Shown piece after piece: positions 1-64,000 of a DNA stretch of 64,000 bases. This DNA is from Hyalangium ruber (GTDB taxonomy: Bacteria > Myxococcota > Myxococcia > Myxococcales > Myxococcaceae): assembly GCF_034259325.1 (NCBI RefSeq), contig NZ_JAXIVS010000029.1, forward strand, positions 1 to 64,000, given 5' to 3'. Position 1 is the first letter of the stretch, and every line of letters starts with the position of its first letter. The notes beneath the pieces are model-generated. The model saw only the letters and a program-made list of their open reading frames with translations, had not been told where the DNA came from and ran no database searches. The translations under genes were made by a program, and so were the position numbers.

Positions 1-1
1 C

Positions 2-118
2 CTCGCAGCAGTCGTCGAGGCTGAGCTCGACGCCATCTGCCGGGACGACTCCTTCCTGCGCCGCCTGTGGCAGGGCTCGGAGATTCCGATCCCGCCAGCC
101 CTGACATTACTTTCCTGA
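2..118 (+). CDS. C-terminal end of an unidentified protein (truncated by window edge)
   Basis: One open frame runs from the window edge to a TGA at 116-118 and gives 38 residues, acidic then hydrophobic, including DDSFLRRLWQG and ending PPALTLLS. No start is visible because the gene begins outside the window. An 8-bp hairpin follows 24 bases after the stop, which fits a real gene end. The fragment is too short to assign to a family. Confidence 0.45.
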   Translation, partial: LAAVVEAELDAICRDDSFLRRLWQGSEIPIPPALTLLS

Positions 119-141
119 GAGCCTATAATGCCTCACGTCTG

Positions 142-161
142 ACTCGCCCTGCGGGGCGAGT
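142..161. terminator. Hairpin between the upstream gene and the first toxin gene
   Basis: A perfect 8-bp stem (ACTCGCCC / GGGCGAGT) encloses a TGCG tetraloop. No U tract follows, so this is a probable GC-rich terminator or an RNA-stabilising hairpin for the upstream gene. It lies 75 bases before the toxin start. Confidence 0.5.
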
Positions 162-235
162 GGTGTGTGGGTTCGGAACTTTCAGTCAGACGCATTGTCT
201 CTACTGGTGGCGTCACTGCCCCGTAGAGGTGTGCC

Positions 236-1846
236 ATGCCTTTTGATCAGATGGCTCGTGGAACCCTTCCATGGGCTCGTTGTCTTGGTTGGAGTTTCGC
301 GCTCGCGCTTCTGGTTGTCCTGACCGGCTGCGCCACCGGTGCGCCCTCGCGCGGCTGGAAGGTGCAGGAGTCCCTGCGCTACCGGCCCAGCACGCCCCAG
401 GAACACCCGGACGCGACAGCCGCCCGGAAGCGCGGTGCGCTGGCTCGCCTCGCCTCGCAGGGCCGTGCTGGCCCGGGCTCGGTGGTGACTCGCTCGGTGG
501 CGAGCGGGCTGGTGCGGGTGGATGCCTTCGAGGAGCTGCTGCGCGCCGCTGGGGTGGACAACTACTTCGACCTGCCCAAGCGCGAGGCGCCCTTCACGCC
601 CGAGGACGCGGCGGCGCTGTATGACTTGCTGTTGGAAAAGCCTGTCACCCTCGCGGGCTTCGGTCCGCGCAGGGTGGTTGCTCACATGCTGCACGAGGTC
701 ATGGAGGGGCAGACGGAAGTCCCTCGGGCTGAGCTGCTCCAGCGCATCGAGCGCTTCCGGTTCCTGGCGGTGCTGCGACCCGACGGCTACCTGGCCTGGG
801 CGCTGAATGGGAGGACCCAGCAGCGGGTGGCGCCAGTGCAGTGGAAGGACGGCGCCTTCCGGGCCCACGGGTTCGAGGTGGGACGCTTTTACTCGGCGCG
901 CAACCACATGGGCTTCTTCCCTGTGGATGAGTACCTGCGCGAGCGGCGCGAGGCCGGGTTGCTGGCCGAGGTGTATGACGACGCGGACGTCATCAGCCGA
1001 ACGATGGACGGGGCTGAAGCGTCCTTCTTCGAGCTGGGCCAGTCGCTTGGCACTCTGGTGGTCCACCCTGTCGACAGTGCCGCGGCGTTGACGCAGCTTC
1101 CCGGCGCACTGGCCCAGCTCATCGCCCAGTCGCCGGAGTACCTGGCGCGCTTCAAGCTGATGACGCGGGGAGAGCAGATCGAAGCGCTCTCGAAGATGGC
1201 CACCACGCTGCTCTCCATGTACGGAGTGGCGGGCGGCACCACTCGGACGGTGGCTGCGGCGGGGCGAGGACTGGAGGTTATCTCCGTGCCCGCGCTCTCC
1301 CTCACAGCGGAGGGAGCGCTGGTGATGGAGCGGGTGGCACTGCCAGTGGGGCAGTTTGTCACGACCCTGAGCGGTGGACCCGGCGCCGCCATCATCCTCC
1401 AGCGTGCCAATCAGACGGCGAGCGGAGCACAGCCCGCGCAGGGGCCAGGACAGTGGGGCCCGGCGCGCGAGTCCATGAGCCGGCGCGCTGCGCGCTACCA
1501 GGCGCAGATCTCCGGCCGACCGGCCGGTGAGGCGTACTGGATCGGTGGCGTGGACACCAAGATGGGCGGTGTGAAGTTCGATGGCTTCCAGGAAGGAGTC
1601 CTGCTCGAAGCCAAGGGACCCGGCTACGCCAATAAGTTCCTCGATTCCTTGGATCCCCATCCATGGTTCAAGAACTCGGGGGCCAAGAGTCTCCTTGAGC
1701 AAGCCCGCAGACAGCTCCAAGTCGCCAACGGAATTCCCATTCGTTGGCATGTGGCTGAGAAGAAATCCGCAGACGCCATTCGCAAGCTGCTAAGGAACGG
1801 CGGCATCCTGAGCATCAAGATCGTTCATACCCCCATGGTGCTTTAG
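236..1846 (+). CDS. SitA-like lipoprotein toxin with C-terminal Tox-REase-5 domain
   Basis: 536 aa. The N-terminus is a lipoprotein signal (hydrophobic run LALLVVL then LTGC, Cys near residue 32), so the protein should be lipidated. A long middle part of unknown fold follows, with a hydrophobic stretch near residues 340-395. The last ~110 residues match the restriction-endonuclease-fold toxin 5 family: FDGFQEGVLLEAKGP supplies the D...ExK nuclease core, followed by a Gln/Lys-rich helix and IRWHVAE. Known: in myxobacteria, lipoprotein toxins of the Sit families pass between kin by TraAB outer-membrane exchange and are neutralised by a neighbouring immunity protein. Here an Imm52 gene follows after 15 bases, and a paralogous pair lies at 14007-16092. 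Start: AGAGGTG precedes the ATG at 236. Nuclease activity and the delivery route are inferred. Confidence 0.85.
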   Translation: MPFDQMARGTLPWARCLGWSFALALLVVLTGCATGAPSRGWKVQESLRYRPSTPQEHPDATAARKRGALARLASQGRAGPGSVVTRSVASGLVRVDAFEELLRAAGVDNYFDLPKREAPFTPEDAAALYDLLLEKPVTLAGFGPRRVVAHMLHEVMEGQTEVPRAELLQRIERFRFLAVLRPDGYLAWALNGRTQQRVAPVQWKDGAFRAHGFEVGRFYSARNHMGFFPVDEYLRERREAGLLAEVYDDADVISRTMDGAEASFFELGQSLGTLVVHPVDSAAALTQLPGALAQLIAQSPEYLARFKLMTRGEQIEALSKMATTLLSMYGVAGGTTRTVAAAGRGLEVISVPALSLTAEGALVMERVALPVGQFVTTLSGGPGAAIILQRANQTASGAQPAQGPGQWGPARESMSRRAARYQAQISGRPAGEAYWIGGVDTKMGGVKFDGFQEGVLLEAKGPGYANKFLDSLDPHPWFKNSGAKSLLEQARRQLQVANGIPIRWHVAEKKSADAIRKLLRNGGILSIKIVHTPMVL

Positions 1847-1861
1847 CAGAGCGCTTCACAG

Positions 1862-2593
1862 ATGATCGAGACCTACCATGTGGGCGCCTACTGGGGTGCT
1901 CGCCGCGAATCCCCAGAGGAATGTGCGTGCCGCGCGAAGGACTTCCTTACCGCTCTGGCCAGCCTGGACCCTTCGTTCCGCCGCTGGTTCAAAGCGGGTC
2001 GCTCCCGGAAAGAAGCGCTCAAGCATCGGCTGGAGACAGATCAAGCTTCTTTGGAAAAGGTGATCCGGCGCGGCAAGGATCGAGTCTTGGAGCAGCTCGG
2101 GTTCTCTTTCGGGGGCTGGACTGGCGAGGACGACTACGAGGCCACGGCCTTCACCGTCTTCTGCGGAGGCTGCTCCGATCGCGTGCTCAACACATGCACC
2201 TTCACCCTACCGAGTCGAGGCTTCAACGCCGAGCGAATCCTCACCGCTCCTGTTCTCACCGGGCTCGTGCGCACCATGGCCACCGCTTGGGACCCGGATT
2301 GGGGGGAATGTCTCTCCAGCCCTCACATGGACCTGATGCCAGAGCTGACCCGGCCCACCGTGCGCGTGGGATGGATCACCTATGTGTCCCGCCGCCTAGG
2401 CACCGTGCCTCCCCTGCACGCACCCGTTCGCATCGAGCGCGTGGAGGACAAGGGTACCCTCATCCTGCTCACCCCCGACCGCTTCACGGTGCATAACCCC
2501 GAGCACGTCGCCCTGGCCGAGCGTGTCCGTGAGCTGCTGGACCGCGCGGGTCTGCTCCATCCTTCCCCCGCCCAGGGGAGTTCCCAGAATTGA
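1862..2593 (+). CDS. Imm52-family immunity protein for the adjacent toxin
   Basis: 243 aa, no signal peptide, so probably cytoplasmic where it would bind the incoming nuclease domain. It begins MIETYHVGAYWG, nearly the same as the protein at 14007-14720 (MIETYYVGAYWG). Both share a GWITY/GWVTY plus RxGTVP block and a C-terminal VEDKG...LLTPDRF/ERF...NPEH motif; this layout is that of Imm52. The gene starts 15 bases after the toxin stop and is surely co-transcribed with it. The middle of the two immunity proteins (residues ~50-150) has diverged strongly, as expected when each is specific for its own toxin. That specificity is inference. Confidence 0.85.
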   Translation: MIETYHVGAYWGARRESPEECACRAKDFLTALASLDPSFRRWFKAGRSRKEALKHRLETDQASLEKVIRRGKDRVLEQLGFSFGGWTGEDDYEATAFTVFCGGCSDRVLNTCTFTLPSRGFNAERILTAPVLTGLVRTMATAWDPDWGECLSSPHMDLMPELTRPTVRVGWITYVSRRLGTVPPLHAPVRIERVEDKGTLILLTPDRFTVHNPEHVALAERVRELLDRAGLLHPSPAQGSSQN

Positions 2594-2601
2594 GCCGCAC
2601 C

Positions 2602-2974
2602 CCCGGTCCGGACCTGCGACGGCAGATCAGCTGCCCCCGGGGCTTGCACTCGCATCCTTGCCGTTCAAGGGAGCCGCACTTGAAGAACTGTCAGCAGGCA
2701 GGACTGGCCTCGCGACAAGTGCCGCGAGCAGCGGGTGTTGGAGCGGGGCGAAGCACTGGAACTCACTTCGTAGCGTGTCGAATGCCACCCGCTTGCTGAG
2801 AGAAATTCGCGGGCGCATCCGGGATGGATCCAACCGATTGTCGGATGCACTTCAACCTGGAAGACGTGCTCGCGGTGGAAGTCGTGCCCCTCTACCGTGA
2901 GGAGGCCGAAATCGTGCTCGAAAAGCTGGCCCAGCGAAAACCGTAAGCGAGCTCTTCTGCCTCCCGGTCCGGAC
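2602..2974. repeat. Direct repeat bounding the segment after the immunity gene
   Basis: The 12-mer CCCGGTCCGGAC occurs at 2602-2613, eight bases past the Imm52 stop, and again 361 bases on at 2963-2974, where it is the left arm of a perfect hairpin. The identity extends to 17 bases with one mismatch. The first copy lacks the matching right arm. The simplest reading is that the terminator of the immunity gene was duplicated or split when the intervening segment was gained. The segment has no convincing gene apart from a 40-codon ORF at 2824. Confidence 0.5.
2824..2946 (+). CDS. Small ORF of 40 codons, function unknown
   Basis: ATG at 2824, TAA at 2946. The product is acidic and would be largely helical (LEDVLAVEVVPLYREEAEIVLEKL), and it looks more protein-like than the other frames here. 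No clear Shine-Dalgarno sequence is visible. It ends 16 bases before a strong hairpin, which fits the end of a transcript. It may be the tail of a decayed gene, perhaps an orphan piece of a toxin or immunity module, or a chance ORF. Confidence 0.3.
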   Translation: MDPTDCRMHFNLEDVLAVEVVPLYREEAEIVLEKLAQRKP

Positions 2975-2995
2975 CCGCGCTGCGTCCGGACCGGG
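2963..2995. terminator. Strong bidirectional terminator hairpin
   Basis: A perfect 12-bp stem (CCCGGTCCGGAC / GTCCGGACCGGG) with a 9-base loop lies between plus-strand ORFs ending at 2946 and a minus-strand gene ending at 3015. The position is right for separating convergent transcripts. There is no long T run on either side. Confidence 0.7.
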
Positions 2996-3014
2996 GTGAC
3001 CTATTCGGGCTGGC

Positions 3015-3665
3015 TTAGCGCGGCGCGGGCACCGTGCCGGGTGCCGTGATCGAATTCACCGGCTTCGCCACCGACTCCACCGCGTAGGCCGTCCACCACG
3101 ACAGGCTCTCGAACTCCTCGTAGGGGTTGTTTCCCCCAGGCTTCGGAGAAGGAGGCGGCTCCTCGCTGATGTTCAGGCACGGATCAATGACCTTGCCTCC
3201 CCCAGAGCCCGAATCGTCATCCTCTCCACCCCCCGGAGCCGGCGTGGGCACCGGCGCGGGCGGCGGCGTTGTCGGCTTGGGCGCCGGCGTGCCACGCGTC
3301 GCCAGCTTCACCGGGCCCGTGTACACCGTGACCGGCACTCGCGCCTGGTAGAAGCTCGCGAAGGCTGCCTGCTGCGTCCCTCGGCCTCCCCGGATCATGA
3401 ACGTGAAGCGCCGCGACTCCGTGTCGATACCCGCCGCGAGGTACTGGCCCGTGGACGGGCAGAACGTCGTCACGATGTTCTTGGTGGCCGGCGGAATGGG
3501 CGGCAGCACGCCCGTCTCCGGAATGGTCTGCATCGGCGGAGCGGTGGGAGGCGTCCCGCCTGGATCGGAGCAATCGGCTGGAGGAGGCTCGGGCCTCGGC
3601 TCCATCGTCTTGCATCCCGCCAGTGCCAGCCCCAGCGCCGCGAACAACACCCATACTCTCTTCAT
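3015..3665 (-). CDS. Proline-rich lipoprotein downstream of the CHAT protease
   Basis: 216 aa. Signal peptide with lipobox: MKRVWVLFAALGLALAGC, Cys at residue 18. A Pro-rich stretch follows, then a folded part (about residues 60-115) with ATKNIVTTFCPSTGQYLAAG and RRFTFMIRGGRG. After that comes a low-complexity Pro/Thr/Gly/Asp linker and a short C-terminal helix containing WWTAYAVESV. It starts 41 bases after the CHAT gene stop on the same strand, so the two probably form an operon. I recognise no family. It could be a partner or substrate of the protease, which is inference from gene order alone. Confidence 0.75.
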   Translation of the reverse strand: MKRVWVLFAALGLALAGCKTMEPRPEPPPADCSDPGGTPPTAPPMQTIPETGVLPPIPPATKNIVTTFCPSTGQYLAAGIDTESRRFTFMIRGGRGTQQAAFASFYQARVPVTVYTGPVKLATRGTPAPKPTTPPPAPVPTPAPGGGEDDDSGSGGGKVIDPCLNISEEPPPSPKPGGNNPYEEFESLSWWTAYAVESVAKPVNSITAPGTVPAPR

Positions 3666-3706
3666 GATGTCTCTCCTTGGATGTGGACCTCTGGTACTGC
3701 GACAGC

Positions 3707-6478
3707 TCACTCGAACACGAGCACCGAGCGCGCCCAGCTCTCCGCGTCTCGGCGCAACCACTCCTGGCGCACGTCTCTCAGCGCCACAGCCGCGCGCTGC
3801 CCGGCGCGGATGCGCTCCTGCACCGCGACGAAGAAGGGCCCTGCCTCCGCGTCGGGGATGTCCACGGTGGCCGCCAGCACCGTGCGCGCTCCCGCCTCCA
3901 GGAAGGCCGCCGGCAGGCTGAAGGGCTCGTGGATCCGCTGCGCCGTGTGCGCCGCCCGGCACGCGGCCAGGGTGACCAGCGGGGCTCCTTCGAGCCGATG
4001 CGCTCGCACCTCGCCCGCCGTGAGCGCGTAGCGCCCGCCCGCATCCGGCGAGAGCACCAGCAGCGACGCGTCCGAGAGCGTCGGGTTGATCAACCCGTGG
4101 GCGTGAATTTCGATCTCCGTTGCCCGCGTCATGGCCTCGAGCACCCGGCCCGGTGTCGCGTCGGCGCCCGAGAGCACGGTGATGCCCTCCCCCACCGGCC
4201 GCCAGGCCCCCAGGCGCGGCAGTTCCAGCGCGGCGGGCGCCTCCACGTCCTTCACCACCACGTGCCGCGCCGGCGCCGCGCCGGGCACCGCCCGCGCGGT
4301 GGACGGCGTGAGGTAGCGCCACGCGAGCGCATCGGGCAGCAGCCCCGCTCGGCCATGCAGCGGCGGTCGCGCCAGCACATCCACCTGCTCACAGGCGCTC
4401 AGCGGCGCGACGAGCGCCTCGGGGACGATTCCCCGTGCCTCGACTCCCAGCGGCTGCGTGCGCCCCCCGTCATAGAACCCCTGCATCCGCCCCTCGGGCC
4501 CGAAGGCCAGCGCGAGCGTGCGCTCCCGGTCCACCGTCACCGCCACCAGGCACCGCCTGGGCAGCGCTCCTCCCGCCTCCTGCTCCAGCAGCGCCAGCAC
4601 CTGGGACCACTCGCCCCCCTTGCCCGCCGCGAACAGCAGCGAGGCATAGCTGTAGGCCCGCGCCTCTCGCGCCTCCGCGCTGGTGCGCGGCAGGGCCTCC
4701 GCCTCGGTGATGGTGCGCCGCAGCACCTCCTCGCCCCGCGCGCGCTCGTGCTCGATGAGGAAGCGCCCCTCGATGTGCGAGAGGATGACCCGGGCGCCCG
4801 GATCCAGCCGGCCCGCGCGGCGGCGGGCCTCGAGCGCCTCCAGCAGCCGCCCGTCCTGCGTGGGCTCCGGGCGCAGGCGCGCCAGCTCCGCCAGGGTCAT
4901 CGCTCCCAGAATGGACTTCAGGGTGCCGCACTGGAGCGCCTCCCCGATGGCCCCGCGCGCCTCCTCCACCCGCATCTCCTCCAGCAGCGCCAGCGCGTCG
5001 TTGGCCCGAACGAACTGCCGGATGGAGCAGTCCTCCGGAAAGTACGCCAGCGCCTCGTCGAGCAGCGCGCGCGCCAGCACCCCTTGTCCCTGCAACCGCG
5101 CGAACTGCCCAAGGCTCAGCAGGAAGTCCGTCTCCGAGGCCCAGAAGCCACTGCGCCGGTACAGGGCACGCGCCTCCCGCACGCTCCGCGTGGCCTCGGG
5201 GATGCGCCACAATTGGCGGTACACATCTCCCAGCCGCTCCAGCAGCACGCCGCAGCGATAGGCGAAGGTGCCCCCCTGGCATTGCCTCGTCGCCGCCAGG
5301 AGGAGCTGCTCGGCCTGGAACAGCTCTCCCTTCCGGATGGCGGCCTTGGCGCGCTCGTGCGCGGCGATGAGCGTGAACCATGGGTCCTTGGTCCCCTCGG
5401 CGAGCCGCGCGTAGCCCTCCACATCGCGGGCCACCTCCTGGGTGAGCACGAGCGTCCCCATGAGGATGTCGAGCTCGCCCGCGGCCCGGAGCTTCTCCAG
5501 GTACGCGGACAGTCCTCCGGGGACCGCCTCGCCCCGGAAGACGTGCAGGTAGAGCGCCGCCAGGGGCGCGCGGCGCTGGAAGTCCCGGGCCTCCGCCCAG
5601 CGCAGGCCATCGCGCAGTGCGCTGCCGCCGAAGTGCGCATCGAGCGTCTCCGCCACCGGCCACAGCGCCTGGAGCCGCTCCAGCGTCGGCGCCGCACGGA
5701 TGGCGTCATAGAGGAAGAGGCGATAGAGGTCCGGCCTCGCCCGGAGCTGCTCCGCCGAGACGGTGCCCTGGCCCGTCACCAGCGCGGCCCCGGTCGCCCA
5801 CGCATCCTTATATCCCTGCTGCTCGGCCTGGATCCGGCCGCGCATCGTCTCGGCGTGGGTGCGCGCCTCGTCCGCCCAGCCCGGCTCCGCCAGCGCCTCC
5901 ACCGCCTCGAACGCCTCGGCCGACTTCGCCCACAGCTCCAGCTCGCGCAGCGCCAGCCCCCGGTTCCACAGCGCCGGGCCCAGGCGCGGGCGCTCCTGGA
6001 AGGCCCGGTCCAGCAACGTCAGCGCGCCGGCCGCGTCCTTGCGCGCCAGGGCCACCGCCGCGCGGTCACTCAGCACCTCCGGCGAGTCCCCCGCGCGCTC
6101 CAGATACGAGGCGGCCAACTCCGGCGCGCCCTGCAGGAGGTACGCGGCGGCCAGCCCTCTGAAGTCCCCCTGCGCCTCCAGCCGCGCCAGCACCTCCAGC
6201 GGCACCCCCACCGACTTGCCGCCCCCGCCCCGAGCCACGGCGTGGTACGGGCGGTGACTGGCCACGCCCGGGTGGCTCAGCCGAACCTCCAGGGAGCGCG
6301 TCGCCGCCACCGGCCACGCCACGGCCTCTTCGCTCCGAGCCTCGCGCGCGCCCCAGCGCCAACCGACGGCCGCCACGCCCGCCGCCGCCAACACTCCCGT
6401 GGCGAGCAGCAGCCTGCCCGACCCCTTCCACTTCGCGTCCAAGCCCGCTGCTCCCAGAGTTGTGCTTCCCCCAGCCAT
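3707..6478 (-). CDS. Membrane-anchored TPR-CHAT (caspase-like) protease
   Basis: 923 aa. One transmembrane helix near residues 21-42 (RLLLATGVLAAAGVAAVGW) should anchor the protein, leaving most of it on one side of the membrane. Residues ~75-600 are Ala/Leu/Glu-rich helical repeats of TPR type. The C-terminal third is a CHAT domain: the catalytic dyad is most likely His in IHAHG (residue ~792 or 794) and Cys in LAACRAA (residue ~840), and the typical FSLPAAFLEAGARTVLAA block follows. Known: CHAT proteases are cysteine proteases of the caspase clan; in gRAMP/Csx29, Gasdermin and other bacterial systems they act as switch-like effectors. No CRISPR, gasdermin or NLR gene is nearby. A lipoprotein gene follows in the same operon. 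The start at 6478 has GAGGAGG only one base upstream, an unusually short spacing, so the true start may lie slightly further in. Confidence 0.85.
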   Translation of the reverse strand: MAGGSTTLGAAGLDAKWKGSGRLLLATGVLAAAGVAAVGWRWGAREARSEEAVAWPVAATRSLEVRLSHPGVASHRPYHAVARGGGGKSVGVPLEVLARLEAQGDFRGLAAAYLLQGAPELAASYLERAGDSPEVLSDRAAVALARKDAAGALTLLDRAFQERPRLGPALWNRGLALRELELWAKSAEAFEAVEALAEPGWADEARTHAETMRGRIQAEQQGYKDAWATGAALVTGQGTVSAEQLRARPDLYRLFLYDAIRAAPTLERLQALWPVAETLDAHFGGSALRDGLRWAEARDFQRRAPLAALYLHVFRGEAVPGGLSAYLEKLRAAGELDILMGTLVLTQEVARDVEGYARLAEGTKDPWFTLIAAHERAKAAIRKGELFQAEQLLLAATRQCQGGTFAYRCGVLLERLGDVYRQLWRIPEATRSVREARALYRRSGFWASETDFLLSLGQFARLQGQGVLARALLDEALAYFPEDCSIRQFVRANDALALLEEMRVEEARGAIGEALQCGTLKSILGAMTLAELARLRPEPTQDGRLLEALEARRRAGRLDPGARVILSHIEGRFLIEHERARGEEVLRRTITEAEALPRTSAEAREARAYSYASLLFAAGKGGEWSQVLALLEQEAGGALPRRCLVAVTVDRERTLALAFGPEGRMQGFYDGGRTQPLGVEARGIVPEALVAPLSACEQVDVLARPPLHGRAGLLPDALAWRYLTPSTARAVPGAAPARHVVVKDVEAPAALELPRLGAWRPVGEGITVLSGADATPGRVLEAMTRATEIEIHAHGLINPTLSDASLLVLSPDAGGRYALTAGEVRAHRLEGAPLVTLAACRAAHTAQRIHEPFSLPAAFLEAGARTVLAATVDIPDAEAGPFFVAVQERIRAGQRAAVALRDVRQEWLRRDAESWARSVLVFE

Positions 6479-6617
6479 GCCTCCTCAACGGAGGCCCCGC
6501 CGAATCTTCCCGGCCGCCACGCTACAACTCCCAGTGTCAGCGTCCAGGCGAGCAAGCCACTCCGGGAGCAGGCGGGCAGGCAAGCACCACGTAGGGGGAC
6601 TGCCTACCTTTGCGCCA
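6479..6617. promoter_or_regulatory. Divergent promoter region between the CHAT gene and the ABC importer
   Basis: 139 bases separate the divergent starts at 6478 (minus) and 6618 (plus), so promoters for both units must lie here or in the gene ends. I see no clear palindrome or consensus -35/-10 pair. Confidence 0.4.
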
Positions 6618-7493
6618 ATGTTCCGAGCCCTACTGGCCCGATGGAGAAGTTCGCTGCGCCTGTTCCAACCGGCGAAGGTCCACGCGCACCGCGCGAAGAT
6701 CTCCGTCACGCAGGTGGCCCACCGCTATGGCAACAAGGTGGTGGCGCTCCAGGACGTGAACCTCAACATCCGCTCGGGCGAGTTCGTCTGTCTGCTGGGG
6801 CCCTCGGGGTGCGGCAAGTCCACGCTCCTGTACGCCCTGGCCGGCCACGTGGTGCCCACCGGTGGCACCGTCTCCATCGACGGCAAACCCATTCACGGCC
6901 CCGGCCCGGACCGGCTGCTCATGTTCCAGGAGGCCGCGCTCTTCCCGTGGATGACGGTGCTGGGCAACCTCAAGTTCGCCCTGGCCGCCCGAGGCGTGCC
7001 CCGCGCCGAGCGCGAGCCGCGCGCCCGCGAGTTCATCCACCGCGTGCAGCTCTCGGGCTTCGAGGACACCCTGCCCCACCAGCTCTCCGGCGGCATGAAG
7101 ATGCGCGCCAGCCTGGCTCGGGCGCTCGCGGTGGACTCGGCGGTGCTGCTCATGGACGAGCCCTTCGGCTCGCTGGATGCGCAGACGCGTGTCCACATGC
7201 AGGAGCTCTTGCAGAACATCTGGCTGCGCACCTCCAAGACGGTGGTGTTCGTCACCCATGACGTCCACGAGGCGCTGATGCTCGGCACGCGCGTGGTGCT
7301 CATGGCACCCCGGCCGGGCCGCATCGTCAAGGACCTGGAGGTCCACCTGCCCATGCCCCGCTCGCTGGAGGAGCGCAACCTCAACGAGATGGCCCGCTAC
7401 CTGCGGATGCTGATGCGGCGGGTGGAAGGCCCAGAAGGAGCGCTCACCCCACCGCGCCCCATCCCCGAGGACCAGGTAGGCCTGCGGCACTGA
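6618..7493 (+). CDS. ABC transporter ATP-binding protein, TauB/SsuB type
   Basis: 291 aa. It powers uptake through the permease encoded next. Visible motifs in order: Walker A GPSGCGKST, Q-loop MFQEAALFPWMTV, signature LSGGMKMRASLARAL, Walker B VLLMDEPFGSLD and H-loop VFVTHDVHEAL. The FPWMTV after the Q-loop and the short form are typical of nitrate/sulfonate/taurine importers. The frame is open further upstream, but the ATG at 6618 gives a normal N-terminus, about 40 residues longer than the minimal family form. Three genes follow in order (ATPase, permease, binding protein) with gaps of 13 and 69 bases. The transported substrate cannot be read from the sequence. Confidence 0.9.
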   Translation: MFRALLARWRSSLRLFQPAKVHAHRAKISVTQVAHRYGNKVVALQDVNLNIRSGEFVCLLGPSGCGKSTLLYALAGHVVPTGGTVSIDGKPIHGPGPDRLLMFQEAALFPWMTVLGNLKFALAARGVPRAEREPRAREFIHRVQLSGFEDTLPHQLSGGMKMRASLARALAVDSAVLLMDEPFGSLDAQTRVHMQELLQNIWLRTSKTVVFVTHDVHEALMLGTRVVLMAPRPGRIVKDLEVHLPMPRSLEERNLNEMARYLRMLMRRVEGPEGALTPPRPIPEDQVGLRH

Positions 7494-7506
7494 GCGAGGT
7501 GCGGAC

Positions 7507-8268
7507 ATGAAGCGCTGGATACAGAAGCTGGGAGTGATGGCGCTGTTATTGGTGACGTGGGAGGTGCTCACGCGCGTGGGCCTGTGGTCTCCGCACCTCT
7601 TCCCCGGGCCGGTGAAGGTGGCCGAGAGCCTCTATGCCCTGGCGGCGGATGGGCGCCTGGGCGCGGCGGCGCTGCGCTCGCTGGGACGACTGGGGCGCGC
7701 CTACGTCATCTCCGCCGGCATCGGCGTTCCCCTGGGCCTGGCCACCGCGCGCATCGGCTTCTTCCGCCACGCGGTGAAGCCGGTGGTGATGGGGCTGCAG
7801 GCGCTGCCCTCCATCTGCTGGCTGCCGCTGGCCCTGCTGTGGTTCGGCCTCAATGACGCGGCCATCCTCTTCGTGGTGGTGATGGGCAGCGTGCTCGCCA
7901 TCGCCATCGCCACCGAGGATGGCGTGAACGGGATTGATCCGCAGCTCGTGCGCGTGGCCCATACCTTGGGGGTGCGCGGGCCCCGCTTCTCCTTCGGCGT
8001 GCTGCTGCCCGCAGCGCTGCCCGGCATCGTCACCGGCCTGAAGCTGGGCTGGAGCTTCGCCTGGCGCGCGCTGCTCGCCGGCGAGCTGCTCTTCGTCTCC
8101 GGAGGCCTGGGCCAGTTGCTCACCCTGGGCCGCGAGCTGATGGACGTGCCGCAGGTGATGGCGGTGATGGTGGCCATCATCGCCATCGGCATCCTGGTGG
8201 ACCGCCTCTTCTTCCAGACGGTGGAGACGCGGGTGCGGCGGCGCTGGGGGCTCATGCCCTCCACTTGA
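7507..8268 (+). CDS. ABC transporter permease, TauC/SsuC type
   Basis: 253 aa, about six transmembrane helices, including an N-terminal one (LGVMALLLVTWEVLT). The cytoplasmic coupling loop is the EAA-like segment around residues 150-175 (VRVAHTLGVRGPRFSFGVLLPAALPGIVTGLK), which has the Gly and the PAALP pattern of the BPD_transp_1 family. The start at 7507 is 13 bases after the ATPase stop. The protein forms the membrane channel with the ATPase at 6618-7493 and receives substrate from the lipoprotein at 8338-9354. Confidence 0.9.
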   Translation: MKRWIQKLGVMALLLVTWEVLTRVGLWSPHLFPGPVKVAESLYALAADGRLGAAALRSLGRLGRAYVISAGIGVPLGLATARIGFFRHAVKPVVMGLQALPSICWLPLALLWFGLNDAAILFVVVMGSVLAIAIATEDGVNGIDPQLVRVAHTLGVRGPRFSFGVLLPAALPGIVTGLKLGWSFAWRALLAGELLFVSGGLGQLLTLGRELMDVPQVMAVMVAIIAIGILVDRLFFQTVETRVRRRWGLMPST

Positions 8269-8337
8269 TGTGTGGTGTCGGACGGGAGCGCTTGGGGCCG
8301 GTTGCCGCCCGCGCGCGCCATCCCCATTACCGCGCCC

Positions 8338-9354
8338 ATGCCTACACCCTGCTCCCGTCTCCTCCTGGGGCTCTGCGCCCTGCTCGCCACCGCCGGGCTC
8401 GGCTGCAAGAAATCCGGCGGAGAGGCCTCGGGCGACGCCAACGCGGCGCTGCGCCTGGGCTTCTTCCCCAACATCACCCACGCCCAGGCCCTGGTGGGCC
8501 ACACCGAGGGCCTCTTCGCCGCCGAGCCCGGCGTCGGCAAGCTGGAGGTGAAGCAGTTCAACGCGGGCCCCTCCGCCATGGAGGCGCTGGTGTCCGGCTC
8601 GCTGGACGTCTCCTACGTGGGCACCGGCCCCGCCATCAACACGTACCTCAAGGCCGGCCGCGAGCTGCGCATCATCTCCGGCGCGGTGAACGGCGGCGCG
8701 GTGCTGGTGACGCGCAACGCGAAGTCCGCCGCCGAGCTCAAGGGCAAGAAGCTGGGCTCGCCGCAAATTGGCAACACGCAGGACATCGCCCTGCGCCACT
8801 GGCTCAAGCAGCAGGGCCTCAGCGTGGCCACCGACTCCGGGGGCGATGTGCAGGTGGTGCCCCTGAGCAACCCGGACCTCCTGGCCCAGTACATCCAGGG
8901 AGGCCTCGAGGGCGCCTGGGTGCCGGAGCCCTGGGGCGCGCGCATGGTGGCCGAGGGCGGCGGACAGATTCTCGTGGACGAGCGGGACCTGTGGCCCGAT
9001 CGCCGCTTCCCCACCACCGTGCTGGTGACGACGAAGAAAGTGCTGGAGACGCGCCGGCCCCAGGTGCTCGCCCTGCTGCGCGTCCACACGCGGCTCACCG
9101 AGCGCTGGCGCACCGAGCCGGAGGCCTTCACCACCTCCGTCAACACCGCCTTCGGCAAGCTCACCAGCAAGCCGCTGGCGCCCGCCATCCTGAAGGACGC
9201 GTTCTCCCGGCTGGAGCCCAGCCTGGACCCCGTCCCCTCCGCCATGGCCGAGGCCGCGCGCCACGCCAAGGAGTTGGGCTACCTGCCCAGCGATGACATC
9301 TCCGGGCTGGTGGACTCCAGCCTCCTCGAGGAGGTGCGCGCCACGGCGAAGTAG
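8338..9354 (+). CDS. ABC transporter substrate-binding lipoprotein, TauA/SsuA/NrtA type
   Basis: 338 aa. Lipoprotein signal ends at TAGLGC. The mature part starts LRLGFFPNITHAQALVG, the usual opening of NMT1/SsuA-type binding proteins. SLDVSYVGTGPAINTYL and SAAELKGKKLGSPQIGNTQDI are further family blocks. The ATG at 8338 was chosen because it puts the signal peptide at the N-terminus. The closest known classes bind sulfonates, nitrate or thiamine-pyrimidine-like ligands; which applies here is unknown. A short inverted repeat overlaps its stop codon. Confidence 0.9.
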   Translation: MPTPCSRLLLGLCALLATAGLGCKKSGGEASGDANAALRLGFFPNITHAQALVGHTEGLFAAEPGVGKLEVKQFNAGPSAMEALVSGSLDVSYVGTGPAINTYLKAGRELRIISGAVNGGAVLVTRNAKSAAELKGKKLGSPQIGNTQDIALRHWLKQQGLSVATDSGGDVQVVPLSNPDLLAQYIQGGLEGAWVPEPWGARMVAEGGGQILVDERDLWPDRRFPTTVLVTTKKVLETRRPQVLALLRVHTRLTERWRTEPEAFTTSVNTAFGKLTSKPLAPAILKDAFSRLEPSLDPVPSAMAEAARHAKELGYLPSDDISGLVDSSLLEEVRATAK

Positions 9355-9366
9355 CGCGGCCTACTT
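9349..9366. terminator. Short inverted repeat spanning two convergent stop codons
   Basis: AAGTAG, six bases, then CTACTT. The two TAG stops of the converging genes sit in the two arms. This is a weak hairpin that could help end both transcripts; only six bases separate the genes. Confidence 0.35.
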
Positions 9367-9789
9367 GCGCTCGGGCTCCACCGCCCCTGCCAGGGACAAG
9401 GCGACGTTGTTCGTCTCGCTCACCTGGTAGGAGGCGATGATCTCCTGCCCCACGCGGGGCTGCTGGGTGATGCGCAGCGCGCTCAGGTCCAGCGGCACCA
9501 CCACGCCCTCGCGGTCCACGTAGAGCGTGCGCCCCTTCAACTCCACCACCCGACCGGACAGCACCCGCATGCCACCTTCATTGCGCCCGTCCTCTCGCTG
9601 GAGGATGACGTCCGTGCCCGTGGGGCCGAAGTTGAACTCCTCGATGCCGCCACCGCGCCCGCCCTGCACGTCGCCCACCATGCCGCCGGCGGTCCCCATG
9701 TCCTCCTTCTCGCGCGCCTGTGAGGCCAGGGGAGCAAGCAACAGGCCGAAGGCAGGCACGAGCAGCGCGGCGCGGACACTTCGCTTCAT
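9361..9789 (-). CDS. Small secreted protein of unknown function
   Basis: 142 aa. Signal peptide MKRSVRAALLVPAFGLLLAPLASQA with a likely cleavage after ASQA. The mature protein has a Gly-rich segment (MVGDVQGGRGGGIEEFNFGPTG) and then a small beta-rich part with VLSGRVVELKGRTLYVDREGVVVPLDLS, which resembles an OB-like or SH3-like barrel in pattern. The gene is downstream of the PilZ gene on the same strand, 121 bases away, possibly with its own promoter. No family recognised. Confidence 0.7.
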   Translation of the reverse strand: MKRSVRAALLVPAFGLLLAPLASQAREKEDMGTAGGMVGDVQGGRGGGIEEFNFGPTGTDVILQREDGRNEGGMRVLSGRVVELKGRTLYVDREGVVVPLDLSALRITQQPRVGQEIIASYQVSETNNVALSLAGAVEPERK

Positions 9790-9910
9790 GGTGGGCTCCA
9801 GCGTTGGGGTCGATGACCCGTCCACCCCACAAGCTAGGAATGAAGCTGGAGCGCGAGGGAACAGGCCCACCTGCCCTGGCGGCAGGAGGAGCCAGCAGCC
9901 AGCCCGTTCT

Positions 9911-11971
9911 CTACTCGGCGCGCGGCGTGGAGGCCTCGCACAGGTGCTCGAGGAACTCGGGCAGCAGGCTGCGGGAGATGATCCACACCTTGCCCTCGCC
10001 CAGGTCCGTGAGCTGCGCGCGCCGGGCGTAGTCCTCGACCCGCGCCTCCACGTAGTGGACGAACACCGAGCGCCCGCGCGCCTGGTACCACCGCGAGGCG
10101 CGAGACAGCAGGGCCAGCATCGCCTCCTGCACCTCGGGCAGCGCCTCGTCCTGCAGGGGGATGATGCGCACCCCATCCAGCACGTGGAAGAGGTTGAGCC
10201 CCGGCTCGGCCGTCTCCAGGATGGCCACCGCCAGCGCCTTGCCCCCGGCGCGCGCCACCAGCACCTCGCGCTCGCGCGTCAGCTTCGCCGTATCCCAGCG
10301 CGCCCGCGTGGTGCCGAGATCGAACCGCTCGGGCACCAGGTCCAACGCCTCGCGGTAGGCCAGGGGCCGCGTCTTCTCCAGGTGGCTGAAGAGCTGCGAG
10401 AGCTCCTCGGGCGTGGGCGCCTCCAGCTCCAGGTGCTCGGGGATGGCGGGCCACTCCCAGTCCGTCTTGCCCTCCATGAAGCGGAAGGGCATCACCGCCG
10501 CCTGGCCCGTGTCCTCGTACCAGCTGGCGAAGTCGAAGTTGATCAGCCGGATCCACCGGACGTTGGCCTCGCAGTAGGCCAGGTACCACTTCACGCCCGG
10601 GTCCAACTGCGAGGGCTCCAGCGTGCGCAGGTAGATGTCGCGCAGCGCCTCGCGGGCCGTGGCGCCGCGACCCTCGGGCCCCGGCGGCTGCTGGCGCGCC
10701 AACTGGTGCGCGAACAGCGTGTGCTCGTAGGGCCGCAGCACCGAGGCGGTGCCCTCCACGCCGCCCGGCATGGGCCGCACCACCCGGTAGCCCAGGCGGG
10801 GGTGGCGCTGCAGCTTCTCGTGCGTCTCCTCGAACTGCGCCTTGAAGGCGGCGAACTTCGTGGGCTCCTTGCCCGACAGCCGGAAGTAACCCGAGCGCTC
10901 GAACAGCTCCCACACGCCCGCGTTCCAGTCGCCCGCCACGCGGGTGCGCGGGTGGATCTGCTCGTCCACCAGCTCGCGCCAGCCCTGCTCCTCGCGCACG
11001 TCCAGCGGCGCCAGCCACATGCCGCAGCGCCGGCCCTTGCTCTGGCTGGAGATGTTGCGCACCTCGGCGAAGAGCTTCACCGGCGCGCGCCCCGGCATCT
11101 CCACTTCCATGGTCGGCACGCGCATGCCCGGGTAGAGCAGGTCCTCGCCCGGCTCGGTGAGGAAGGACAGCCCCTCGTAGGACACGTCCAACAGCTGGCG
11201 GCGCACCCGCACCTGCGGCCACAGCGGGTGCTCGAAGGACAGGCAGCACTCGGTGGCGGTGTTCGCCCGGCGCAGCCACCGGTGCCGGTAGCGCGTCAGC
11301 TCCACCGGCAGCGGCATCATCCACATGCCGCCCTCGTACCAGGCCTTGTCCACCGCGAAGTACTGCACCGAGCTGTAGCCGAAGGCCTCCATCGAGAAGG
11401 GCTGCGCCGGCAGCGGCCCGTCGGCCCTCCAGCCGAGGACGCCCTCGTACTTGTCGAAGTGCGCGGCGCGCACCTCCACCCGCGAGCCGTCCGCCAGCCG
11501 CGCCACGCCGCGCGTGCCCCGCGCCACCAGCGCCTCGCAGATGCGAAGGATTCGGTCCTGGCGGTGGATCACCTCGCGCCACACCGGGCGCGCCTCGGGC
11601 GTGAGCAGGTGCCCGTTGTCGCGCAGCAGCTCCAGCGCGGAGACGATGCGGCGGCCCGCGTCCAGCGGCGGCGCCACGAAGCGCAGGCGCAGCTCCGGCG
11701 AGGCCTCGGGCCCCACGCGGCTGACATCCGTCACCTCCGCCTGCAGCGAAGTGGTCCACCACTCGCCCGGCCCCAGCACCACCGAAGCGCGCTGGCCGGG
11801 GCGAAGCTCCGCTCCCGCGGTCAGGTGCAGCGTGAGGTGCTCCAGCGACAGCTGCACCAGTCGGCACTCCGCCCCGTTCACGCCGCCGAACGAAGCGATC
11901 GCGGAAAGCTCGGTTCCCATCCGGTAGCCCAGGATTGCCTCGCGGGTCGACATCCGGTTGTCCGACTGCAT
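9911..11971 (-). CDS. Large PilZ-domain protein (putative c-di-GMP effector)
   Basis: 686 aa, no signal peptide, so cytoplasmic. The N-terminal ~120 residues look PilZ-like (LRPGQRASVVLGPG, LRLRFVAPP). A second, better PilZ region lies near residues 225-330: an Arg-rich RYRHRWLRR, then QLLDVSYEGLSFL, which fits the DxSxxG part of the c-di-GMP site, and RNISSQSKGRRCGMWL. The C-terminal half (~380-686) has a GNAT-like pattern with no motif I can assign. Known: PilZ domains bind c-di-GMP and often control motility or polysaccharide in myxobacteria. Binding is not certain because the RxxxR motif could be placed in more than one way. Confidence 0.7.
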   Translation of the reverse strand: MQSDNRMSTREAILGYRMGTELSAIASFGGVNGAECRLVQLSLEHLTLHLTAGAELRPGQRASVVLGPGEWWTTSLQAEVTDVSRVGPEASPELRLRFVAPPLDAGRRIVSALELLRDNGHLLTPEARPVWREVIHRQDRILRICEALVARGTRGVARLADGSRVEVRAAHFDKYEGVLGWRADGPLPAQPFSMEAFGYSSVQYFAVDKAWYEGGMWMMPLPVELTRYRHRWLRRANTATECCLSFEHPLWPQVRVRRQLLDVSYEGLSFLTEPGEDLLYPGMRVPTMEVEMPGRAPVKLFAEVRNISSQSKGRRCGMWLAPLDVREEQGWRELVDEQIHPRTRVAGDWNAGVWELFERSGYFRLSGKEPTKFAAFKAQFEETHEKLQRHPRLGYRVVRPMPGGVEGTASVLRPYEHTLFAHQLARQQPPGPEGRGATAREALRDIYLRTLEPSQLDPGVKWYLAYCEANVRWIRLINFDFASWYEDTGQAAVMPFRFMEGKTDWEWPAIPEHLELEAPTPEELSQLFSHLEKTRPLAYREALDLVPERFDLGTTRARWDTAKLTREREVLVARAGGKALAVAILETAEPGLNLFHVLDGVRIIPLQDEALPEVQEAMLALLSRASRWYQARGRSVFVHYVEARVEDYARRAQLTDLGEGKVWIISRSLLPEFLEHLCEASTPRAE

Positions 11972-12125
11972 GGGAGCTCCGTTACTGGGGGGAGGCTTTC
12001 CGATCTTAGCAGAACAATTTCATACCACGGTTCCGCCGGGCTTCCCCAAGGGAAATTTCCACCCTGAGGGTGAACAGTTCAGGCGATCGGCGCATCTGCA
12101 TGCTCTCGGTGCTGTCCGTCCACCT

Positions 12126-12152
12126 CTTTCCGCAGTGTGTCATTGCGGAAAG
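12126..12152. promoter_or_regulatory. Perfect 9-bp inverted repeat (operator or RNA hairpin)
   Basis: CTTTCCGCA, a nine-base spacer, then TGCGGAAAG. The size and spacing suit either a dimeric regulator site or an RNA stem-loop. It is 155 bases upstream of the PilZ gene start. Confidence 0.5.
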
Positions 12153-12202
12153 TCGCTTCTCATCCCCTGAGACGGCGAGGGTTTGAAGCGTCCACCTTCC
12201 AT

Positions 12203-12223
12203 CCTCTCTGGGAGGTTTTTTTT
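12203..12223 (+). terminator. Intrinsic terminator candidate with eight T
   Basis: A short stem CCTC(T)/(G)GAGG with a tight loop is followed at once by TTTTTTTT (12216-12223). A U tract this long is rare in the window. No plus-strand protein gene ends here, so it may end a small RNA. Confidence 0.5.
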
Positions 12224-12391
12224 GATCCGCAGCCAGGAGCCGTCCTGGTTGCTCTTGCTGTTCCGGGAAGTCCTGTTTCATGGTGGCGGACTGCTCATGA
12301 AGCGAGACTCCCGAAGGATCAATACGGTCACCCACTGGTGAACAAAACCGCCGGGGGTGGCGCTCAGGGTGGGACGGGGCGTGAAGCGCGC

Positions 12392-13975
12392 TCAGAAACA
12401 GCGCAGCTCGAGCACTCCGGCGGTGTCGTCCAGGCCTCCGTCGGCGCCCGTGCCGCCCGCGGCGTACACCTGGGCGCCGGCACCTCCGGCCAGGGCGTGA
12501 TCGCGGCGGGTGGGCAGGGCGGTGGCGGGGGTGAAGCGCTCGGCGGCCGGATCGAACCAGACGGGTGGGGTGCCGGCGGCGTCCTCGACGTAGACCCAGC
12601 CATTGCCCACGCGGACGGCGCGCGGGGCGACGCGGGCGGTGTCCATGGGGAGGAGCTCGCGCACGCGCACCACGGCGCCGGGCCGCTCCACGAGGAAGAC
12701 GCGGGCGGAGGGCACGAGCGAGGCGCCTACCTGCTCACTGCCTCCGAGCACCAGGGCGCGGGCGCCGGACAGGGACACCACGGCGGGGCCCTCGAGGGCG
12801 ACGGGGAGGTTGGGGCCGGCGCTCACGGTGCCGGAGGCGCTGATGAGGTCCGTGCGCGCGCTGGCGCCGGAGCCTGGACAGCCGCCGGCCAGCAGGAAGG
12901 AGTCCCCGAGGGAGGCTCCACCCGCGGGGCAAGCCAGGGAGAGCGGGCCCAGCACCGACTGGGCGCCGGTGATGGGGGCCACGCGCACGGCGAGGTTGTC
13001 CCGCTCGGCGCCGCCCAGCTGGCTCGGGGCCAGCGCGCCTCCGGCCAGCAGCAGCTCGGCGCCCAGGGGGCCCGCCAGGGCATTGCGGGAGGTGAGGCTG
13101 GGGGTGAAGTAGACGCGGGAGGTGCCCCCATCGGTCGCGAGCCACTCGAGGCTCGGCTCGGGGGCGTCGCCGGCGCGCACGCCGCCCACCACCGCCACGC
13201 CTCCGTCGTTCAGCACCACGAGGCTGGCTTCGGCGCGCTCCACGGCCAGGGCGAGGGAGGCGAGCCGGCTGCTCTGCACGAAGAAGAGGTCCAGCGCGGC
13301 GGAGGGCTGGCCCTGGCTGTCGCGGCCGCCGGCCACCACGAGGGTATTGGCCAGGGGGCCCGAGGCGGGCACCACCGCCACGGGGCTGGCACGGCGCGCG
13401 AAGCCGGAGCGCACCACGGGCAGGCCGGCGGGCCTCCCGGCGCACCCGCATACGCCGCCGCCGCAGGTGAGGCCTCCGGGCTGACAGGCCTTGTTTTCGC
13501 ACTCGGAGTCGGCGCAGTCGCGCAGGCCGTCGCCGTCGTCGTCCAGCCCGTTGTCACAGGCCTCCGTGGTCATGCCCGCGTCGGGGGGGGAGGGAATGGG
13601 GGGCAGGGCCAGCGTCAGGCGGGCGCCGCCCTTCTCGGTGAGGATGGCCTCGCCGGAGGCGGCGGAGCGCACCACGCCGGCGCGCTCGGCGGTGGCGCGC
13701 ACGCTGATGCGGGTGCCGGCGGGGGTGGCGGGGCCGGACTCGAAGTTGAAGGTGGCGGGCAGGCGCAGCTCGGCGCCCTCCAGCGTGGCGAGGGCGAGCG
13801 GGGTACCTGCTGCTCCCGGCTGGGAGGCCACCACGGAGAGCCGGTCGAAGTCGGTGCCGGGCACCAGGGAGCCCTCCACGACGACATGCACGCCCCCGGG
13901 CGTGGGCTCGCAGGCCAGCAGCGGCCAGAGGAGGAGCAACGGCAGCAGGCGTGGACGGGCGAGGAGAGGACGCAC
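12392..13975 (-). CDS. Kelch-like lipoprotein with a DDDxDG calcium-type motif
   Basis: 527 aa. Lipobox LLACE, mature Cys near residue 22. Residues ~25-125 form a beta-rich domain. Then comes EACDNGLDDDGDGLRDCADS, the NGxDDDxDGxxDC signature common in myxobacterial surface proteins and thought to bind metal, followed by a Cys cluster (CQPGGLTCGGGVCGC). From ~185 on, repeated blades with VVAGG, VVGG, LLAGG and VLGG indicate a Kelch-type beta-propeller, ending in YAAGGTGADGG. A surface location and binding role are likely; the partner is unknown. Confidence 0.8.
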   Translation of the reverse strand: MRPLLARPRLLPLLLLWPLLACEPTPGGVHVVVEGSLVPGTDFDRLSVVASQPGAAGTPLALATLEGAELRLPATFNFESGPATPAGTRISVRATAERAGVVRSAASGEAILTEKGGARLTLALPPIPSPPDAGMTTEACDNGLDDDGDGLRDCADSECENKACQPGGLTCGGGVCGCAGRPAGLPVVRSGFARRASPVAVVPASGPLANTLVVAGGRDSQGQPSAALDLFFVQSSRLASLALAVERAEASLVVLNDGGVAVVGGVRAGDAPEPSLEWLATDGGTSRVYFTPSLTSRNALAGPLGAELLLAGGALAPSQLGGAERDNLAVRVAPITGAQSVLGPLSLACPAGGASLGDSFLLAGGCPGSGASARTDLISASGTVSAGPNLPVALEGPAVVSLSGARALVLGGSEQVGASLVPSARVFLVERPGAVVRVRELLPMDTARVAPRAVRVGNGWVYVEDAAGTPPVWFDPAAERFTPATALPTRRDHALAGGAGAQVYAAGGTGADGGLDDTAGVLELRCF

Positions 13976-14006
13976 GGCCCGGAGTCTATGTCATGGAGCC
14001 GAAGCG

Positions 14007-14720
14007 TTACCGCAGGTGCTCGGAGCGCAGCAGCCCCGCCCCACTCAGCACCTCCTGCACCCGGGCGGCCAGGGCCATATGTTCCGGGTTGGAGACACTG
14101 AACCGCTCGGGGGTGAGGACCACGAGGCTGCCCTTGTCCTCCACGGGCTCGCTCCGTGCGGGGGCGGGAAGTGAAGGCACCGTGCCCCGCTGGCGCGAGA
14201 AGTACGTGACCCAGCCCCCGAAGCCGTCCGAGGACTGCCCAGCCATCTCCAGCATGTCCCGGTGTGAGTCGGAGGTGGCCACGCACCAGTCCGGCTCCCA
14301 AGCCAGGGCCATGGCGCGCACCACTTCGCTCAGCACCCCGGCCGTCACCACCCGCTGGGAGAGCGGACCTTGCGCGGGGGGCGTGAGCACGCAGGCGGGC
14401 ATGAGCCAGGCATCACTCAAGCCACAGCGCCCGTGAAGGGTGGTGACCTCCTCTGGAGTCTCACCCGCCCACAGCCAGTACCGAAAGCCGCCGCCCACCT
14501 GGTTCGCCTCCCGTCCGAAGAGCCTCATGAAGTTCTCGGCGGTAGGGGTGAACGGGAGCGTGCGCGCGTGCTCGAAGGAATCTCCGGCCTCGAACCAATG
14601 CTTCCAGACCGGCTCGCAGCAGCCGAGGAGCTCGAAGAAGCGCTCCGCGCGGCGGGCGCAGGCCTCGGCGGCTTCGTGTCGGGGGCCCCAGTAGGCGCCC
14701 ACATAGTAGGTCTCAATCAT
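14007..14720 (-). CDS. Imm52-family immunity protein, second pair
   Basis: 237 aa, no signal peptide. The frame is open upstream to 14828, but the ATG at 14720 is chosen because it gives MIETYYVGAYWG, the conserved Imm52 start, and lies 13 bases past the toxin stop. It shares the AxxWxPDW, GWVTYFSRQRGTVPSLPAP and VEDKGSLVVLTPERF...NPEH blocks with the protein at 1862-2593. The middle region differs, which suggests it protects only against its own toxin. Expected to act in the cytoplasm. Confidence 0.85.
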   Translation of the reverse strand: MIETYYVGAYWGPRHEAAEACARRAERFFELLGCCEPVWKHWFEAGDSFEHARTLPFTPTAENFMRLFGREANQVGGGFRYWLWAGETPEEVTTLHGRCGLSDAWLMPACVLTPPAQGPLSQRVVTAGVLSEVVRAMALAWEPDWCVATSDSHRDMLEMAGQSSDGFGGWVTYFSRQRGTVPSLPAPARSEPVEDKGSLVVLTPERFSVSNPEHMALAARVQEVLSGAGLLRSEHLR

Positions 14721-14733
14721 CGACGCGCCGTCA

Positions 14734-16092
14734 TTATGGAGCGGGAGGAACGTGGACGACCTGGATCTTGAGTCCGGCCCGCCCGAACAGCTTGCGCAGC
14801 GCGGCGGCGAACTTCTCCTCGGCGACAATCCATCGGATGGGAGTGCCCCGGGCGGTCATGATCTGGCGCTCGGCCTGTTCGAGGAGCTTGTCCGCGCCCT
14901 TGAAGAAGCTCTTCGGCTCGAGCGTGTCGTCGATGAACCGCGCGAGATGGGGCCCCTTGGCTTCCAGCAGCACGCCTTCCTGATAGCCATCGAAGTCCGC
15001 CTCCTTGCCGCCTGCCTTGACGCGATAGGCATACCCTTTGGGGGCGCCCGTCACCTGCGCCTGGTAGCCGCGGGCACTCTCGGACATGGACTCGTCCACC
15101 TGCACCCACTCCCCAGGACCTTCGGCGGGGGGCGCTCGTGCGCCTCCGTCGCCAGGGCCCATGGCGGCCATGGCCACCGCCGTGGGCGCCAGGGAGATGA
15201 CGAGGGTGCCCTCCACCACCGCCACCGCGCTCACCTGTCCCACCTGCGCCAGCCGGATGCCCAGCTGCGAGGCCCCCAGCGCCGACGCCTCCGAGAAGTG
15301 GGGCAGCAGGGGAAGCCGCGAGGCCAGCCCCGAGGCGCCCACCGCCGTGCCTCGGCTCACCAGCACCGTCACCGCGAGGATGAAGGCGCGGGCGAACCGG
15401 GGCCCCACCGCGCTGCCGTAACGTTGGCTGGCCTCCTCCAGCTCCTCGAAGGTGGTAGCCCTGTCAGTGGCCCGCTTCAGCTCGAAGCTCGCCTTCAGCA
15501 CATCCAGGAAGGCATCCACCCCCAGGTACACCAGCATCACCGCCGAGACGATCGCCGCCGCCTTCGTGAACACCGGCTCGGGGTTTGCCGCCAACACCAC
15601 CCAGGTCACCAGGCTCGTGGCGATGGCGGCGTAGAAGAGCTGGGGCGCCAGGGTGTCCTCCACGGCCTCGGCGATGCCCTGGCGCATGGGCTCGAGCGAC
15701 AGGCCCAGGGCCACCGCCAGCTTGTCCCCTTCACTCAGGCCCATCACGTCATCCAAGAGCGACAGGCACCCGTCCTTCGGCTGGCCCACCCCGCACACCC
15801 CGCCCAAGCTCTTGCGCATCCAGTGCTGCCAGGATGGCTGCCCTGGGTCGGCCGAGTAGGAGGCGCGCACCAGCCCGCCTTTCGGAGCGGGGCGGAGCGT
15901 CAGGGGCGCCTCCAGCACCAGCCGCGACAGCGCCTGCTCGAACGCATCCGCGTCCACCTCCACGAACCTGTCCCGGGTAGGGGGGACGTACTGCCTTGGC
16001 GCCCCCTGGCCCGTGTCCAGCCGCACCCCGCGCGGGGTGCTACACGCGGAGAGAACCAGCAGAAAAACAACCGCCAGCCGAGGAGCCATCAA
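14734..16092 (-). CDS. SitA-like lipoprotein toxin with C-terminal Tox-REase-5 domain, second pair
   Basis: 452 aa. Lipobox VLSACS, Cys near residue 17. The middle has several hydrophobic helices (about 155-215 and 240-310), which in this toxin type could help translocation. The C-terminal ~110 residues are the same nuclease fold as in the toxin at 236: ARGYQAQVTGAP, ADFDGYQEGVLLEAKGP and PIRWIVAEEKFAAAL, with D and ExK core residues in place. It is 84 residues shorter than the first toxin, and the N-terminal halves are dissimilar beyond the lipobox. Pairing with the Imm52 gene 13 bases downstream is clear. DNA cleavage is inferred from the fold. Confidence 0.85.
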   Translation of the reverse strand: MMAPRLAVVFLLVLSACSTPRGVRLDTGQGAPRQYVPPTRDRFVEVDADAFEQALSRLVLEAPLTLRPAPKGGLVRASYSADPGQPSWQHWMRKSLGGVCGVGQPKDGCLSLLDDVMGLSEGDKLAVALGLSLEPMRQGIAEAVEDTLAPQLFYAAIATSLVTWVVLAANPEPVFTKAAAIVSAVMLVYLGVDAFLDVLKASFELKRATDRATTFEELEEASQRYGSAVGPRFARAFILAVTVLVSRGTAVGASGLASRLPLLPHFSEASALGASQLGIRLAQVGQVSAVAVVEGTLVISLAPTAVAMAAMGPGDGGARAPPAEGPGEWVQVDESMSESARGYQAQVTGAPKGYAYRVKAGGKEADFDGYQEGVLLEAKGPHLARFIDDTLEPKSFFKGADKLLEQAERQIMTARGTPIRWIVAEEKFAAALRKLFGRAGLKIQVVHVPPAP

Positions 16093-16188
16093 CGCCTTTC
16101 AAAAACTGAGAGGATGCATGGGGTGAGAAAACCCCAGACTCACCCTTTCGGTCCCAGGGCTTTCGCGGTGTAGACTCGATTCTCTTAC
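16093..16188. promoter_or_regulatory. Divergent promoter region, toxin 2 / PEGA kinase 1
   Basis: 96 bases between divergent starts, relatively AT-rich (AAAAACTGAGAGGATG and TCGATTCTCTTACATG). No palindrome seen. The kinase ATG at 16189 has no strong Shine-Dalgarno sequence. Confidence 0.4.
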
Positions 16189-18897
<2,709 letters not shown>

Positions 18898-18997
18898 CCC
18901 GCCTTCTCCCAAGGCATGCAATGGCCCAGGGGGCTCGTGCGTACCGCTCGATGCCCGGAGGCCACTGGCTTCCATCCTTCCTGAAAGAGAGGGCCCC

Positions 18998-19711
18998 ATG
19001 AAGCCGCTGCGCATTGCCCTGGCCGTTCCCGCCCTGCTGTTCTCCGCCTGTGCCTTCGCCCAGACCGTGGGCAACGGCGTCTCCCGCGAGGACTCGCGCC
19101 AGGTGGAGGACTTCGACGGGGTCAGCGTGAGCCAGGGCCTGAAGGCCCAGGTGAAGGTAGGTCCCAAGGAGGTCCGCGTCTCCGGAGACGAGAACCTCGT
19201 GGCCCTGGTACGCACCGAGGTGGTGGACGGCAAGTTGGTGGTGCGCCTGGAGAAGAACTCGCGGATTCGCTCCACCTCGGGGCTGCGCATCACCCTCTCC
19301 AGCCCGAAAATCACCAGCGTGGAGGCCAGCGGCGGCGCCGAGGTCGAGGCGGAGGCCAGCTCCTCGCAGGCCTTCGCGGCCGAGGCCAGCGGGGGCAGTG
19401 AAATCTCCGTGCGCAACGTGGACGCGAAGCAACTGGCGGTGGAGGCCAGCGGCGGCGCCGAGGTGAAGCTCCAGGGGCGCGCCGAGTCCCTCACGGTGGA
19501 GGCCAGCGGCGGCTCCCAGGTCCACGGCCAGGACCTGTCGAACCTCCAGGCGATGACGGTGGATGCCAGCGGCGGCTCCCAGGTGGAGGCCAACCCCTCC
19601 GACCGCGTGGTGGCCGAGCTGTCCGGCGGCAGCACCGTCCACGTGAACAGCGCGCCGTCTCAGCGCGTGGTGTCCAGCTCCGGCGGCTCGCGGGTACTCT
19701 TCCGCAAGTAG
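18998..19711 (+). CDS. Secreted DUF2807 (head GIN) beta-helix protein
   Basis: 237 aa. Signal peptide MKPLRIALAVPALLFSACAFA; the SACAF context could also be read as a lipobox. The mature protein is of the DUF2807 type: the opening VEDFDGVSVSQGLKAQVKVG, then repeats of VEASGGAEV, AEASGGSEI, VEASGGSQV and VDASGGSQV about every 20 residues, predicted to stack as a beta-helix. The family is exported and has been called adhesin-like, without proof. Stop at 19711 directly abuts the stop of the convergent phosphatase gene, so the two TAG codons make GTAGCTAC. Confidence 0.85.
   Translation: MKPLRIALAVPALLFSACAFAQTVGNGVSREDSRQVEDFDGVSVSQGLKAQVKVGPKEVRVSGDENLVALVRTEVVDGKLVVRLEKNSRIRSTSGLRITLSSPKITSVEASGGAEVEAEASSSQAFAAEASGGSEISVRNVDAKQLAVEASGGAEVKLQGRAESLTVEASGGSQVHGQDLSNLQAMTVDASGGSQVEANPSDRVVAELSGGSTVHVNSAPSQRVVSSSGGSRVLFRK
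19319..19690 (+). repeat. 60-bp periodic repeat inside the DUF2807 gene
   Basis: Units containing GGCCAGCGGCGGC recur near 19321, 19381, 19441, 19501 and 19561, a 60-base (20-codon) period. A 26-base stretch is identical at 19319-19344 and 19439-19464, exactly two units apart. This gives the beta-helix turns of the protein and suggests growth by unit duplication or gene conversion. Confidence 0.75.
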
Positions 19712-21163
19712 CTACCCGTCGAGGTTGAGCTCGGACACGTGCAGGCGCTTGCCCTTGCGCTCGAACACTTCGACGCGCAGGGTGGGCGCCTTCCACGTCA
19801 GGCGGGTGAAGTTGCTCGCCGAGGTGTAGCCCCCGTGGCGGCTGACGACGTAGTCGGCCTGCCCGTCGAGAATGCCCGTGTGCTCGAAGATGAACTCGGG
19901 GGGCGTGAAGGCCGGGGCGTTGAAGGCCGAGGAGATGATGGAGTAGGCGCGGAAGTCGGGCCGCGAGGTGCTCGTGAGCTCGGCCCACAGCGACACGTGG
20001 ACGTCTCCGGAGAGGAACACCGTGCGCCGCACGCCCTCGTCGCGCATGAAGTCCAGGAGCTGCTGGCGCTGGTGCATGAAGCCCGCCCACTTGTCGTTGC
20101 GCTCCCACATGGCCAGGCCCCCCAGCTTCACGTCCGGGTAGAAGGGCACCGCCGTCACCACGAACTTCAGCTCCCCCTTGTGGGCCGCCATCCACGCCCG
20201 CACCGCCTGCATCTGCCGCGCGCTGATGAGCTGCGGTGGCTGGGCACGGTTGAAGCGCTCGGTGCGCACATCCATCACGAAGAAGTGCGCCGGCCCGGAC
20301 TGGAACGTGTACCAGAGCTCGGTGATGGCGTTGGTGGCGCCCTGCTCGTTGACGCGCTTGAGCGCCGGGCTGTGGACCACCTGATAGCAGCGGTACGCCT
20401 CGATGGCGGACAGGAAGCGGCCCTTGTTGGCCGCGCGCTCCGCCTCGGAGAGCTTCGGGTCATTGAGCCTGTCCATGGACCAGTTGTCGGCGATCTCATG
20501 GTCGTCCATCGCCATGTACGTGGGCACGCGCGCCATCAGCCGTCGCAGGTTGGGCTGGATGAAGGCCTGCCGGTGCCGGGCGCAGTACTGAGCGAACGTC
20601 CGGTCATCGGCGCGCACGTCGGCGTAGATCTGGTCTCCCACCATCAGCAACGCGTCCGTGGGGGTGCCGCCCTCCACCTGCTCCAGGATGGTGCCGAAGA
20701 TGCGGTCACCGCGCTCGGGCACCCCCGGCAGGCCGTCCTCGACGCCCGGCGTGGGGTGGCGGCACGAGCCGAACACCAGGGAGAACTCCGGGCTGCCCGG
20801 CGCGCGCGCGGTGCGGAACACCCCGGAGATGGCGCCCTCCAGCTGCAGGCCCAGGGCCGGCAACATGAGGTGCTGCTCCACATCCGAGAAGAAGTAGCCC
20901 ATGCGGTAGGCGTAGGGCTTGCCGGGCCGCAGTCCCTGGAAGTCCACGGTGCCGGTGAAGTCGTCCTCCGGCCGCAGCTTGAAGTAGGCGGCCTGGGCGG
21001 GCGTGGTGGAGCCGGACTCGAGCACCTGCGCCACGCCGTAGCAGAACTGGCCCCCGGAGGCCGTGGGGCGCTCGCCTCGGCCCCACAAGCGCACCGTGGT
21101 GTCCGTGGTGTGGCCCACGAGGGGGCCCACCGTCACCGGCTTCACGGGAAACACGACTGCCAT
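19712..21163 (-). CDS. PhoD-type alkaline phosphatase / phosphodiesterase
   Basis: 483 aa. PhoD-like metallophosphatase. Residues ~1-120 are an Ig-like beta domain (VGPLVGHTTDTTVRLWGRG), then the catalytic domain: FGSCRHPTPG, LLMVGDQIYADV, MAMDDHEIADNW and FLSGDVHVSLWAEL supply the Asp, Asn and His metal ligands. No clear signal peptide or Tat motif is seen at the ATG at 21163, unlike Bacillus PhoD, so it may be cytoplasmic or exported by another route. The family hydrolyses phosphate mono- or diesters with Ca/Fe; the substrate here is unknown. Confidence 0.85.
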   Translation of the reverse strand: MAVVFPVKPVTVGPLVGHTTDTTVRLWGRGERPTASGGQFCYGVAQVLESGSTTPAQAAYFKLRPEDDFTGTVDFQGLRPGKPYAYRMGYFFSDVEQHLMLPALGLQLEGAISGVFRTARAPGSPEFSLVFGSCRHPTPGVEDGLPGVPERGDRIFGTILEQVEGGTPTDALLMVGDQIYADVRADDRTFAQYCARHRQAFIQPNLRRLMARVPTYMAMDDHEIADNWSMDRLNDPKLSEAERAANKGRFLSAIEAYRCYQVVHSPALKRVNEQGATNAITELWYTFQSGPAHFFVMDVRTERFNRAQPPQLISARQMQAVRAWMAAHKGELKFVVTAVPFYPDVKLGGLAMWERNDKWAGFMHQRQQLLDFMRDEGVRRTVFLSGDVHVSLWAELTSTSRPDFRAYSIISSAFNAPAFTPPEFIFEHTGILDGQADYVVSRHGGYTSASNFTRLTWKAPTLRVEVFERKGKRLHVSELNLDG

Positions 21164-21415
21164 GAGCTGCCCCCTCTCGCGTCCGCGCCAGCATGGCCGG
21201 CCAGGGTGACACCTTCCCGGAGGCTCCCCGCTCCGTCAAATACCCGACGTCGCTCGGGTGACACTCCCCCGCCGCGCGTACCCGCCTGCTCCGCTTCCAA
21301 GGGTGGAGCCCCGCACCCCCCTGTTGGAAACCGGCACTGGCTCTCGTTGATAATGGTGCCACGCCCTGGGGCGGATACTCTCGCCCGCTTCATCCCTCAG
21401 CAGGAGCTCATCACC
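21164..21415. promoter_or_regulatory. Divergent promoter region, phosphatase / GNAT-HDO gene
   Basis: 252 bases between divergent starts. It contains two copies of GGGTGACAC, about 50 bases apart. No strong hairpin is seen. The plus-strand ATG at 21416 is preceded by AGGAGCTCATCACC, a fair ribosome site. Confidence 0.35.
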
Positions 21416-22741
21416 ATGACCGCCGCTTCGAAGTCCGCCCCGGTGTGGGTCCACCGGACGCGTCCGCAGACCACGCGGATGCAGGCCAGTCCCTCCTTCG
21501 ATGTGGTGGTGGACCGCCTGCCCCAGGAGAAGCCGGCGCTGCTGGAACCCCTGGCGGCCCACCCCGCCGCGCGCACCGCCGAGCTCCTCGCGCCCCAGGG
21601 TGTGAGCCCCTCCCGGGGCTGCGACGTGGCGGTGGTGGAGCGCACCTCGGGCCGCACCGTGGCCTTCGCCACCGTGCTGCACTCCCAGGGCAGCACGTTC
21701 CAGGAGTACACCCGCCTGGCCGACGCCGCGCTGGAGAAGGCCGCCTTCCTCACCCGCGTATACGTGGCCCCGGACGCGCCGAACGGGACACTGCCGGTGC
21801 TGCTGTACGCCGGGCTCCGGCAGGCCCGGGGCTGGGGGCTGACGACCGTGGGCGTCCTCATGGCGGACGACCAGACGCCCCTGGCCCCGCGCTATGGCTT
21901 CACGCCCCTCGCGTCCGTGCCCCGGATGGACGTGGCGGGCACCGGCGCCTTCCGGGCCAAGGCGCAGCGGCTGGACATCCTGCTCCACAAGACGAGCGAG
22001 GAGGCCGCCGCCGCCGGCCAGCCCCTGGACCCCGTCTTCCTGGTGACGGAGATCCGCGAGACCATCGAGACCGACTTCCTGGACCGGGTGCGGCAGGCGC
22101 ACTTCTTCCAGGCGGTGGAGACGGGCACGCTCACGCGCGAGCAGTACACCTACGTGCTCACCCAGCTGCACCAGTTCGTGCGCTACACCACGCGCCTGCT
22201 GGGCCGCTGCGTGGCGCTCTCCAACGAGAGCGCGATGCGCAACCACTTCATCCACCACCTCACCGGGGAGATAAACCACGAGGTCATCATCGAGCGGGAC
22301 CTCGAGCACCTGGGCGAGGACTCGCAGTACGTGAAGGACGCCGCGCAGCCCAACGCCGCCACGCGCCAGTTCATGTGTACCCAGGAGAGCGCCATCGGCT
22401 TCTATGGAGACCCGGTGCTGATGCTGGCCGCGCCGCTGGCGGCCGAGGGCGTCAGCGGCAACCTGGACAGCCCCATGGTGGAGAAGCTCCAGGCGCTGGT
22501 GGGCTCCTGGGGGGTGAAGGAGCCCCAGAAGGCCATGCGCTTCATCAGCTCCCACATCGAGTTCGACGGCGGGGATGATGGGCACTGGCAGGGCAACCTG
22601 ATGATGTTGTCGCACTACCTGCGCACGGAGCTGCAGCTGCGGCGCTTCCTGTCGCTGTTGCACGTGAGCGTGGACGCCGTGCTTCGGCAGTACGACAGTT
22701 ATGTGGGTGACGTCGCGCTGTGGAGCGCCCGGCCCCAGTAG
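21416..22741 (+). CDS. Fusion of a GNAT-like domain and a haem-oxygenase-like (iron redox) domain
   Basis: 441 aa, no signal peptide. Residues ~1-190 have the pattern of a GNAT acyltransferase: VAVVERTSGRTVAFATV, VYVAPDAPNGTLPVLLYAGLRQARGWGLTTVGV and YGFTPLASVPRM. Residues ~200-441 are all-helical and fit the iron-containing redox / TENA-PqqC-like fold: ETDFLDRVRQAHFFQAVETG, HHLTGEINHEV (an ExxH pair) and IEFDGGDDGHW (a DxxH pair). Known: haem-oxygenase-like diiron oxidases such as UndA and SznF use E, H and D ligands in such pairs. The metal assignment and any reaction are inference. The start was chosen for AGGAG about 9 bases upstream. A 7-bp hairpin overlaps the stop codon. No biosynthetic partner gene is adjacent. 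Confidence 0.7.
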   Translation: MTAASKSAPVWVHRTRPQTTRMQASPSFDVVVDRLPQEKPALLEPLAAHPAARTAELLAPQGVSPSRGCDVAVVERTSGRTVAFATVLHSQGSTFQEYTRLADAALEKAAFLTRVYVAPDAPNGTLPVLLYAGLRQARGWGLTTVGVLMADDQTPLAPRYGFTPLASVPRMDVAGTGAFRAKAQRLDILLHKTSEEAAAAGQPLDPVFLVTEIRETIETDFLDRVRQAHFFQAVETGTLTREQYTYVLTQLHQFVRYTTRLLGRCVALSNESAMRNHFIHHLTGEINHEVIIERDLEHLGEDSQYVKDAAQPNAATRQFMCTQESAIGFYGDPVLMLAAPLAAEGVSGNLDSPMVEKLQALVGSWGVKEPQKAMRFISSHIEFDGGDDGHWQGNLMMLSHYLRTELQLRRFLSLLHVSVDAVLRQYDSYVGDVALWSARPQ

Positions 22742-22747
22742 GCCGGG
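22728..22747 (+). terminator. Hairpin overlapping the stop codon of the GNAT-HDO gene
   Basis: CCCGGCC, six bases, GGCCGGG. The TAG stop (22739-22741) sits in the loop and right arm. No T tract follows. Possible terminator or mRNA end stabiliser. Confidence 0.35.
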
Positions 22748-22848
22748 GTTGCGTTGCTGGGAGGACAGTTTCGGGGGGGGTTTTCACCTGCCTTTCCCCG
22801 CCCTCCGCGTTAATGCAGAATGCGTACCGCCTAGGAGGGGAGGACGCA

Positions 22849-23292
22849 GTGACTGCGGGAGTCCGGATAGACCTGATTGATCGGGTGCTGTTTGCCCGGT
22901 GGGTCAGTCCGCCCACGAAGGAGGACGTCAACGCGTTGCTCACCCAGAGCAAGGCGATTCGCGATCGGCTGGGCCGACCCATCCTGTATGTGGCCTCCAT
23001 CGACTCGAAGGTGAAGATTCCGAACGCCGAGGAGCGCGCCAACCTCAACCACCTGTTGAGCGAGGGGCGCCCCATCGCCGAGGCGTGTCACATCATCATC
23101 GAGGGAAACGACCTGCAGAACAGCCTGCAGCGGGTCATCATCTCGGGGATGCTGATTGTCACCCGGACGTATGACGACTTCCTGGCGGTCCACAAGAGCG
23201 CCGAGTCGGTGGCGCCGGAGCTGGCACGGCGCCTGGGCAAGGACGCGGCGCCCATCATCCGGCTGGCGCGCGAGCGGGGCCTGGTGACGTAG
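22849..23292 (+). CDS. Conserved-looking cytoplasmic protein of unknown function
   Basis: 147 aa. Two starts are possible: ATG at 22813 and GTG at 22849. The GTG is preferred because GGAGGGGAGG (22834-22843) sits five bases before it. The product is a compact alpha/beta protein: a strand pair (VRIDLIDRVLFARWV), a helix, then a strand ILYVASID, a helix with LNHLLSEG, a strand CHIIIEG and C-terminal helices. The alternation is reminiscent of STAS or SpoIIAA-like folds, but I see no defining motif. It converges on msrB with one base between the stops. Confidence 0.7.
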   Translation: MTAGVRIDLIDRVLFARWVSPPTKEDVNALLTQSKAIRDRLGRPILYVASIDSKVKIPNAEERANLNHLLSEGRPIAEACHIIIEGNDLQNSLQRVIISGMLIVTRTYDDFLAVHKSAESVAPELARRLGKDAAPIIRLARERGLVT

Positions 23293-23293
23293 C

Positions 23294-23818
23294 TCAGGGC
23301 TTCTTCTTGAAGGACAGGGACACGGAGTTGATGCAGTAGCGCAGCCCCGTGGGCTCGGGTCCGTCATTGAAGACGTGGCCGAGGTGCCCGCCGCAGCGCG
23401 CGCACACCACCTCGGTGCGGGTCATGAAGAAGCTGGTGTCCTCGTGGAGTGTCACCGCGCCGGGGTTGAGGGGCTGCCAGTAGCTGGGCCAGCCGGTGCC
23501 CGAGTCGAACTTGGTCTCCGAGGAGAAGAGCGGATGGCCACACGCGGCACAGTGGTAGGTGCCCGCCTCGTGGTGGTCCCAGTACTTGCCAGTGAAGGCG
23601 CGCTCGGTGCCCTGCTCCCGCAGCACGTGGAACTGCTGGGGGGTGAGCTGCTTGCGCCACTCCTCCTCGGACTTGTTCACCCGGTCGGGGTTGGCCGGAG
23701 CGGTGCTGGTGGCCGGCTTGGGCTGCGCGTTCGGGGCCTTCTCGCCGGCCCCCGCCGCCAGGGCCACCAGCGGAAGTACGAGCAGGCCAGCCCACCACCA
23801 CGTCTGTCGTCGGTTCAT
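23294..23818 (-). CDS. msrB: Secreted peptide-methionine (R)-S-oxide reductase MsrB
   Basis: 174 aa. Reduces methionine-R-sulfoxide in proteins. The N-terminus is a signal peptide ([24 protein letters not shown]), so the enzyme probably repairs envelope proteins; the Arg pair hints at Tat but lacks the full motif. The MsrB domain (~50-174) shows both zinc pairs (CAAC, CARC), the SGTGWPSYW block, GHVFNDGP and the catalytic Cys in RYCINSVSL. Msr enzymes of this size are usually cytoplasmic, so the exported form is worth noting. A reductant partner is not encoded nearby. Confidence 0.93.
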
Positions 23819-23885
23819 ACCGTGAGTACGCGTGAGCCCGGCTTTGAGTTACCGGCCCGGGGATTTGTGGCACCCTGCCTCCTGT

Positions 23886-24506
23886 ATGGACGAGCTCGAG
23901 GCCCGTCGTCGGGAGCAGCACAAGCTGCGGCTCTCGTGGATGCCGTGGCTGTATTTCTCGCTGAAGCCCCGCCACCGGAAGTGGGCGGAGGCCTGGCAGC
24001 AGGAGGTGCAGGCACACTTCATGGAGCTGGAGACGGTCCAGATCGCCGAGGGCTGCTTCGTGGCGCCCCAGGCGCGCCTGTTCGCCGAGCCCGGGCGCAC
24101 CCTCGTCATCGGCCCGGGCTGTAGCATCGCGGCGGATACCTTCATCCACGGCCCGGTGGTGCTGGGGCCCAGCGTGAGCATCAACGCGCGGGCCAGCCTG
24201 GATGGAGGGGCCGCGGGCATCCACATCGGCGAGGGCACGCGCATCGCCACGGGCGCCACGCTCTACGCGTTCAACCACGGGTTGGATCCGGATCGCCCCA
24301 TTCGGGAGCAGCCGGTGACGTCCCGAGGCATCCGGGTGGGCGCCGATGTGTGGATCGGCGCCAACGCGGGCGTCACCGATGGGGTGACGTTGGGAGACCA
24401 CTCGGTGGTGGCCATGGGCGCCGTGGTGACGCGGGATGTGCCCGCGTGGGCCATCGTCGCGGGAGTGCCCGCGAGGGTGGTGGGAGACCGGCGCCAGAAG
24501 CGGTGA
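23886..24506 (+). CDS. Left-handed beta-helix (hexapeptide) acyltransferase
   Basis: 206 aa. N-terminal ~60 residues are helical and basic (RRREQHKLRLSWMPWLYFSL). The rest is a hexapeptide-repeat helix: VQIAEGCFVAPQARLF, VIGPGCSIAADTFI, IHIGEGTRIATGATLYAFNHG, IRVGADVWIGANAGVTDGVTLG, and the family end VVAMGAVVTRDVPAWAIVAGVPARVV. The His in FNHG is the probable catalytic base. Close relatives acetylate sugars or lipopolysaccharide parts. An upstream GTG at 23832 is in frame, but the ATG at 23886 fits the family length better. The acceptor is unknown. Confidence 0.85.
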   Translation: MDELEARRREQHKLRLSWMPWLYFSLKPRHRKWAEAWQQEVQAHFMELETVQIAEGCFVAPQARLFAEPGRTLVIGPGCSIAADTFIHGPVVLGPSVSINARASLDGGAAGIHIGEGTRIATGATLYAFNHGLDPDRPIREQPVTSRGIRVGADVWIGANAGVTDGVTLGDHSVVAMGAVVTRDVPAWAIVAGVPARVVGDRRQKR

Positions 24507-24515
24507 GCCCTCGGG

Positions 24516-25535
24516 CTAGGTGGACTTGGGGATGCGGTCCTCGTTCTGGCGGGTGATCATCCAGCCTGGGTACTCGGGCGGCAGGGTGGAGGCGGTGTTG
24601 AGCGCGGCGAGCTGCTCGGGGGTGAGCTTCAGGGAGGGAGCGGCAAGGTTGTCCTCGAGCTGCTCGGACGTCTTGGCGCCGATGATGAGGGTCGTCACAT
24701 GCTGCTGGTGGAGCAGCCACGCCAGGGCGACGCGCGCCACGGAGACGTTGTGTGCCTTGGCGATGCCATCCATCACGTCGATGATGTTGTAGGCGCGCTC
24801 CTTGTCCACGGGCGGGAAGTCGAAGACGGCGCGGCGGGCACCCTCGGGGCCCTGGGCGTTGCGGCGGTACTTGCCGCTGAGGAAGCCGCCGGCCAGGGGG
24901 CTCCACACCATGAGGCCGAGCTGCTGGTCCTGCATGAGGGGCACCAGCTCGCGCTCCAGGTCGCGGCCGGCGATGGAGTAGTAGGCCTGGAGGGACTCGA
25001 AGCGCGAGAGGTGGCGGTGCTCGCTGAGGCCCAGGGTCTTCATGAGCTGCCAGGCGGCGAGGTTGGAGGCGCCGAGGTAGCGCACCTTGCCCTGGCGCAC
25101 GAGGTCATCGAGGGCGCGCATCGTCTCGTCGAGGGGGGTGACCTTGTCGTAGCCGTGGATCTGGTACAGGTCGATGTAGTCGGTGCCCAGGCGGCGGAGG
25201 CTGGCGTGGACCGAGTCCATGATGTGGCCCCGGGACAGGCCCACGTCGTTGACGCCGGGGCCGGTGCGGCCGCGCACCTTGGTGGCGAGGATGACGTCCT
25301 TGCGGCGGGCACCCAGGGCCTTGCCGGTCAGCTGCTCGGAGACACCGTTGGAGTAGACGTCCGCGGTGTCGAAGAAGTTGATGCCGGCATCGAGGCTGCG
25401 GGCGACGAGCTTGTCGGCCTCGGCCTGGCCCTGGGCGCCGATGGCCTTCCAGAAGCCCTCTCCGCCAAAGGTCATCGTCCCGAAGCACAACTCCGATACG
25501 TAGAGGCCGGTGCGGCCCAGCATGCGGTAGTTCAT
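24516..25535 (-). CDS. Aldo/keto reductase
   Basis: 339 aa, soluble NADPH-dependent oxidoreductase of the AKR fold. The catalytic tetrad can be read: Asp and Tyr in FDTADVYSNG, Lys in ILATKVRG and His in YQIHGYD. C-terminal cofactor-binding blocks are VWSPLAGGFLSGKYRR and TLIIGAKTSEQLEDN. The ATG at 25535 gives the normal start (MNYRMLGRTGLYVSELCFGT). It converges with the acyltransferase gene nine bases away. The substrate is unknown; relatives reduce many aldehydes. Confidence 0.92.
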   Translation of the reverse strand: MNYRMLGRTGLYVSELCFGTMTFGGEGFWKAIGAQGQAEADKLVARSLDAGINFFDTADVYSNGVSEQLTGKALGARRKDVILATKVRGRTGPGVNDVGLSRGHIMDSVHASLRRLGTDYIDLYQIHGYDKVTPLDETMRALDDLVRQGKVRYLGASNLAAWQLMKTLGLSEHRHLSRFESLQAYYSIAGRDLERELVPLMQDQQLGLMVWSPLAGGFLSGKYRRNAQGPEGARRAVFDFPPVDKERAYNIIDVMDGIAKAHNVSVARVALAWLLHQQHVTTLIIGAKTSEQLEDNLAAPSLKLTPEQLAALNTASTLPPEYPGWMITRQNEDRIPKST

Positions 25536-25619
25536 GGGTGCCCTCTTATAAGGAGGCGGGGACTTAACGCGGAGGCTCGCGCGGCGCAGTGTCGTTTGGG
25601 TATCGGTTAGGCTCTGCGG

Positions 25620-26300
25620 GTGCGTTTCGTGGGTTGGGACTTGAGCGATCCGTTCGCGCGCCGCCCGCGTCCCGTGGACGTGGCCGTGGTGGATGCTCGG
25701 GGACGGGTGAGCTTCGAGGAGCGGCGGTGGCCCAAGGCGCTCGACGCGGAAGCGCTGGTGGCCGCGTTTCCCGTGGAGCCGTTGGACGTGGTGGTGGTGG
25801 ACGGGCCCCAGGCGCTCGCACGACCGGGGGCCTCGGTACGCGAGGCAGAGCGACTGCTGCGGGCTCCGGGGCGGACGCCAGATGTGCTCCCGGTGCCGGG
25901 CAAGCCCTTCTGCGGGTTCGTTCGCGGCAGCGTGCTGCTCTTCGCGGCGTTGCACCGACTTGGGACGCTGGAGATGCTGGACGTGGACACGACGGAGCTG
26001 GGACGGGCTCGACTGTTCGAGGCGTTCCCCGGGGCTACGTGGCGCCAGTGGAATGTGGAGAAGTTGGGGAAGAAGGCCTCACCCGAGGGAAGGGCGACGA
26101 GGCGTGCATTGCTCGAAGCCGAGGGGTTGTGCTTTCCGACGGGCGAGTTGCCGACGCACGATCAGCTCGACGCCACGTTGTGCGCATGGCTCGGATGGCT
26201 TACCCGCGCCGCGCCGGAACGTGTGCATGCAGTCGGCCTGCCGCTGAGAATGGACTCCGAAGGCTGGCTTCGCGAGGGGCGCATCCTGGACGTGTCCTAA
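25620..26300 (+). CDS. DUF429 protein (RNase H-like fold)
   Basis: 226 aa, GTG start. It opens with MRFVGWDLSDPFARRP, and VDVAVVD gives an RNase H-like first hairpin with acidic Asp residues. VVVVDGPQAL and the C-terminal THDQLDATLCAWLGWL carry the other conserved acids of DUF429, a predicted nuclease-like family of unknown role. It is divergent from the aldo/keto reductase gene (84 bases) and converges on the protease remnant with no gap. Confidence 0.75.
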   Translation: MRFVGWDLSDPFARRPRPVDVAVVDARGRVSFEERRWPKALDAEALVAAFPVEPLDVVVVDGPQALARPGASVREAERLLRAPGRTPDVLPVPGKPFCGFVRGSVLLFAALHRLGTLEMLDVDTTELGRARLFEAFPGATWRQWNVEKLGKKASPEGRATRRALLEAEGLCFPTGELPTHDQLDATLCAWLGWLTRAAPERVHAVGLPLRMDSEGWLREGRILDVS

Positions 26301-26512
26301 TCAATCCGTAGGAGTGCTGCTTACCTCATCGATCTTCTGGCGCAGCCAATCCCGGTATGTGTGCGTGATCGTGTACACCGAGAATTCCAGCGGAGGACCG
26401 TGTGACGACCGAGCGATTCCCACCAACTTCAAGGTTCCCTTTCGCTCGCGGAAGCAGGGGCCTCCGCTGTCACCATGGGTACTGTAGGAACCCCTCTTTC
26501 GAATGATCGCGG
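26301..26512 (-). pseudogene. 3' remnant of a second trypsin-like protease gene
   Basis: Directly after the stop codon of the intact protease, the same strand encodes a further copy of a protease C-terminus: HGDSGGPCFRERKG with the catalytic Ser motif, then THTYRDWLRQKIDEV, matching GDSGGPCLREG and STYGYRDWIQDQL of the intact neighbour. The N-terminal two thirds, including His and Asp of the triad, are missing and there is no own start. It is best explained as the tail of a tandem paralogue after deletion or recombination. Confidence 0.8.
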
Positions 26513-27439
26513 CTATGGGGAGGCCTTCTGCTTCTTCGCGCGCTGGAGCTGGTCCTGTATCCAATCCCGGTACCCGTACGTGCTCGTCAGAGCCGACCCT
26601 TCTCCCAGATTCCTGCTGGAGACACCTACGAGGACGGCATCTTTGGCACCTTCGCGGAGACAGGGCCCTCCACTGTCACCCCGATAGAGATGACCCTCGG
26701 GCTGCTTGATCCGCATCCTTCCACCACCAGAGGCCAACCGCTCGATGACCGTGTTGCGACTGGCGCGCCGCTCGAAATCATAGGCACGGGCCATCTCATC
26801 GTAACCCGTGCCGACAATGGTCACGGATTCGTTGAGCTCGAGTTCCTGGTCCGCCACACGGATGGGCTTGACCCCTTTCTCCAGGGGGTCGTCCAAGAAA
26901 ATGACTGCCAGATCAGCCTGGCTGGAGACCACATGACCTTGATCATCCAAGAGAATCCGTAGGTCCGGGTGAGCATGAACCACCCCGGAATAACTTCTCC
27001 TCGTTCGCCCTCCTGGCTCGTAGAAAAACGTCATCACGCTCGCGGTCTTCGCGCACCCAGTAACGTCGATGATGCGCTGGGTGCCGCTACCTTCCGAGGG
27101 CGTTTGCCGCTGTGGGCATACACAATGTCCCGCGGTCAGGACGACGCGACGGCCGATGACGGCTCCTCCACAGGCCTGGTCCTTCTCTTCACTGAAGTCG
27201 ACGTGGACCCGAACGGCGGACAGGTAGCGATTCGAGACATCCACCTCGCCAGCCAGCTCCAGCAAGTGGGCATTCATGATTAGAACCGTCGCTACCTGCG
27301 GCAACTCTTCCATCGGAATGCGCACGTACTCTTGCTCTTCTTCGAGGACAGCACCCGCATCCGTCTCGCTCACGGGTGCCTGCTCCTTGCACCCATCGCA
27401 GGCAAGGAGCAGAACCATGGCGGCGAACAGATATCTCAC
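26513..27439 (-). CDS. Trypsin-like (S1) serine protease lipoprotein
   Basis: 308 aa. GTG start at 27439 is preferred: it makes a 4-base GTGA overlap with the upstream gene stop and puts a lipoprotein signal (MVLLLACDGC) at the N-terminus. The triad is complete: His in VLTAGHCVC, Asp in SQADLAVI and Ser in YRGDSGGPC. The first ~70 residues after the lipid site are an acidic linker. It is coupled to the Ig-like Cys-rich lipoprotein upstream, so the two probably act together at the cell surface. Substrate unknown. Confidence 0.88.
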   Translation of the reverse strand: MRYLFAAMVLLLACDGCKEQAPVSETDAGAVLEEEQEYVRIPMEELPQVATVLIMNAHLLELAGEVDVSNRYLSAVRVHVDFSEEKDQACGGAVIGRRVVLTAGHCVCPQRQTPSEGSGTQRIIDVTGCAKTASVMTFFYEPGGRTRRSYSGVVHAHPDLRILLDDQGHVVSSQADLAVIFLDDPLEKGVKPIRVADQELELNESVTIVGTGYDEMARAYDFERRASRNTVIERLASGGGRMRIKQPEGHLYRGDSGGPCLREGAKDAVLVGVSSRNLGEGSALTSTYGYRDWIQDQLQRAKKQKASP

Positions 27440-29622
27440 GGCGCGGCGCGCACCGGGGTCTCGTGGTGGCTGTGCCCCGGTCCTCCGAATGTGCCCGGCC
27501 ACGACGCCTTCGACGGCTGTAGCCCTGTGAGCGGGAAGCGTTGGAAGCGCGGGCTGCTGTAGGCGAACGGCGGATCACACTCCCCGCAGGTCTCCGCCCC
27601 ATCCATCATCACCAGGCTCTCCGGCCCCAGCTCGAACAACTGCGGCACCGTGCGCGGCGTATAGGCCAGCTCGCACCGGAACGCCTCCGAGCCATCCCGC
27701 GCCCGCACCCCCAACAGCGTCGGGCTGATGCCCTGCGCCACGAAGCTCACCACCAGCGTCTCCGGCAGCTCGCCCGGTCTCGGCTTCGTATCCGCCAGCC
27801 GCAGCTCCTTCGTCACGAAGCTCTCGCCCTCCCCCAGCCGATACGTCCACGCCGGCGTCAGCCCCGGCAGCGCGTACCCCCGCAGCTCGGGAGAGACCAC
27901 CCCCCACCCCTCCGGGTTCAACGAGGTGCCCTCCGGACTCGGCACCACCCGCTCCCGCGTCGCCACCGCCCGGCCCAGCACCGGCAACGTTCCCACCTCC
28001 GCCCCATCCGCCATGCGCAGCGCCGTGGTGCCACGCTCCGGCAACAGCAGCCCGTTCACCGCGCCGAACTCACCTCCCGCCATGGGCAGCGTGCGCCGCC
28101 ACAGCTCCACCCCGTCCGGCGAGTACGCCAGCACCAGCGTCGGCGAGCCCGGCATCAGCGGCGCTCCCGAATTCACCGTCGGCGAGAACGCCACGTACAG
28201 GTTCCCTCGCGTGTCCGAGACCAGCCCGAACGGGTGCGGGTGGTTGCACTGGGACAGCAGCGGATCCGTGAACTTCGTCGCCGATACCAGTGCGCCCTTC
28301 GCGTTCAGCACCACCAGGAAGTACACCCGGCACAGCGTCGAGTTCTCCGACCCCGCCGGGTATGCCTCGAAGAGCGCTGCCAGCCGGTCCGGCGCCATCA
28401 CCGCCAGCCGCGCCATGAAGATGGTGGTTGCCTCCGCCGCCATGTCCGGCCGCGCCTGTGCCAGGACGAAGGTCCACCGCGGCGAGCCCGTCGTCTTCTC
28501 CAGCAGCGACACCTCCCCCTGCCGGGGCATGTCCATGCACAGCAGCCGCTCGTTCCACAGCATGCAGCGCCGCCCCGTCTGGTTCGACTGCACCGGCGTC
28601 TCTCCCGTCGCGTTCAGCACCGGCGCCTCGAAGAAGCCCGACAGCGTCACGCTCCCGTCGGGCCACACCATCATGTCGTGCAGCTCCCGCAGCTCTTCCC
28701 GCGTGTCCCGCGTCCAGTTCGGCGCCAGCACCGTGGGCGAAGGGCGCTGGCACACCGGACCCTGGCACCGGCCCTCGCGCTGGCACGGCGTGGATGGCGC
28801 GCACGTGAAGCCATCCGGCAAGTCCCGCACCACGCACGTGCCTTCCACGCACACGTCCGCCACGTCGCAGCCACGCCGCTCCCCGCAGAAGGTGCCGTCC
28901 GGCGCCATCGCCAACCCGCAGCCCGTCAGCGGATCACACACCCCCTGCTGGCACTTCCCATCCCCCGGGCACGGCGGCGCTGGCACCGTCTGGCACCCGT
29001 CCAGCGGGTTGCACACGTCCGTGGTGCAGGCGTTGCCGTCGTCACACGTCCTCTCACGGCCCTTGCACACGCCCAGCACGCAGGTGCTCTCCAGCAGGCA
29101 CTCGTTGCCCGGGTCGCACGCGGTGCCGTCCGGCAGCCGCTGCTCCACGCACCTGCCCGCGTTCACGTTGAAGCTGATGCCGTGGCAGGCCGACGGCGTG
29201 GGGCACTCGGGGATGGCGAGCCCCTCGCCCGTGAGCGTCAGCGCCACCGTCCCGCCCCCCGAGGAGGTGCCGGTGAGCGTGGCGGAGTACGGCCCCGGCT
29301 CCGTGGGCGAGAAGCGCACCCGCACTTCGACTTCGCTCGAGGCCACCCGCTCCGGCAGCCCCTGCACCGTGAAGGGCGCCGCCACCTGCGTCCAGCTCAC
29401 CTCCAGCGGCGCGCGGCCTCCGTTGGACACGCGCACCGTCTCCTCGCGGCTCACGCCCACGTACGTCCGCGGGAAGACCACCGAGGCCTGCGACAACCGC
29501 AGCCGCCCCTCCACGCCCACCAGCGGCGGCCGCTCCTCGCGGCAGGCCGCCCCCAGCACCCCCATGAGCCCTGTCAGGAGCAGCAGCCACACCGCTCTGC
29601 CTGTCGTCTCCGCGCGTCCCAT
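27436..29622 (-). CDS. Large Ig-like and Cys-rich lipoprotein
   Basis: 728 aa. ATG at 29622 gives a lipoprotein signal (LLLLTGLMGVLGAAC, Cys ~27). Residues ~35-130 are an ASPM/SPD-2/Hydin-like Ig domain (VVFPRTYVGVSREETVRVSNGGRAP split over strands), as in choice-of-anchor D proteins. Residues ~140-300 are Cys-rich EGF-like repeats (CDDGNACTTDVCNPLDGC, CQQGVCDPLTGC). The remaining ~430 residues look like a beta-propeller or sandwich. The frame is open above 29622, but that part has no signal sequence. Its stop overlaps the protease start. Probably a surface scaffold or adhesin. Confidence 0.8.
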   Translation of the reverse strand: MGRAETTGRAVWLLLLTGLMGVLGAACREERPPLVGVEGRLRLSQASVVFPRTYVGVSREETVRVSNGGRAPLEVSWTQVAAPFTVQGLPERVASSEVEVRVRFSPTEPGPYSATLTGTSSGGGTVALTLTGEGLAIPECPTPSACHGISFNVNAGRCVEQRLPDGTACDPGNECLLESTCVLGVCKGRERTCDDGNACTTDVCNPLDGCQTVPAPPCPGDGKCQQGVCDPLTGCGLAMAPDGTFCGERRGCDVADVCVEGTCVVRDLPDGFTCAPSTPCQREGRCQGPVCQRPSPTVLAPNWTRDTREELRELHDMMVWPDGSVTLSGFFEAPVLNATGETPVQSNQTGRRCMLWNERLLCMDMPRQGEVSLLEKTTGSPRWTFVLAQARPDMAAEATTIFMARLAVMAPDRLAALFEAYPAGSENSTLCRVYFLVVLNAKGALVSATKFTDPLLSQCNHPHPFGLVSDTRGNLYVAFSPTVNSGAPLMPGSPTLVLAYSPDGVELWRRTLPMAGGEFGAVNGLLLPERGTTALRMADGAEVGTLPVLGRAVATRERVVPSPEGTSLNPEGWGVVSPELRGYALPGLTPAWTYRLGEGESFVTKELRLADTKPRPGELPETLVVSFVAQGISPTLLGVRARDGSEAFRCELAYTPRTVPQLFELGPESLVMMDGAETCGECDPPFAYSSPRFQRFPLTGLQPSKASWPGTFGGPGHSHHETPVRAAP

Positions 29623-29974
29623 CGGTGACCCTCGCCCGTACGCGTATAGCCCCCACGCCCAGTACGCGCGAGCGCCCCCTTCGGGCCTCCTGCCTCGCAC
29701 GGCTCTGGGCCCGACATCCGGAGCCACCCGAAGGCTCAAGAGGGGTCACTCCCGTACACTCCCGTGGCTCCCGGCGATGTGTGCCGAGCACCCCCGCCGT
29801 TCCCACCGCCTACGCCATGCACCGCCGTGCCGCCCCCCTGAACCGGCGCTCCCCAGGGTCCGCCCAGATCCAGTCATAACTACAGCCTCAGCCCCCCGGA
29901 ACGAGGCGCGAGGCCTCCAACCGTCCGGAATTGCTGGCCACACCCAAGGTACGGTTCTCGCAAAGCTCCGGCGC
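29623..29974. other. 352-base intergenic region
   Basis: Divergent promoter space between the lipoprotein gene (minus) and a small plus-strand gene. I see no clear hairpin, repeat or ORF of merit. Confidence 0.4.
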
Positions 29975-30277
29975 ATGGACAGCGTCGACTCCGTGAGTAC
30001 CGTCAGGTTCTCCCCAAGGCCCCAGGCCTTCACCGTCCTCATTCCCCGTGCGCTGCAGCCCGCGATGAACGCGCTGCCCACGGAGGTGCGTCAGCGCGTA
30101 CTGGCCGAGCTGTTCCACCTGGCCGCGAGGACCACCCAGGAGCGCGCCGGCGAGGCCAGCAGCTTCACCTACGCCCTCCGGCTCGAGGTGTCCGACTGCG
30201 TGGTGAGCGTGGAGATGGATGATCCGCGCTCGAGGCTGATGCTCACCGGGCTCGCCTGGAACCGGCTCCACTCCTGA
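29975..30277 (+). CDS. Small protein of unknown function
   Basis: 100 aa. The ATG at 29975 precedes a moderately conserved-looking alpha/beta sequence: FTVLIPRALQPAMNALPTEV, a helix VLAELFHLAART, then strands YALRLEVSDCVVSVEMDD. No signal peptide. It may pair with the 97-aa gene 36 bases downstream. An in-frame ATG at 30066 is a later alternative start. Confidence 0.55.
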   Translation: MDSVDSVSTVRFSPRPQAFTVLIPRALQPAMNALPTEVRQRVLAELFHLAARTTQERAGEASSFTYALRLEVSDCVVSVEMDDPRSRLMLTGLAWNRLHS

Positions 30278-30313
30278 GCCGCCAGGCCTTGATGAAGAGG
30301 GGCGCAGTCTCCC

Positions 30314-30607
30314 ATGCAACGCGCGGCCGGCTACAACGAGTCCTGGGAGCTCACCTACCTGATTGAACAGCTGCGCGAGCGGCTGGGCGCCGAGCCTCCT
30401 CCCGATGCTTCCCTCGGCGGGGAGCTGGAGACGGTGCTCGCGCGGCTCGTCACCCGCAACCAGCGGCTGCGCGTGCTGCACCGGCTCACGCGCACCCAGG
30501 GCTCCCTCGAACACATTCACTCGATTCGCAGCTCGCTCGAACAGCTCGACTCGCAACTGCTGCGAGAGCTCCCGGCGTTGCTGGAGCGCTTGAGCCCGAG
30601 CCTCTGA
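30314..30607 (+). CDS. Small helical protein of unknown function
   Basis: 97 aa, charged and almost entirely helical (ELTYLIEQLRERLGAE, LETVLARLVTRNQRLRVLHRL, LEQLDSQLLRELPALLERL), suggesting a short coiled-coil or helical bundle. Same strand as the 100-aa gene before it, so likely co-transcribed. No family recognised. Confidence 0.55.
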   Translation: MQRAAGYNESWELTYLIEQLRERLGAEPPPDASLGGELETVLARLVTRNQRLRVLHRLTRTQGSLEHIHSIRSSLEQLDSQLLRELPALLERLSPSL

Positions 30608-30636
30608 GGCCTCGGAGCGCGCTCAGGCGGCCCGCG

Positions 30637-31389
30637 TCAGCGCGGCTCCTCGCAGCGGCCCGACTGGCAGCCCTCGAGCCCCTGGCAGGGCATGCCCGGA
30701 CCGCAGGACACCTGTCCACAGGCACCCTCCCGGCACACCTGACCCACGAAGCACGAGGGCACCTGCGCGCATGGATCCGTGGCCAGCAGGCACGTGCCCG
30801 AGCGACACACCTCGCCCGCGCCACAGTCCGTGGCCGAGACGCAGGCCAGCGGCAGACACGTCCCGTCCCGACACACCTGCTGCACTGGGCAGCTCACCGC
30901 CGCACAGCCCGCCGTGGGCACGCAGCGGCCCTCGGAGCCACAGCGCTCCATCGCCTCGCAGGCGAAGTCCCCTGTGCATGCCACGCTCTGGCACCGGCCG
31001 TCCGCGCGGCACACCGTCCCCTGGGGGCACTTCACCCCCATGCACGTGTCGAGGGCGCACGCGTTCTCGATGCACCGCTCGGTGGGAAAGCACGCCGCGG
31101 CCGACTCCCGCGAGCAGGACACACGCACGCACGCGCCCGCGCGGCAGCGCTGCCCCTGGAGGCAGTTCACCCCCAGGCACGCCACCTCCACGCACGCCTC
31201 GCGCTCACACACCTGTCCGAGGCCGCAGCTCACGCCCCGGCAGGTGGTGGCCAGGCACCGGCCCTCCGCGCAGGCCTGGCCCGCGGGGCACGCCACGTTG
31301 GCGCACAGGTCCGGCACCACCAGGTCCGCCGTCGTCTCGCACGCGGCGAGCGCCAGCAGCGCCACCACGCCCGCGAGCGCGAGCCTCAA
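30637..31389 (-). CDS. Cys-rich lipoprotein with repeated CxxGxxC units
   Basis: 250 aa. It begins at a TTG (31389) that overlaps the TGA of the upstream gene (TTGA), giving MRLALAGVVALLALAACE, a proper lipobox. No ATG or GTG lies between the upstream stop and the signal. The mature protein is a run of about ten Cys-rich units such as CPAGQACAEGRC, CLQGQRCRAGAC, CPQGTVCRADGRC and CGAGEVCRSGTC, each likely disulfide-bonded. This type is common on myxobacterial surfaces; function unknown. Confidence 0.75.
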   Translation of the reverse strand: MRLALAGVVALLALAACETTADLVVPDLCANVACPAGQACAEGRCLATTCRGVSCGLGQVCEREACVEVACLGVNCLQGQRCRAGACVRVSCSRESAAACFPTERCIENACALDTCMGVKCPQGTVCRADGRCQSVACTGDFACEAMERCGSEGRCVPTAGCAAVSCPVQQVCRDGTCLPLACVSATDCGAGEVCRSGTCLLATDPCAQVPSCFVGQVCREGACGQVSCGPGMPCQGLEGCQSGRCEEPR

Positions 31390-32195
31390 GGCAGTCGCCC
31401 CGTTCGGTCCGCCGCGGGCAGGTTCAGCGCCGGAGGCTGCGAGAGCACCACGCCCGCCACTACGCCCGCGGCCACCAGCCCGACGCCACCCACCACCCAG
31501 GGCCACACCGGCCGTCGGCCCTCGTCGAGGCCTTCGTCGCGCGTGGGCTCCTGGGCGCCCGCCACCGCGGCCAGCCGCTCCTCGGTGGCATCGAAGCGCA
31601 TGGGGGCCTCCGCGCTGCCCTGCTCGAAGAGGACGCCGTCGGCCGCGTCGAGCACCTGGGCATAGGCCTCTACCGCGCGCACCGCGGGCGCCGGCGCCAC
31701 CACGGGCCCCGGAGAAGCGCCCTGCGTCCGAGTGAAGCCGGACTCGCCTGGCTGCCGCACGTAGAGCGAGAGCTCCGTCACCACCGCGGGCGGCTGCTCC
31801 AGCACCGCCTCCAGTTGGCCATCCTGGCGCCGCACCAGCTTCAGCGCGGCGCGCGGTCGGTTCTGCATCTTCTTGCGCGCGGCCTCGTAGGGCCGGCGAA
31901 TCTTCGGCCCGAGCGCGCGGCTCACGTCCACCTCGGGCTCGATGCTCAGCAGCGTTTCGAAGTGGGCCTGCGCCTGCTTGGCCTGGCCCATGAACGCCTC
32001 GGACAGGGCGAGGCCTCGCCACGCGCGAATGCGCTCCTGCCGGGTGCCGGGCTCTCGCAGCGCATCCTCGAAGGCGGCCGCGGCGGAGTCGAACTCCAGC
32101 GCGTCGAAGAGGCGCTCGGCGCGCACGAGCGCCCGCTCCGCGGCAGAGGCGGAAGCGGCACCGAGACACACCAGGAGCACCAGGAAGAAACGCAC
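31386..32195 (-). CDS. TPR-type exported protein with a C-terminal membrane helix
   Basis: 269 aa from the GTG at 32195, which has GAGGGG six bases upstream and gives a clean signal peptide (MRFFLVLLVCLGAASASA); an ATG at 32216 would add seven residues. The first ~100 residues form TPR-like helices (AERLFDALEFDSAAAAFEDAL, GLALSEAFMGQAKQAQAHFETLL). A second hydrophobic helix near the end (WPWVVGGVGLVAAGVVAGVVL) anchors it. Coupled to the Cys-rich lipoprotein by a TTGA overlap, so a shared envelope task is likely. Similar TPR-plus-anchor proteins accompany PEGA kinases. Confidence 0.75.
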   Translation of the reverse strand: MRFFLVLLVCLGAASASAAERALVRAERLFDALEFDSAAAAFEDALREPGTRQERIRAWRGLALSEAFMGQAKQAQAHFETLLSIEPEVDVSRALGPKIRRPYEAARKKMQNRPRAALKLVRRQDGQLEAVLEQPPAVVTELSLYVRQPGESGFTRTQGASPGPVVAPAPAVRAVEAYAQVLDAADGVLFEQGSAEAPMRFDATEERLAAVAGAQEPTRDEGLDEGRRPVWPWVVGGVGLVAAGVVAGVVLSQPPALNLPAADRTGRLP

Positions 32196-32624
32196 GGGGG
32201 GCCCCTCATACCCCAACCCCGGCCCCGCGGATCAACCGGCTTGAAAGCTTCTCCCCAGCCCCGGTTTCCCCAGGCACCGGCTTCTATTTCCAGAAGTGAA
32301 TAGTAGAGAGGATCTAGCAGTAGTGACAGCAGGTCGCCCGGACTTGGGGACAAGTCAGTAAGCCCCTGAGGATGCTCAGGAATTCGCTACCCGCCACATG
32401 TGGAGAACTTGGCGCTTTTCCCCAGGCTCCCACATGCCCACAGCCCGGGGCGAGCTTGTCCACAGGGGCCCGACTGTCGCCAACAGGACTCCCACATGTT
32501 TGCTGGCCCTGGACAGTTCCACCCCTGGTGTGGCTGCTGGGACGGGGAGCGAGGGTGGGGCGGGCCCAATGCATATAAGGATGCGGGCCACGCGCGGCAA
32601 GGGGCCGCGCTATGGTTCCGGCCC
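32196..32624. promoter_or_regulatory. Divergent control region of the TPR operon and PEGA kinase 2
   Basis: About 430 bases without a gene. It has two small hairpins with tetraloops (32341-32356: GACTTG, GGGA, CAAGTC; 32365-32380: CCTGAG, GATG, CTCAGG), a palindrome CCACATGTGG (32394-32403) and a direct repeat CTCCCACATG at 32427-32436 and 32489-32498, all sharing CCACATG. This looks like a multi-site control region for the kinase gene, whose ATG is at 32625. Confidence 0.5.
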
Positions 32625-34427
32625 ATGGCCGCACCGGGAAAAGGAACGCCGGGTAGGTCGTCCTACGACTACCAAGGCGTGCAGATCGGCAAGTACCAGG
32701 TCATCACCCGGCTGTCGGTGGGGGGCATGGCCGAGCTGTTCCTGGGCTTCACGGCGGGGCCCGGAGGCTTCCGCAAGTACGTGGCGCTCAAGCGAATCCT
32801 GCCGGACGTGCGCAGCAACGAGCAGTTCGAGCGCATGTTCCTGGATGAGGCGCGCATCACCGCGGCCTTCAACCACCCCAACATCGCGCAGGTGTACGAG
32901 CTGGGGCAGGAGGAGGACGGGCTGTACCTGTCCCTGGAGTTCATCTCGGGGCAGGACCTGGACCACGTCGCCGCGGCGTACCGGCGGCGCAAGGAGCCCA
33001 TCCCGCTGGGCCTGAGCCTGGGGGTGGTTCGGGACGTGTGCCTGGCGCTGCAGTACGCGCATACGTTCACGGACCCCTCGGGCCGGCCCAGCCCCGTCAT
33101 CCACCGCGACGTCGCCCAGAAGAACATCATGGTGACGTACGACGGCGTGGTGAAGCTGTTGGACTTCGGCATCGCCAAGGCGCGCAACAGCCTGGAGCGC
33201 ACGCGCGCGGGCACGGTGAAGGGCACGGCGGGGTACATGTCGCCGGAGCAGGTGCGGGGAGACCCGCTGGATGGGCGCAGTGACTTGTTCTCGGTGGGCG
33301 TGGTGCTCTGGGAGCTGGTGACGGGCGAGCGCCTGTTCGCCGGCGAGTCGGAGCGCGACGAGATGATCAAGATCCTCGAGGCGCCCATTCCGACGCCGCG
33401 CCACAAGCTGGTGACGGTGCCGGAGGAGCTCTCGGCGGTCATCCTCCGGGCGCTGGACCGCAACCCCGGGGAACGCTGGCAGAGCGGCAAGGAGATGGCG
33501 CGGGCGCTGGAGACGGCGGCGGGCGAGATGATGTTCGACGCGGATCGGCGGGCGCAGGCGATGCGCGAGCTGTTCGCGGAGAAGATGGCGGCGACGCGGC
33601 AGCTGCTGGAGAGCGCGGATCCGCGGATGAGCGGCGAGGCGGCGGCGGTGCCCTGGTCGGACGAGGGCGGCGGCTCATCGTCGGTGGGCACGGAGATCTA
33701 CGAGAAGAAGGCGCCGGAGAAGAAGGCGCCGCCCGAGAAGAAGGGAGCGGCGGAGAAGAAGGCGCCGGCGGGCAAGAAGGTGTCGGGAGACAAGGCCTCC
33801 CGAGCGAGGACGGAGGCGGGGCCGCCGGAGGCAGGGAGCGCGGCGAGCACGCAGGTGTCCATTCCGCGGGTGGAGGGCACATCCTCGGAGAGCCGATGGA
33901 TGACGGTGCTGCTGTGGGGGGTGCTGCTGATGGGCATCGCGGCGGGCGGCACCTACGTGGCGATGGACCTGGGCCGGAAGATGGAAGAGCAGGTGCCACA
34001 GGAGCCTCCGCCGAAGGTGGCGGCCCCTGGGGGCCCGGCGCTGAAGATCTTCCCCGAGCCTGGGCAGCCGGAGCCGGGAACACCGAGCGCGGCGACCGAC
34101 GGCGGGACGGTGGCGGGTGGCACGGCGGGGGCGGAGAAAAAGCCAGCGCCGGGAGAGGAAGCGGAGGAGGCGGAGGACAAGCCGGGCAAGTCGGGGCGGG
34201 TGGCGCAGGGGAAGCTGACGCTCATCATCAACCCGGAGGCAGAGGTGTTCCGGGGCAAGCGCTCGCTGGGCAAGACGCCGATGTTCAACGAGACGCTGCC
34301 GGTGGGGACGCACCTGCTGCGCATCGTCGGCCCGGATGGAAAGAAGCGGAAGTTGTCGGTCCCCATCAAGAAGGGGGAGACGACGAAGCTGCGCTTCGCA
34401 CTGGGAGATCTTCCCGAGGCCGGTTGA
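32625..34427 (+). CDS. Hanks-type Ser/Thr protein kinase with C-terminal PEGA domain (kinase 2)
   Basis: 600 aa. Kinase domain at ~20-300: LSVGGMAELFLG, YVALKRI, HRDVAQKN (~160), LDFGIAKA and GTAGYMSPEQ. A Lys/Ala/Glu/Pro-rich linker (~360-415, with repeated EKKAP) precedes one transmembrane helix (~425-447, WMTVLLWGVLLMGIAAGG). A short acidic linker and a PEGA domain (~528-592: PEAEVFRGKRSLGKTPMFNETLPVG) end the protein. It closely parallels kinase 1 but has a 302-residue shorter linker. ATG at 32625 was chosen; the open frame extends upstream without similarity. Likely an envelope-sensing kinase. Confidence 0.9.
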   Translation: MAAPGKGTPGRSSYDYQGVQIGKYQVITRLSVGGMAELFLGFTAGPGGFRKYVALKRILPDVRSNEQFERMFLDEARITAAFNHPNIAQVYELGQEEDGLYLSLEFISGQDLDHVAAAYRRRKEPIPLGLSLGVVRDVCLALQYAHTFTDPSGRPSPVIHRDVAQKNIMVTYDGVVKLLDFGIAKARNSLERTRAGTVKGTAGYMSPEQVRGDPLDGRSDLFSVGVVLWELVTGERLFAGESERDEMIKILEAPIPTPRHKLVTVPEELSAVILRALDRNPGERWQSGKEMARALETAAGEMMFDADRRAQAMRELFAEKMAATRQLLESADPRMSGEAAAVPWSDEGGGSSSVGTEIYEKKAPEKKAPPEKKGAAEKKAPAGKKVSGDKASRARTEAGPPEAGSAASTQVSIPRVEGTSSESRWMTVLLWGVLLMGIAAGGTYVAMDLGRKMEEQVPQEPPPKVAAPGGPALKIFPEPGQPEPGTPSAATDGGTVAGGTAGAEKKPAPGEEAEEAEDKPGKSGRVAQGKLTLIINPEAEVFRGKRSLGKTPMFNETLPVGTHLLRIVGPDGKKRKLSVPIKKGETTKLRFALGDLPEAG

Positions 34428-34476
34428 GCGACTTGTCACCGTGCCCGGAGGCGCTTCCTGGTCTACCCTGGGGCCA

Positions 34477-35433
34477 ATGGCAAAGCTCAACCTAGGCTTC
34501 TTGATGGACCCGCTCGAGCAGGTGCGAGTGGACCATGACTCGACCTTCGCGATGATGCTGGAGGCGCACCGGCGGGGACACACGGTGCGCTACTTCGAGC
34601 AGGGCTGGCTGCGCTTTAGCGGCCGCTGTACCGAGGCGCGCATGAGGACCGTGGCGGTAAGACGGGAGCCCGGCCGCCACTTCGACATCCTGGAAGAGTC
34701 GGTGCGGCCGATGTCGAGCCTGGACGTGCTCTTCCTGCGCAAGGATCCGCCGGTGGATGTGGAGTTCCTGCACGCCACGCAGCTGGTGGAGCTGTGCGCG
34801 GGCAAGCCTCCGGTCTACATCAACAGCCCGGCGGGGCTGCGCGAGGCGAACGAGAAGCTCTTCGCGTTGCACTTCCCGGACTTGATGCCGGAGACGTGCG
34901 TGGCGAGGGACCATGCGGTGCTGACGGAGTTCATTGCCCGGCACCCGGATGGGGCGATTCTCAAGCCCATCGATGGCTTTGGCGGCAAGGGCATCGTCTT
35001 CGCGCGGGCGGGAGACCGCAACACCCGGTCGTTGCTGGAGCTGCTCACGAGCCACGGGCGCGAGGCGATCATCGCGCAGGCGTACGTGCCGCAGAGCCGG
35101 CAGGGGGACAAGCGCATCATCCTGGTGGATGGTGAGCCGTTGGGAGCGGTGCTGCGCGTGCCCTCGGAGGATGACCACCGGGGCAACATGGCGGTGGGAG
35201 GCATTCCGAAGAAGACGACGCTGACGGACCGGGAGCGGGAGATCTGCGCGCGCCTGAAGCCGATGCTGCGCGAGCGAGGGCTGCTTCTGGTGGGCATCGA
35301 CGTGCTGGGCGACTACCTCACGGAGGTGAACGTGACGAGCCCCACGGGGCTGGCGGAGATCGACACGCTGGATGGCGTGTGCATCGAGGCGAACGTCATC
35401 GACCTGGCGGAGAAGCTGGCGGCGAAGCGGTGA
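34477..35433 (+). CDS. gshB: Glutathione synthetase
   Basis: 318 aa, ATP-grasp ligase that joins gamma-glutamylcysteine and glycine. Family blocks in order: LGFLMDPLEQVRVDHDSTFAMMLEA split at the start, VLFLRKDPPVD, YINSPAGLREANEKLF, ILKPIDGFGGKGIVF (ATP-grasp), GDKRIILVDGEP and YLTEVNVTSPTGLAEID with metal-binding Glu/Asn. Length is that of the bacterial enzyme (~315). ATG at 34477. It overlaps the methyltransferase gene by 4 bases. No gshA in this window. Confidence 0.95.
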   Translation: MAKLNLGFLMDPLEQVRVDHDSTFAMMLEAHRRGHTVRYFEQGWLRFSGRCTEARMRTVAVRREPGRHFDILEESVRPMSSLDVLFLRKDPPVDVEFLHATQLVELCAGKPPVYINSPAGLREANEKLFALHFPDLMPETCVARDHAVLTEFIARHPDGAILKPIDGFGGKGIVFARAGDRNTRSLLELLTSHGREAIIAQAYVPQSRQGDKRIILVDGEPLGAVLRVPSEDDHRGNMAVGGIPKKTTLTDREREICARLKPMLRERGLLLVGIDVLGDYLTEVNVTSPTGLAEIDTLDGVCIEANVIDLAEKLAAKR

Positions 35434-36209
35434 GCGAGGAGGCCTCCCCTTTCGTAGCCGAGCCGGACGAGACGCTGGACTCCATCGGCACGTCCGGCGT
35501 GCGAGTGGTGCAGCGGAGGGGAGGCTACCGCTTCAACCTGGATGCGGTGCTGCTGGCGGCCTTCGCCGCCGAGGAGAGCCCGGAGGCAGTGCCTGCGTTG
35601 GAGCTCGGCGCGGGCAGCGGCGTGGTGTCCTTCCTGCTCGCGCGGCAGTTCGGCCGAGGGCCCGTGGACGCGCTGGAACTCCAGCCAGCGGTGTACGCGC
35701 GGTTGGTGCGCGGCGTGACGCTCAACGCGCTGGAAGGCCGGGTATGTCCGGTGCTCGGAGACCTGCGCGAGGCCCGCACCCTGTTTTCCGCTGGCGCCTA
35801 TGGCCTCGTGGTCTCCAATCCTCCTTTTCGTCCCGCGAGCGCGGGGGTTCGCAGCCCGGATGAGGAGCGCGCCATCTCCAAGCAGGAACTGGCCTGCGAT
35901 GCGGCGGCCGTGGTGGCGGCGGCCCGGCACGCCCTGGCTCCCGGAGGGGGCGTGAGCCTGGTGTACCCGGCGGCCCGGCTGACGGAGGTGTTCGGGTTGC
36001 TCACGGCGGCCCGACTCTTCCCACGCGCCCTGCGATTGATTCACGCGCGCGTGGGAGCACCCGCGACGCGCTTCCTCGTGCATGCGCTGAGAGACCAGGA
36101 TCGAGGCCTCGGCGTGCGCCCACCGCTCATCGTCCACGGAGAAGGCCCAGGAGGTTACGCCCCGGAAGTCGCCGCCCTGATGGACCCGCCGCTCGCTGAG
36201 AGTGCCTGA
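35430..36209 (+). CDS. TrmN6-like tRNA (adenine-N6) methyltransferase
   Basis: 259 aa from a GTG at 35430 that overlaps the gshB stop (GTGA), a sign of translational coupling. Rossmann-fold SAM enzyme: motif I ALELGAGSGVVSFLLA, then LELQPAVYARL and the N6-adenine signature VVSNPPFRP. This NPPF form with GYRFNLDAVLLAAF upstream is that of TrmN6 (YfiC), which methylates A37 of tRNA1(Val). Substrate specificity is inferred. An in-frame upstream ATG lies inside gshB and is unlikely. Confidence 0.85.
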   Translation: MSEEASPFVAEPDETLDSIGTSGVRVVQRRGGYRFNLDAVLLAAFAAEESPEAVPALELGAGSGVVSFLLARQFGRGPVDALELQPAVYARLVRGVTLNALEGRVCPVLGDLREARTLFSAGAYGLVVSNPPFRPASAGVRSPDEERAISKQELACDAAAVVAAARHALAPGGGVSLVYPAARLTEVFGLLTAARLFPRALRLIHARVGAPATRFLVHALRDQDRGLGVRPPLIVHGEGPGGYAPEVAALMDPPLAESA

Positions 36210-36310
36210 GCGCGGTCCACCCAGCGCTTCCCGGCAGGCGAGCAAGCGAGCTTCCCAAGCCTCCAGAACAACCCGCCGGGCGCTCGAGACGCGGGTAGAG
36301 TCCGCCTCCC

Positions 36311-39300
36311 ATGTCGCTGCCCGTGCTGCTCACCGCCGAGAACCTCCGCGCCAGCGCGGGAGGTGCCTTCGCGCGCGGCGAAGCGTACTGGCGCGAGGGA
36401 CGCGTCCTCTCCTGTGTTTTCGAGGACGACGTCCTGGAAGGCCTCGTCGAGGGAACCGCCAGGTACCGCGTTCGGCTCAAGGCGCTCAGCGGCGCCCTCG
36501 TGGGCCAATGCACCTGCCCGGTTCGGGAGGAGGTCTGTAAACACGCCGTTGCCCTCGGTCTCTCCTTCCTCGCGCAGCGAGGAGTTTCTTTCGAATCGCC
36601 GAGAGAGGTCGTCGCGGCCGAGTCGAGAGAGGGGCCGTTCGCGACGCGAAACGAGCTCGAGCGCTGGGCGGAAGGCCACCACGTTCGGCATGCGCTCACG
36701 GTCTCCGCGGAGGTCCTCTTCTCGGATCTGCCTATCAACGAGGCCCAGCGGAACGGTCTCCGCTATGCCCTGAACGGCCTCGCCGTCCGCGACGTGGGCT
36801 CCCGAGAGGGCACCCAGCGGCACGGAGGTGCGCGCGGGAAGGGCCTGGAGACGGCGCTTACCGAAGCGGCATGGGCTTATCTGCAGCAGGAAGCCAGCTC
36901 GGTGCAGCGAGCCCTCACCGAGGAGGCCACGCGTCTGGAGTCTCACGCGGACCCTCAGCTCGCTCCGCTGTGGACCCGCCTGCTCGAAGTGCGCCGCCTG
37001 TTCCGGTCCCATGCCGTCCCGCGCTCTCGCGAGCGGCGGGCCTCGTGTACCTGGAACTTCGATGCGGCGACGTGCGCGCTCACGTGGAAGGAGCCCGAGC
37101 GCGTCGTTCGCTCGGGCCCGGACTACGGCACCGTCGGCCCCGTGGCCCGGTTGACGTTCCCCGGAGGCGGCGAGGGCCAGGTGGAGTGCAACTGCATCAC
37201 TCGGCAGCGTGGCTGCGTCCATGTGCTCGCGCTCATCGACACGACCCTGGACGTGCTCGAAGACAGCACCCGGGTCGCCGAGGCACGGCGGATCGCCGAG
37301 GAACTCCTGCGTCCAAGCTGGGCGCGCGCGCTGAAGGAACTCGAGCTGTTCGAGGCCGAGGCGGCAAAGCCCCGTGCCGCCATCGAGGTGTGGTGGTGCA
37401 TCGAGCATGAGCTTGGGACGCTCACTGTGTCCCCCCTGGTGCGGAAGCAGACCCGCCGAGGCACCCTGAGCCCCGGCGCACGGATGCCCGCGGCCCGGTT
37501 GCTCGAAGACCACCGCGAGCTGCTCTCCGAGGCCGATCTCCGAATCGCCGAGTACCTGGCCTCCTGGGCTCCGGCATCTCGCGCGGCTGGAACCTATCCC
37601 TCGCGGGCGTTCCTCGCGCTCGTCGGACATCCCCGCGTCTCGCTCGATCTTCGCCCCGAAGAGCCCATCGAGGTGAAGCGCGTCCAACTCGGCTTCACCG
37701 CGCTCTCGGCTGGGGACCACATTCGCCTGGAACCCTCCATCGACGGAGAGCGCTTCAACCCGAAGCTCCTCGGGGCCCTGCTGCGCGCCTTCGCTCCGGG
37801 AGAGCCGCTGTTCACCGTCGAGGAGCAACGGAGCCGCTGTCTCCTCATCGACATGAACGAAGAGGCGCGGCGGATCTGGAGCGTGCTCGAAAAGCACGGC
37901 GACCAGTTCCCTCCCGAGAGCCACGAGCAGCTCCTCGAGCGTCTGTCCCGCCTCGAAGCACGCCTTCCGCTCGTCGTCCCCCCCACGCTGAAAGGGCGCG
38001 AACTCCAGACGGAGACGACCCCTGTCGTGCGCCTGCGCCTGCTCCCGGACGTGTCCCTCGAAATGGAGCTGTTCGTGCGGCCGGGCCCGGGAGCGCCTCT
38101 GTTCCATCCCGGCATCGGCCCGCGCGACGTGCTGCTCTCCCGCAACGGGGAGCGTGGCTACGTGCGCCGCCAGTTGATCCAGGAGGAGCAGCGGGCCCGC
38201 GCGGCGATCCTCCCGCTGCCCCTCGATGGCGCGGAAGAGGGCCCACCCTTCTGTTTCCGCATGGGAGACACGGAGGCGGCACTGGAACTCGTCGCCGCGC
38301 TCCAGAAGCCGCCAAAGGGCCTCGAGGTCGAGTGGATCGACGAGCGGCCGTTCATCGCCTCGGCTGTCGGTCCTGAAGCCCTGAGGGTGCAGATCGAGCG
38401 CAAGCGAGACTGGTTCGGCCTGTCGGGAGACTTGAAGGTCGAAGCAGGAAGGCTCGAACTCGCGGTGCTCCTGGACGCGGCCCGGCGACAGAAGCGCTTC
38501 GTGCGCGTGGATGCACAGCGGTGGGTGGAGCTCAGCGACACCTTGCGGAAGCGCCTGCTCGCGGTGGCGGACCACACCTTCATTGGCAAGAACCGTGTGG
38601 AGATCTCCCCGGGAGCGGTTCCTGCCATCAGCGCCCTGTTCGACGCAGGCGCGGAGATCGAAACCGCCCCGGCGTGGCAGCTCATGACCGAGCGCCTCGC
38701 CTCCTCGCTCTCGCTCAAGCCGAAGCCGCCCGCCACGCTGGGGACCACGCTGCGCGACTACCAGGTGGAGGGCCATGCCTGGCTCAGCCGCGTCGCGGCC
38801 TGGGGCGCCGGAGCGTGCCTGGCCGATGACATGGGGCTCGGGAAGACCGTGCAGGCGATCGCGGTACTCCTCGACCGCGCGCGACTCGGCCCCGCCCTCG
38901 TGCTGGCGCCGACCTCGGTCGCCTTCAACTGGGTGCAGGAGCTCCAGCGCTTCGCACCGAGCCTCCGTCCCGTGCTCTACGCGGAGCAGCCGGACCGGGT
39001 GAAGTGCCTGTCGAAGCTCAAGAAGAACGACGTGCTCATCGTGAGCTATGGCCTGCTCGTGCGTGATGCGGCGAACCTCGGCGCCATCTCGTTCTCGACG
39101 CTCGTGGTCGACGAGGCACAGGCGCTGAAGAACCCGAGCACCCGCCGGGCCCGCGCCGCGAGGCAGCTGAACGCGGGCTTCCGCATCGCGCTGTCGGGAA
39201 CGCCCCTGGAGAACCACCTGGGCGAGCTGTGGAGCCTCTTCACGGTCGTCTTCCCAGGCCTGCTCGGAAGCTGGGAGCAATTCCGGGAGCGCTTCGCCGC

Positions 39301-40186
39301 CCCCATCGAGCGCGGCAAGGATCCCGACGCGAGCGTGGCCCTCTCGCGGGTGATCAGCCCCTTCCTGCTCCGCCGTACGAAGCAGGAGGTCGCCCGCGAG
39401 CTGCCCCCGCGCACGGAGATTCAGGTGCCGGTGGCGCTCTCCGAGGAGGAGTGGACGCTGTACGAGGACGCGCGGCTGGCGGCGGTCGCGGAGGTCAGCA
39501 AGCAGGGCAAGGGCCTGCGCAATGAGCAGCAGCGCTTCCAGGTGCTCGCGGCGCTGACGCGGCTGCGCCTGCTCGCCTCGCACCCCCGTCTCTACGACTC
39601 GCAGTCGGAAATCACCTCCTCCAAGATGCGACGGCTCCTCGAGCTGCTGGAGGAACTGCGAAGCGAGGGCCACCGGGCGCTGGTGTTCAGCCAGTTCACC
39701 TCGCACTTGGACCTCGTCCGCGAGGAGCTGGAGCGTGCCGGTTTCACGTACCAGTACCTCGATGGCTCAACGCCCGCGGCGGCGCGCGCGAAGCGGATCC
39801 AGGCGTTCCAGGAGGGCGAGGGCGAGCTGTTCTTGATTTCTCTCAAAGCGGGAGGCACGGGCATCAACCTCACCGCGGCCGACTACGTCATCCACCTGGA
39901 TCCGTGGTGGAACCCAGCGGTGGAGGATCAGGCCACGGACCGGGCCCACCGCATTGGCCAGACGCGACCGGTGACGGTGTACCGATTGATCGCTCGGGGG
40001 ACCATCGAGGAGCAGATCCTCTCGCTGCACTCGGACAAGCGGGCGCTGGTGGCCGGAGTGCTCGAAGGGACGGATGTCGCGGCGCGGCTGACCACGAAGG
40101 ATCTGCTGGCGTTGCTGGCGGGGGGCGAGGCTCCGCGAGAGCGGCAGGACGACGAGGAAGAGCCGCGCACCCGCCTCGTTCACTGA
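36311..40186 (+). CDS. SNF2-family helicase with two SWIM-type zinc motifs
   Basis: 1291 aa, cytoplasmic SWI/SNF-like ATPase acting on DNA. A SWIM zinc motif at ~66-77 (CTCPVREEVCKH) and a second with identical CxCx6CxH spacing at ~293-305 (CNCITRQRGCVH). SNF2 ATPase: motif I LADDMGLGKT (~836), DEAQ (~934), SGTPLENHLGELWSLF, then the helicase-C half with VFSQFTSHLDL, AGGTGINLTAADYV and TDRAHRIGQTRPV (~1213). The ~500 residues between zinc motifs and ATPase are an SNF2_assoc-like region. Known relatives have one SWIM motif. Preceding spacer 101 bases; ATG at 36311. Role unknown; transcription- or repair-linked remodelling is likely. Confidence 0.92.
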   Translation: MSLPVLLTAENLRASAGGAFARGEAYWREGRVLSCVFEDDVLEGLVEGTARYRVRLKALSGALVGQCTCPVREEVCKHAVALGLSFLAQRGVSFESPREVVAAESREGPFATRNELERWAEGHHVRHALTVSAEVLFSDLPINEAQRNGLRYALNGLAVRDVGSREGTQRHGGARGKGLETALTEAAWAYLQQEASSVQRALTEEATRLESHADPQLAPLWTRLLEVRRLFRSHAVPRSRERRASCTWNFDAATCALTWKEPERVVRSGPDYGTVGPVARLTFPGGGEGQVECNCITRQRGCVHVLALIDTTLDVLEDSTRVAEARRIAEELLRPSWARALKELELFEAEAAKPRAAIEVWWCIEHELGTLTVSPLVRKQTRRGTLSPGARMPAARLLEDHRELLSEADLRIAEYLASWAPASRAAGTYPSRAFLALVGHPRVSLDLRPEEPIEVKRVQLGFTALSAGDHIRLEPSIDGERFNPKLLGALLRAFAPGEPLFTVEEQRSRCLLIDMNEEARRIWSVLEKHGDQFPPESHEQLLERLSRLEARLPLVVPPTLKGRELQTETTPVVRLRLLPDVSLEMELFVRPGPGAPLFHPGIGPRDVLLSRNGERGYVRRQLIQEEQRARAAILPLPLDGAEEGPPFCFRMGDTEAALELVAALQKPPKGLEVEWIDERPFIASAVGPEALRVQIERKRDWFGLSGDLKVEAGRLELAVLLDAARRQKRFVRVDAQRWVELSDTLRKRLLAVADHTFIGKNRVEISPGAVPAISALFDAGAEIETAPAWQLMTERLASSLSLKPKPPATLGTTLRDYQVEGHAWLSRVAAWGAGACLADDMGLGKTVQAIAVLLDRARLGPALVLAPTSVAFNWVQELQRFAPSLRPVLYAEQPDRVKCLSKLKKNDVLIVSYGLLVRDAANLGAISFSTLVVDEAQALKNPSTRRARAARQLNAGFRIALSGTPLENHLGELWSLFTVVFPGLLGSWEQFRERFAAPIERGKDPDASVALSRVISPFLLRRTKQEVARELPPRTEIQVPVALSEEEWTLYEDARLAAVAEVSKQGKGLRNEQQRFQVLAALTRLRLLASHPRLYDSQSEITSSKMRRLLELLEELRSEGHRALVFSQFTSHLDLVREELERAGFTYQYLDGSTPAAARAKRIQAFQEGEGELFLISLKAGGTGINLTAADYVIHLDPWWNPAVEDQATDRAHRIGQTRPVTVYRLIARGTIEEQILSLHSDKRALVAGVLEGTDVAARLTTKDLLALLAGGEAPRERQDDEEEPRTRLVH

Positions 40187-40250
40187 CTGGAAGCTTGAAG
40201 ACAGCCCCACTTCGCGTAACGGTGTGGCCTCTCAACGGGAGGACACACGG

Positions 40251-40616
40251 ATGAAGGCACTTTGGAAGTGGGCGGCAATGGCGCTGGCGGTGGGGGTGAT
40301 GGGCTGCGGCAACACCTCGGAGCACCTCGGTGGGGAATGCACCGAGAGCGCGTCATGTGAGGATGAGGAGCTCAGCTGCCTGTTTCAGTTCAAGGGCGGC
40401 TACTGTGGCTTCACGGGCTGCAGGGCGAACGCGGACTGTCCGGGCGGGTCCATCTGCGTGACCGAGGAAGGCGTGAACTACTGCTTCCGGACTTGCGACG
40501 AGAAGGCGGACTGCAACGAGAACCGCTCGTCGGAGAACGAGTCGAACTGCTCGTCGAACGTCACCCGCGTGGAATCGGGTTCGCAGAAGGTGTGCGTGCC
40601 GCCCTCGGTCGGCTGA
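40251..40616 (+). CDS. Small Cys-rich lipoprotein
   Basis: 121 aa. ATG at 40251 follows GGGAGGACACACGG, a good ribosome site, and gives a lipoprotein signal (MALAVGVMGCGN). The mature chain has about twelve Cys residues (CTESASCEDEELSC, CGFTGCRANADCPGG, CFRTCDEKADC), probably disulfide-bonded. This is a frequent myxobacterial lipoprotein type; function unknown. Confidence 0.75.
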   Translation: MKALWKWAAMALAVGVMGCGNTSEHLGGECTESASCEDEELSCLFQFKGGYCGFTGCRANADCPGGSICVTEEGVNYCFRTCDEKADCNENRSSENESNCSSNVTRVESGSQKVCVPPSVG

Positions 40617-40678
40617 GCTGATTACTTCCAGCCGGGATTTGGGGGACTGGAGTCGCGAGTCGGCTCTATCCTTTCTCG

Positions 40679-41467
40679 ATGCCTCTGCTCCCCCGTCTCC
40701 AGCTCTTCGAATTCCTCGATCAGCCGTGGCTGCCCGCGCCGTTGCGCCGTGGCGAGGTGGATTACCTGCGCGTCGTGCTCGACCGCATGCGGCCCTATGA
40801 CAGCGTGGCGCCGCAGCTGGCGGAGCTGCTCCGCACGGCGGGCACGGACCGGGTCGTCGATCTCTGCTCCGGCTCGGGGGGCCCATGGCGCACCCTGCTC
40901 CCGGCGCTGCGAGCGGTGCATGACCGGGCCGAGGTGGTGCTCACCGACCTCCATCCCAACCCAGGGCAGGAGCTGCCTCCTGGCGCGCACTACCGCGACA
41001 CCCCCGTCGACGCCACGCGCATTCCCGAGGAGCTGACGGGAGTGCGGACCCTCTTCGAGGGGCTGCACCATTTCCCCCCGGAGCGGGCTCGCGCTCTGCT
41101 CGCGGATGCCGCAGCGCGCTCAGTCCCCATCGCCGCCTTCGAGCTCACCCAGCGCTCGCTGCCGTACCTTCTAGGCCAGCTCCTGCTCGTCGTGCCCCTG
41201 GTGTGGGGCTTCACCCCGCTCATCCGCCCGGTGCGCTGGTGGCGCCTGGTCCTCACCTACCTGGTGCCCATCATTCCCCTGCTCGTCCTCTGGGATGGCG
41301 TGGTGTCGTCGCTGCGGACCTATGCTCCGGCGGACCTCGAGAGGCTGACGACGGGGCTCGGTGCCGACGGCGGGTACCGCTGGAGCAGCGGAACCCAGAG
41401 CGTGAAGGGAATGGTCATCACCTATCTCATCGGGCAGCCGGAGAGAACGAGACAGGAGGGTGCTTGA
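40679..41467 (+). CDS. SAM-dependent methyltransferase with membrane segments
   Basis: 262 aa. Class I methyltransferase core: VVDLCSGSGGPWRTLL (motif I), VVLTDLHPNP (motif II) and FEGLHHFPPERARALL. Unusual for the class, two hydrophobic stretches follow (~165-185 and ~195-215: LLGQLLLVVPLVWGFTP and LVLTYLVPIIPLLVLWDGV), so the enzyme is probably membrane-bound. Substrate unknown; a lipid or membrane-soluble compound is plausible. ATG at 40679; kinase 3 follows 29 bases later. Confidence 0.8.
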   Translation: MPLLPRLQLFEFLDQPWLPAPLRRGEVDYLRVVLDRMRPYDSVAPQLAELLRTAGTDRVVDLCSGSGGPWRTLLPALRAVHDRAEVVLTDLHPNPGQELPPGAHYRDTPVDATRIPEELTGVRTLFEGLHHFPPERARALLADAAARSVPIAAFELTQRSLPYLLGQLLLVVPLVWGFTPLIRPVRWWRLVLTYLVPIIPLLVLWDGVVSSLRTYAPADLERLTTGLGADGGYRWSSGTQSVKGMVITYLIGQPERTRQEGA

Positions 41468-41496
41468 GTCACCACCCCTGAGGTAGGGTGAAGCCC

Positions 41497-42966
41497 ATGG
41501 AGAGGTCTGCCGTGCCGGAGCTGGACCCGGCCTCGCTGCCCATGGGGACACAGGTGGGGCCCTGGCGTCTGGAGGGCTGGGGCGGCCGAGGCACCTACGG
41601 CGTCGTCTATCGTGCTGTTCGAGTGGGGCGCGAGGAAGCGGGCTGCGTGGCGCTGAAGCTGGCTTTGCATCCCGAAGACCCGCGCTTCGAGAGAGAGGTG
41701 AAGCTGCTGTCCAGCCTGCGCCATCCGAGTGTCCCGCGCTTCCACGGGCACGGAGGTTGGAGGCACCCTTCCGGCGCCGTGCATCCCTACCTGGCCATGC
41801 AGTGGATTCACGGAAGGCCGCTCTACGACTGGGCTGCCCAGCGCAACCCAAGCTCGCGTCAGGTGCTTCGGGTGCTGGCGCAGGTGGCGCGTGCGCTCGA
41901 AGCCGTGCATGCGGTCCACGCGGTGCATCGGGACGTCAAGGGAGGGAACGTCCTGGTGCGGCCGGCGGATGGGCGCGTCTTCCTGACGGACCTGGGCTCG
42001 GGCCACTACGCGGGGGCTTCATCGCTCACGCAGCAGGTACTGCCTCCCGGTACGCCCGCCTACCGCAGTCCCGAGGCATGGCGGTTCGTCCAACGCTTCG
42101 GCCATGACTCCAGCGCGCGCTACGCCGCCACACCCGCCGATGATCTCTTCGCATTGGGAGTGACCGCCTGCCGCCTGGTGACGGACGAGTACCCTCCCTC
42201 GACGGAGCCTGGAGAGGACACGGCGGGCTTGTGGCGAGTGGACAGTGAAGGACCGAGGCCTCCGGCGGCGATCAACTTCCGCGTGGAACTGCGACTCAAT
42301 GCGCTCATCCTCCAGCTACTCTCTGCGCGGCCCGAGGCACGTGGCACCTCGGCGGAGCTAGCGCGAACGCTGGAAGAGGTGGCGGAACAAGCGGGCCCGG
42401 AAGCGGATCATCCCCTCTTCGCCTGGGAGGCGCTCTCGCCCGCCTCGTGGAGCCCGGAGGATGTTGCCATCGCCGTGGGCCTTCACCAGCGCCCGCGCCG
42501 GCGAGACAGGCAAGTGGTGCGCTTGTCGGAGCAAAGGGATGCCGCTGAGAAGGCAGAAGAGCTGACCCGGGTAAGAGCTCCCGCGGAGGGTTCTCCATGG
42601 CGAACCCGACTCACCGCGCTGGCAGTGGGCGTGCTGATGCTGGTGGGGGACTGGCGGGGAGAGCCTCGGGAAGCCTCACCAGAGGATGGCGGCACGGCGG
42701 GCCTGGGAGACGACGCACGGACCTTTGTCGTGGCATCCGCGCCTGCACCGTCCCCAAAGGGTATCCGACTGGAAATTCCTCCCAAGCCATTCAAGGGGCA
42801 GCGCAAGGCTCCGTGCCCAAAAGGCGATGTCGAGATTCGGGGAGGGTGCTGGACCAAGCTGGAGACCCAGGCACCGGACTGTCAGGAGTATGCCTACGAA
42901 TGGAAGGGCGGCTGCTACCTGCCCATCATTCCCGCCGCACCGCCAGCCACCTCGGATCATCCATAG
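41497..42966 (+). CDS. Hanks-type Ser/Thr protein kinase with Cys-containing tail (kinase 3)
   Basis: 489 aa from the ATG at 41497; an in-frame GTG nine bases earlier is equally possible. Kinase domain ~20-290: glycine loop WGGRGTYGVVYRA, Lys in CVALKLAL, HRDVKGGNVLV (~143) and DLGSG, where Leu replaces the Phe of DFG. A hydrophobic segment near ~370-386 (RLTALAVGVLMLVG) could be a membrane anchor. The last ~60 residues hold three to four Cys in the pattern CPKGDVEIRGGCW...CQEY...GGCYLP. There is no PEGA domain. This tail is seen in a subset of myxobacterial kinases, in my recollection. Kinase 3 differs clearly from kinases 1 and 2. Confidence 0.85.
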   Translation: MERSAVPELDPASLPMGTQVGPWRLEGWGGRGTYGVVYRAVRVGREEAGCVALKLALHPEDPRFEREVKLLSSLRHPSVPRFHGHGGWRHPSGAVHPYLAMQWIHGRPLYDWAAQRNPSSRQVLRVLAQVARALEAVHAVHAVHRDVKGGNVLVRPADGRVFLTDLGSGHYAGASSLTQQVLPPGTPAYRSPEAWRFVQRFGHDSSARYAATPADDLFALGVTACRLVTDEYPPSTEPGEDTAGLWRVDSEGPRPPAAINFRVELRLNALILQLLSARPEARGTSAELARTLEEVAEQAGPEADHPLFAWEALSPASWSPEDVAIAVGLHQRPRRRDRQVVRLSEQRDAAEKAEELTRVRAPAEGSPWRTRLTALAVGVLMLVGDWRGEPREASPEDGGTAGLGDDARTFVVASAPAPSPKGIRLEIPPKPFKGQRKAPCPKGDVEIRGGCWTKLETQAPDCQEYAYEWKGGCYLPIIPAAPPATSDHP

Positions 42967-42995
42967 CGGTTGTCGGGCAGGGAGAGGGCACTGGG

Positions 42996-43024
42996 CAAAC
43001 CTGTCAGACAACCGGACAGGTTTG
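42996..43024. terminator. Strong hairpin after kinase 3
   Basis: A perfect 10-bp inverted repeat (CAAACCTGTC / GACAGGTTTG) with a nine-base loop lies between the convergent genes ending at 42966 and 43051. Its right arm GACAGGTTT recurs at 51704-51712. It can end both transcripts. Confidence 0.65.
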
Positions 43025-43050
43025 GAGGGAGCACCACCGAGCCGCGCCGC

Positions 43051-44217
43051 TCAGCCCAAGCCAATCCGAGGCAGCGTCACCTCGCGCACCTTGGGGATGC
43101 GGAAGCGATAGAGGAAGGCGTCGGCGAAGTAGTGGGCCAGCACGATGGAGTTGCCCACGAGCACGCCCATGGACCACATCGGCTGCTGGCGCAGGAAGAA
43201 GTCCGTGGCAGCGCCCTGGGTGGCCGTGTCCACCAGGGTGACGAAGGGGCTGTTGGCCACGCCCACGAGGATGAGCGGCAGCATCGCCGCCACCATCGCC
43301 GGCCAGACTGCGGCCTTGCCCAGCCGTGCCTCGGGCTCCTTGGCGGTGGGCTCGAGCATGCGCCCGGTGAGGAACGCGTACTCCAGGCCGTGGGTGCCCG
43401 CGCTGAGCACCGCGCCCCAACCCGGCCAGATCAGGGCGATGGAGACGATGCTGCACCAGCCCAGCAGATAGAAGCACTTGGGCCCGCTCTGCTTCGTGGC
43501 GATCAACGTGCTGGCGAGCCGTCCCGCGTACACGAGCCACACGGCCAACAGCACGTAACAAGTGGAGAACGGGAGGCTGCCGCGCTCGGCCTGCCCCACA
43601 TCCATCAGCGGGAAGTCACCCCGCTCGGAGGTGAGCGGCACCCAGAAGATGCGCACCAGCATCAGCGTGAGCGCCATGGGCACCCAGTACTTCTGGAGGT
43701 TGCGCTCGGTCTCGGAGGGAGGCGGTGCCCCGGCGGTGCGGCCGCGCAGGTTGTGCAGCGCCCACAGCCCCTTCACCTGGGAGAGCGTGTGGTGCGCGGC
43801 GAAGACATAGATGGTGGCGCCCAGGAGCAGGTTCGCCAGCGGCATGTGCTCCTTGGTGTACCAGGCCATCGCCAGGGTGACGACGAACACAGCGCCCGAG
43901 CCACCGAGCAGCAGGCTCTTCTGGTGCGGCGTGGTGTGCAGCAGGTCCCTGCGCACGAGGATGAGCAGGAAGGTGAGGATGACGTGGGTGCCGTTGAAGA
44001 GCAGGTACTGCGACACCCACCGGCCGATGGCGCGAGACAGCCCGCCGTCCGCCGCGCCGAGGAAGCTCGACATCCACAGGCAGAACAGGGCCACCGCCGC
44101 CGGGATGAACAGCAGGTTGACGTCCTGGCGCTGAGAGAAGAGCCAGGGCGCGCCGGCACCCAGCGAGGGCACCGCCACGGCCGGAGGAGCGGAGGTCAAG
44201 GTCACGGGCTGCGACAT
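43051..44217 (-). CDS. Polytopic membrane protein of unknown function
   Basis: 388 aa, about nine or ten transmembrane helices (for example VNLLFIPAAVALFCLWMSSF, HVILTFLLILVRRD, LLGWCSIVSIALIWPGW). Several His and charged residues lie in membrane-near positions (FNGTHVIL, FAAHHTLSQVKGLWALH, AHYFADAFLYRFR). The spread-out His pairs recall metal- or haem-dependent membrane enzymes, but I cannot name a family. ATG at 44217. No neighbour on the same strand, so probably a single-gene unit. Confidence 0.75.
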   Translation of the reverse strand: MSQPVTLTSAPPAVAVPSLGAGAPWLFSQRQDVNLLFIPAAVALFCLWMSSFLGAADGGLSRAIGRWVSQYLLFNGTHVILTFLLILVRRDLLHTTPHQKSLLLGGSGAVFVVTLAMAWYTKEHMPLANLLLGATIYVFAAHHTLSQVKGLWALHNLRGRTAGAPPPSETERNLQKYWVPMALTLMLVRIFWVPLTSERGDFPLMDVGQAERGSLPFSTCYVLLAVWLVYAGRLASTLIATKQSGPKCFYLLGWCSIVSIALIWPGWGAVLSAGTHGLEYAFLTGRMLEPTAKEPEARLGKAAVWPAMVAAMLPLILVGVANSPFVTLVDTATQGAATDFFLRQQPMWSMGVLVGNSIVLAHYFADAFLYRFRIPKVREVTLPRIGLG

Positions 44218-44390
44218 ACAGGGGCCCACTATACCCCCCCTCCTCTGGGCTGGCGTCGGGCGGTTGGCCGATGCCCGGCCCGGAGCCCACGGGAGGAAGA
44301 GGGCTCCCTGCCTGCCCGATGGGCGAGCGCCGAACCCAAGGCGGCGGGTTTCTCTCGGGCCCGGCCCCGTATCCGTAATATGCGCGCGCC
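44218..44390. promoter_or_regulatory. Divergent promoter region, membrane protein / TPR-CapA gene
   Basis: 173 bases between divergent starts. Only a TATCCGTAATATG-like AT-richer patch just before the plus-strand gene stands out. No repeat seen. Confidence 0.35.
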
Positions 44391-45860
44391 ATGCCCTCGC
44401 ACCTCCTCCTGCTGCTGGCCCTCGCCACCATGCCTCCCGCCGCCCCGGAGGACTCCCTCTCGGATGAGGCCACCGTCGCGACCCAGCAGCTCCACGCCGC
44501 CGTGGTGAACGCGCTCCTCTCCCCTTCCCAGGACCCCACCACCGCCGCTGCGGACGCCCACTTCGCCCGGGGCATCGAGGCCATCAAGGCCCGGGACTCC
44601 GCCGCCGCCATCACCGCGCTCTCCGCCTGCGTGCAGACCCTGCCCTCGCGCGTCGACTGTCGCTGGGAGCTGGGTTGGGCGTACTCGCTGGAGAACCGCT
44701 GGACCGAGGCCCTCGCGCAGTGGACCGAAGTGCAGAAGCTCAAGCCGGATCAACCCGACCTGGAGAGCGCTCTCGCCCAGGCCCAGGGTCAGGCCGCCCT
44801 CCAGGAGCGGCTGTCGAAGCCTCCCGAGCCCTCTCAGCGCCCTGCCCCGCCCAAGGACGCCAAGGTGCGCCTGCGCGCCACCGGAGACGTGATGCTCGGC
44901 ACCACCGTGCCCGAGGGCTACCTGCCCCCGGACGGCGCCCAGAGCGTCATCGCCGCCGTGCGCGGGCTGCTGGAGGACGCGGACCTCACCTTCGTCAACC
45001 TCGAGGGCCCGCTGTGCGACGGCGGCAAGACGACCAAGTGTCGCTCCAACAAGCAGTGCTACGCCTTCCGCTCGCCCACCTCCTATGGAGAGGTGCTCAA
45101 GGAGGCCGGTGTGGACGTGGCCTCCACGGCCAACAACCACTCCGGAGACTTCGGAGAGGAGTGCCGCCGGCAGACGGAAGCCACCCTCGACAAGCTGGGC
45201 ATCGCCTGGAGCGGCCCACCGGGCAGCGTGGCCACCGTGGAGCGCAACGGCCTGCGCATCGGCACCGTGGCCTTCCACACCTCACCGGGCTGCAACCACC
45301 TCAACAACCTGCCCACCGCCAAGGCGCTGGTGAGCGCGGTGGCCGCCTCGCATGACCTCGTCGTCGTCTCCTTCCACGGCGGCGCCGAGGGCGGCAAGGC
45401 GCTGCACGTGCCCCACGGCAAGGAGAAGTTCATGGGCGAGGACCGCGGAGACCTGCGCACCTTCACCCGCGCCATGGTGGACGCCGGCGCCCATGTCGTC
45501 CTCGGCCACGGCCCTCACGTCGCCCGCGCCATGGAGTTCTACAAGGGCCGCCTCATCGCCTACTCCATGGGCAACTTCGCCACCTACGGCCGCTTCAACC
45601 TCCAGGGTCCCCAGGGCCTGGGCATGGTGCTCGAGGTGGAGCTTGGCGCCGACGGCCGCTTCCTCTCCGGCCGCATCCTCCCCACGAAGCAGCAGGGCGA
45701 GGGCATCGTCGTGCCGGACCCCAATGGAGGTGTCATCTCCCTGGTGCGTCGGCTGTCGGCCGAGGACTTCCCCCAGAGCGGAGCGCAGGTGGCCGACGAC
45801 GGCACCCTCACTCCACGCGGCAAGGCGGCGAAGCTTTCCTCTCAGCAGTCCGCACCCTGA
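44391..45860 (+). CDS. CapA-family (PGA_cap) protein with an N-terminal TPR region
   Basis: 489 aa. Probable signal peptide (MPSHLLLLLALATMPPAAP). Residues ~50-145 are TPR-like helices (AHFARGIEAIKARDSAAAITAL, WELGWAYSLENRWTEALAQW). The CapA metallophosphatase-like domain (~165-440) has LRATGDVMLG, FVNLEGPL, VASTANNHSGDFG, VVSFHGGAEG and VVLGHGPHVARAMEFYKG...AYSMGNFA. Known: PGA_cap proteins include poly-gamma-glutamate synthesis factors and phosphoesterase-like enzymes; the metal ligands here look complete. A TPR fusion suggests work in a protein complex. Substrate unknown. Confidence 0.85.
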   Translation: MPSHLLLLLALATMPPAAPEDSLSDEATVATQQLHAAVVNALLSPSQDPTTAAADAHFARGIEAIKARDSAAAITALSACVQTLPSRVDCRWELGWAYSLENRWTEALAQWTEVQKLKPDQPDLESALAQAQGQAALQERLSKPPEPSQRPAPPKDAKVRLRATGDVMLGTTVPEGYLPPDGAQSVIAAVRGLLEDADLTFVNLEGPLCDGGKTTKCRSNKQCYAFRSPTSYGEVLKEAGVDVASTANNHSGDFGEECRRQTEATLDKLGIAWSGPPGSVATVERNGLRIGTVAFHTSPGCNHLNNLPTAKALVSAVAASHDLVVVSFHGGAEGGKALHVPHGKEKFMGEDRGDLRTFTRAMVDAGAHVVLGHGPHVARAMEFYKGRLIAYSMGNFATYGRFNLQGPQGLGMVLEVELGADGRFLSGRILPTKQQGEGIVVPDPNGGVISLVRRLSAEDFPQSGAQVADDGTLTPRGKAAKLSSQQSAP

Positions 45861-45935
45861 TTCATTGCTGCCCAAAAAGTGGGACCGGTGCCCACCGAGC
45901 GCGTGTCTGGCGGTTGCGTTACAAGGAATATCGCC

Positions 45936-47174
45936 GTGCCCGCCCTCCGTCTGCCGCGTCTCTCTTCGCTTCGAGCCTTTGAACACCCCGGTTATCTCCC
46001 GGTGTGGACGGGCTCCCTGGTGTCCAACATCGGCACTTGGATGGAGGCCGTTGCCCTCGGGGTGTACGTCACCGAGGTGACGGGCCGGGCCGAGTGGACC
46101 GGTGGCGTGGCGGCGCTCTCCTATCTCCCCGGCCTCGTCCTCTCTCCGCTGGGTGGGGCGCTGGCGGACCGCTTCGATCGGCGCACCTATCTGGCGCTGG
46201 GCGCCGTGGGCCAGTTGCTGCTGGCCATCCTGCTCACGGTGCTCGCCTTCACCCACCAGCTCAGCGTGCCGGTGGTGGCCATCGTCGCCTTCCTCAATGG
46301 CTGCATCGGCCAGCTCACCGGCCCCGCCTTCTCGGCGCTGCTGGCCGAGCTCGTCCCGCCCCGGGATTTGCACAGCGCCCTGAGCCTCAGCTCCGCCCAG
46401 TTCAACCTCGGGCGCGTGCTGGGCCCGCTGGCGGCCGCCGCCATGCTGGCCTCGGGCGGCATCGCCTGGACGCTGCTCATCAACGCCCTGTCCTTCCTGG
46501 CGGTGCTGGTCGCCCTGTCCCGCGTGCGCACGCAGCCCCCCAGCTCCAGCAAGCTGTCCGTGCCGGGCCTGGTGGAGGACATCGGCCGAGGCATGAAGGC
46601 GGCGCACCAGGACGCGGGCATCAGCCTGATGCTGATCAGCACCCTGGTCGTCGCGGTATTGATTGCCCCCTTCATCGGCCTGGTGCCGGTGTTCGCCATC
46701 CGCGTCTTCGGACAGGGCGCCTCGGCCACCTCCATGCTCGTCACCTGCCAGGGCGCCGGCGCGGTGCTGGCCGCGGTGGGCGGGGGCGTGCTGGTGGATG
46801 CCTTCGGCCGCAAGCGCGTGCTGGAGGGAGTGCTGCTCGCCCTGGGCCCCATCACCGCGCTCTACTGGCTCGCGCCGTCCCTGCCGCTGGCCGGCGTGGG
46901 CATCTTCCTGCTCGGCGCCGGCTACATGCTCTGCCTCACCGGCGTCCACACCACCGTCCAGTCGCGCGCGCCTCGGGAGATGCAGGCGCGCATCAGCAGC
47001 CTCTACAGCATGCTGCTCAGCGGCGGTTATGCCCTGGGCGTGTGGCTGCAGGGCGCGCTGGCCGACCGCCTGGGGGTGCGCTTCATCACCGTGTCGGCCA
47101 GCATCTTCTTCCTGGCGCTGGTGCTCAGCCTGCGCCTGCTGCGCCCGCGCATCTTCGACGCCACCGAGGCGTGA
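45936..47174 (+). CDS. Major facilitator superfamily transporter
   Basis: 412 aa, about 12 transmembrane helices; proton-driven export of small molecules is typical. The GTG at 45936 is chosen for AAGGA 10 bases upstream and for placing the first helix normally; an in-frame GTG at 45879 would add a non-hydrophobic stretch. Features: loop 2-3 motif GGALADRFDRRTYL, a second-half equivalent VDAFGRKRVLEGV, and ALADRLGVRF. The pattern fits the MFS_3/enterobactin-exporter-like group. No regulator adjacent. AT-rich hairpins follow its stop. Confidence 0.88.
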   Translation: MPALRLPRLSSLRAFEHPGYLPVWTGSLVSNIGTWMEAVALGVYVTEVTGRAEWTGGVAALSYLPGLVLSPLGGALADRFDRRTYLALGAVGQLLLAILLTVLAFTHQLSVPVVAIVAFLNGCIGQLTGPAFSALLAELVPPRDLHSALSLSSAQFNLGRVLGPLAAAAMLASGGIAWTLLINALSFLAVLVALSRVRTQPPSSSKLSVPGLVEDIGRGMKAAHQDAGISLMLISTLVVAVLIAPFIGLVPVFAIRVFGQGASATSMLVTCQGAGAVLAAVGGGVLVDAFGRKRVLEGVLLALGPITALYWLAPSLPLAGVGIFLLGAGYMLCLTGVHTTVQSRAPREMQARISSLYSMLLSGGYALGVWLQGALADRLGVRFITVSASIFFLALVLSLRLLRPRIFDATEA

Positions 47175-47192
47175 GGCCGTGGGAGAAGGTAC

Positions 47193-47244
47193 TCCTGAAC
47201 TTTTCAGGAAATAACTGATTGTCCTGATTTATTTGGCAATCAGG
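47193..47244. terminator. Overlapping AT-rich hairpins after the MFS gene
   Basis: TCCTGAA, CTT, TTCAGGA (47193-47209) forms a 7-bp stem. Then CTGATTG (47215-47221) and CCTGATT (47223-47229) can each pair with the CAATCAGG region (47237-47244), so two alternative stems exclude each other. Likely terminator; could also be a switch. Confidence 0.5.
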
Positions 47245-47334
47245 GAAGTACGCGGGTATTGAGCCCACGGTGGGAGTGAGCTTTCACACCGCCTGGAAGT
47301 GTGGGTCCTTCCTTCCCAAGTGGGCGGGAGGCGC

Positions 47335-47366
47335 GGGGCAATCTGCCCCGTGGGGCACAATGCCCC
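47335..47366. promoter_or_regulatory. Tandem 15-bp palindromes GGGGCA-N3-TGCCCC
   Basis: Two perfect copies: 47335-47349 (spacer ATC) and 47352-47366 (spacer CAA), start to start 17 bases apart. The design fits two dimers of a regulator side by side. It sits 150 bases upstream of the DUF3592 gene start. Confidence 0.6.
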
Positions 47367-47516
47367 GTCCAGGCAGACCCCCCGAGGCGCTGCTCCCAGC
47401 GCGCGGGAGAGGTGGCGCAGGGTGTGCATCCGCCTTGGCCCGGGTGGGGTGTTTCCCCGCCGTGCCTCCTCCCCCTCTCCCCCGAGCTGTCGCAGGCGAA
47501 GCTCCGAGGTTCCTGG

Positions 47517-48038
47517 ATGAAAAGCGTGCTGCTGGGGCTGGCCATGCTGGTGTTCGGTGGCGCCCTCGCCTTCGGCGGCGGGAGGACGCTCTACCGGGCC
47601 CATGCCAGCCGGAGCTGGCCCGTCGTGGAGGGCAGCGTGGTCTCCTCCGTCGTGGAGACGGTGCGCAACAAGCGCGCGGTGAGCTTCCAGCCCCATGTGC
47701 GCTACCGCTACACCGTGGACGGGGCGAGCTACACCTCCGAGAACATCTCCTTTGGAGGAGGCGCCGCGGGCGAAACCCTGGAAGAGGCCAACGCCTTCGT
47801 GCGGCGGCTGCCGGAGGGGGCCCCGGTGCAGCTGCACTACGCGCCGGGGGATGCCTCGCTGGTGTGCCTGGACTGCCAGCGGGTGTCGCTCGCCGACTAT
47901 GGCGTCACCGGAGGCGGGGCGGTGCTGGTGGGGCTGGCGGTGCTGAGCCTCGTGGAGACGGCGCGCTTCGAGCTGCGCATGCGGCGCCTGGAGCACCGGG
48001 CCTCGCTGGCGGGCGGTCCTGGTCGGCGCGCCTCCTAG
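47517..48038 (+). CDS. DUF3592 membrane protein
   Basis: 173 aa. ATG at 47517; GAGGTTCCTGG precedes. An N-terminal helix (SVLLGLAMLVFGGALAFGGG) and a second near the end (GGAVLVGLAVLSLVETA) bracket an extracytoplasmic beta domain with the DUF3592 pattern: SWPVVEGSVVSS, VRYRYTVDGASYTSENISFGG, EGAPVQLHYAPGDAS and CLDCQRVS. Function of the family is unknown. The tandem palindrome upstream suggests tight regulation. Confidence 0.78.
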   Translation: MKSVLLGLAMLVFGGALAFGGGRTLYRAHASRSWPVVEGSVVSSVVETVRNKRAVSFQPHVRYRYTVDGASYTSENISFGGGAAGETLEEANAFVRRLPEGAPVQLHYAPGDASLVCLDCQRVSLADYGVTGGGAVLVGLAVLSLVETARFELRMRRLEHRASLAGGPGRRAS

Positions 48039-49633
48039 GGTTGGGGGTCGAGCGCCCGAGCGCAGCCCGCGGCTCCCCGTGGCCACGCCAGGCACGGGAG
48101 CCGGGCGTGTGTCCCCCGCCGCTCCGTCCCCAGCTTTCCCGTATCTCCGGCCACCGCGTCCGCCCATCCTCCAAGGCCCCGTGAAGCTCGCGCGCAAAAT
48201 CACCTTCGCCCTCACCCTGCTGGCCATCCTCATCATCACCGTGCTGGAGACCTTGGAGGTCCGCCGGGAGCTGGAGCACTCGGCGCTCGACATGCGGCAT
48301 GACCATCGCCTGCTGGGCCACATGGTCGCCGGCTCGCTGAGCCGGGCGTGGATGCAGCTGGGCGAGGGCGAGGCGCTGACCCGGCTGGACCAGGCCAACC
48401 GCTTCCAGGAGCAGGTGCGCATGCGCTGGGTGTGGCTCGATGGCACCCCGCGCAGCCCTCCCTCCACGCCCATCTCCACGGAGCTGCTCGACACGCTGCG
48501 CCAAGGCCAGGACGGCTCGGTGGTGGATGAGGCGACGAAGCCGGGAGTGCTGCGCTCCTACACCCCTGTCTTCATCAAGGGCCAGCTGGGCGCCATCGAA
48601 ATCTCCGAGTCCCTGGCCCGGGAGCGCCAGCACGTGCAGCACACGGTGCAGAGCGCGGCCATCGGCACCCTGGCGCTGGCCATCACCTTCCTGGTGGTCG
48701 CCATGGCCATGGGGCGGAAGCTGGTGGGCTACCCGGTGCAGCGGCTGGTGGAGCTGGCCCACGCCATGGGCGAGGGGCGCCTGGAGACGCGGGTGGAGCT
48801 GCGGCAGAACGACGAGCTGGAGACGCTGGCCACGGCGATGAACCGCATGGGAGAGCTGCTGCTGCGCGCCCGGGAGACCATCGCCGCGGAGACGGCGGGG
48901 CGCCTGTCCACCCTCGAGCACCTGCGCCACGCGGACCGGCTCACCACCGTGGGCAAGCTGGCCTCGGGCGTCGCCCACGAGCTGGGCACTCCGCTCAACG
49001 TGGTGCTGGGCCGGGCGAAGATGATCTCCTCGGGTGAGGCGGAGGGCGAGGAGGTGGGCGAGAGCGCCCGCATCATCTCCCAGCAGGCGCAGCACATGAC
49101 GCGCATCATCCGCCAGCTGTTGGACTTCGCGCGGCGCCGCACCCCGCAGCGGGCGCCGGAGGACCTGTCGCAGCTGGTCACCCGCACCCTGAGCCTGCTG
49201 CGCCCGCTGGCCGCCAAGAAGCGGGTGACGCTGGTGTCCGAGGTGCCCGAGTCCCTGGTGCTGGAGGTGGACGCGGGCCAGCTCCAGCAGGTGCTCACCA
49301 ACCTGGTGATGAATGGCATCCAGGCGGCCGAGTACCCCGGCACCTTGAGGGTGCGCGCCCGGCCGGAGCGGGCCCTGCCGCCGACGGACGTGGGCGGGCC
49401 CGAGGCGGACTGGCTCCGGGTGGACGTGGAGGATGAGGGCAAGGGCATCCCCGCCGAAGTCATGCCCCACATCTTCGAGCCCTTCTTCACCACCAAGGAC
49501 GTGGGCGAGGGCACCGGGCTGGGGCTGGCCGTCTCCTACGGGCTCGTGAGGGACCACGGGGGGTGGATCTCCGCGCGCAGCGAGCCGGAGCGAGGTACCT
49601 GCTTCTCCATCTACCTGCCGCGAGGAGGCGCCG

Positions 49634-51007
<1,374 letters not shown>

Positions 51008-51086
51008 GGCCGTGGCATGGGAAGTGCTCCTCGCATGCGGGCAGGCCGCCGCGATGGCTTGCCTGCTGCCCAGACAGGAGGAGCGA

Positions 51087-51530
51087 ATGAACCCCGAAGA
51101 GACGGAGGCCGGACCCTGTCCGAAGGGACAGGGGGCAGAGTCCCGGGAACGCTGCGTCCTCGTGGCGGAGGATGATCCGGAGATGCGGCGCCTGGTGTGC
51201 CGGGCCTTGCGCCGGGCCGGCTATCGCGTTGTCGAGGTGGAGGATGGGCGCGCGCTGGTGAACGCGCTGATCCGCTGCGTGAAGGACACGCCCGAGCAGC
51301 TGCCGGATCTGATCATCAGCGACGTGCGGATGCCGGGCTGCACGGGGCTGGAGGTGCTGGCGCGCATGCGGCGCGTGGAGTGGACCACCCCCGTCATCCT
51401 CATCACCGCCTTCGGGGACATGGAGACGCACGACGAGGCGCACCGGCTCGGCGCCGCGCGGGTGCTGGACAAGCCATTCGACGTGGATGAGCTGTGCTCG
51501 GCCGCGCGCACGCTCGTGCCAACGTCCTGA
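51087..51530 (+). CDS. Single-domain response regulator (CheY/Spo0F type)
   Basis: 147 aa. ATG at 51087 follows AGGAGGAGCGA; the open frame above it lacks a receiver pattern. Receiver only: EDD acidic pair at ~28-30 (VLVAEDDPEM), phospho-Asp79 (LIISDVRMPG), Thr in ILITAFGD and Lys in VLDKPFD. No output domain. It follows the sigma-54 activator by 79 bases, so it may share the phosphorelay with the histidine kinase, as sink or intermediate. Confidence 0.88.
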   Translation: MNPEETEAGPCPKGQGAESRERCVLVAEDDPEMRRLVCRALRRAGYRVVEVEDGRALVNALIRCVKDTPEQLPDLIISDVRMPGCTGLEVLARMRRVEWTTPVILITAFGDMETHDEAHRLGAARVLDKPFDVDELCSAARTLVPTS

Positions 51531-51574
51531 GCACTGTTTGATAGGCATTGAGATGTCTGTCTTTCTCGTGCGCC

Positions 51575-51606
51575 GAGAGGCCTCTCCGACGGGGCGGAGT
51601 CGGAGA
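51575..51606. promoter_or_regulatory. Overlapping palindrome and hairpin upstream of the cytochrome gene
   Basis: GAGAGGCCTCTC (51575-51586) is a perfect 12-bp palindrome. From its right half starts a second hairpin, TCTCCGAC (51583-51590) with GTCGGAGA (51599-51606). They cannot form together. It may be the terminator of the lone receiver gene or an operator for the cytochrome gene. Confidence 0.45.
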
Positions 51607-51697
51607 TGACTCGCGTGTGAAGAAAGACTCGCTCTCGGGGGGCAGGCGATCGTCGTCCGGGAACGGACGTTTTCGCGGTCCCCGGAAAACACGTGTC

Positions 51698-51712
51698 AAA
51701 CCCGACAGGTTT
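51698..51712. repeat. Copy of the GACAGGTTT motif
   Basis: CAAACCCGACAGGTTT contains AAACC/GGTTT arms and the nine bases GACAGGTTT that also form the right arm of the hairpin at 42996-43024. It is a small dispersed repeat or a shared regulator site, 83 bases upstream of the cytochrome gene start. Confidence 0.4.
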
Positions 51713-51794
51713 CGCGGCTTGAGCTTGAATTGGAGGGTGTGGTCAGGGAATTGCTCCTGAGCGCAGCGCTCACCCAGTCCTGGAGGGGGACCAG

Positions 51795-54542
51795 ATGGGT
51801 TTCTTCAAGCGTGGCGTGGTCCTGTGGAGCGTCGTGGTGGTGCTGGCCCTCCCCTCGGTGGTCCAAGCCACGGGCTCGTTCGTGAACTGGGAGAATCCCC
51901 ACGTCCACCCCCTGGAGCTGACGCCGGATGGCACGCGGCTGCTGGCCGTGAACACGGCGGACAACCGGCTGCTGGTGTTCGACCTGACGAACCTGAGCCA
52001 GGGGCCGAGGCTGGTGGCCTCCATCCCCGTGGGGCTCGAGCCGGTGTCGGTGCGGGCTCGCTCCAACACGGAGGCCTGGGTCGTCAACCACATCTCCGAC
52101 AGCGTGAGCATCGTGAACCTGGCCACGCTCAACGTGGTGGCCACCATCCCCACCGACGATGAGCCCGCGGACGTCGTCTTCGCCGGTTCCCCCCGGAAGG
52201 CCTTCATCACCTGCTCCCAGGTCAACACGGTGCTGGTGGTGAACCCGGCCTGGCCCCTGGCCCCTGCCCAGCGGGTGAAGCTGCTGGGAGAGGACCCCCG
52301 GGCCCTGGCGGTGAGCCCGGACGGCGCGAAGGTGTACGCGGCCATCTTCGAGTCGGGCAACGGCAGCACGGTGCTCGGCGGCGGCAACCTGCTGACGAAC
52401 CGCTTCCCGCCCAACGCCGTGAGCGACCCCAGCGGCCCCTACGGCGGCATCAACCCGCCGCCCAACGCGGGCTCGGGGTTCTACCCGCCCATCCGCCCGG
52501 GTCTTACAGCACCTCCCCCTGTGCCCCTCATCGTGAAGAAGAACGCCCAGGGCCGGTGGATGGATGACAACGCTCATGACTGGACGGCGCTCGTCAGTGG
52601 CGCGAACGCGGGAGCCTCGGGGCGTCGGGTGGGCTGGGATTTGCCTGATAGGGATTTGGCCATCATCGACGCGGCCACCCTGTCTGTCTCCTATGCCCGG
52701 GGGTTGATGAACCTGAACATGGCGCTGGCGGTTCACCCCAGCGGCGTCGTCACCGTGGTCGGCACAGATGCCACCAACGAGGTGCGCTTCGAGCCGAACG
52801 TCAACGGCCGCTTCCTGCGGGTGCGGTTGGCGGCGGTGCATCCGGCCGCGCCCTCCGTCGTGGGACGCTGGGACCTCAACCCGCACCTGAACTACGGCAC
52901 GCCCACGGTGGTGCAGTCCGAGCGGGACAAGTCCATCGGAGATCCGCGCGCCATCGCCTGGAACGCGGCGGGCACGCGCGGGTTCGTGGCGGGCATGGGC
53001 TCCAACAACGTGGTGGTGGTGAGCGACACGGGCCAGCGCGTGGGGCGCGTGGAGGTCGGCGAGGGGCCCACGGGCCTGGCGGTGGACGAGGCGCGCGGCC
53101 GGCTCTACGTGCTCAACCGCTTCGCCGCCAGCGTCTCGGTGGTGGGCTTGAATGACTACCAGGAGAAGGCGCGGGTGCCCTTCTTCGATCCGACGCCCAC
53201 GGTCATCAAGGTGGGCCGCAAGCACCTGTACGGCACGCATGAGACCTCGGGACTGGGTCACGTCGCGTGCGCCTCGTGCCACGTGGACGGGCGCATGGAC
53301 CGGCTGGCGTGGGACCTGGGAGACCCGACGGGAGACATGCACGCATACACCGGGCAGAACACGGGCATGGGCATCCCGCCGCTGGTGGCGGGCTTCGAGC
53401 CGGCGCACCCGATGAAGGGGCCGATGGTGACGCAGACGCTGCAGGACATCATCGGCAAGGAGGCGCTGCACTGGCGCGGGGACCGCAAGGGCCTGGAGGA
53501 CTTCAACCCGTCGTTCACGAAGCTCCAGGGCGATGACGCGAAGCTCTCCCTGGTGGAGATGCAGCAGTTCGAGAACTTCCTGGCCACGCTCACCTTCCCG
53601 CCCAACCCGTTCCGCAACCTGGACAACTCGCTGCCCACGAACCTGCCGCTGCCGGGACACTTCACCACGGGCCGCTTCGCGCCGGCCGGGCAGCCGCTGC
53701 CCAACGGCAACGCCGTCAACGGGCTGGCCATCTTCCGGCCTCCGCGCCTGATGGCGGGCAACGCGATCGCCTGCTCCACCTGCCACTCGCTGCCCACCGG
53801 CCTGGCCACGAACATGACCTGGAGCGGTACGCAATTCGTCCCGCTCCCTGCGGGGCCCAACGGAGAGAACCACATGGGCCTGGTGTCCTCGGACTCCAAC
53901 ACCAACGTGGTGCTCAAGGTGCCCCAGCTGCGCAACCTCTATGAGAAGGTGGGCATGGAGCTGACGCAGATGGAGAGCCTGGCGGGCTTTGGCTTCACCC
54001 ACCACGGCGCCATGGACTCCATCGCGCGCTTCATCGCGAGCACCCCCAACTTCTTCCCAATGAGCGACCAGGAGGTGGCCGACCTGGTGGCGTTCCTGCT
54101 GGCGTTCTCCGGCTCGGAACTGCCGGCCGGCTCGGTGAGCAACCTGCTCGAGGCCCCGGGCCCGGACAGCCGGGACACGCACGCGGCGGTGGGCCGGCAG
54201 GTGACGTTGGCCTCGGCCTGGCCCTCCCCGGGGCAGAGCGCGCTGCTGAACACCTTCCTCGCGCTGGCCAACAGCGGCAAGGTGGGGCTGGTGGTGAAGG
54301 GCCGGCAGGGGGGCCACGCGCGGGGCTACACCTATCTGGGCAACGGACAGTTCCAGTCCGACCGGGCCAACGAGACGGTGAGCGCGGCGCTGCTGCGGAC
54401 GTTGGGGGGTCAGGGCAGCGAGCTGACGTGGACGGTGGTTCCCAAAGGGACCGAGTGGCGCATTGGCGTGGACCAGGACCTGGATGGCACATTCGACCGG
54501 GATGAGCAGAGTCCCCTCGCCTGCGCGGAGGATGCGAGCTAG
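51795..54542 (+). CDS. Exported beta-propeller with two c-type haem sites
   Basis: 915 aa. Signal peptide MGFFKRGVVLWSVVVVLALPSVVQA, preceded by GGAGGGGGACCAG. Residues ~35-440 are a YVTN-type propeller: THPLELTPDGTRLLAVNTADNRLLVFDL-like blades, LNVVATIPTDDEPADVVF, AVHPSGVVTVVG, GPTGLAVDEARGRLYVLN. Two haem-binding CxxCH sites follow: CASCH (492-496) and CSTCH (660-664), as in di-haem peroxidase-like cytochromes. Periplasmic; electron transfer or an oxidase role is likely. Substrate unknown. It ends in a 7-bp hairpin (54567-54587). Confidence 0.85.
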   Translation: MGFFKRGVVLWSVVVVLALPSVVQATGSFVNWENPHVHPLELTPDGTRLLAVNTADNRLLVFDLTNLSQGPRLVASIPVGLEPVSVRARSNTEAWVVNHISDSVSIVNLATLNVVATIPTDDEPADVVFAGSPRKAFITCSQVNTVLVVNPAWPLAPAQRVKLLGEDPRALAVSPDGAKVYAAIFESGNGSTVLGGGNLLTNRFPPNAVSDPSGPYGGINPPPNAGSGFYPPIRPGLTAPPPVPLIVKKNAQGRWMDDNAHDWTALVSGANAGASGRRVGWDLPDRDLAIIDAATLSVSYARGLMNLNMALAVHPSGVVTVVGTDATNEVRFEPNVNGRFLRVRLAAVHPAAPSVVGRWDLNPHLNYGTPTVVQSERDKSIGDPRAIAWNAAGTRGFVAGMGSNNVVVVSDTGQRVGRVEVGEGPTGLAVDEARGRLYVLNRFAASVSVVGLNDYQEKARVPFFDPTPTVIKVGRKHLYGTHETSGLGHVACASCHVDGRMDRLAWDLGDPTGDMHAYTGQNTGMGIPPLVAGFEPAHPMKGPMVTQTLQDIIGKEALHWRGDRKGLEDFNPSFTKLQGDDAKLSLVEMQQFENFLATLTFPPNPFRNLDNSLPTNLPLPGHFTTGRFAPAGQPLPNGNAVNGLAIFRPPRLMAGNAIACSTCHSLPTGLATNMTWSGTQFVPLPAGPNGENHMGLVSSDSNTNVVLKVPQLRNLYEKVGMELTQMESLAGFGFTHHGAMDSIARFIASTPNFFPMSDQEVADLVAFLLAFSGSELPAGSVSNLLEAPGPDSRDTHAAVGRQVTLASAWPSPGQSALLNTFLALANSGKVGLVVKGRQGGHARGYTYLGNGQFQSDRANETVSAALLRTLGGQGSELTWTVVPKGTEWRIGVDQDLDGTFDRDEQSPLACAEDAS

Positions 54543-54566
54543 ACGGTGTGTTATAAGGAAAGTGTG

Positions 54567-54587
54567 GGGCGGCGATGGACGCCGCCC
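54567..54587 (+). terminator. Hairpin after the cytochrome gene
   Basis: GGGCGGC, a seven-base loop, GCCGCCC. It follows the stop by 24 bases and lies before the small ORF at 54610. No T run, so a weak terminator or a 5' leader element of the next transcript. Confidence 0.5.
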
Positions 54588-54609
54588 GAGCGAACTCCCG
54601 GAGGCTTCC

Positions 54610-54678
54610 ATGCACGCCCCCAGTGATCTTGCCGCGGTGGAAGTCGTGTTCGCCCAGAGGGCGCGCGCCGCCTGGTAG
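54610..54678 (+). CDS. 22-codon upstream ORF before rsgA
   Basis: ATG at 54610 with CGGAGG five bases upstream, stop TAG at 54678, 77 bases before the rsgA start. The peptide is hydrophobic-basic (ends FAQRARAAW). Good ribosome site, so it may be a leader peptide; may also be chance. Confidence 0.35.
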   Translation: MHAPSDLAAVEVVFAQRARAAW

Positions 54679-54755
54679 GTCCGGAAGGTCCCTGACAGAG
54701 CGGTGTCGTCGTCGGCTGGGCGCCCTGAGCAATCCGTGCGCCGCAAGGCACAGCT

Positions 54756-55859
54756 GTGTCTGGAGTCTTCCCAGTGTTCCTCGAGTCCCTTGGCTGGGGT
54801 CCATCCCACGCCCACGCGTTTTCCGTTCTCCTCTCGCAGTCTTCTCTTCCCCTCGTTCCTGGGCGCGTGGTGCGCCAGGAGCGCGGGCTGCTGACCGTCC
54901 AGACGTCCGAGCGGGTGTGCCTCGCGCGCCCCACGGGACGGCTGCTCCACCACGCGCTGAGCGCCGAGGCGCTGCCCACCATCGGTGACTGGGTGGCGCT
55001 GATGGTGCCCTCGGGAGAGGGCGAGGCCCTGCTCCACGAAGTCCTCCCCCGCCAGAGCGTGCTGATGCGACGCGAGGCGGGCAGCGAGCGCGAGGGCCAG
55101 GTCATCGCCGCCAACCTGGATGTGGTGTTCCTGGTGGCGGGGCTGGATGGCAACTTCAACCCCCGCCGCATCGAACGGGCGCTCACGGTGGCATGGAACA
55201 GCGGCGCGGCACCGGTGGTGGTGCTGAGCAAGGCGGACCTCCAGCCCGAGGTGTCCGAGCGCGTGGAAGAAGTCGAGGCGCTGGCGCCGGGTGTACCGGT
55301 GCTGGCGCTGAGCGCGCGGACGGGCGAGGGCCTCGAGGCGCTGAAGGCAGAGCTCCCGGCGGGAAAAACGGGCGTGCTGCTGGGCTCCTCAGGGGTGGGC
55401 AAGTCAACGCTGGTCAACCAACTGCTGGGCGCGGAGCGACTGGCCACGCAGGAGGTACGGCCGGAGGATGACAAGGGCCGCCACACGACGACGCACCGCG
55501 AGCTCTTCGTGCTGCCGCATGGAGGGCTGCTCATCGATGGGCCGGGGATGCGCGAGCTGGGGTTGTGGGGAGACGAGGAGGGCCTGGAGCATGCCTTCTC
55601 GGACGTGGTGGAGCTGGCGGAGGGCTGCCGCTTCCGGGACTGCGGACACCAGCGTGAGCCGGGGTGCGCGGTGAGAGGGGCGGTGGAGGCCGGAGCGCTG
55701 ACGCCGGAGCGGCTGGAGAGCTTCGACAAGCTGCGGCGAGAGCAGGCCTACCACGCGCGCCAGGCGAGCCCCCTGGCCCAGCGCGAGCAGCGGCGCCACG
55801 AGCGCACTCAGACCCTGGCGGGCTGGGAGTATTCGCGTGCCAAGCGCCGAGGCAACTGA
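54756..55859 (+). CDS. rsgA: Ribosome small subunit-dependent GTPase A (RsgA/YjeQ)
   Basis: 367 aa, GTG start; helps mature the 30S subunit. It has the circularly permuted GTPase order: OB domain with GDWVALMVPSG, G4 VVLSKADL, G5 LSARTGEGL, then G1 GSSGVGKSTLVNQLLG, G2 RHTTTHRELF and G3 LIDGPGMRELGL. The zinc site is CRFRDCGHQREPGC. About 25 N-terminal residues exceed the usual form. Upstream lies a small ORF; downstream a 10-bp terminator. Confidence 0.95.
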   Translation: MSGVFPVFLESLGWGPSHAHAFSVLLSQSSLPLVPGRVVRQERGLLTVQTSERVCLARPTGRLLHHALSAEALPTIGDWVALMVPSGEGEALLHEVLPRQSVLMRREAGSEREGQVIAANLDVVFLVAGLDGNFNPRRIERALTVAWNSGAAPVVVLSKADLQPEVSERVEEVEALAPGVPVLALSARTGEGLEALKAELPAGKTGVLLGSSGVGKSTLVNQLLGAERLATQEVRPEDDKGRHTTTHRELFVLPHGGLLIDGPGMRELGLWGDEEGLEHAFSDVVELAEGCRFRDCGHQREPGCAVRGAVEAGALTPERLESFDKLRREQAYHARQASPLAQREQRRHERTQTLAGWEYSRAKRRGN

Positions 55860-55877
55860 CGGCGGCTGAGCGCCGAG

Positions 55878-55907
55878 GCTGCTCCGCGGGCGGCGGAGCA
55901 GCTTCTC
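55878..55907 (+). terminator. Strong terminator of rsgA
   Basis: GCTGCTCCGC, loop GGGCG, GCGGAGCAGC, then TTCTC. A perfect 10-bp stem 19 bases after the rsgA stop. Confidence 0.75.
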
Positions 55908-55976
55908 TCAGCACCTGCATTGACACTGCCGCGTCTTCGCCGTCTGGGCGTTGAGCGCCTTCTCGGCTCCCAAGGC

Positions 55977-56130
55977 TCAGCTGTCGTTGAACCGGAACGT
56001 GAGCCGACCATTCTCGCAGTCCTCGTGCTCCAACTCGAGGACACAGCCCGCGTCGATGTCTTCCAGGAACCCGGCCTCGGCGGCGCGGGGCGTCGTGGTG
56101 GATCCGGCGAGGTCCCCTCTTTTGAGTCAC
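55977..56130 (-). pseudogene. Possible frameshifted small gene
   Basis: One frame ends in a protein-like acidic stretch (FLEDIDAGCVLELEHEDCEN, then a beta-like GRLTFRFND and stop at 55977). It is closed upstream by a TGA and has no start, but a GTG at 56130 in the neighbouring frame would read straight through if one base of the GGGG run near 56116 were removed. Either a frameshift or a gene remnant after the amidohydrolase gene. Confidence 0.35.
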
Positions 56131-56185
56131 CGCGCCAACCGGAGCTTGCCGATGATGAGTTACCCCAGGGACTGAGCCCCGTCCC

Positions 56186-57811
56186 TTACCTCCGTCTCGC
56201 GTTCTTCAGCTCCGCCTCCGCGCGGCGGGCTACGCCCTCATGGATCTGATCGAGCTGGATACGCGTGAACAGGTGGCCTTGGAGCACCACCGCCTCGATC
56301 TCCAGTGTGTTCCGGATGTCCTCCAGCGGGTTGCCCCGCAGGAGCACCATGTCCGCCACCTTGTTCTTCTCGAGGGTGCCTTGAATCCCCTCTTTCCCCA
56401 GGAAGCGCGCTGGCTCCATCGTGGCCGCCTGGAGCGCCTGCAGGGGGGTGAGCCCCACGGCGACCAGATGCTCCAACTCGTAGTGGAGGCTCAGCCCCGG
56501 GTAGAGCGGGTACAGCGGTGTGTCCGTCCCCGTCATGACGGGCACGCCCGCATTCACCATCTCCTTCAGCCGCGCGGTGTAGTACTGCCAGTTGCGCTTG
56601 AGCATCTCCATGTACGGTTTGGGAAGCGTGGTCGAGTCGAAGCGCCCCCAACTCCAGTAGCGCTCGATGTAGTAGGGCAGGAAGCGGCGCTCGGCGATCT
56701 GGCGCTCCTGGGTGGTGGGTATCGCGAAGGCGCTGAGCGTGGGGACCAGCCTGGTGTGCGACCGCGCCAGTTGCTCGTAGAGCGCCGCGCACCTCTTCTC
56801 GTCATAAGTCTCCATCGCCAGATCAGCGATCTCGATCAGGGCATCATACACCGTCTCGCCGTCTTTGAGCGGGGAACTCAGGAGCGTGCGCACAGCCCCC
56901 TCTCGGCGGGAGCACGCGATCGCGAGCGTGAACACGTCCCCCATGTGCTCGATGCTGCGCTGGCCCTCCTTGGCCACCTCCGCGAACGGCATATCCAAGG
57001 GGACATGGCCTACCCAGGGTATGTCATTACGCCGGCACTCATCGACAATGGCGCGGTAGATGTTGCGCGGGACAAACGAGTACACCTTCACGAAGTCGAA
57101 GCCTTCCTCCTTGATCTTGCGAACCATCCGACGCGCCTGCTTCGGGCCGCTGACCAGCCGGATGTGCTTCCCGGCCACCCCGTTGGGACCATCCACCATG
57201 GCGCCCACCACCATGGTCGGGCTGAGGATGAGCCCTGCATTCGCGCGGCGCTTGAGATCGACCGTGTAGGTGCCCCAGCCGCCCATGTCACGCACGCCTG
57301 TGACACCGCTGGCGACGAAGAGGGCCAACGTGTCCTCCACGCTCGGTAGCTCCTTCTCGCCCGGCTGCCAGAAGAAGGAGTACGTAGTATGCACGTGCAT
57401 GTCCCAGAGCCCGGGGATGAGGAACTTCCCCCGTCCATCCACGACCATGACGCCAGCGAGGGAGGGGGCCCCCTGGCTCGGGGTGATGTCCGTGATCTGA
57501 TTCCCCTCCACGAGCACCGTCATGTCCGGACGTGGAGGACCCCCGGTCACATCGATGACCGTCACATGGGTGATGGCCAGCGCCGGCCTCTTCTGAGGAC
57601 GGGGCCACTCGATCGGCCTCTGGAGCTCCGCCTGGTAGTCCGGGAACCGCTGCGTGGGCGGCGAGAGCTCGCGAGGTGAGCGCTGGAACCTGTCGTCGAA
57701 CAGCACCTGTAAGAGGGGCCGGATCCGACCGGGCCCCGGTGGAGGCGAGGGTTCGGAGTGGGCACAGGCCGTGCCTAGGAGACACACGAGCCAGAACAGC
57801 CACCGTCTCAT
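56186..57811 (-). CDS. Amidohydrolase-family lipoprotein
   Basis: 541 aa from the ATG at 57811, which gives the lipoprotein signal MRRWLFWLVCLLGTAC. Metal-dependent hydrolase of the imidazolonepropionase-like group: HVTVIDVTGG, GKFLIPGLWDMHVHTTYSF (HxH metal ligands), FVKVYSFVPRN (bridging Lys), VGHVPLDM and IEHMGD (His ligands), and MTGTDTPLY (Asp). All ligands present, so active. Tethered outside the cytoplasm; amide, ester or lactone substrates are possible but not determinable. Confidence 0.88.
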   Translation of the reverse strand: MRRWLFWLVCLLGTACAHSEPSPPPGPGRIRPLLQVLFDDRFQRSPRELSPPTQRFPDYQAELQRPIEWPRPQKRPALAITHVTVIDVTGGPPRPDMTVLVEGNQITDITPSQGAPSLAGVMVVDGRGKFLIPGLWDMHVHTTYSFFWQPGEKELPSVEDTLALFVASGVTGVRDMGGWGTYTVDLKRRANAGLILSPTMVVGAMVDGPNGVAGKHIRLVSGPKQARRMVRKIKEEGFDFVKVYSFVPRNIYRAIVDECRRNDIPWVGHVPLDMPFAEVAKEGQRSIEHMGDVFTLAIACSRREGAVRTLLSSPLKDGETVYDALIEIADLAMETYDEKRCAALYEQLARSHTRLVPTLSAFAIPTTQERQIAERRFLPYYIERYWSWGRFDSTTLPKPYMEMLKRNWQYYTARLKEMVNAGVPVMTGTDTPLYPLYPGLSLHYELEHLVAVGLTPLQALQAATMEPARFLGKEGIQGTLEKNKVADMVLLRGNPLEDIRNTLEIEAVVLQGHLFTRIQLDQIHEGVARRAEAELKNARRR

Positions 57812-57995
57812 GAGATTGCCTCGGGCCACAGCAGCGGCGTCATCAGTCACCTTGTCCTCGCATCGACGCCTCTACCACCCGGCGTGCGTCCGATCAGCGT
57901 ACAAAAGGGTTTTGCCGTGGGCTCTATCCCCGGAGGCAAACGCGAGCCGGCCTCTCCTGAGGGTTCCGCTCGCGGGTTCCCGCCAGCGGCGTCGG

Positions 57996-58384
57996 CCCAC
58001 GCGAGCGGCATGGTCGGCGCGGGGGCGCTTCGAGAGGCGCTCAACGCTTCCGAAGTCGAGGCGGTGCGTCCGTCGAAGAGCAACTCGCGGGCTACGACGC
58101 CTATATCTGGGCCATCGGCATCAGCTCCGCGGGACTCGACGAAGCGGCCTGCGCCCGGGTGACGGAGGAGCTCACGCTGGTCTGGGCGCGCGCGCTGCTG
58201 CGGCTCAACCCGAACCTGTCGTTCTGCTACTGCTCCGCCGGCGGCGCTGGCGGCCCGGGTTCGCTTCATGCCGTTTCTCCTCACCACCTCCGAGAATCTC
58301 GGCCGCGCCATGCTGCGCGTCGTCCAGGGGCGCGCGGACCGATTCATCCTCGAGTCGACCGACATCAACCGGGTGGGCGCGTGA
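57996..58384 (+). pseudogene. Decayed NAD(P)-dependent epimerase-like gene
   Basis: Pieces in the expected order but different frames: HASGMVGAGALREALNASEV (Rossmann start GASGMVG-type), then EQLAGYDAYIWAIGISSAGL, EELTLVWARALLRLNPNLSF, and after a further frame change TTSENLGRAMLRVVQGRADR, then FILESTDINRVG with stop. At least two internal deletions or frameshifts. Intact relatives have ~220 residues. No full reading frame remains. Confidence 0.7.
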
Positions 58385-58386
58385 CG

Positions 58387-58698
58387 ATGACTCGCTCACG
58401 GCGCCGCGTGAAGCTCGGCGGCGTCGGGCTGGTGCTCGCCATGCTCATGGGCGCCTGGCACTTCGGGGTCTTCGAGCGTGTCGGCGACCCGAGTGCCTTG
58501 GCGCGCTCGCTCCTCGAGATGGGCGCGTGGGGGTACCTCGCGTTCATCATCGCGTACACGGTATTGCGCTCGCCCGTGCCTGGGAGCGCCGTCGCCTCCG
58601 TGCCTCGTATTGGGGCGATGTGCGCGCCCCATGGCCGAACAGCTGGGACCGCCAGGAGGACGGGCGAGGCCGGATGGTATCATGCCGCACTGAGATGA
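58387..58698 (+). pseudogene. Truncated TVP38/DedA-like membrane protein
   Basis: ATG two bases after the epimerase stop, so once an operon. The first ~60 residues match the TVP38 N-terminus (a helix GGVGLVLAMLMGAWHFGVF, then LEMGAWGYLAFIIAYTVLRS), then the reading frame leaves the family at residue ~62 and ends at 58698 without the remaining helices. Its stop overlaps the next gene start (ATGA). Confidence 0.65.
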
Positions 58699-59861
58699 AC
58701 GCGAAGCCTCCGCACACCCGCAGCCGTGCGCCGCCTATGAAGCTCTGGCTGTTGATGGGAGGCCTCGCGTTGGGGGGGCTGTTGACCGCGTCGCTCCTGC
58801 TCGAGGCACTGTTTCGCCGGGAGAACGAGCCCTCGGTCACCACGATGCGACGGGAGCTCACCGACAACGTGGAGTTCTTCTGCGAGCAGCAAGGCCTGCT
58901 CGCCGCGGATCCGTGGTTCCACGAGCTACGAACCTGGGGGGATGCGGGCCCGCTCCTGAACGCGTGGGTGGGGTGGGAGCAAGGCCAGCGGGAGATGCCG
59001 AAAGACTCCCCTCTCGTCATCCCCGCCCACCTGCCGCAGCCCCGTGTGGCCTTCCAGGACTGGCTCACCTCGTCGGTCGAGGTCTCCTCGCTGGACTTCC
59101 GCTGGATGGAGCAACTCCACGCGTACGACCACTGGGACGTCTTGAAGAACACGCCCCTCCCGCCGAGAGAGCCCCTCGACTGGATCGTGACACCGATGCC
59201 GGACTTCGGCTCCTTGCGGCGCTGGTCTCAGTTTCGGCTCCTTCATGGCTTGAGGACGGGGCAGCCGCTCCAGGCGGCCCGGGACGTGCGCCACCTGGCG
59301 TGGCTCATGTTCCGCACGGACACGGTGCGCGGTGCCCTGGATGCGGGCAGCCTGCTCCGGCTGGAGCACGAGGCCTTTGCGGCGACGAAGGAGCCCCCAC
59401 CCGAGTGGAAGCCCATGAGCCCTGAGCAGGTGAAGCGAATGGAGGCACTCCTGATCAGCAGCATCGCGTTCTCGAGCATCGCCGCGCCGGTGGAGGTGGC
59501 CCGGAAGGCCCGGCGCTGTGGCGAGCCGGTCGTGACTCGCTGCGCTGCCTTGGGCGAAGCCGCCTCCTTCGCGAGGTACATGAAGCCGCTCGCGCAGGAC
59601 GCGTACGCCGAGGGCTACACGGTCCTCGAGGAGGACATCGAGGCCTTCCCGTGCCCCGTCTCCACCGTGCGCATGCTCTGGGAACGAGGCGTGACGATCG
59701 AAGAGCTCGAGCCGGGAAGTGGACGGGGGATATCCGACCTCCCGAGTTGGATGCGCAAGCTTTCCTGGGGGCTTGTGGACGCCCACCTCTCCTCCATCGT
59801 TATCCCGAGGGCCACGCCATCGATCAGGAAGCTCGAGGACCTTCGCAAGAAACACCCATGA
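58695..59861 (+). CDS. Membrane-anchored protein of unknown function
   Basis: 388 aa from ATG 58695; ATG 58737 (MKLWLLMGG) is an alternative that begins at the membrane helix LWLLMGGLALGGLLTASLLL. The rest is helical and extracytoplasmic, with Trp-rich segments (DPWFHELRTWGDAGPLLNAW, DFRWMEQLHAYDHWDVL, RWSQFRLLHGLRTGQPLQAA). An intact-looking frame between decayed genes. No family recognised. Confidence 0.65.
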   Translation: MNAKPPHTRSRAPPMKLWLLMGGLALGGLLTASLLLEALFRRENEPSVTTMRRELTDNVEFFCEQQGLLAADPWFHELRTWGDAGPLLNAWVGWEQGQREMPKDSPLVIPAHLPQPRVAFQDWLTSSVEVSSLDFRWMEQLHAYDHWDVLKNTPLPPREPLDWIVTPMPDFGSLRRWSQFRLLHGLRTGQPLQAARDVRHLAWLMFRTDTVRGALDAGSLLRLEHEAFAATKEPPPEWKPMSPEQVKRMEALLISSIAFSSIAAPVEVARKARRCGEPVVTRCAALGEAASFARYMKPLAQDAYAEGYTVLEEDIEAFPCPVSTVRMLWERGVTIEELEPGSGRGISDLPSWMRKLSWGLVDAHLSSIVIPRATPSIRKLEDLRKKHP

Positions 59862-60009
59862 CCGCCCAGGAGCAGACGCGAGCCTGTGAGCTTCCCAGGC
59901 TGGAGCGGTGGGGCGACATTGCCAGTCCACAGTGGGCTCGCTATGGATGAGAGACCCCCTCGTGTGGCGGACCACCCCCATTCAGCGGAGTCGACTGTGA
60001 GCCTTGAAG

Positions 60010-60336
60010 CCTGGTCCTGAGCCATAACGACGTCAACCCGACGAACCTCGTCTACGACGGTGAGAAGCTGCTGCTGCTCGACTGGGAGACCGCCGGGAAG
60101 AATGCCCCCTTTACGAGGGTGAGCCGGTCTTCAGCCTGCCCGCTCGTTTTACCTACAGGCGCCGGCTGGTGGCGGTTCAGTGCGGCGCGACCTGCCTGCA
60201 CCTTGCTCGAAAGAGCGGACACGCGGGTGCTACCGGAGGGGAGACGCTCGAGTCGACGCTCTCGCTCGGGGATTTCTATCAGCAGATGCGGACTGGCGCT
60301 CTGAACCTTGCCACGGCGGAGGGGCAATTCCATCCC
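60010..60336 (+). pseudogene. Remnant of an APH-fold phosphotransferase gene
   Basis: LVLSHNDVNPTNLVYDGEKL and LLLDWETAG carry the catalytic HNDVNPTN and metal-binding D of the APH/choline-kinase fold. After a gap and frame change the C-terminal part follows: RRLVAVQCGATCLHLARKSG and LSLGDFYQQMRTGALNLATAEGQ. The N-terminal half is absent. A deleted, non-functional gene. Confidence 0.7.
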
Positions 60337-60373
60337 CGGTGGAGGGTAGGCAGGCGCGCACGCTCTCGGCGAG

Positions 60374-61252
60374 TCACGGGTGGTCCAAGGGCTTCGCGTC
60401 GAATGCGGTCGCGCGGGCGATCGCCTCTGTCCGGTCGACGTCGGCGGCGATGAACGCCAGCTTGGCGCGGATCAGGTCGACTGCGTCGCCTCCGAGAGGC
60501 AGCCGGAGCGGGAGCTCATTGTCCGGCTGCGCGACGACCTCGACGATGGCGCGGGCGGCCTTCGCCGGATCGCCGGCCTGCTCACCGTTCATCTGCGTCA
60601 CCCAGCTCCGCAGCTGCCCGACCGTCGTGCCATATGCGTCCATGGCGGGCATGCGCCTGAACGCCGTGCCGAACAGGGCGGTGCGGAACGTTCCAGGCTC
60701 GACCACCAGCACGCGGATCCCCAGCGGTTTCACCTCCAGCGCGAGACACTCGGAGAGCCCCTCGAGCGCGTGCTTCGCCGCGCAGTAGGCGCCGAAGCCC
60801 GGTGCGGTCGTGAGTCCCGCGACGCTGGTGATCTGGACGATCGTTCCGCTCGAGCGCGCGCGCATGTGTGGGAGGACCTCCCGGGTGGTCGCGACCGCGG
60901 CGAAGAACATCAGGTCCATCGTCGCGCGCAGCGCGTCGTCACCCGTCTCCTCCACCGCGCCGAGAATGCTGAAGCCGGCGTTGTTGACCAGGACGTCGAT
61001 ACGACCGAAGCGGGAGATGGCGCTCGCGACAGCGGCGCGCACCTGCTCGGGGCGCGTCACGTCGAGTTCGGCGAGGTGCAGGCGATCGGGGGACGTCGCG
61101 GCGAGCTCGGCGAGCGCCTCGGGTCGGCGCGCGGTGGCGACGACTTGGTCGCCGCGGCGCAGCGCCTCCTCGACGACGGCACGGCCGAAGCCCGAGGACG
61201 AGCCGGTGACGAACCAGACCTTGGACGAAGCAGGAATGCTGTGGGTGCTCAT
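60374..61252 (-). CDS. Short-chain dehydrogenase/reductase (SDR)
   Basis: 292 aa, classical SDR. Cofactor site TGSSSGFGR (16-24), ARRPEAL, NNAG, catalytic Ser in ITSVAG and YCAAK. The Arg pair after the Gly motif favours NADP(H). Divergent from a LysR-type gene 108 bases away, a common arrangement where LysR controls the enzyme gene. Substrate unknown. Confidence 0.92.
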   Translation of the reverse strand: MSTHSIPASSKVWFVTGSSSGFGRAVVEEALRRGDQVVATARRPEALAELAATSPDRLHLAELDVTRPEQVRAAVASAISRFGRIDVLVNNAGFSILGAVEETGDDALRATMDLMFFAAVATTREVLPHMRARSSGTIVQITSVAGLTTAPGFGAYCAAKHALEGLSECLALEVKPLGIRVLVVEPGTFRTALFGTAFRRMPAMDAYGTTVGQLRSWVTQMNGEQAGDPAKAARAIVEVVAQPDNELPLRLPLGGDAVDLIRAKLAFIAADVDRTEAIARATAFDAKPLDHP

Positions 61253-61331
61253 GGCGGACTCCTTCGGGGGTGAGTTCCAGGAGAAACTAGGGGGCTCGGG
61301 TCTGCCGAGGTAGCGGTGGAATTGCGATGAG

Positions 61332-61352
61332 CTTTTAAGCGCTGCTAAAAAG
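61332..61352. promoter_or_regulatory. Probable LysR operator
   Basis: CTTTTA, eight bases, TAAAAAG: an imperfect dyad with T and A ends in an otherwise GC-rich spacer, nine bases before the LysR ATG. It could mediate autoregulation and control the SDR gene. Confidence 0.5.
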
Positions 61353-61360
61353 TCCGGCGC

Positions 61361-62266
61361 ATGCTGGATGAGCTCTCGGGCCTGACCGCGCTGGTGGCGG
61401 TAGCGAACAAGCGCAGCTTCACGGCTGCCGCGGCGCAGTTACACGTGACCCCTTCGGCGATCAGCCAGAGCGTCAGGGCACTGGAGGAGCGTGTCGGCGT
61501 GCGCCTGCTCCAGCGCACGACGAGAAGCGTGGGCCTGACCGAAGCCGGCGAGCGCTTCCTTGCGCAGCTCCGGCCCGCGATGGAGGGTGTCCACGCGGCG
61601 TTCGAGTCTCTCGACGCGGTCCGCGGGCGGCCGGCGGGCACGTTGCGGCTCAGCATCCCGCGGCTGGCGAGCACGCCGGTGCTCGAGCCGATCCTGGCGG
61701 AGTTCCTCGCCGCGTACCCGGAGATTCGGCTCGACGTCACGGTCGACGACCGCCTCACCAGCATCGTCGAGCAAGGCTTCGACGCGGGGATCCGCTTGGG
61801 CGAGATGCTCGACAAGGACGTGGTGGCGGTGCGCGTCACCGAAGACATGCGGATGGCGGTGGTCGGCTCGCCCGCGTACTTCGCGGCGCGTGGGAAGCCG
61901 AGGCACCCGAGGGAGCTGCACGCGCACGACTGCATCAACTACCGGAACACCACGAGCGGCGCGCTCGCCCGGTGGGAGTTCTCAGACAAGGGGCGCGACA
62001 TCACCCTCGCCGTCGACGGACGGCTGAGCACCAACGACAACGCGCTGATGCTCCGCGCGGCGCTCGACGGCGTCGGCCTCGCCCTCCTGATGGAGAACTC
62101 GGTCGCGGAGGCGCTGGCCAGCAAGCGCCTCATCCGTGTCCTCGCCAGCTACTGCCCGACCTTTCCCGGCCTGTTCCTCTACTACCCGAGCCGGACGCAG
62201 CTCGCGCCCAAGCTCCGCGCGTTGGTCGACTTCCTGCGCGCGCGGCGGAGAGGCGGGCCTGAGTAG
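61361..62266 (+). CDS. LysR-type transcriptional regulator
   Basis: 301 aa. Winged helix at 1-60 (LTALVAVANKRSFTAAAAQL, TPSAISQSVRALEERVG, LLQRTTRSVGLTEAG), then a periplasmic-binding-like effector domain (LRLSIPRLASTPVL, YPEIRLDVTVDD, DAGIRLGEMLDKDVVAV). It fits the subgroup that regulates a neighbouring SDR. No clear Shine-Dalgarno sequence. The effector is unknown. Confidence 0.92.
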   Translation: MLDELSGLTALVAVANKRSFTAAAAQLHVTPSAISQSVRALEERVGVRLLQRTTRSVGLTEAGERFLAQLRPAMEGVHAAFESLDAVRGRPAGTLRLSIPRLASTPVLEPILAEFLAAYPEIRLDVTVDDRLTSIVEQGFDAGIRLGEMLDKDVVAVRVTEDMRMAVVGSPAYFAARGKPRHPRELHAHDCINYRNTTSGALARWEFSDKGRDITLAVDGRLSTNDNALMLRAALDGVGLALLMENSVAEALASKRLIRVLASYCPTFPGLFLYYPSRTQLAPKLRALVDFLRARRRGGPE

Positions 62267-62347
62267 ACGCGGCCAGGCTGGCGACGAGGAAAATCATGAT
62301 GAACAGCCTGGCCATGGCTCGTGCCTTTCACGTCACGCGACGCGAGC

Positions 62348-62590
62348 ATGCCTCCCTCTCACCACCTCAAGCGCTGCGCCGGGCGGACCCGGTGCGCGTG
62401 CACCAAGCAGCCACCCGAGCTGGAATCCCAGGTGCTGGCAGTGATCTGTGCGGTAGGCGACCCCGGACACGAGCTGCTGTCCCACCTTCATGTGTTGCTG
62501 GATGGGCTGGACGCGATGCTGGTTTCCGCCCAGGCCGCCCTCCCATCAGGGCGCGGCAAGAGCCTGGGCTGGGCCTGTGGGGTGTCTTGA
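62348..62590 (+). CDS. Small ORF of unknown function
   Basis: 80 aa; an in-frame GTG at 62321 is also possible. The start MPPSHHLKRCAGRTRCACT is basic and Cys-rich; the middle is helical (LESQVLAVICAVGDPGHELL). No family recognised. It lies in a spacer between two regulators and may be spurious. Confidence 0.3.
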   Translation: MPPSHHLKRCAGRTRCACTKQPPELESQVLAVICAVGDPGHELLSHLHVLLDGLDAMLVSAQAALPSGRGKSLGWACGVS

Positions 62591-62773
62591 GCGCCTCAAC
62601 ACCCCGCGGCCTGGGGTGGCTCTCGCGCCGGGGCTAGCCGCGCACCTGCAGTGGCCAGGCCCAGGTGCTTCAAATCGCGAGCACCCCTCGTGCTCCCTTC
62701 ACGTACGCCAACACCCTTAAGCCTGCCTCCGCACCTAGCAACCCGCTGCACTCAAGCGCTCTCCCTCTGATTG

Positions 62774-62814
62774 GGACCAAATCGGTTCTTGGCGGACCCA
62801 CGCTGGACCAAATC
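62774..62814. repeat. Direct repeat GGACCAAATC
   Basis: GGACCAAATC at 62774-62783 and 62805-62814, 31 bases start to start. It lies just downstream of the second LysR gene stop. Possible regulator site or remnant of a mobile end. Confidence 0.3.
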
Positions 62815-62842
62815 CGGAGCGCATAGGCGCCTCCAAGTGGCG

Positions 62843-63682
62843 TCACCCCTTGAGCCAGCGCATCAATGCTCGCACCCTGGGCACGTGTTGCTTCGCGCGA
62901 TGGACCACCATCCAGAGGTCTCGCGAGGGGATGCGCTCGCCGCCCCTCACGCCGATCCGCTGCGGAGCCACCTCCACGACATCATCGAGCCGCTCGGCGA
63001 GACCTCGGGGCAGGAGGGCCACGCCCAGGCCGGCTTTGACCGCGAGCCCGAGAGACTCGACATCCTCGACGAGCAGTCGAGCGGGGCGGGTGGCGAAGGC
63101 GCGTTCGGCGTAGCGCTGCTCGGCGATGCCCGCCAGTGAGCCTGTCAGGCCCATCCACGGAACCCCGGGGTGGAGCTCGAGCGAAGAGGCCGCGAAGAAC
63201 GCGTAGGACACCGAGAACACCTTCCGTGCGACGAGCTCGCCACGCTCGGGGCGGAACATCCGGAGCGCCACGTCGGCGTCGCCGGCGGCGAGGCTGCTGA
63301 CCCGGTTTTCCGCCAGGATGCGCAGGCGCAGGTGGGGATAGGCCCGGTAGAACTCCGGCAGGCGGGGGGCCAGTTCCCAACGCACCATCTCGCCAACGGT
63401 GGTCAGTGTGACCTCACCGCTGAGCTCCGACGTGTCTTCCAGTGCGGACCGTGCCGCCAACGCGGCATCCACCATGGGCCGCACCGCCGCCAGCAACGAA
63501 GCCCCACGCTCCGTCAGTCGCTGCGGGGCCTCGCGCAGCAGCAACGGAGAATCGGCGCACGCTTCCAGCCGGGTCAGGTGTCTGCTGATGGTCGACTGGC
63601 TCACGCCCAGTGCCTTCGATGCGGCCGTCAGGCTCCTGAGGCGAGCCACCGCCTCGAACGTGCGTAACAGCTCCCAATCCAT
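62843..63682 (-). CDS. LysR-type transcriptional regulator (second)
   Basis: 279 aa from the ATG at 63682, which has GGAGG five bases upstream; an ATG at 63694 would add four residues. Winged helix: LLRTFEAVARLRSLTAASKA, VSQSTISRHLTRLEAC, LLLREAPQRLTERG. Effector domain with ADVALRMFRPERGELVAR and VKAGLGVALLPRGLAERL. Divergent from the lipoprotein gene at 63795, which it may control. Confidence 0.9.
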   Translation of the reverse strand: MDWELLRTFEAVARLRSLTAASKALGVSQSTISRHLTRLEACADSPLLLREAPQRLTERGASLLAAVRPMVDAALAARSALEDTSELSGEVTLTTVGEMVRWELAPRLPEFYRAYPHLRLRILAENRVSSLAAGDADVALRMFRPERGELVARKVFSVSYAFFAASSLELHPGVPWMGLTGSLAGIAEQRYAERAFATRPARLLVEDVESLGLAVKAGLGVALLPRGLAERLDDVVEVAPQRIGVRGGERIPSRDLWMVVHRAKQHVPRVRALMRWLKG

Positions 63683-63794
63683 CCAAACCTCCATCCCAAA
63701 ACGGATGACTGGCTTCCATTTCTAGCGGTTCCCATCCATTCGAGCGGTCTTTATTACCTGCCCACGGCCTGAGGACCGGTTGATGAAGGACACC
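63683..63794. promoter_or_regulatory. Divergent promoter, LysR 2 / lipoprotein gene
   Basis: 112 bases, AT-richer than the rest, with GGATG and CCATCC pairs near 63701-63735 that could form a LysR-type dyad. Promoters for both genes must be here. Confidence 0.4.
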
Positions 63795-64000
63795 ATGAAA
63801 ATCTCGAACCTGTTGCGCAACACCGCTATCGCCACCAGCGCCATCCTGCTGGCCGCTTGCAGCACTCCCGGCGCTAGCGTCAGTCAAAACAATGCGGCAA
63901 CCGCCAGCGAACAGACCGTCAAGCTCCAGCAGATCCGCAGTAAGACCTCGCCGTGCCCCGTCGTGACGGGTTCTCCTTCTTGTGAGACCACCTGCGGCCA
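63795..64000 (+). CDS. Lipoprotein, N-terminal part (truncated by window edge)
   Basis: ATG at 63795 with AAGGA upstream; an in-frame ATG at 63783 is less likely. Lipobox ILLAACS, Cys ~22. The mature part seen is polar (SVSQNNAATASEQTVKLQQI) and then gains Cys residues. Identity unknown. The base composition is less GC-rich than in the surroundings, so it may be acquired. Confidence 0.7.
   Translation, partial: MKISNLLRNTAIATSAILLAACSTPGASVSQNNAATASEQTVKLQQIRSKTSPCPVVTGSPSCETTCG

Follow-up and report, generated by a model that had tools for sequence, protein, structure and literature searches.

Myxobacteria possess very many sigma-54 activators, few of which have a known site, and 53 enhancer-binding proteins (EBPs) are counted for Myxococcus xanthus in PMC9765219. 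The described systems closest to the locus presented below come from this species. NmpR resembles our locus in having dyads with a GCA...TGC core arranged in pairs ahead of a −24/−12 element (PMC11841059, PMC6211767), in the autoregulation of an operon that encodes a bacterial EBP (bEBP), and in its origin from the same bacterial order. Nla28S/Nla28 combines a membrane kinase with a bEBP in an autoregulated, sigma-54-dependent two-gene operon (PMC9765219, PMC7910581); the half-site of Nla28 is given as CT[C/G]CG[C/G]AG, and the nla28 promoter carries TGGAGCG-N4-CTGCT (PMC9765219). In HsfBA, the likeness lies in an NtrC-like regulator with a binding box in promoters (PMC9109919).

The window analyzed here comprises 64,000 nucleotides of the genome of Hyalangium ruber, and its gene order around the element of interest is MFS transporter (ending at 47174), palindromes, DUF3592, kinase, NtrC-type bEBP, and single receiver. 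Two copies of GGGGCA-N3-TGCCCC with perfect arms, a distal one (GGGGCAATCTGCCCC, 47335-47349) and a proximal one (GGGGCACAATGCCCC, 47352-47366), both without strand, are separated by the spacer GT and start 17 bp apart. An earlier note, made from the letters of this DNA, had described two perfect 15-bp palindromes at a 17-base repeat, near but not exactly at 1.5 helical turns, upstream of a DUF3592 gene; direct reading confirmed the coordinates, 17 bp corresponds to 1.6 turns at 10.5 bp per turn, and the gene begins with an ATG at 47517. A predicted sigma-54 promoter of the form GG-N10-GC (TGGCGCAGGGTGTGCA, 47413-47428, plus strand) begins 47 bp past the proximal copy and was found again by a pattern search of the genome; its score of 12.1 marks a weak match to the weight matrix applied, whose consensus agrees with the one printed in PMC9765219. 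Transcription would start near 47439, placing the centers of the two palindromes at about −97 and −80.

The first gene of the predicted operon (47517-48038, plus strand) encodes a DUF3592 protein of 173 amino acids (PF12158, E = 4.2e-13). It is followed on the same strand by a sensor histidine kinase (48181-49665) with an N-terminal Cache/PAS-like sensor, HAMP, HisKA, and HATPase_c (from Pfam, AlphaFold, and Foldseek); by an NtrC-type enhancer-binding protein (49634-51007) with receiver, sigma-54 AAA+ domain, and Fis-type HTH (Pfam Response_reg, Sigma54_activat, and HTH_8); and by a single-domain response regulator (51012-51530; Response_reg, E = 1.5e-26), which in several relatives has its own sites and its own promoter upstream. 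Three features of an upstream activating sequence (UAS) of a bEBP are present in the window: two dyads upstream of a −24/−12 element, a GG-N10-GC motif close downstream, although a weak match, and an activator with a sigma-54 AAA+ domain (PF00158, E = 3.1e-70) and a Fis-type HTH (PF02954, E = 2.1e-14). The loop of this activator reads GAFTDA, a variant of GAFTGA. Our reading, to which we assign a probability of roughly 0.87, is that the tandem palindromes act as the enhancer of a sigma-54 promoter, are bound by the NtrC-type activator of the same operon, and drive both this operon and a SulP-DabA-DabB operon elsewhere in the genome. Sequence, rarity, pairing, conservation, promoter placement, linkage of kinase and activator, and recurrence before DUF3592 elsewhere were computed directly.

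The window contains exactly these two perfect matches; at up to two mismatches it holds 15, compared to 13.45 ± 4.15 in shuffles, and loose copies are therefore regarded as background. The earlier note had proposed a genome search for further copies, and in the whole genome (10,772,960 bases, 43 contigs) there are indeed four perfect copies, arranged as two pairs, with none for the reversed control. Base composition predicts some 6.4 single copies in 10.77 Mb but no more than about 8e-5 pairs with a gap of 0 to 20, and it is therefore the pairing, not the single palindrome, that exceeds chance. A chance cluster or a dispersed repeat of the REP or MITE type might be invoked because the number of single copies is close to the compositional expectation (4 compared to about 6.4). 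However, this explanation is already contradicted, and its remaining probability is negligible: close pairs are expected at 8e-5 per genome and occupy just two loci in this one, N3 and spacer vary among copies while the arms are kept, and exact tandem pairs (gap 0 to 20) occur in 35 of 96 genomes of the family. In a phylum sample of 195 genomes, the same 35 carried an exact pair, compared to 0 of 99 outside the family, and the reversed control gave 0 in all. A perfect single copy was present in 29 of 60 genomes, the own genome included. In the 4.6-Mb genome of a member of another family (G054, contig C1), we observed ten perfect single palindromes. In nine of them the middle reads GCA or the complementary TGC, and three are spaced at a period of 160 bases; they look like a different repeat.

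The second perfect pair of the H. ruber genome lies on contig C14 (51051 and 51081, 30 bp apart), upstream of a −24/−12 element (TGGCACATGGATTGCT) that scores 19.1 and faces a gene for a SulP-family transporter. The next genes encode DabA (PF10070, E = 2.8e-258) and a DabB-like Proton_antipo_M protein. Hence, both pairs of this genome have a −24/−12 element downstream at a UAS-like distance (12.1 in the window, 19.1 before SulP). A genome search with a partly relaxed palindrome plus the −24/−12 pattern returned both pair loci and two other places, and with the other half of the palindrome relaxed, it returned the two pair loci only; the reversed control was 0 in both searches.

To what extent palindromes and sigma-54 elements go together was surveyed in 62 sources (window, L005, and L045-L104), which hold 77 of the 85 perfect sites of the first family sample plus the own genome; the sites absent from it are one each in G003, G006, G020, G031, and G033 and three in G008. 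A further 15 sites fell in genomes of other families, beyond the reach of this survey. Strong −24/−12 elements (score of at least 14.5) numbered 25 in 54,502 strand-positions within 200 bp of perfect palindromes and 13 in 1,092,990 strand-positions elsewhere, a 38.6-fold enrichment from sources that are not independent, because several of the genomes are close relatives. The sites formed 65 clusters, 24 with a second copy (up to two mismatches) and 41 lone. An element of at least 14.5 accompanied 18 of the 24 clusters with a second copy, and one of about 11.9 or more accompanied 23 of them, compared to 3 of the 41 lone copies at either level. A rough composition-based script placed 27 of the 41 lone copies inside called frames; its coding calls are weak evidence, since the paired sites of the window and of L005 came out as lying in frames, too. 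Given these 27 copies and the 3 with a −24/−12 element, lone copies were handled as mostly due to chance. Single palindromes were also rejected as a marker of the regulon, on account of the copies in called frames and of 78 one-mismatch palindromes in the own genome compared to 27 for the reversed control.

The position of the sites relative to the promoters also bears on the question of what kind of element they form. Each copy could give a 6-bp stem with a 3-base loop, and the MFS gene ends at 47174, so the element could conceivably close the upstream MFS transcript with a pair of RNA hairpins (a terminator, an attenuator, or a processing signal). Yet no T run follows the element, it is found in front of other genes as well, and its position goes with that of −24/−12 elements in either direction; we give the hairpins next to no credence. 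An operator for a repressor (a TetR/MarR-like dimer) that sterically blocks DUF3592 is very improbable as well: a perfect short dyad is in general typical of dimeric repressors, but both copies lie clear of the promoter, stopping 47 and 64 bp short of the −24 box, no repressor gene was a constant neighbor among the annotated neighbors of the loci annotated, and in some relatives the pair sits between two divergent −24/−12 elements. The latter arrangement, one pair between two divergent strong elements, was observed in L045, L050, L055, L101, and L143 (and in L135, which is the same genome as L045), and a pair so placed may be a shared two-way enhancer.

A lack of conservation would, according to the earlier note, have spoken against its proposal, but the sites are kept across this family of social soil bacteria. 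Matches to the kinase at E ≤ 1e-80 were found in 69 of 92 family genomes. For the close orthologues (at least 57% identity, n = 59, including the window), 1300 bp upstream were scanned, a tandem arrangement being two copies with up to two mismatches, one of them with at most one; in G064, which has three kinase matches, the best one alone was scored. A perfect site was found upstream of 53 of the 59, a tandem arrangement likewise of 53, and either of 54, while the reversed motif gave no perfect match at all and a match within one mismatch upstream of a single orthologue. The periods were 17 (5 cases), 18 (10), 19 (28, the mode), 20 (9), and 21 (1), and the exact helical phase is therefore not conserved. 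Exact pairs occurred in 35 of the 59 genomes with a close kinase orthologue and in 0 of the 33 without, a count that is confounded by phylogeny. Among 10 weaker kinase homologues, one (G018) had a perfect site, located 79 bp ahead of a kinase of 46% identity, with no bEBP found in the stretch examined, and none had the tandem. Named orthologues include those of M. xanthus AM003 (L136), Citreicoccus inhibens (L135), and Hyalangium versicolor (L143); in M. xanthus AM003, two perfect sites 20 bp apart are followed by TGGCACAGTGGGTGCT and then the kinase. L135, L137, L138, and L143 are not extra evidence, since they are the same genomes as G016, G101, G034, and G089, respectively. L137 (BNCN01000015.1, 209416 bases) is titled Comamonas sp. 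KCTC 72670 but carries the myxobacterial kinase operon; its genome, G101, belongs to the family of the window, and the label is probably wrong.

The five close orthologues that lack a site in the 1300 bp scanned (G014, G029, G085, G086, and G087) all belong to one genus, g15, of which another member, G089, has the pair before its kinase. G014, G029, G085, and G086 have an exact pair and a strong −24/−12 element before a SulP gene, with DabA next to it in three of them (the stretch of G085 ends too soon); G087 has no exact pair. The SulP-side pair of G086 lies about 8.5 kb from the kinase, and in this genome (L236, 2046-12036) kinase, bEBP, single receiver, and the SulP-DabA-DabB operon with its pair lie within 10 kb. 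SulP-DabAB of g15 is only 34 to 40% identical to that encoded on C14 of the window's genome; it is as if two different SulP-DabAB operons had come under the same site.

DUF3592 is one conserved target, but no partner accompanies the sites as constantly as the kinase-bEBP operon. This constancy bears on the possibility that another bEBP of the same genome binds the palindromes and that the kinase-activator operon is only one of its targets in a cascade. Such cascades, in which one activator drives the operon of another, are described for the Nla proteins of M. xanthus (PMC9765219, PMC7910581), and the H. ruber genome has 55 bEBP-like matches, the activator included, of which the nearest paralogue is 61% identical. 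Nevertheless, we consider another bEBP unlikely as the binder, in view of the 54 of 59 kinase orthologues with sites, the absence of exact pairs from all 33 genomes that have no close kinase orthologue, and the HTH of the paralogues, the best of which matched that of the activator at 26 of 39 positions among the 28 of 29 fetched loci where it aligned (the 25 weakest of the 55 matches were outside this comparison). The 61%-identical paralogue (C4:728433-729770, L273) has a different HTH, and no perfect palindrome is found there.

Genomes with tandem sites have VGGSRTLAARILGVDRKTLYRKL or a close variant of it as the HTH of the same-operon activator, and genus g16, where the kinase is distant and tandem sites are absent, has an HTH that is VGGHRTQAAKILGLDRKTLYRKL-like. 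The HTH end, DRKTLYRKL, is common to the g16 homologues, which lack the sites, and the co-variation is therefore partial and supporting, not decisive; it also follows phylogeny, and relatives are not independent samples. Judged from sequence, the regulator of the palindromes is very probably the bEBP encoded two genes further along, which would act back on the operon that encodes it. The earlier note had called the element a candidate operator for an unknown regulator. Conservation, rarity, and a constant position in front of the promoters of a recurrent gene set strongly support a site for a regulatory protein. The wording was right in kind but too vague, since the placement is that of sigma-54 promoter enhancers rather than of an operator for a repressor, and we are fairly confident in identifying the regulator as the NtrC-type bEBP (49634-51007) of the same predicted operon.

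How the switch might be operated can be outlined as follows. The membrane kinase would phosphorylate the activator, dimers of which would bind the two 15-bp dyads and assemble into an AAA+ oligomer that opens sigma-54 RNA polymerase at 47413-47428. The DUF3592-kinase-activator-receiver operon would then be transcribed, amounting to positive autoregulation, and from the second pair on C14, the same activator would drive SulP-DabA-DabB. Binding by the same-operon activator, phosphorylation, the oligomer, the sign of regulation, and the extent of the operon are steps that we infer. An AlphaFold model of kinase residues 1-230, built from an 11-sequence alignment, had a mean pLDDT of 73, with residues 31-150 mostly at 80 to 91 by blocks, and resembled in Foldseek the Cache/PAS-like extracellular domain of WalK (best match 9a5d, an integrative model, E = 5e-7; crystal structure 4ywz, E = 9e-4 and TM 0.55 by target); the match to CitA was weaker (E = 0.02). 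The two long helices that flank the sensor in the model are presumably membrane helices, and the predicted targets suggest envelope, acid, or inorganic-carbon stress as the signal.

DUF3592 was matched at E ≤ 1e-20 in 29 of 92 genomes (30 loci). In the 28 genomes other than that of the window, it lies on a contig other than that of the kinase or megabases away, a split between contigs being no proof of distance in drafts. At least two sites (up to two mismatches) were present in the 450 bp upstream of 28 of the 30 loci (27 of 29 without the window), and 27 of 30 (26 of 29) had a −24/−12 element of at least 11 between the sites and DUF3592. Neither sites nor promoter were found in the 450 bp upstream at L244 and L271, and at L243 sites are present with no −24/−12 element between them and the gene. 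In 27 of the 29 other loci the sites are kept although DUF3592 is no close neighbor of the kinase there; the site thus goes with the gene and not with its surroundings. The window is the place where two targets, DUF3592 and the kinase operon, came together.

Other candidate targets were predicted from placement behind paired sites alone. They are MprF (L047; NF033480, above its cut-off), the single receiver (L045, L065, and L076), SulP-DabA (L005 and L058), a DegP/HtrA-type protease (L051 and L085, with a weak −24/−12 element of 11.8 to 11.9), a glutamine cyclotransferase (in L140 behind the receiver), and a multihaem-cytochrome/TPR protein (480 to 490 bp from its promoter in L099 and L101, behind the receiver in L065). 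Two further places were observed: in L096, an MprF-like LPG synthase gene lies behind a lone site with a strong −24/−12 element, and in L083 (3999-6453, G028), a palindrome, a second copy with two mismatches, and a strong −24/−12 element precede a gene with a Schlafen group 3 helicase domain. The targets could belong to a sigma-54 regulon not described before, which would extend across the family of Myxococcus relatives and have tandem GGGGCA-N3-TGCCCC enhancers as its hallmark. A kinase with an extracytoplasmic sensor and its activator would control their own expression (in several genera through a single enhancer shared by two divergent sigma-54 promoters) and join envelope defense (MprF, DegP/HtrA-type protease, and DUF3592) to inorganic-carbon uptake (two distantly related SulP-DabA operons); for this broader proposal we see the odds as evenly balanced. 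If it is true, DUF3592 gains a regulatory context, with membrane charge, acid, or low CO2 as the kind of signal predicted. On our reading of the locus, one activator without a described role gains a precise DNA code that can be put to the test, together with a loop of autoregulation and a short list of targets. This extends to M. xanthus, a species amenable to genetics, and an uncharacterized domain (DUF3592) and a CO2/bicarbonate uptake system are placed under the same switch.

A literature search with the exact motif strings found no paper, and term searches found none recognizable as this system; these searches reached few subscription papers, and novelty is therefore not proven. Among curated families, AtoC, NtrC, and ZraR (NCBIfam) have the same three-domain architecture as the activator, which stays below their cut-offs (472 of 714 bits for AtoC, 435 of 559 for NtrC, and 395 of 760 for ZraR). 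ZraSR is an envelope-stress pair.

Against the M. xanthus systems, the comparison is as follows. The NmpR site is GCGCA-N5-TGCGC (PMC11841059) and differs by eye from GGGGCA-N3-TGCCCC in both arms and inner spacing; its copies lie 14 to 15 bp apart, compared to a gap of mostly 2 to 5 bp here, and NmpR is served by an NmpU-NmpS relay and has other targets, in contrast to the single HAMP kinase of our locus. Membership in the NmpR regulon was rejected, as the sites of the window do not fit GCGCA-N5-TGCGC. The Nla28 regulon was rejected as well: by eye, and by the sites printed in Table 1 of PMC9765219, L136 has neither the tandem CT[C/G]CG[C/G]AG half-sites nor the letters of the nla28 promoter. 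Unlike that promoter, this M. xanthus AM003 copy of the kinase operon combines TGGCACAGTGGGTGCT with two perfect GGGGCA-N3-TGCCCC sites. HsfB is described as a hybrid kinase (PMC9109919), whereas the kinase here is HAMP-HisKA-HATPase_c with no receiver, and HsfBA was set aside on kinase architecture. In sum, the locus has the layout of NtrC-type enhancers and would represent a kind of switch that is already known.
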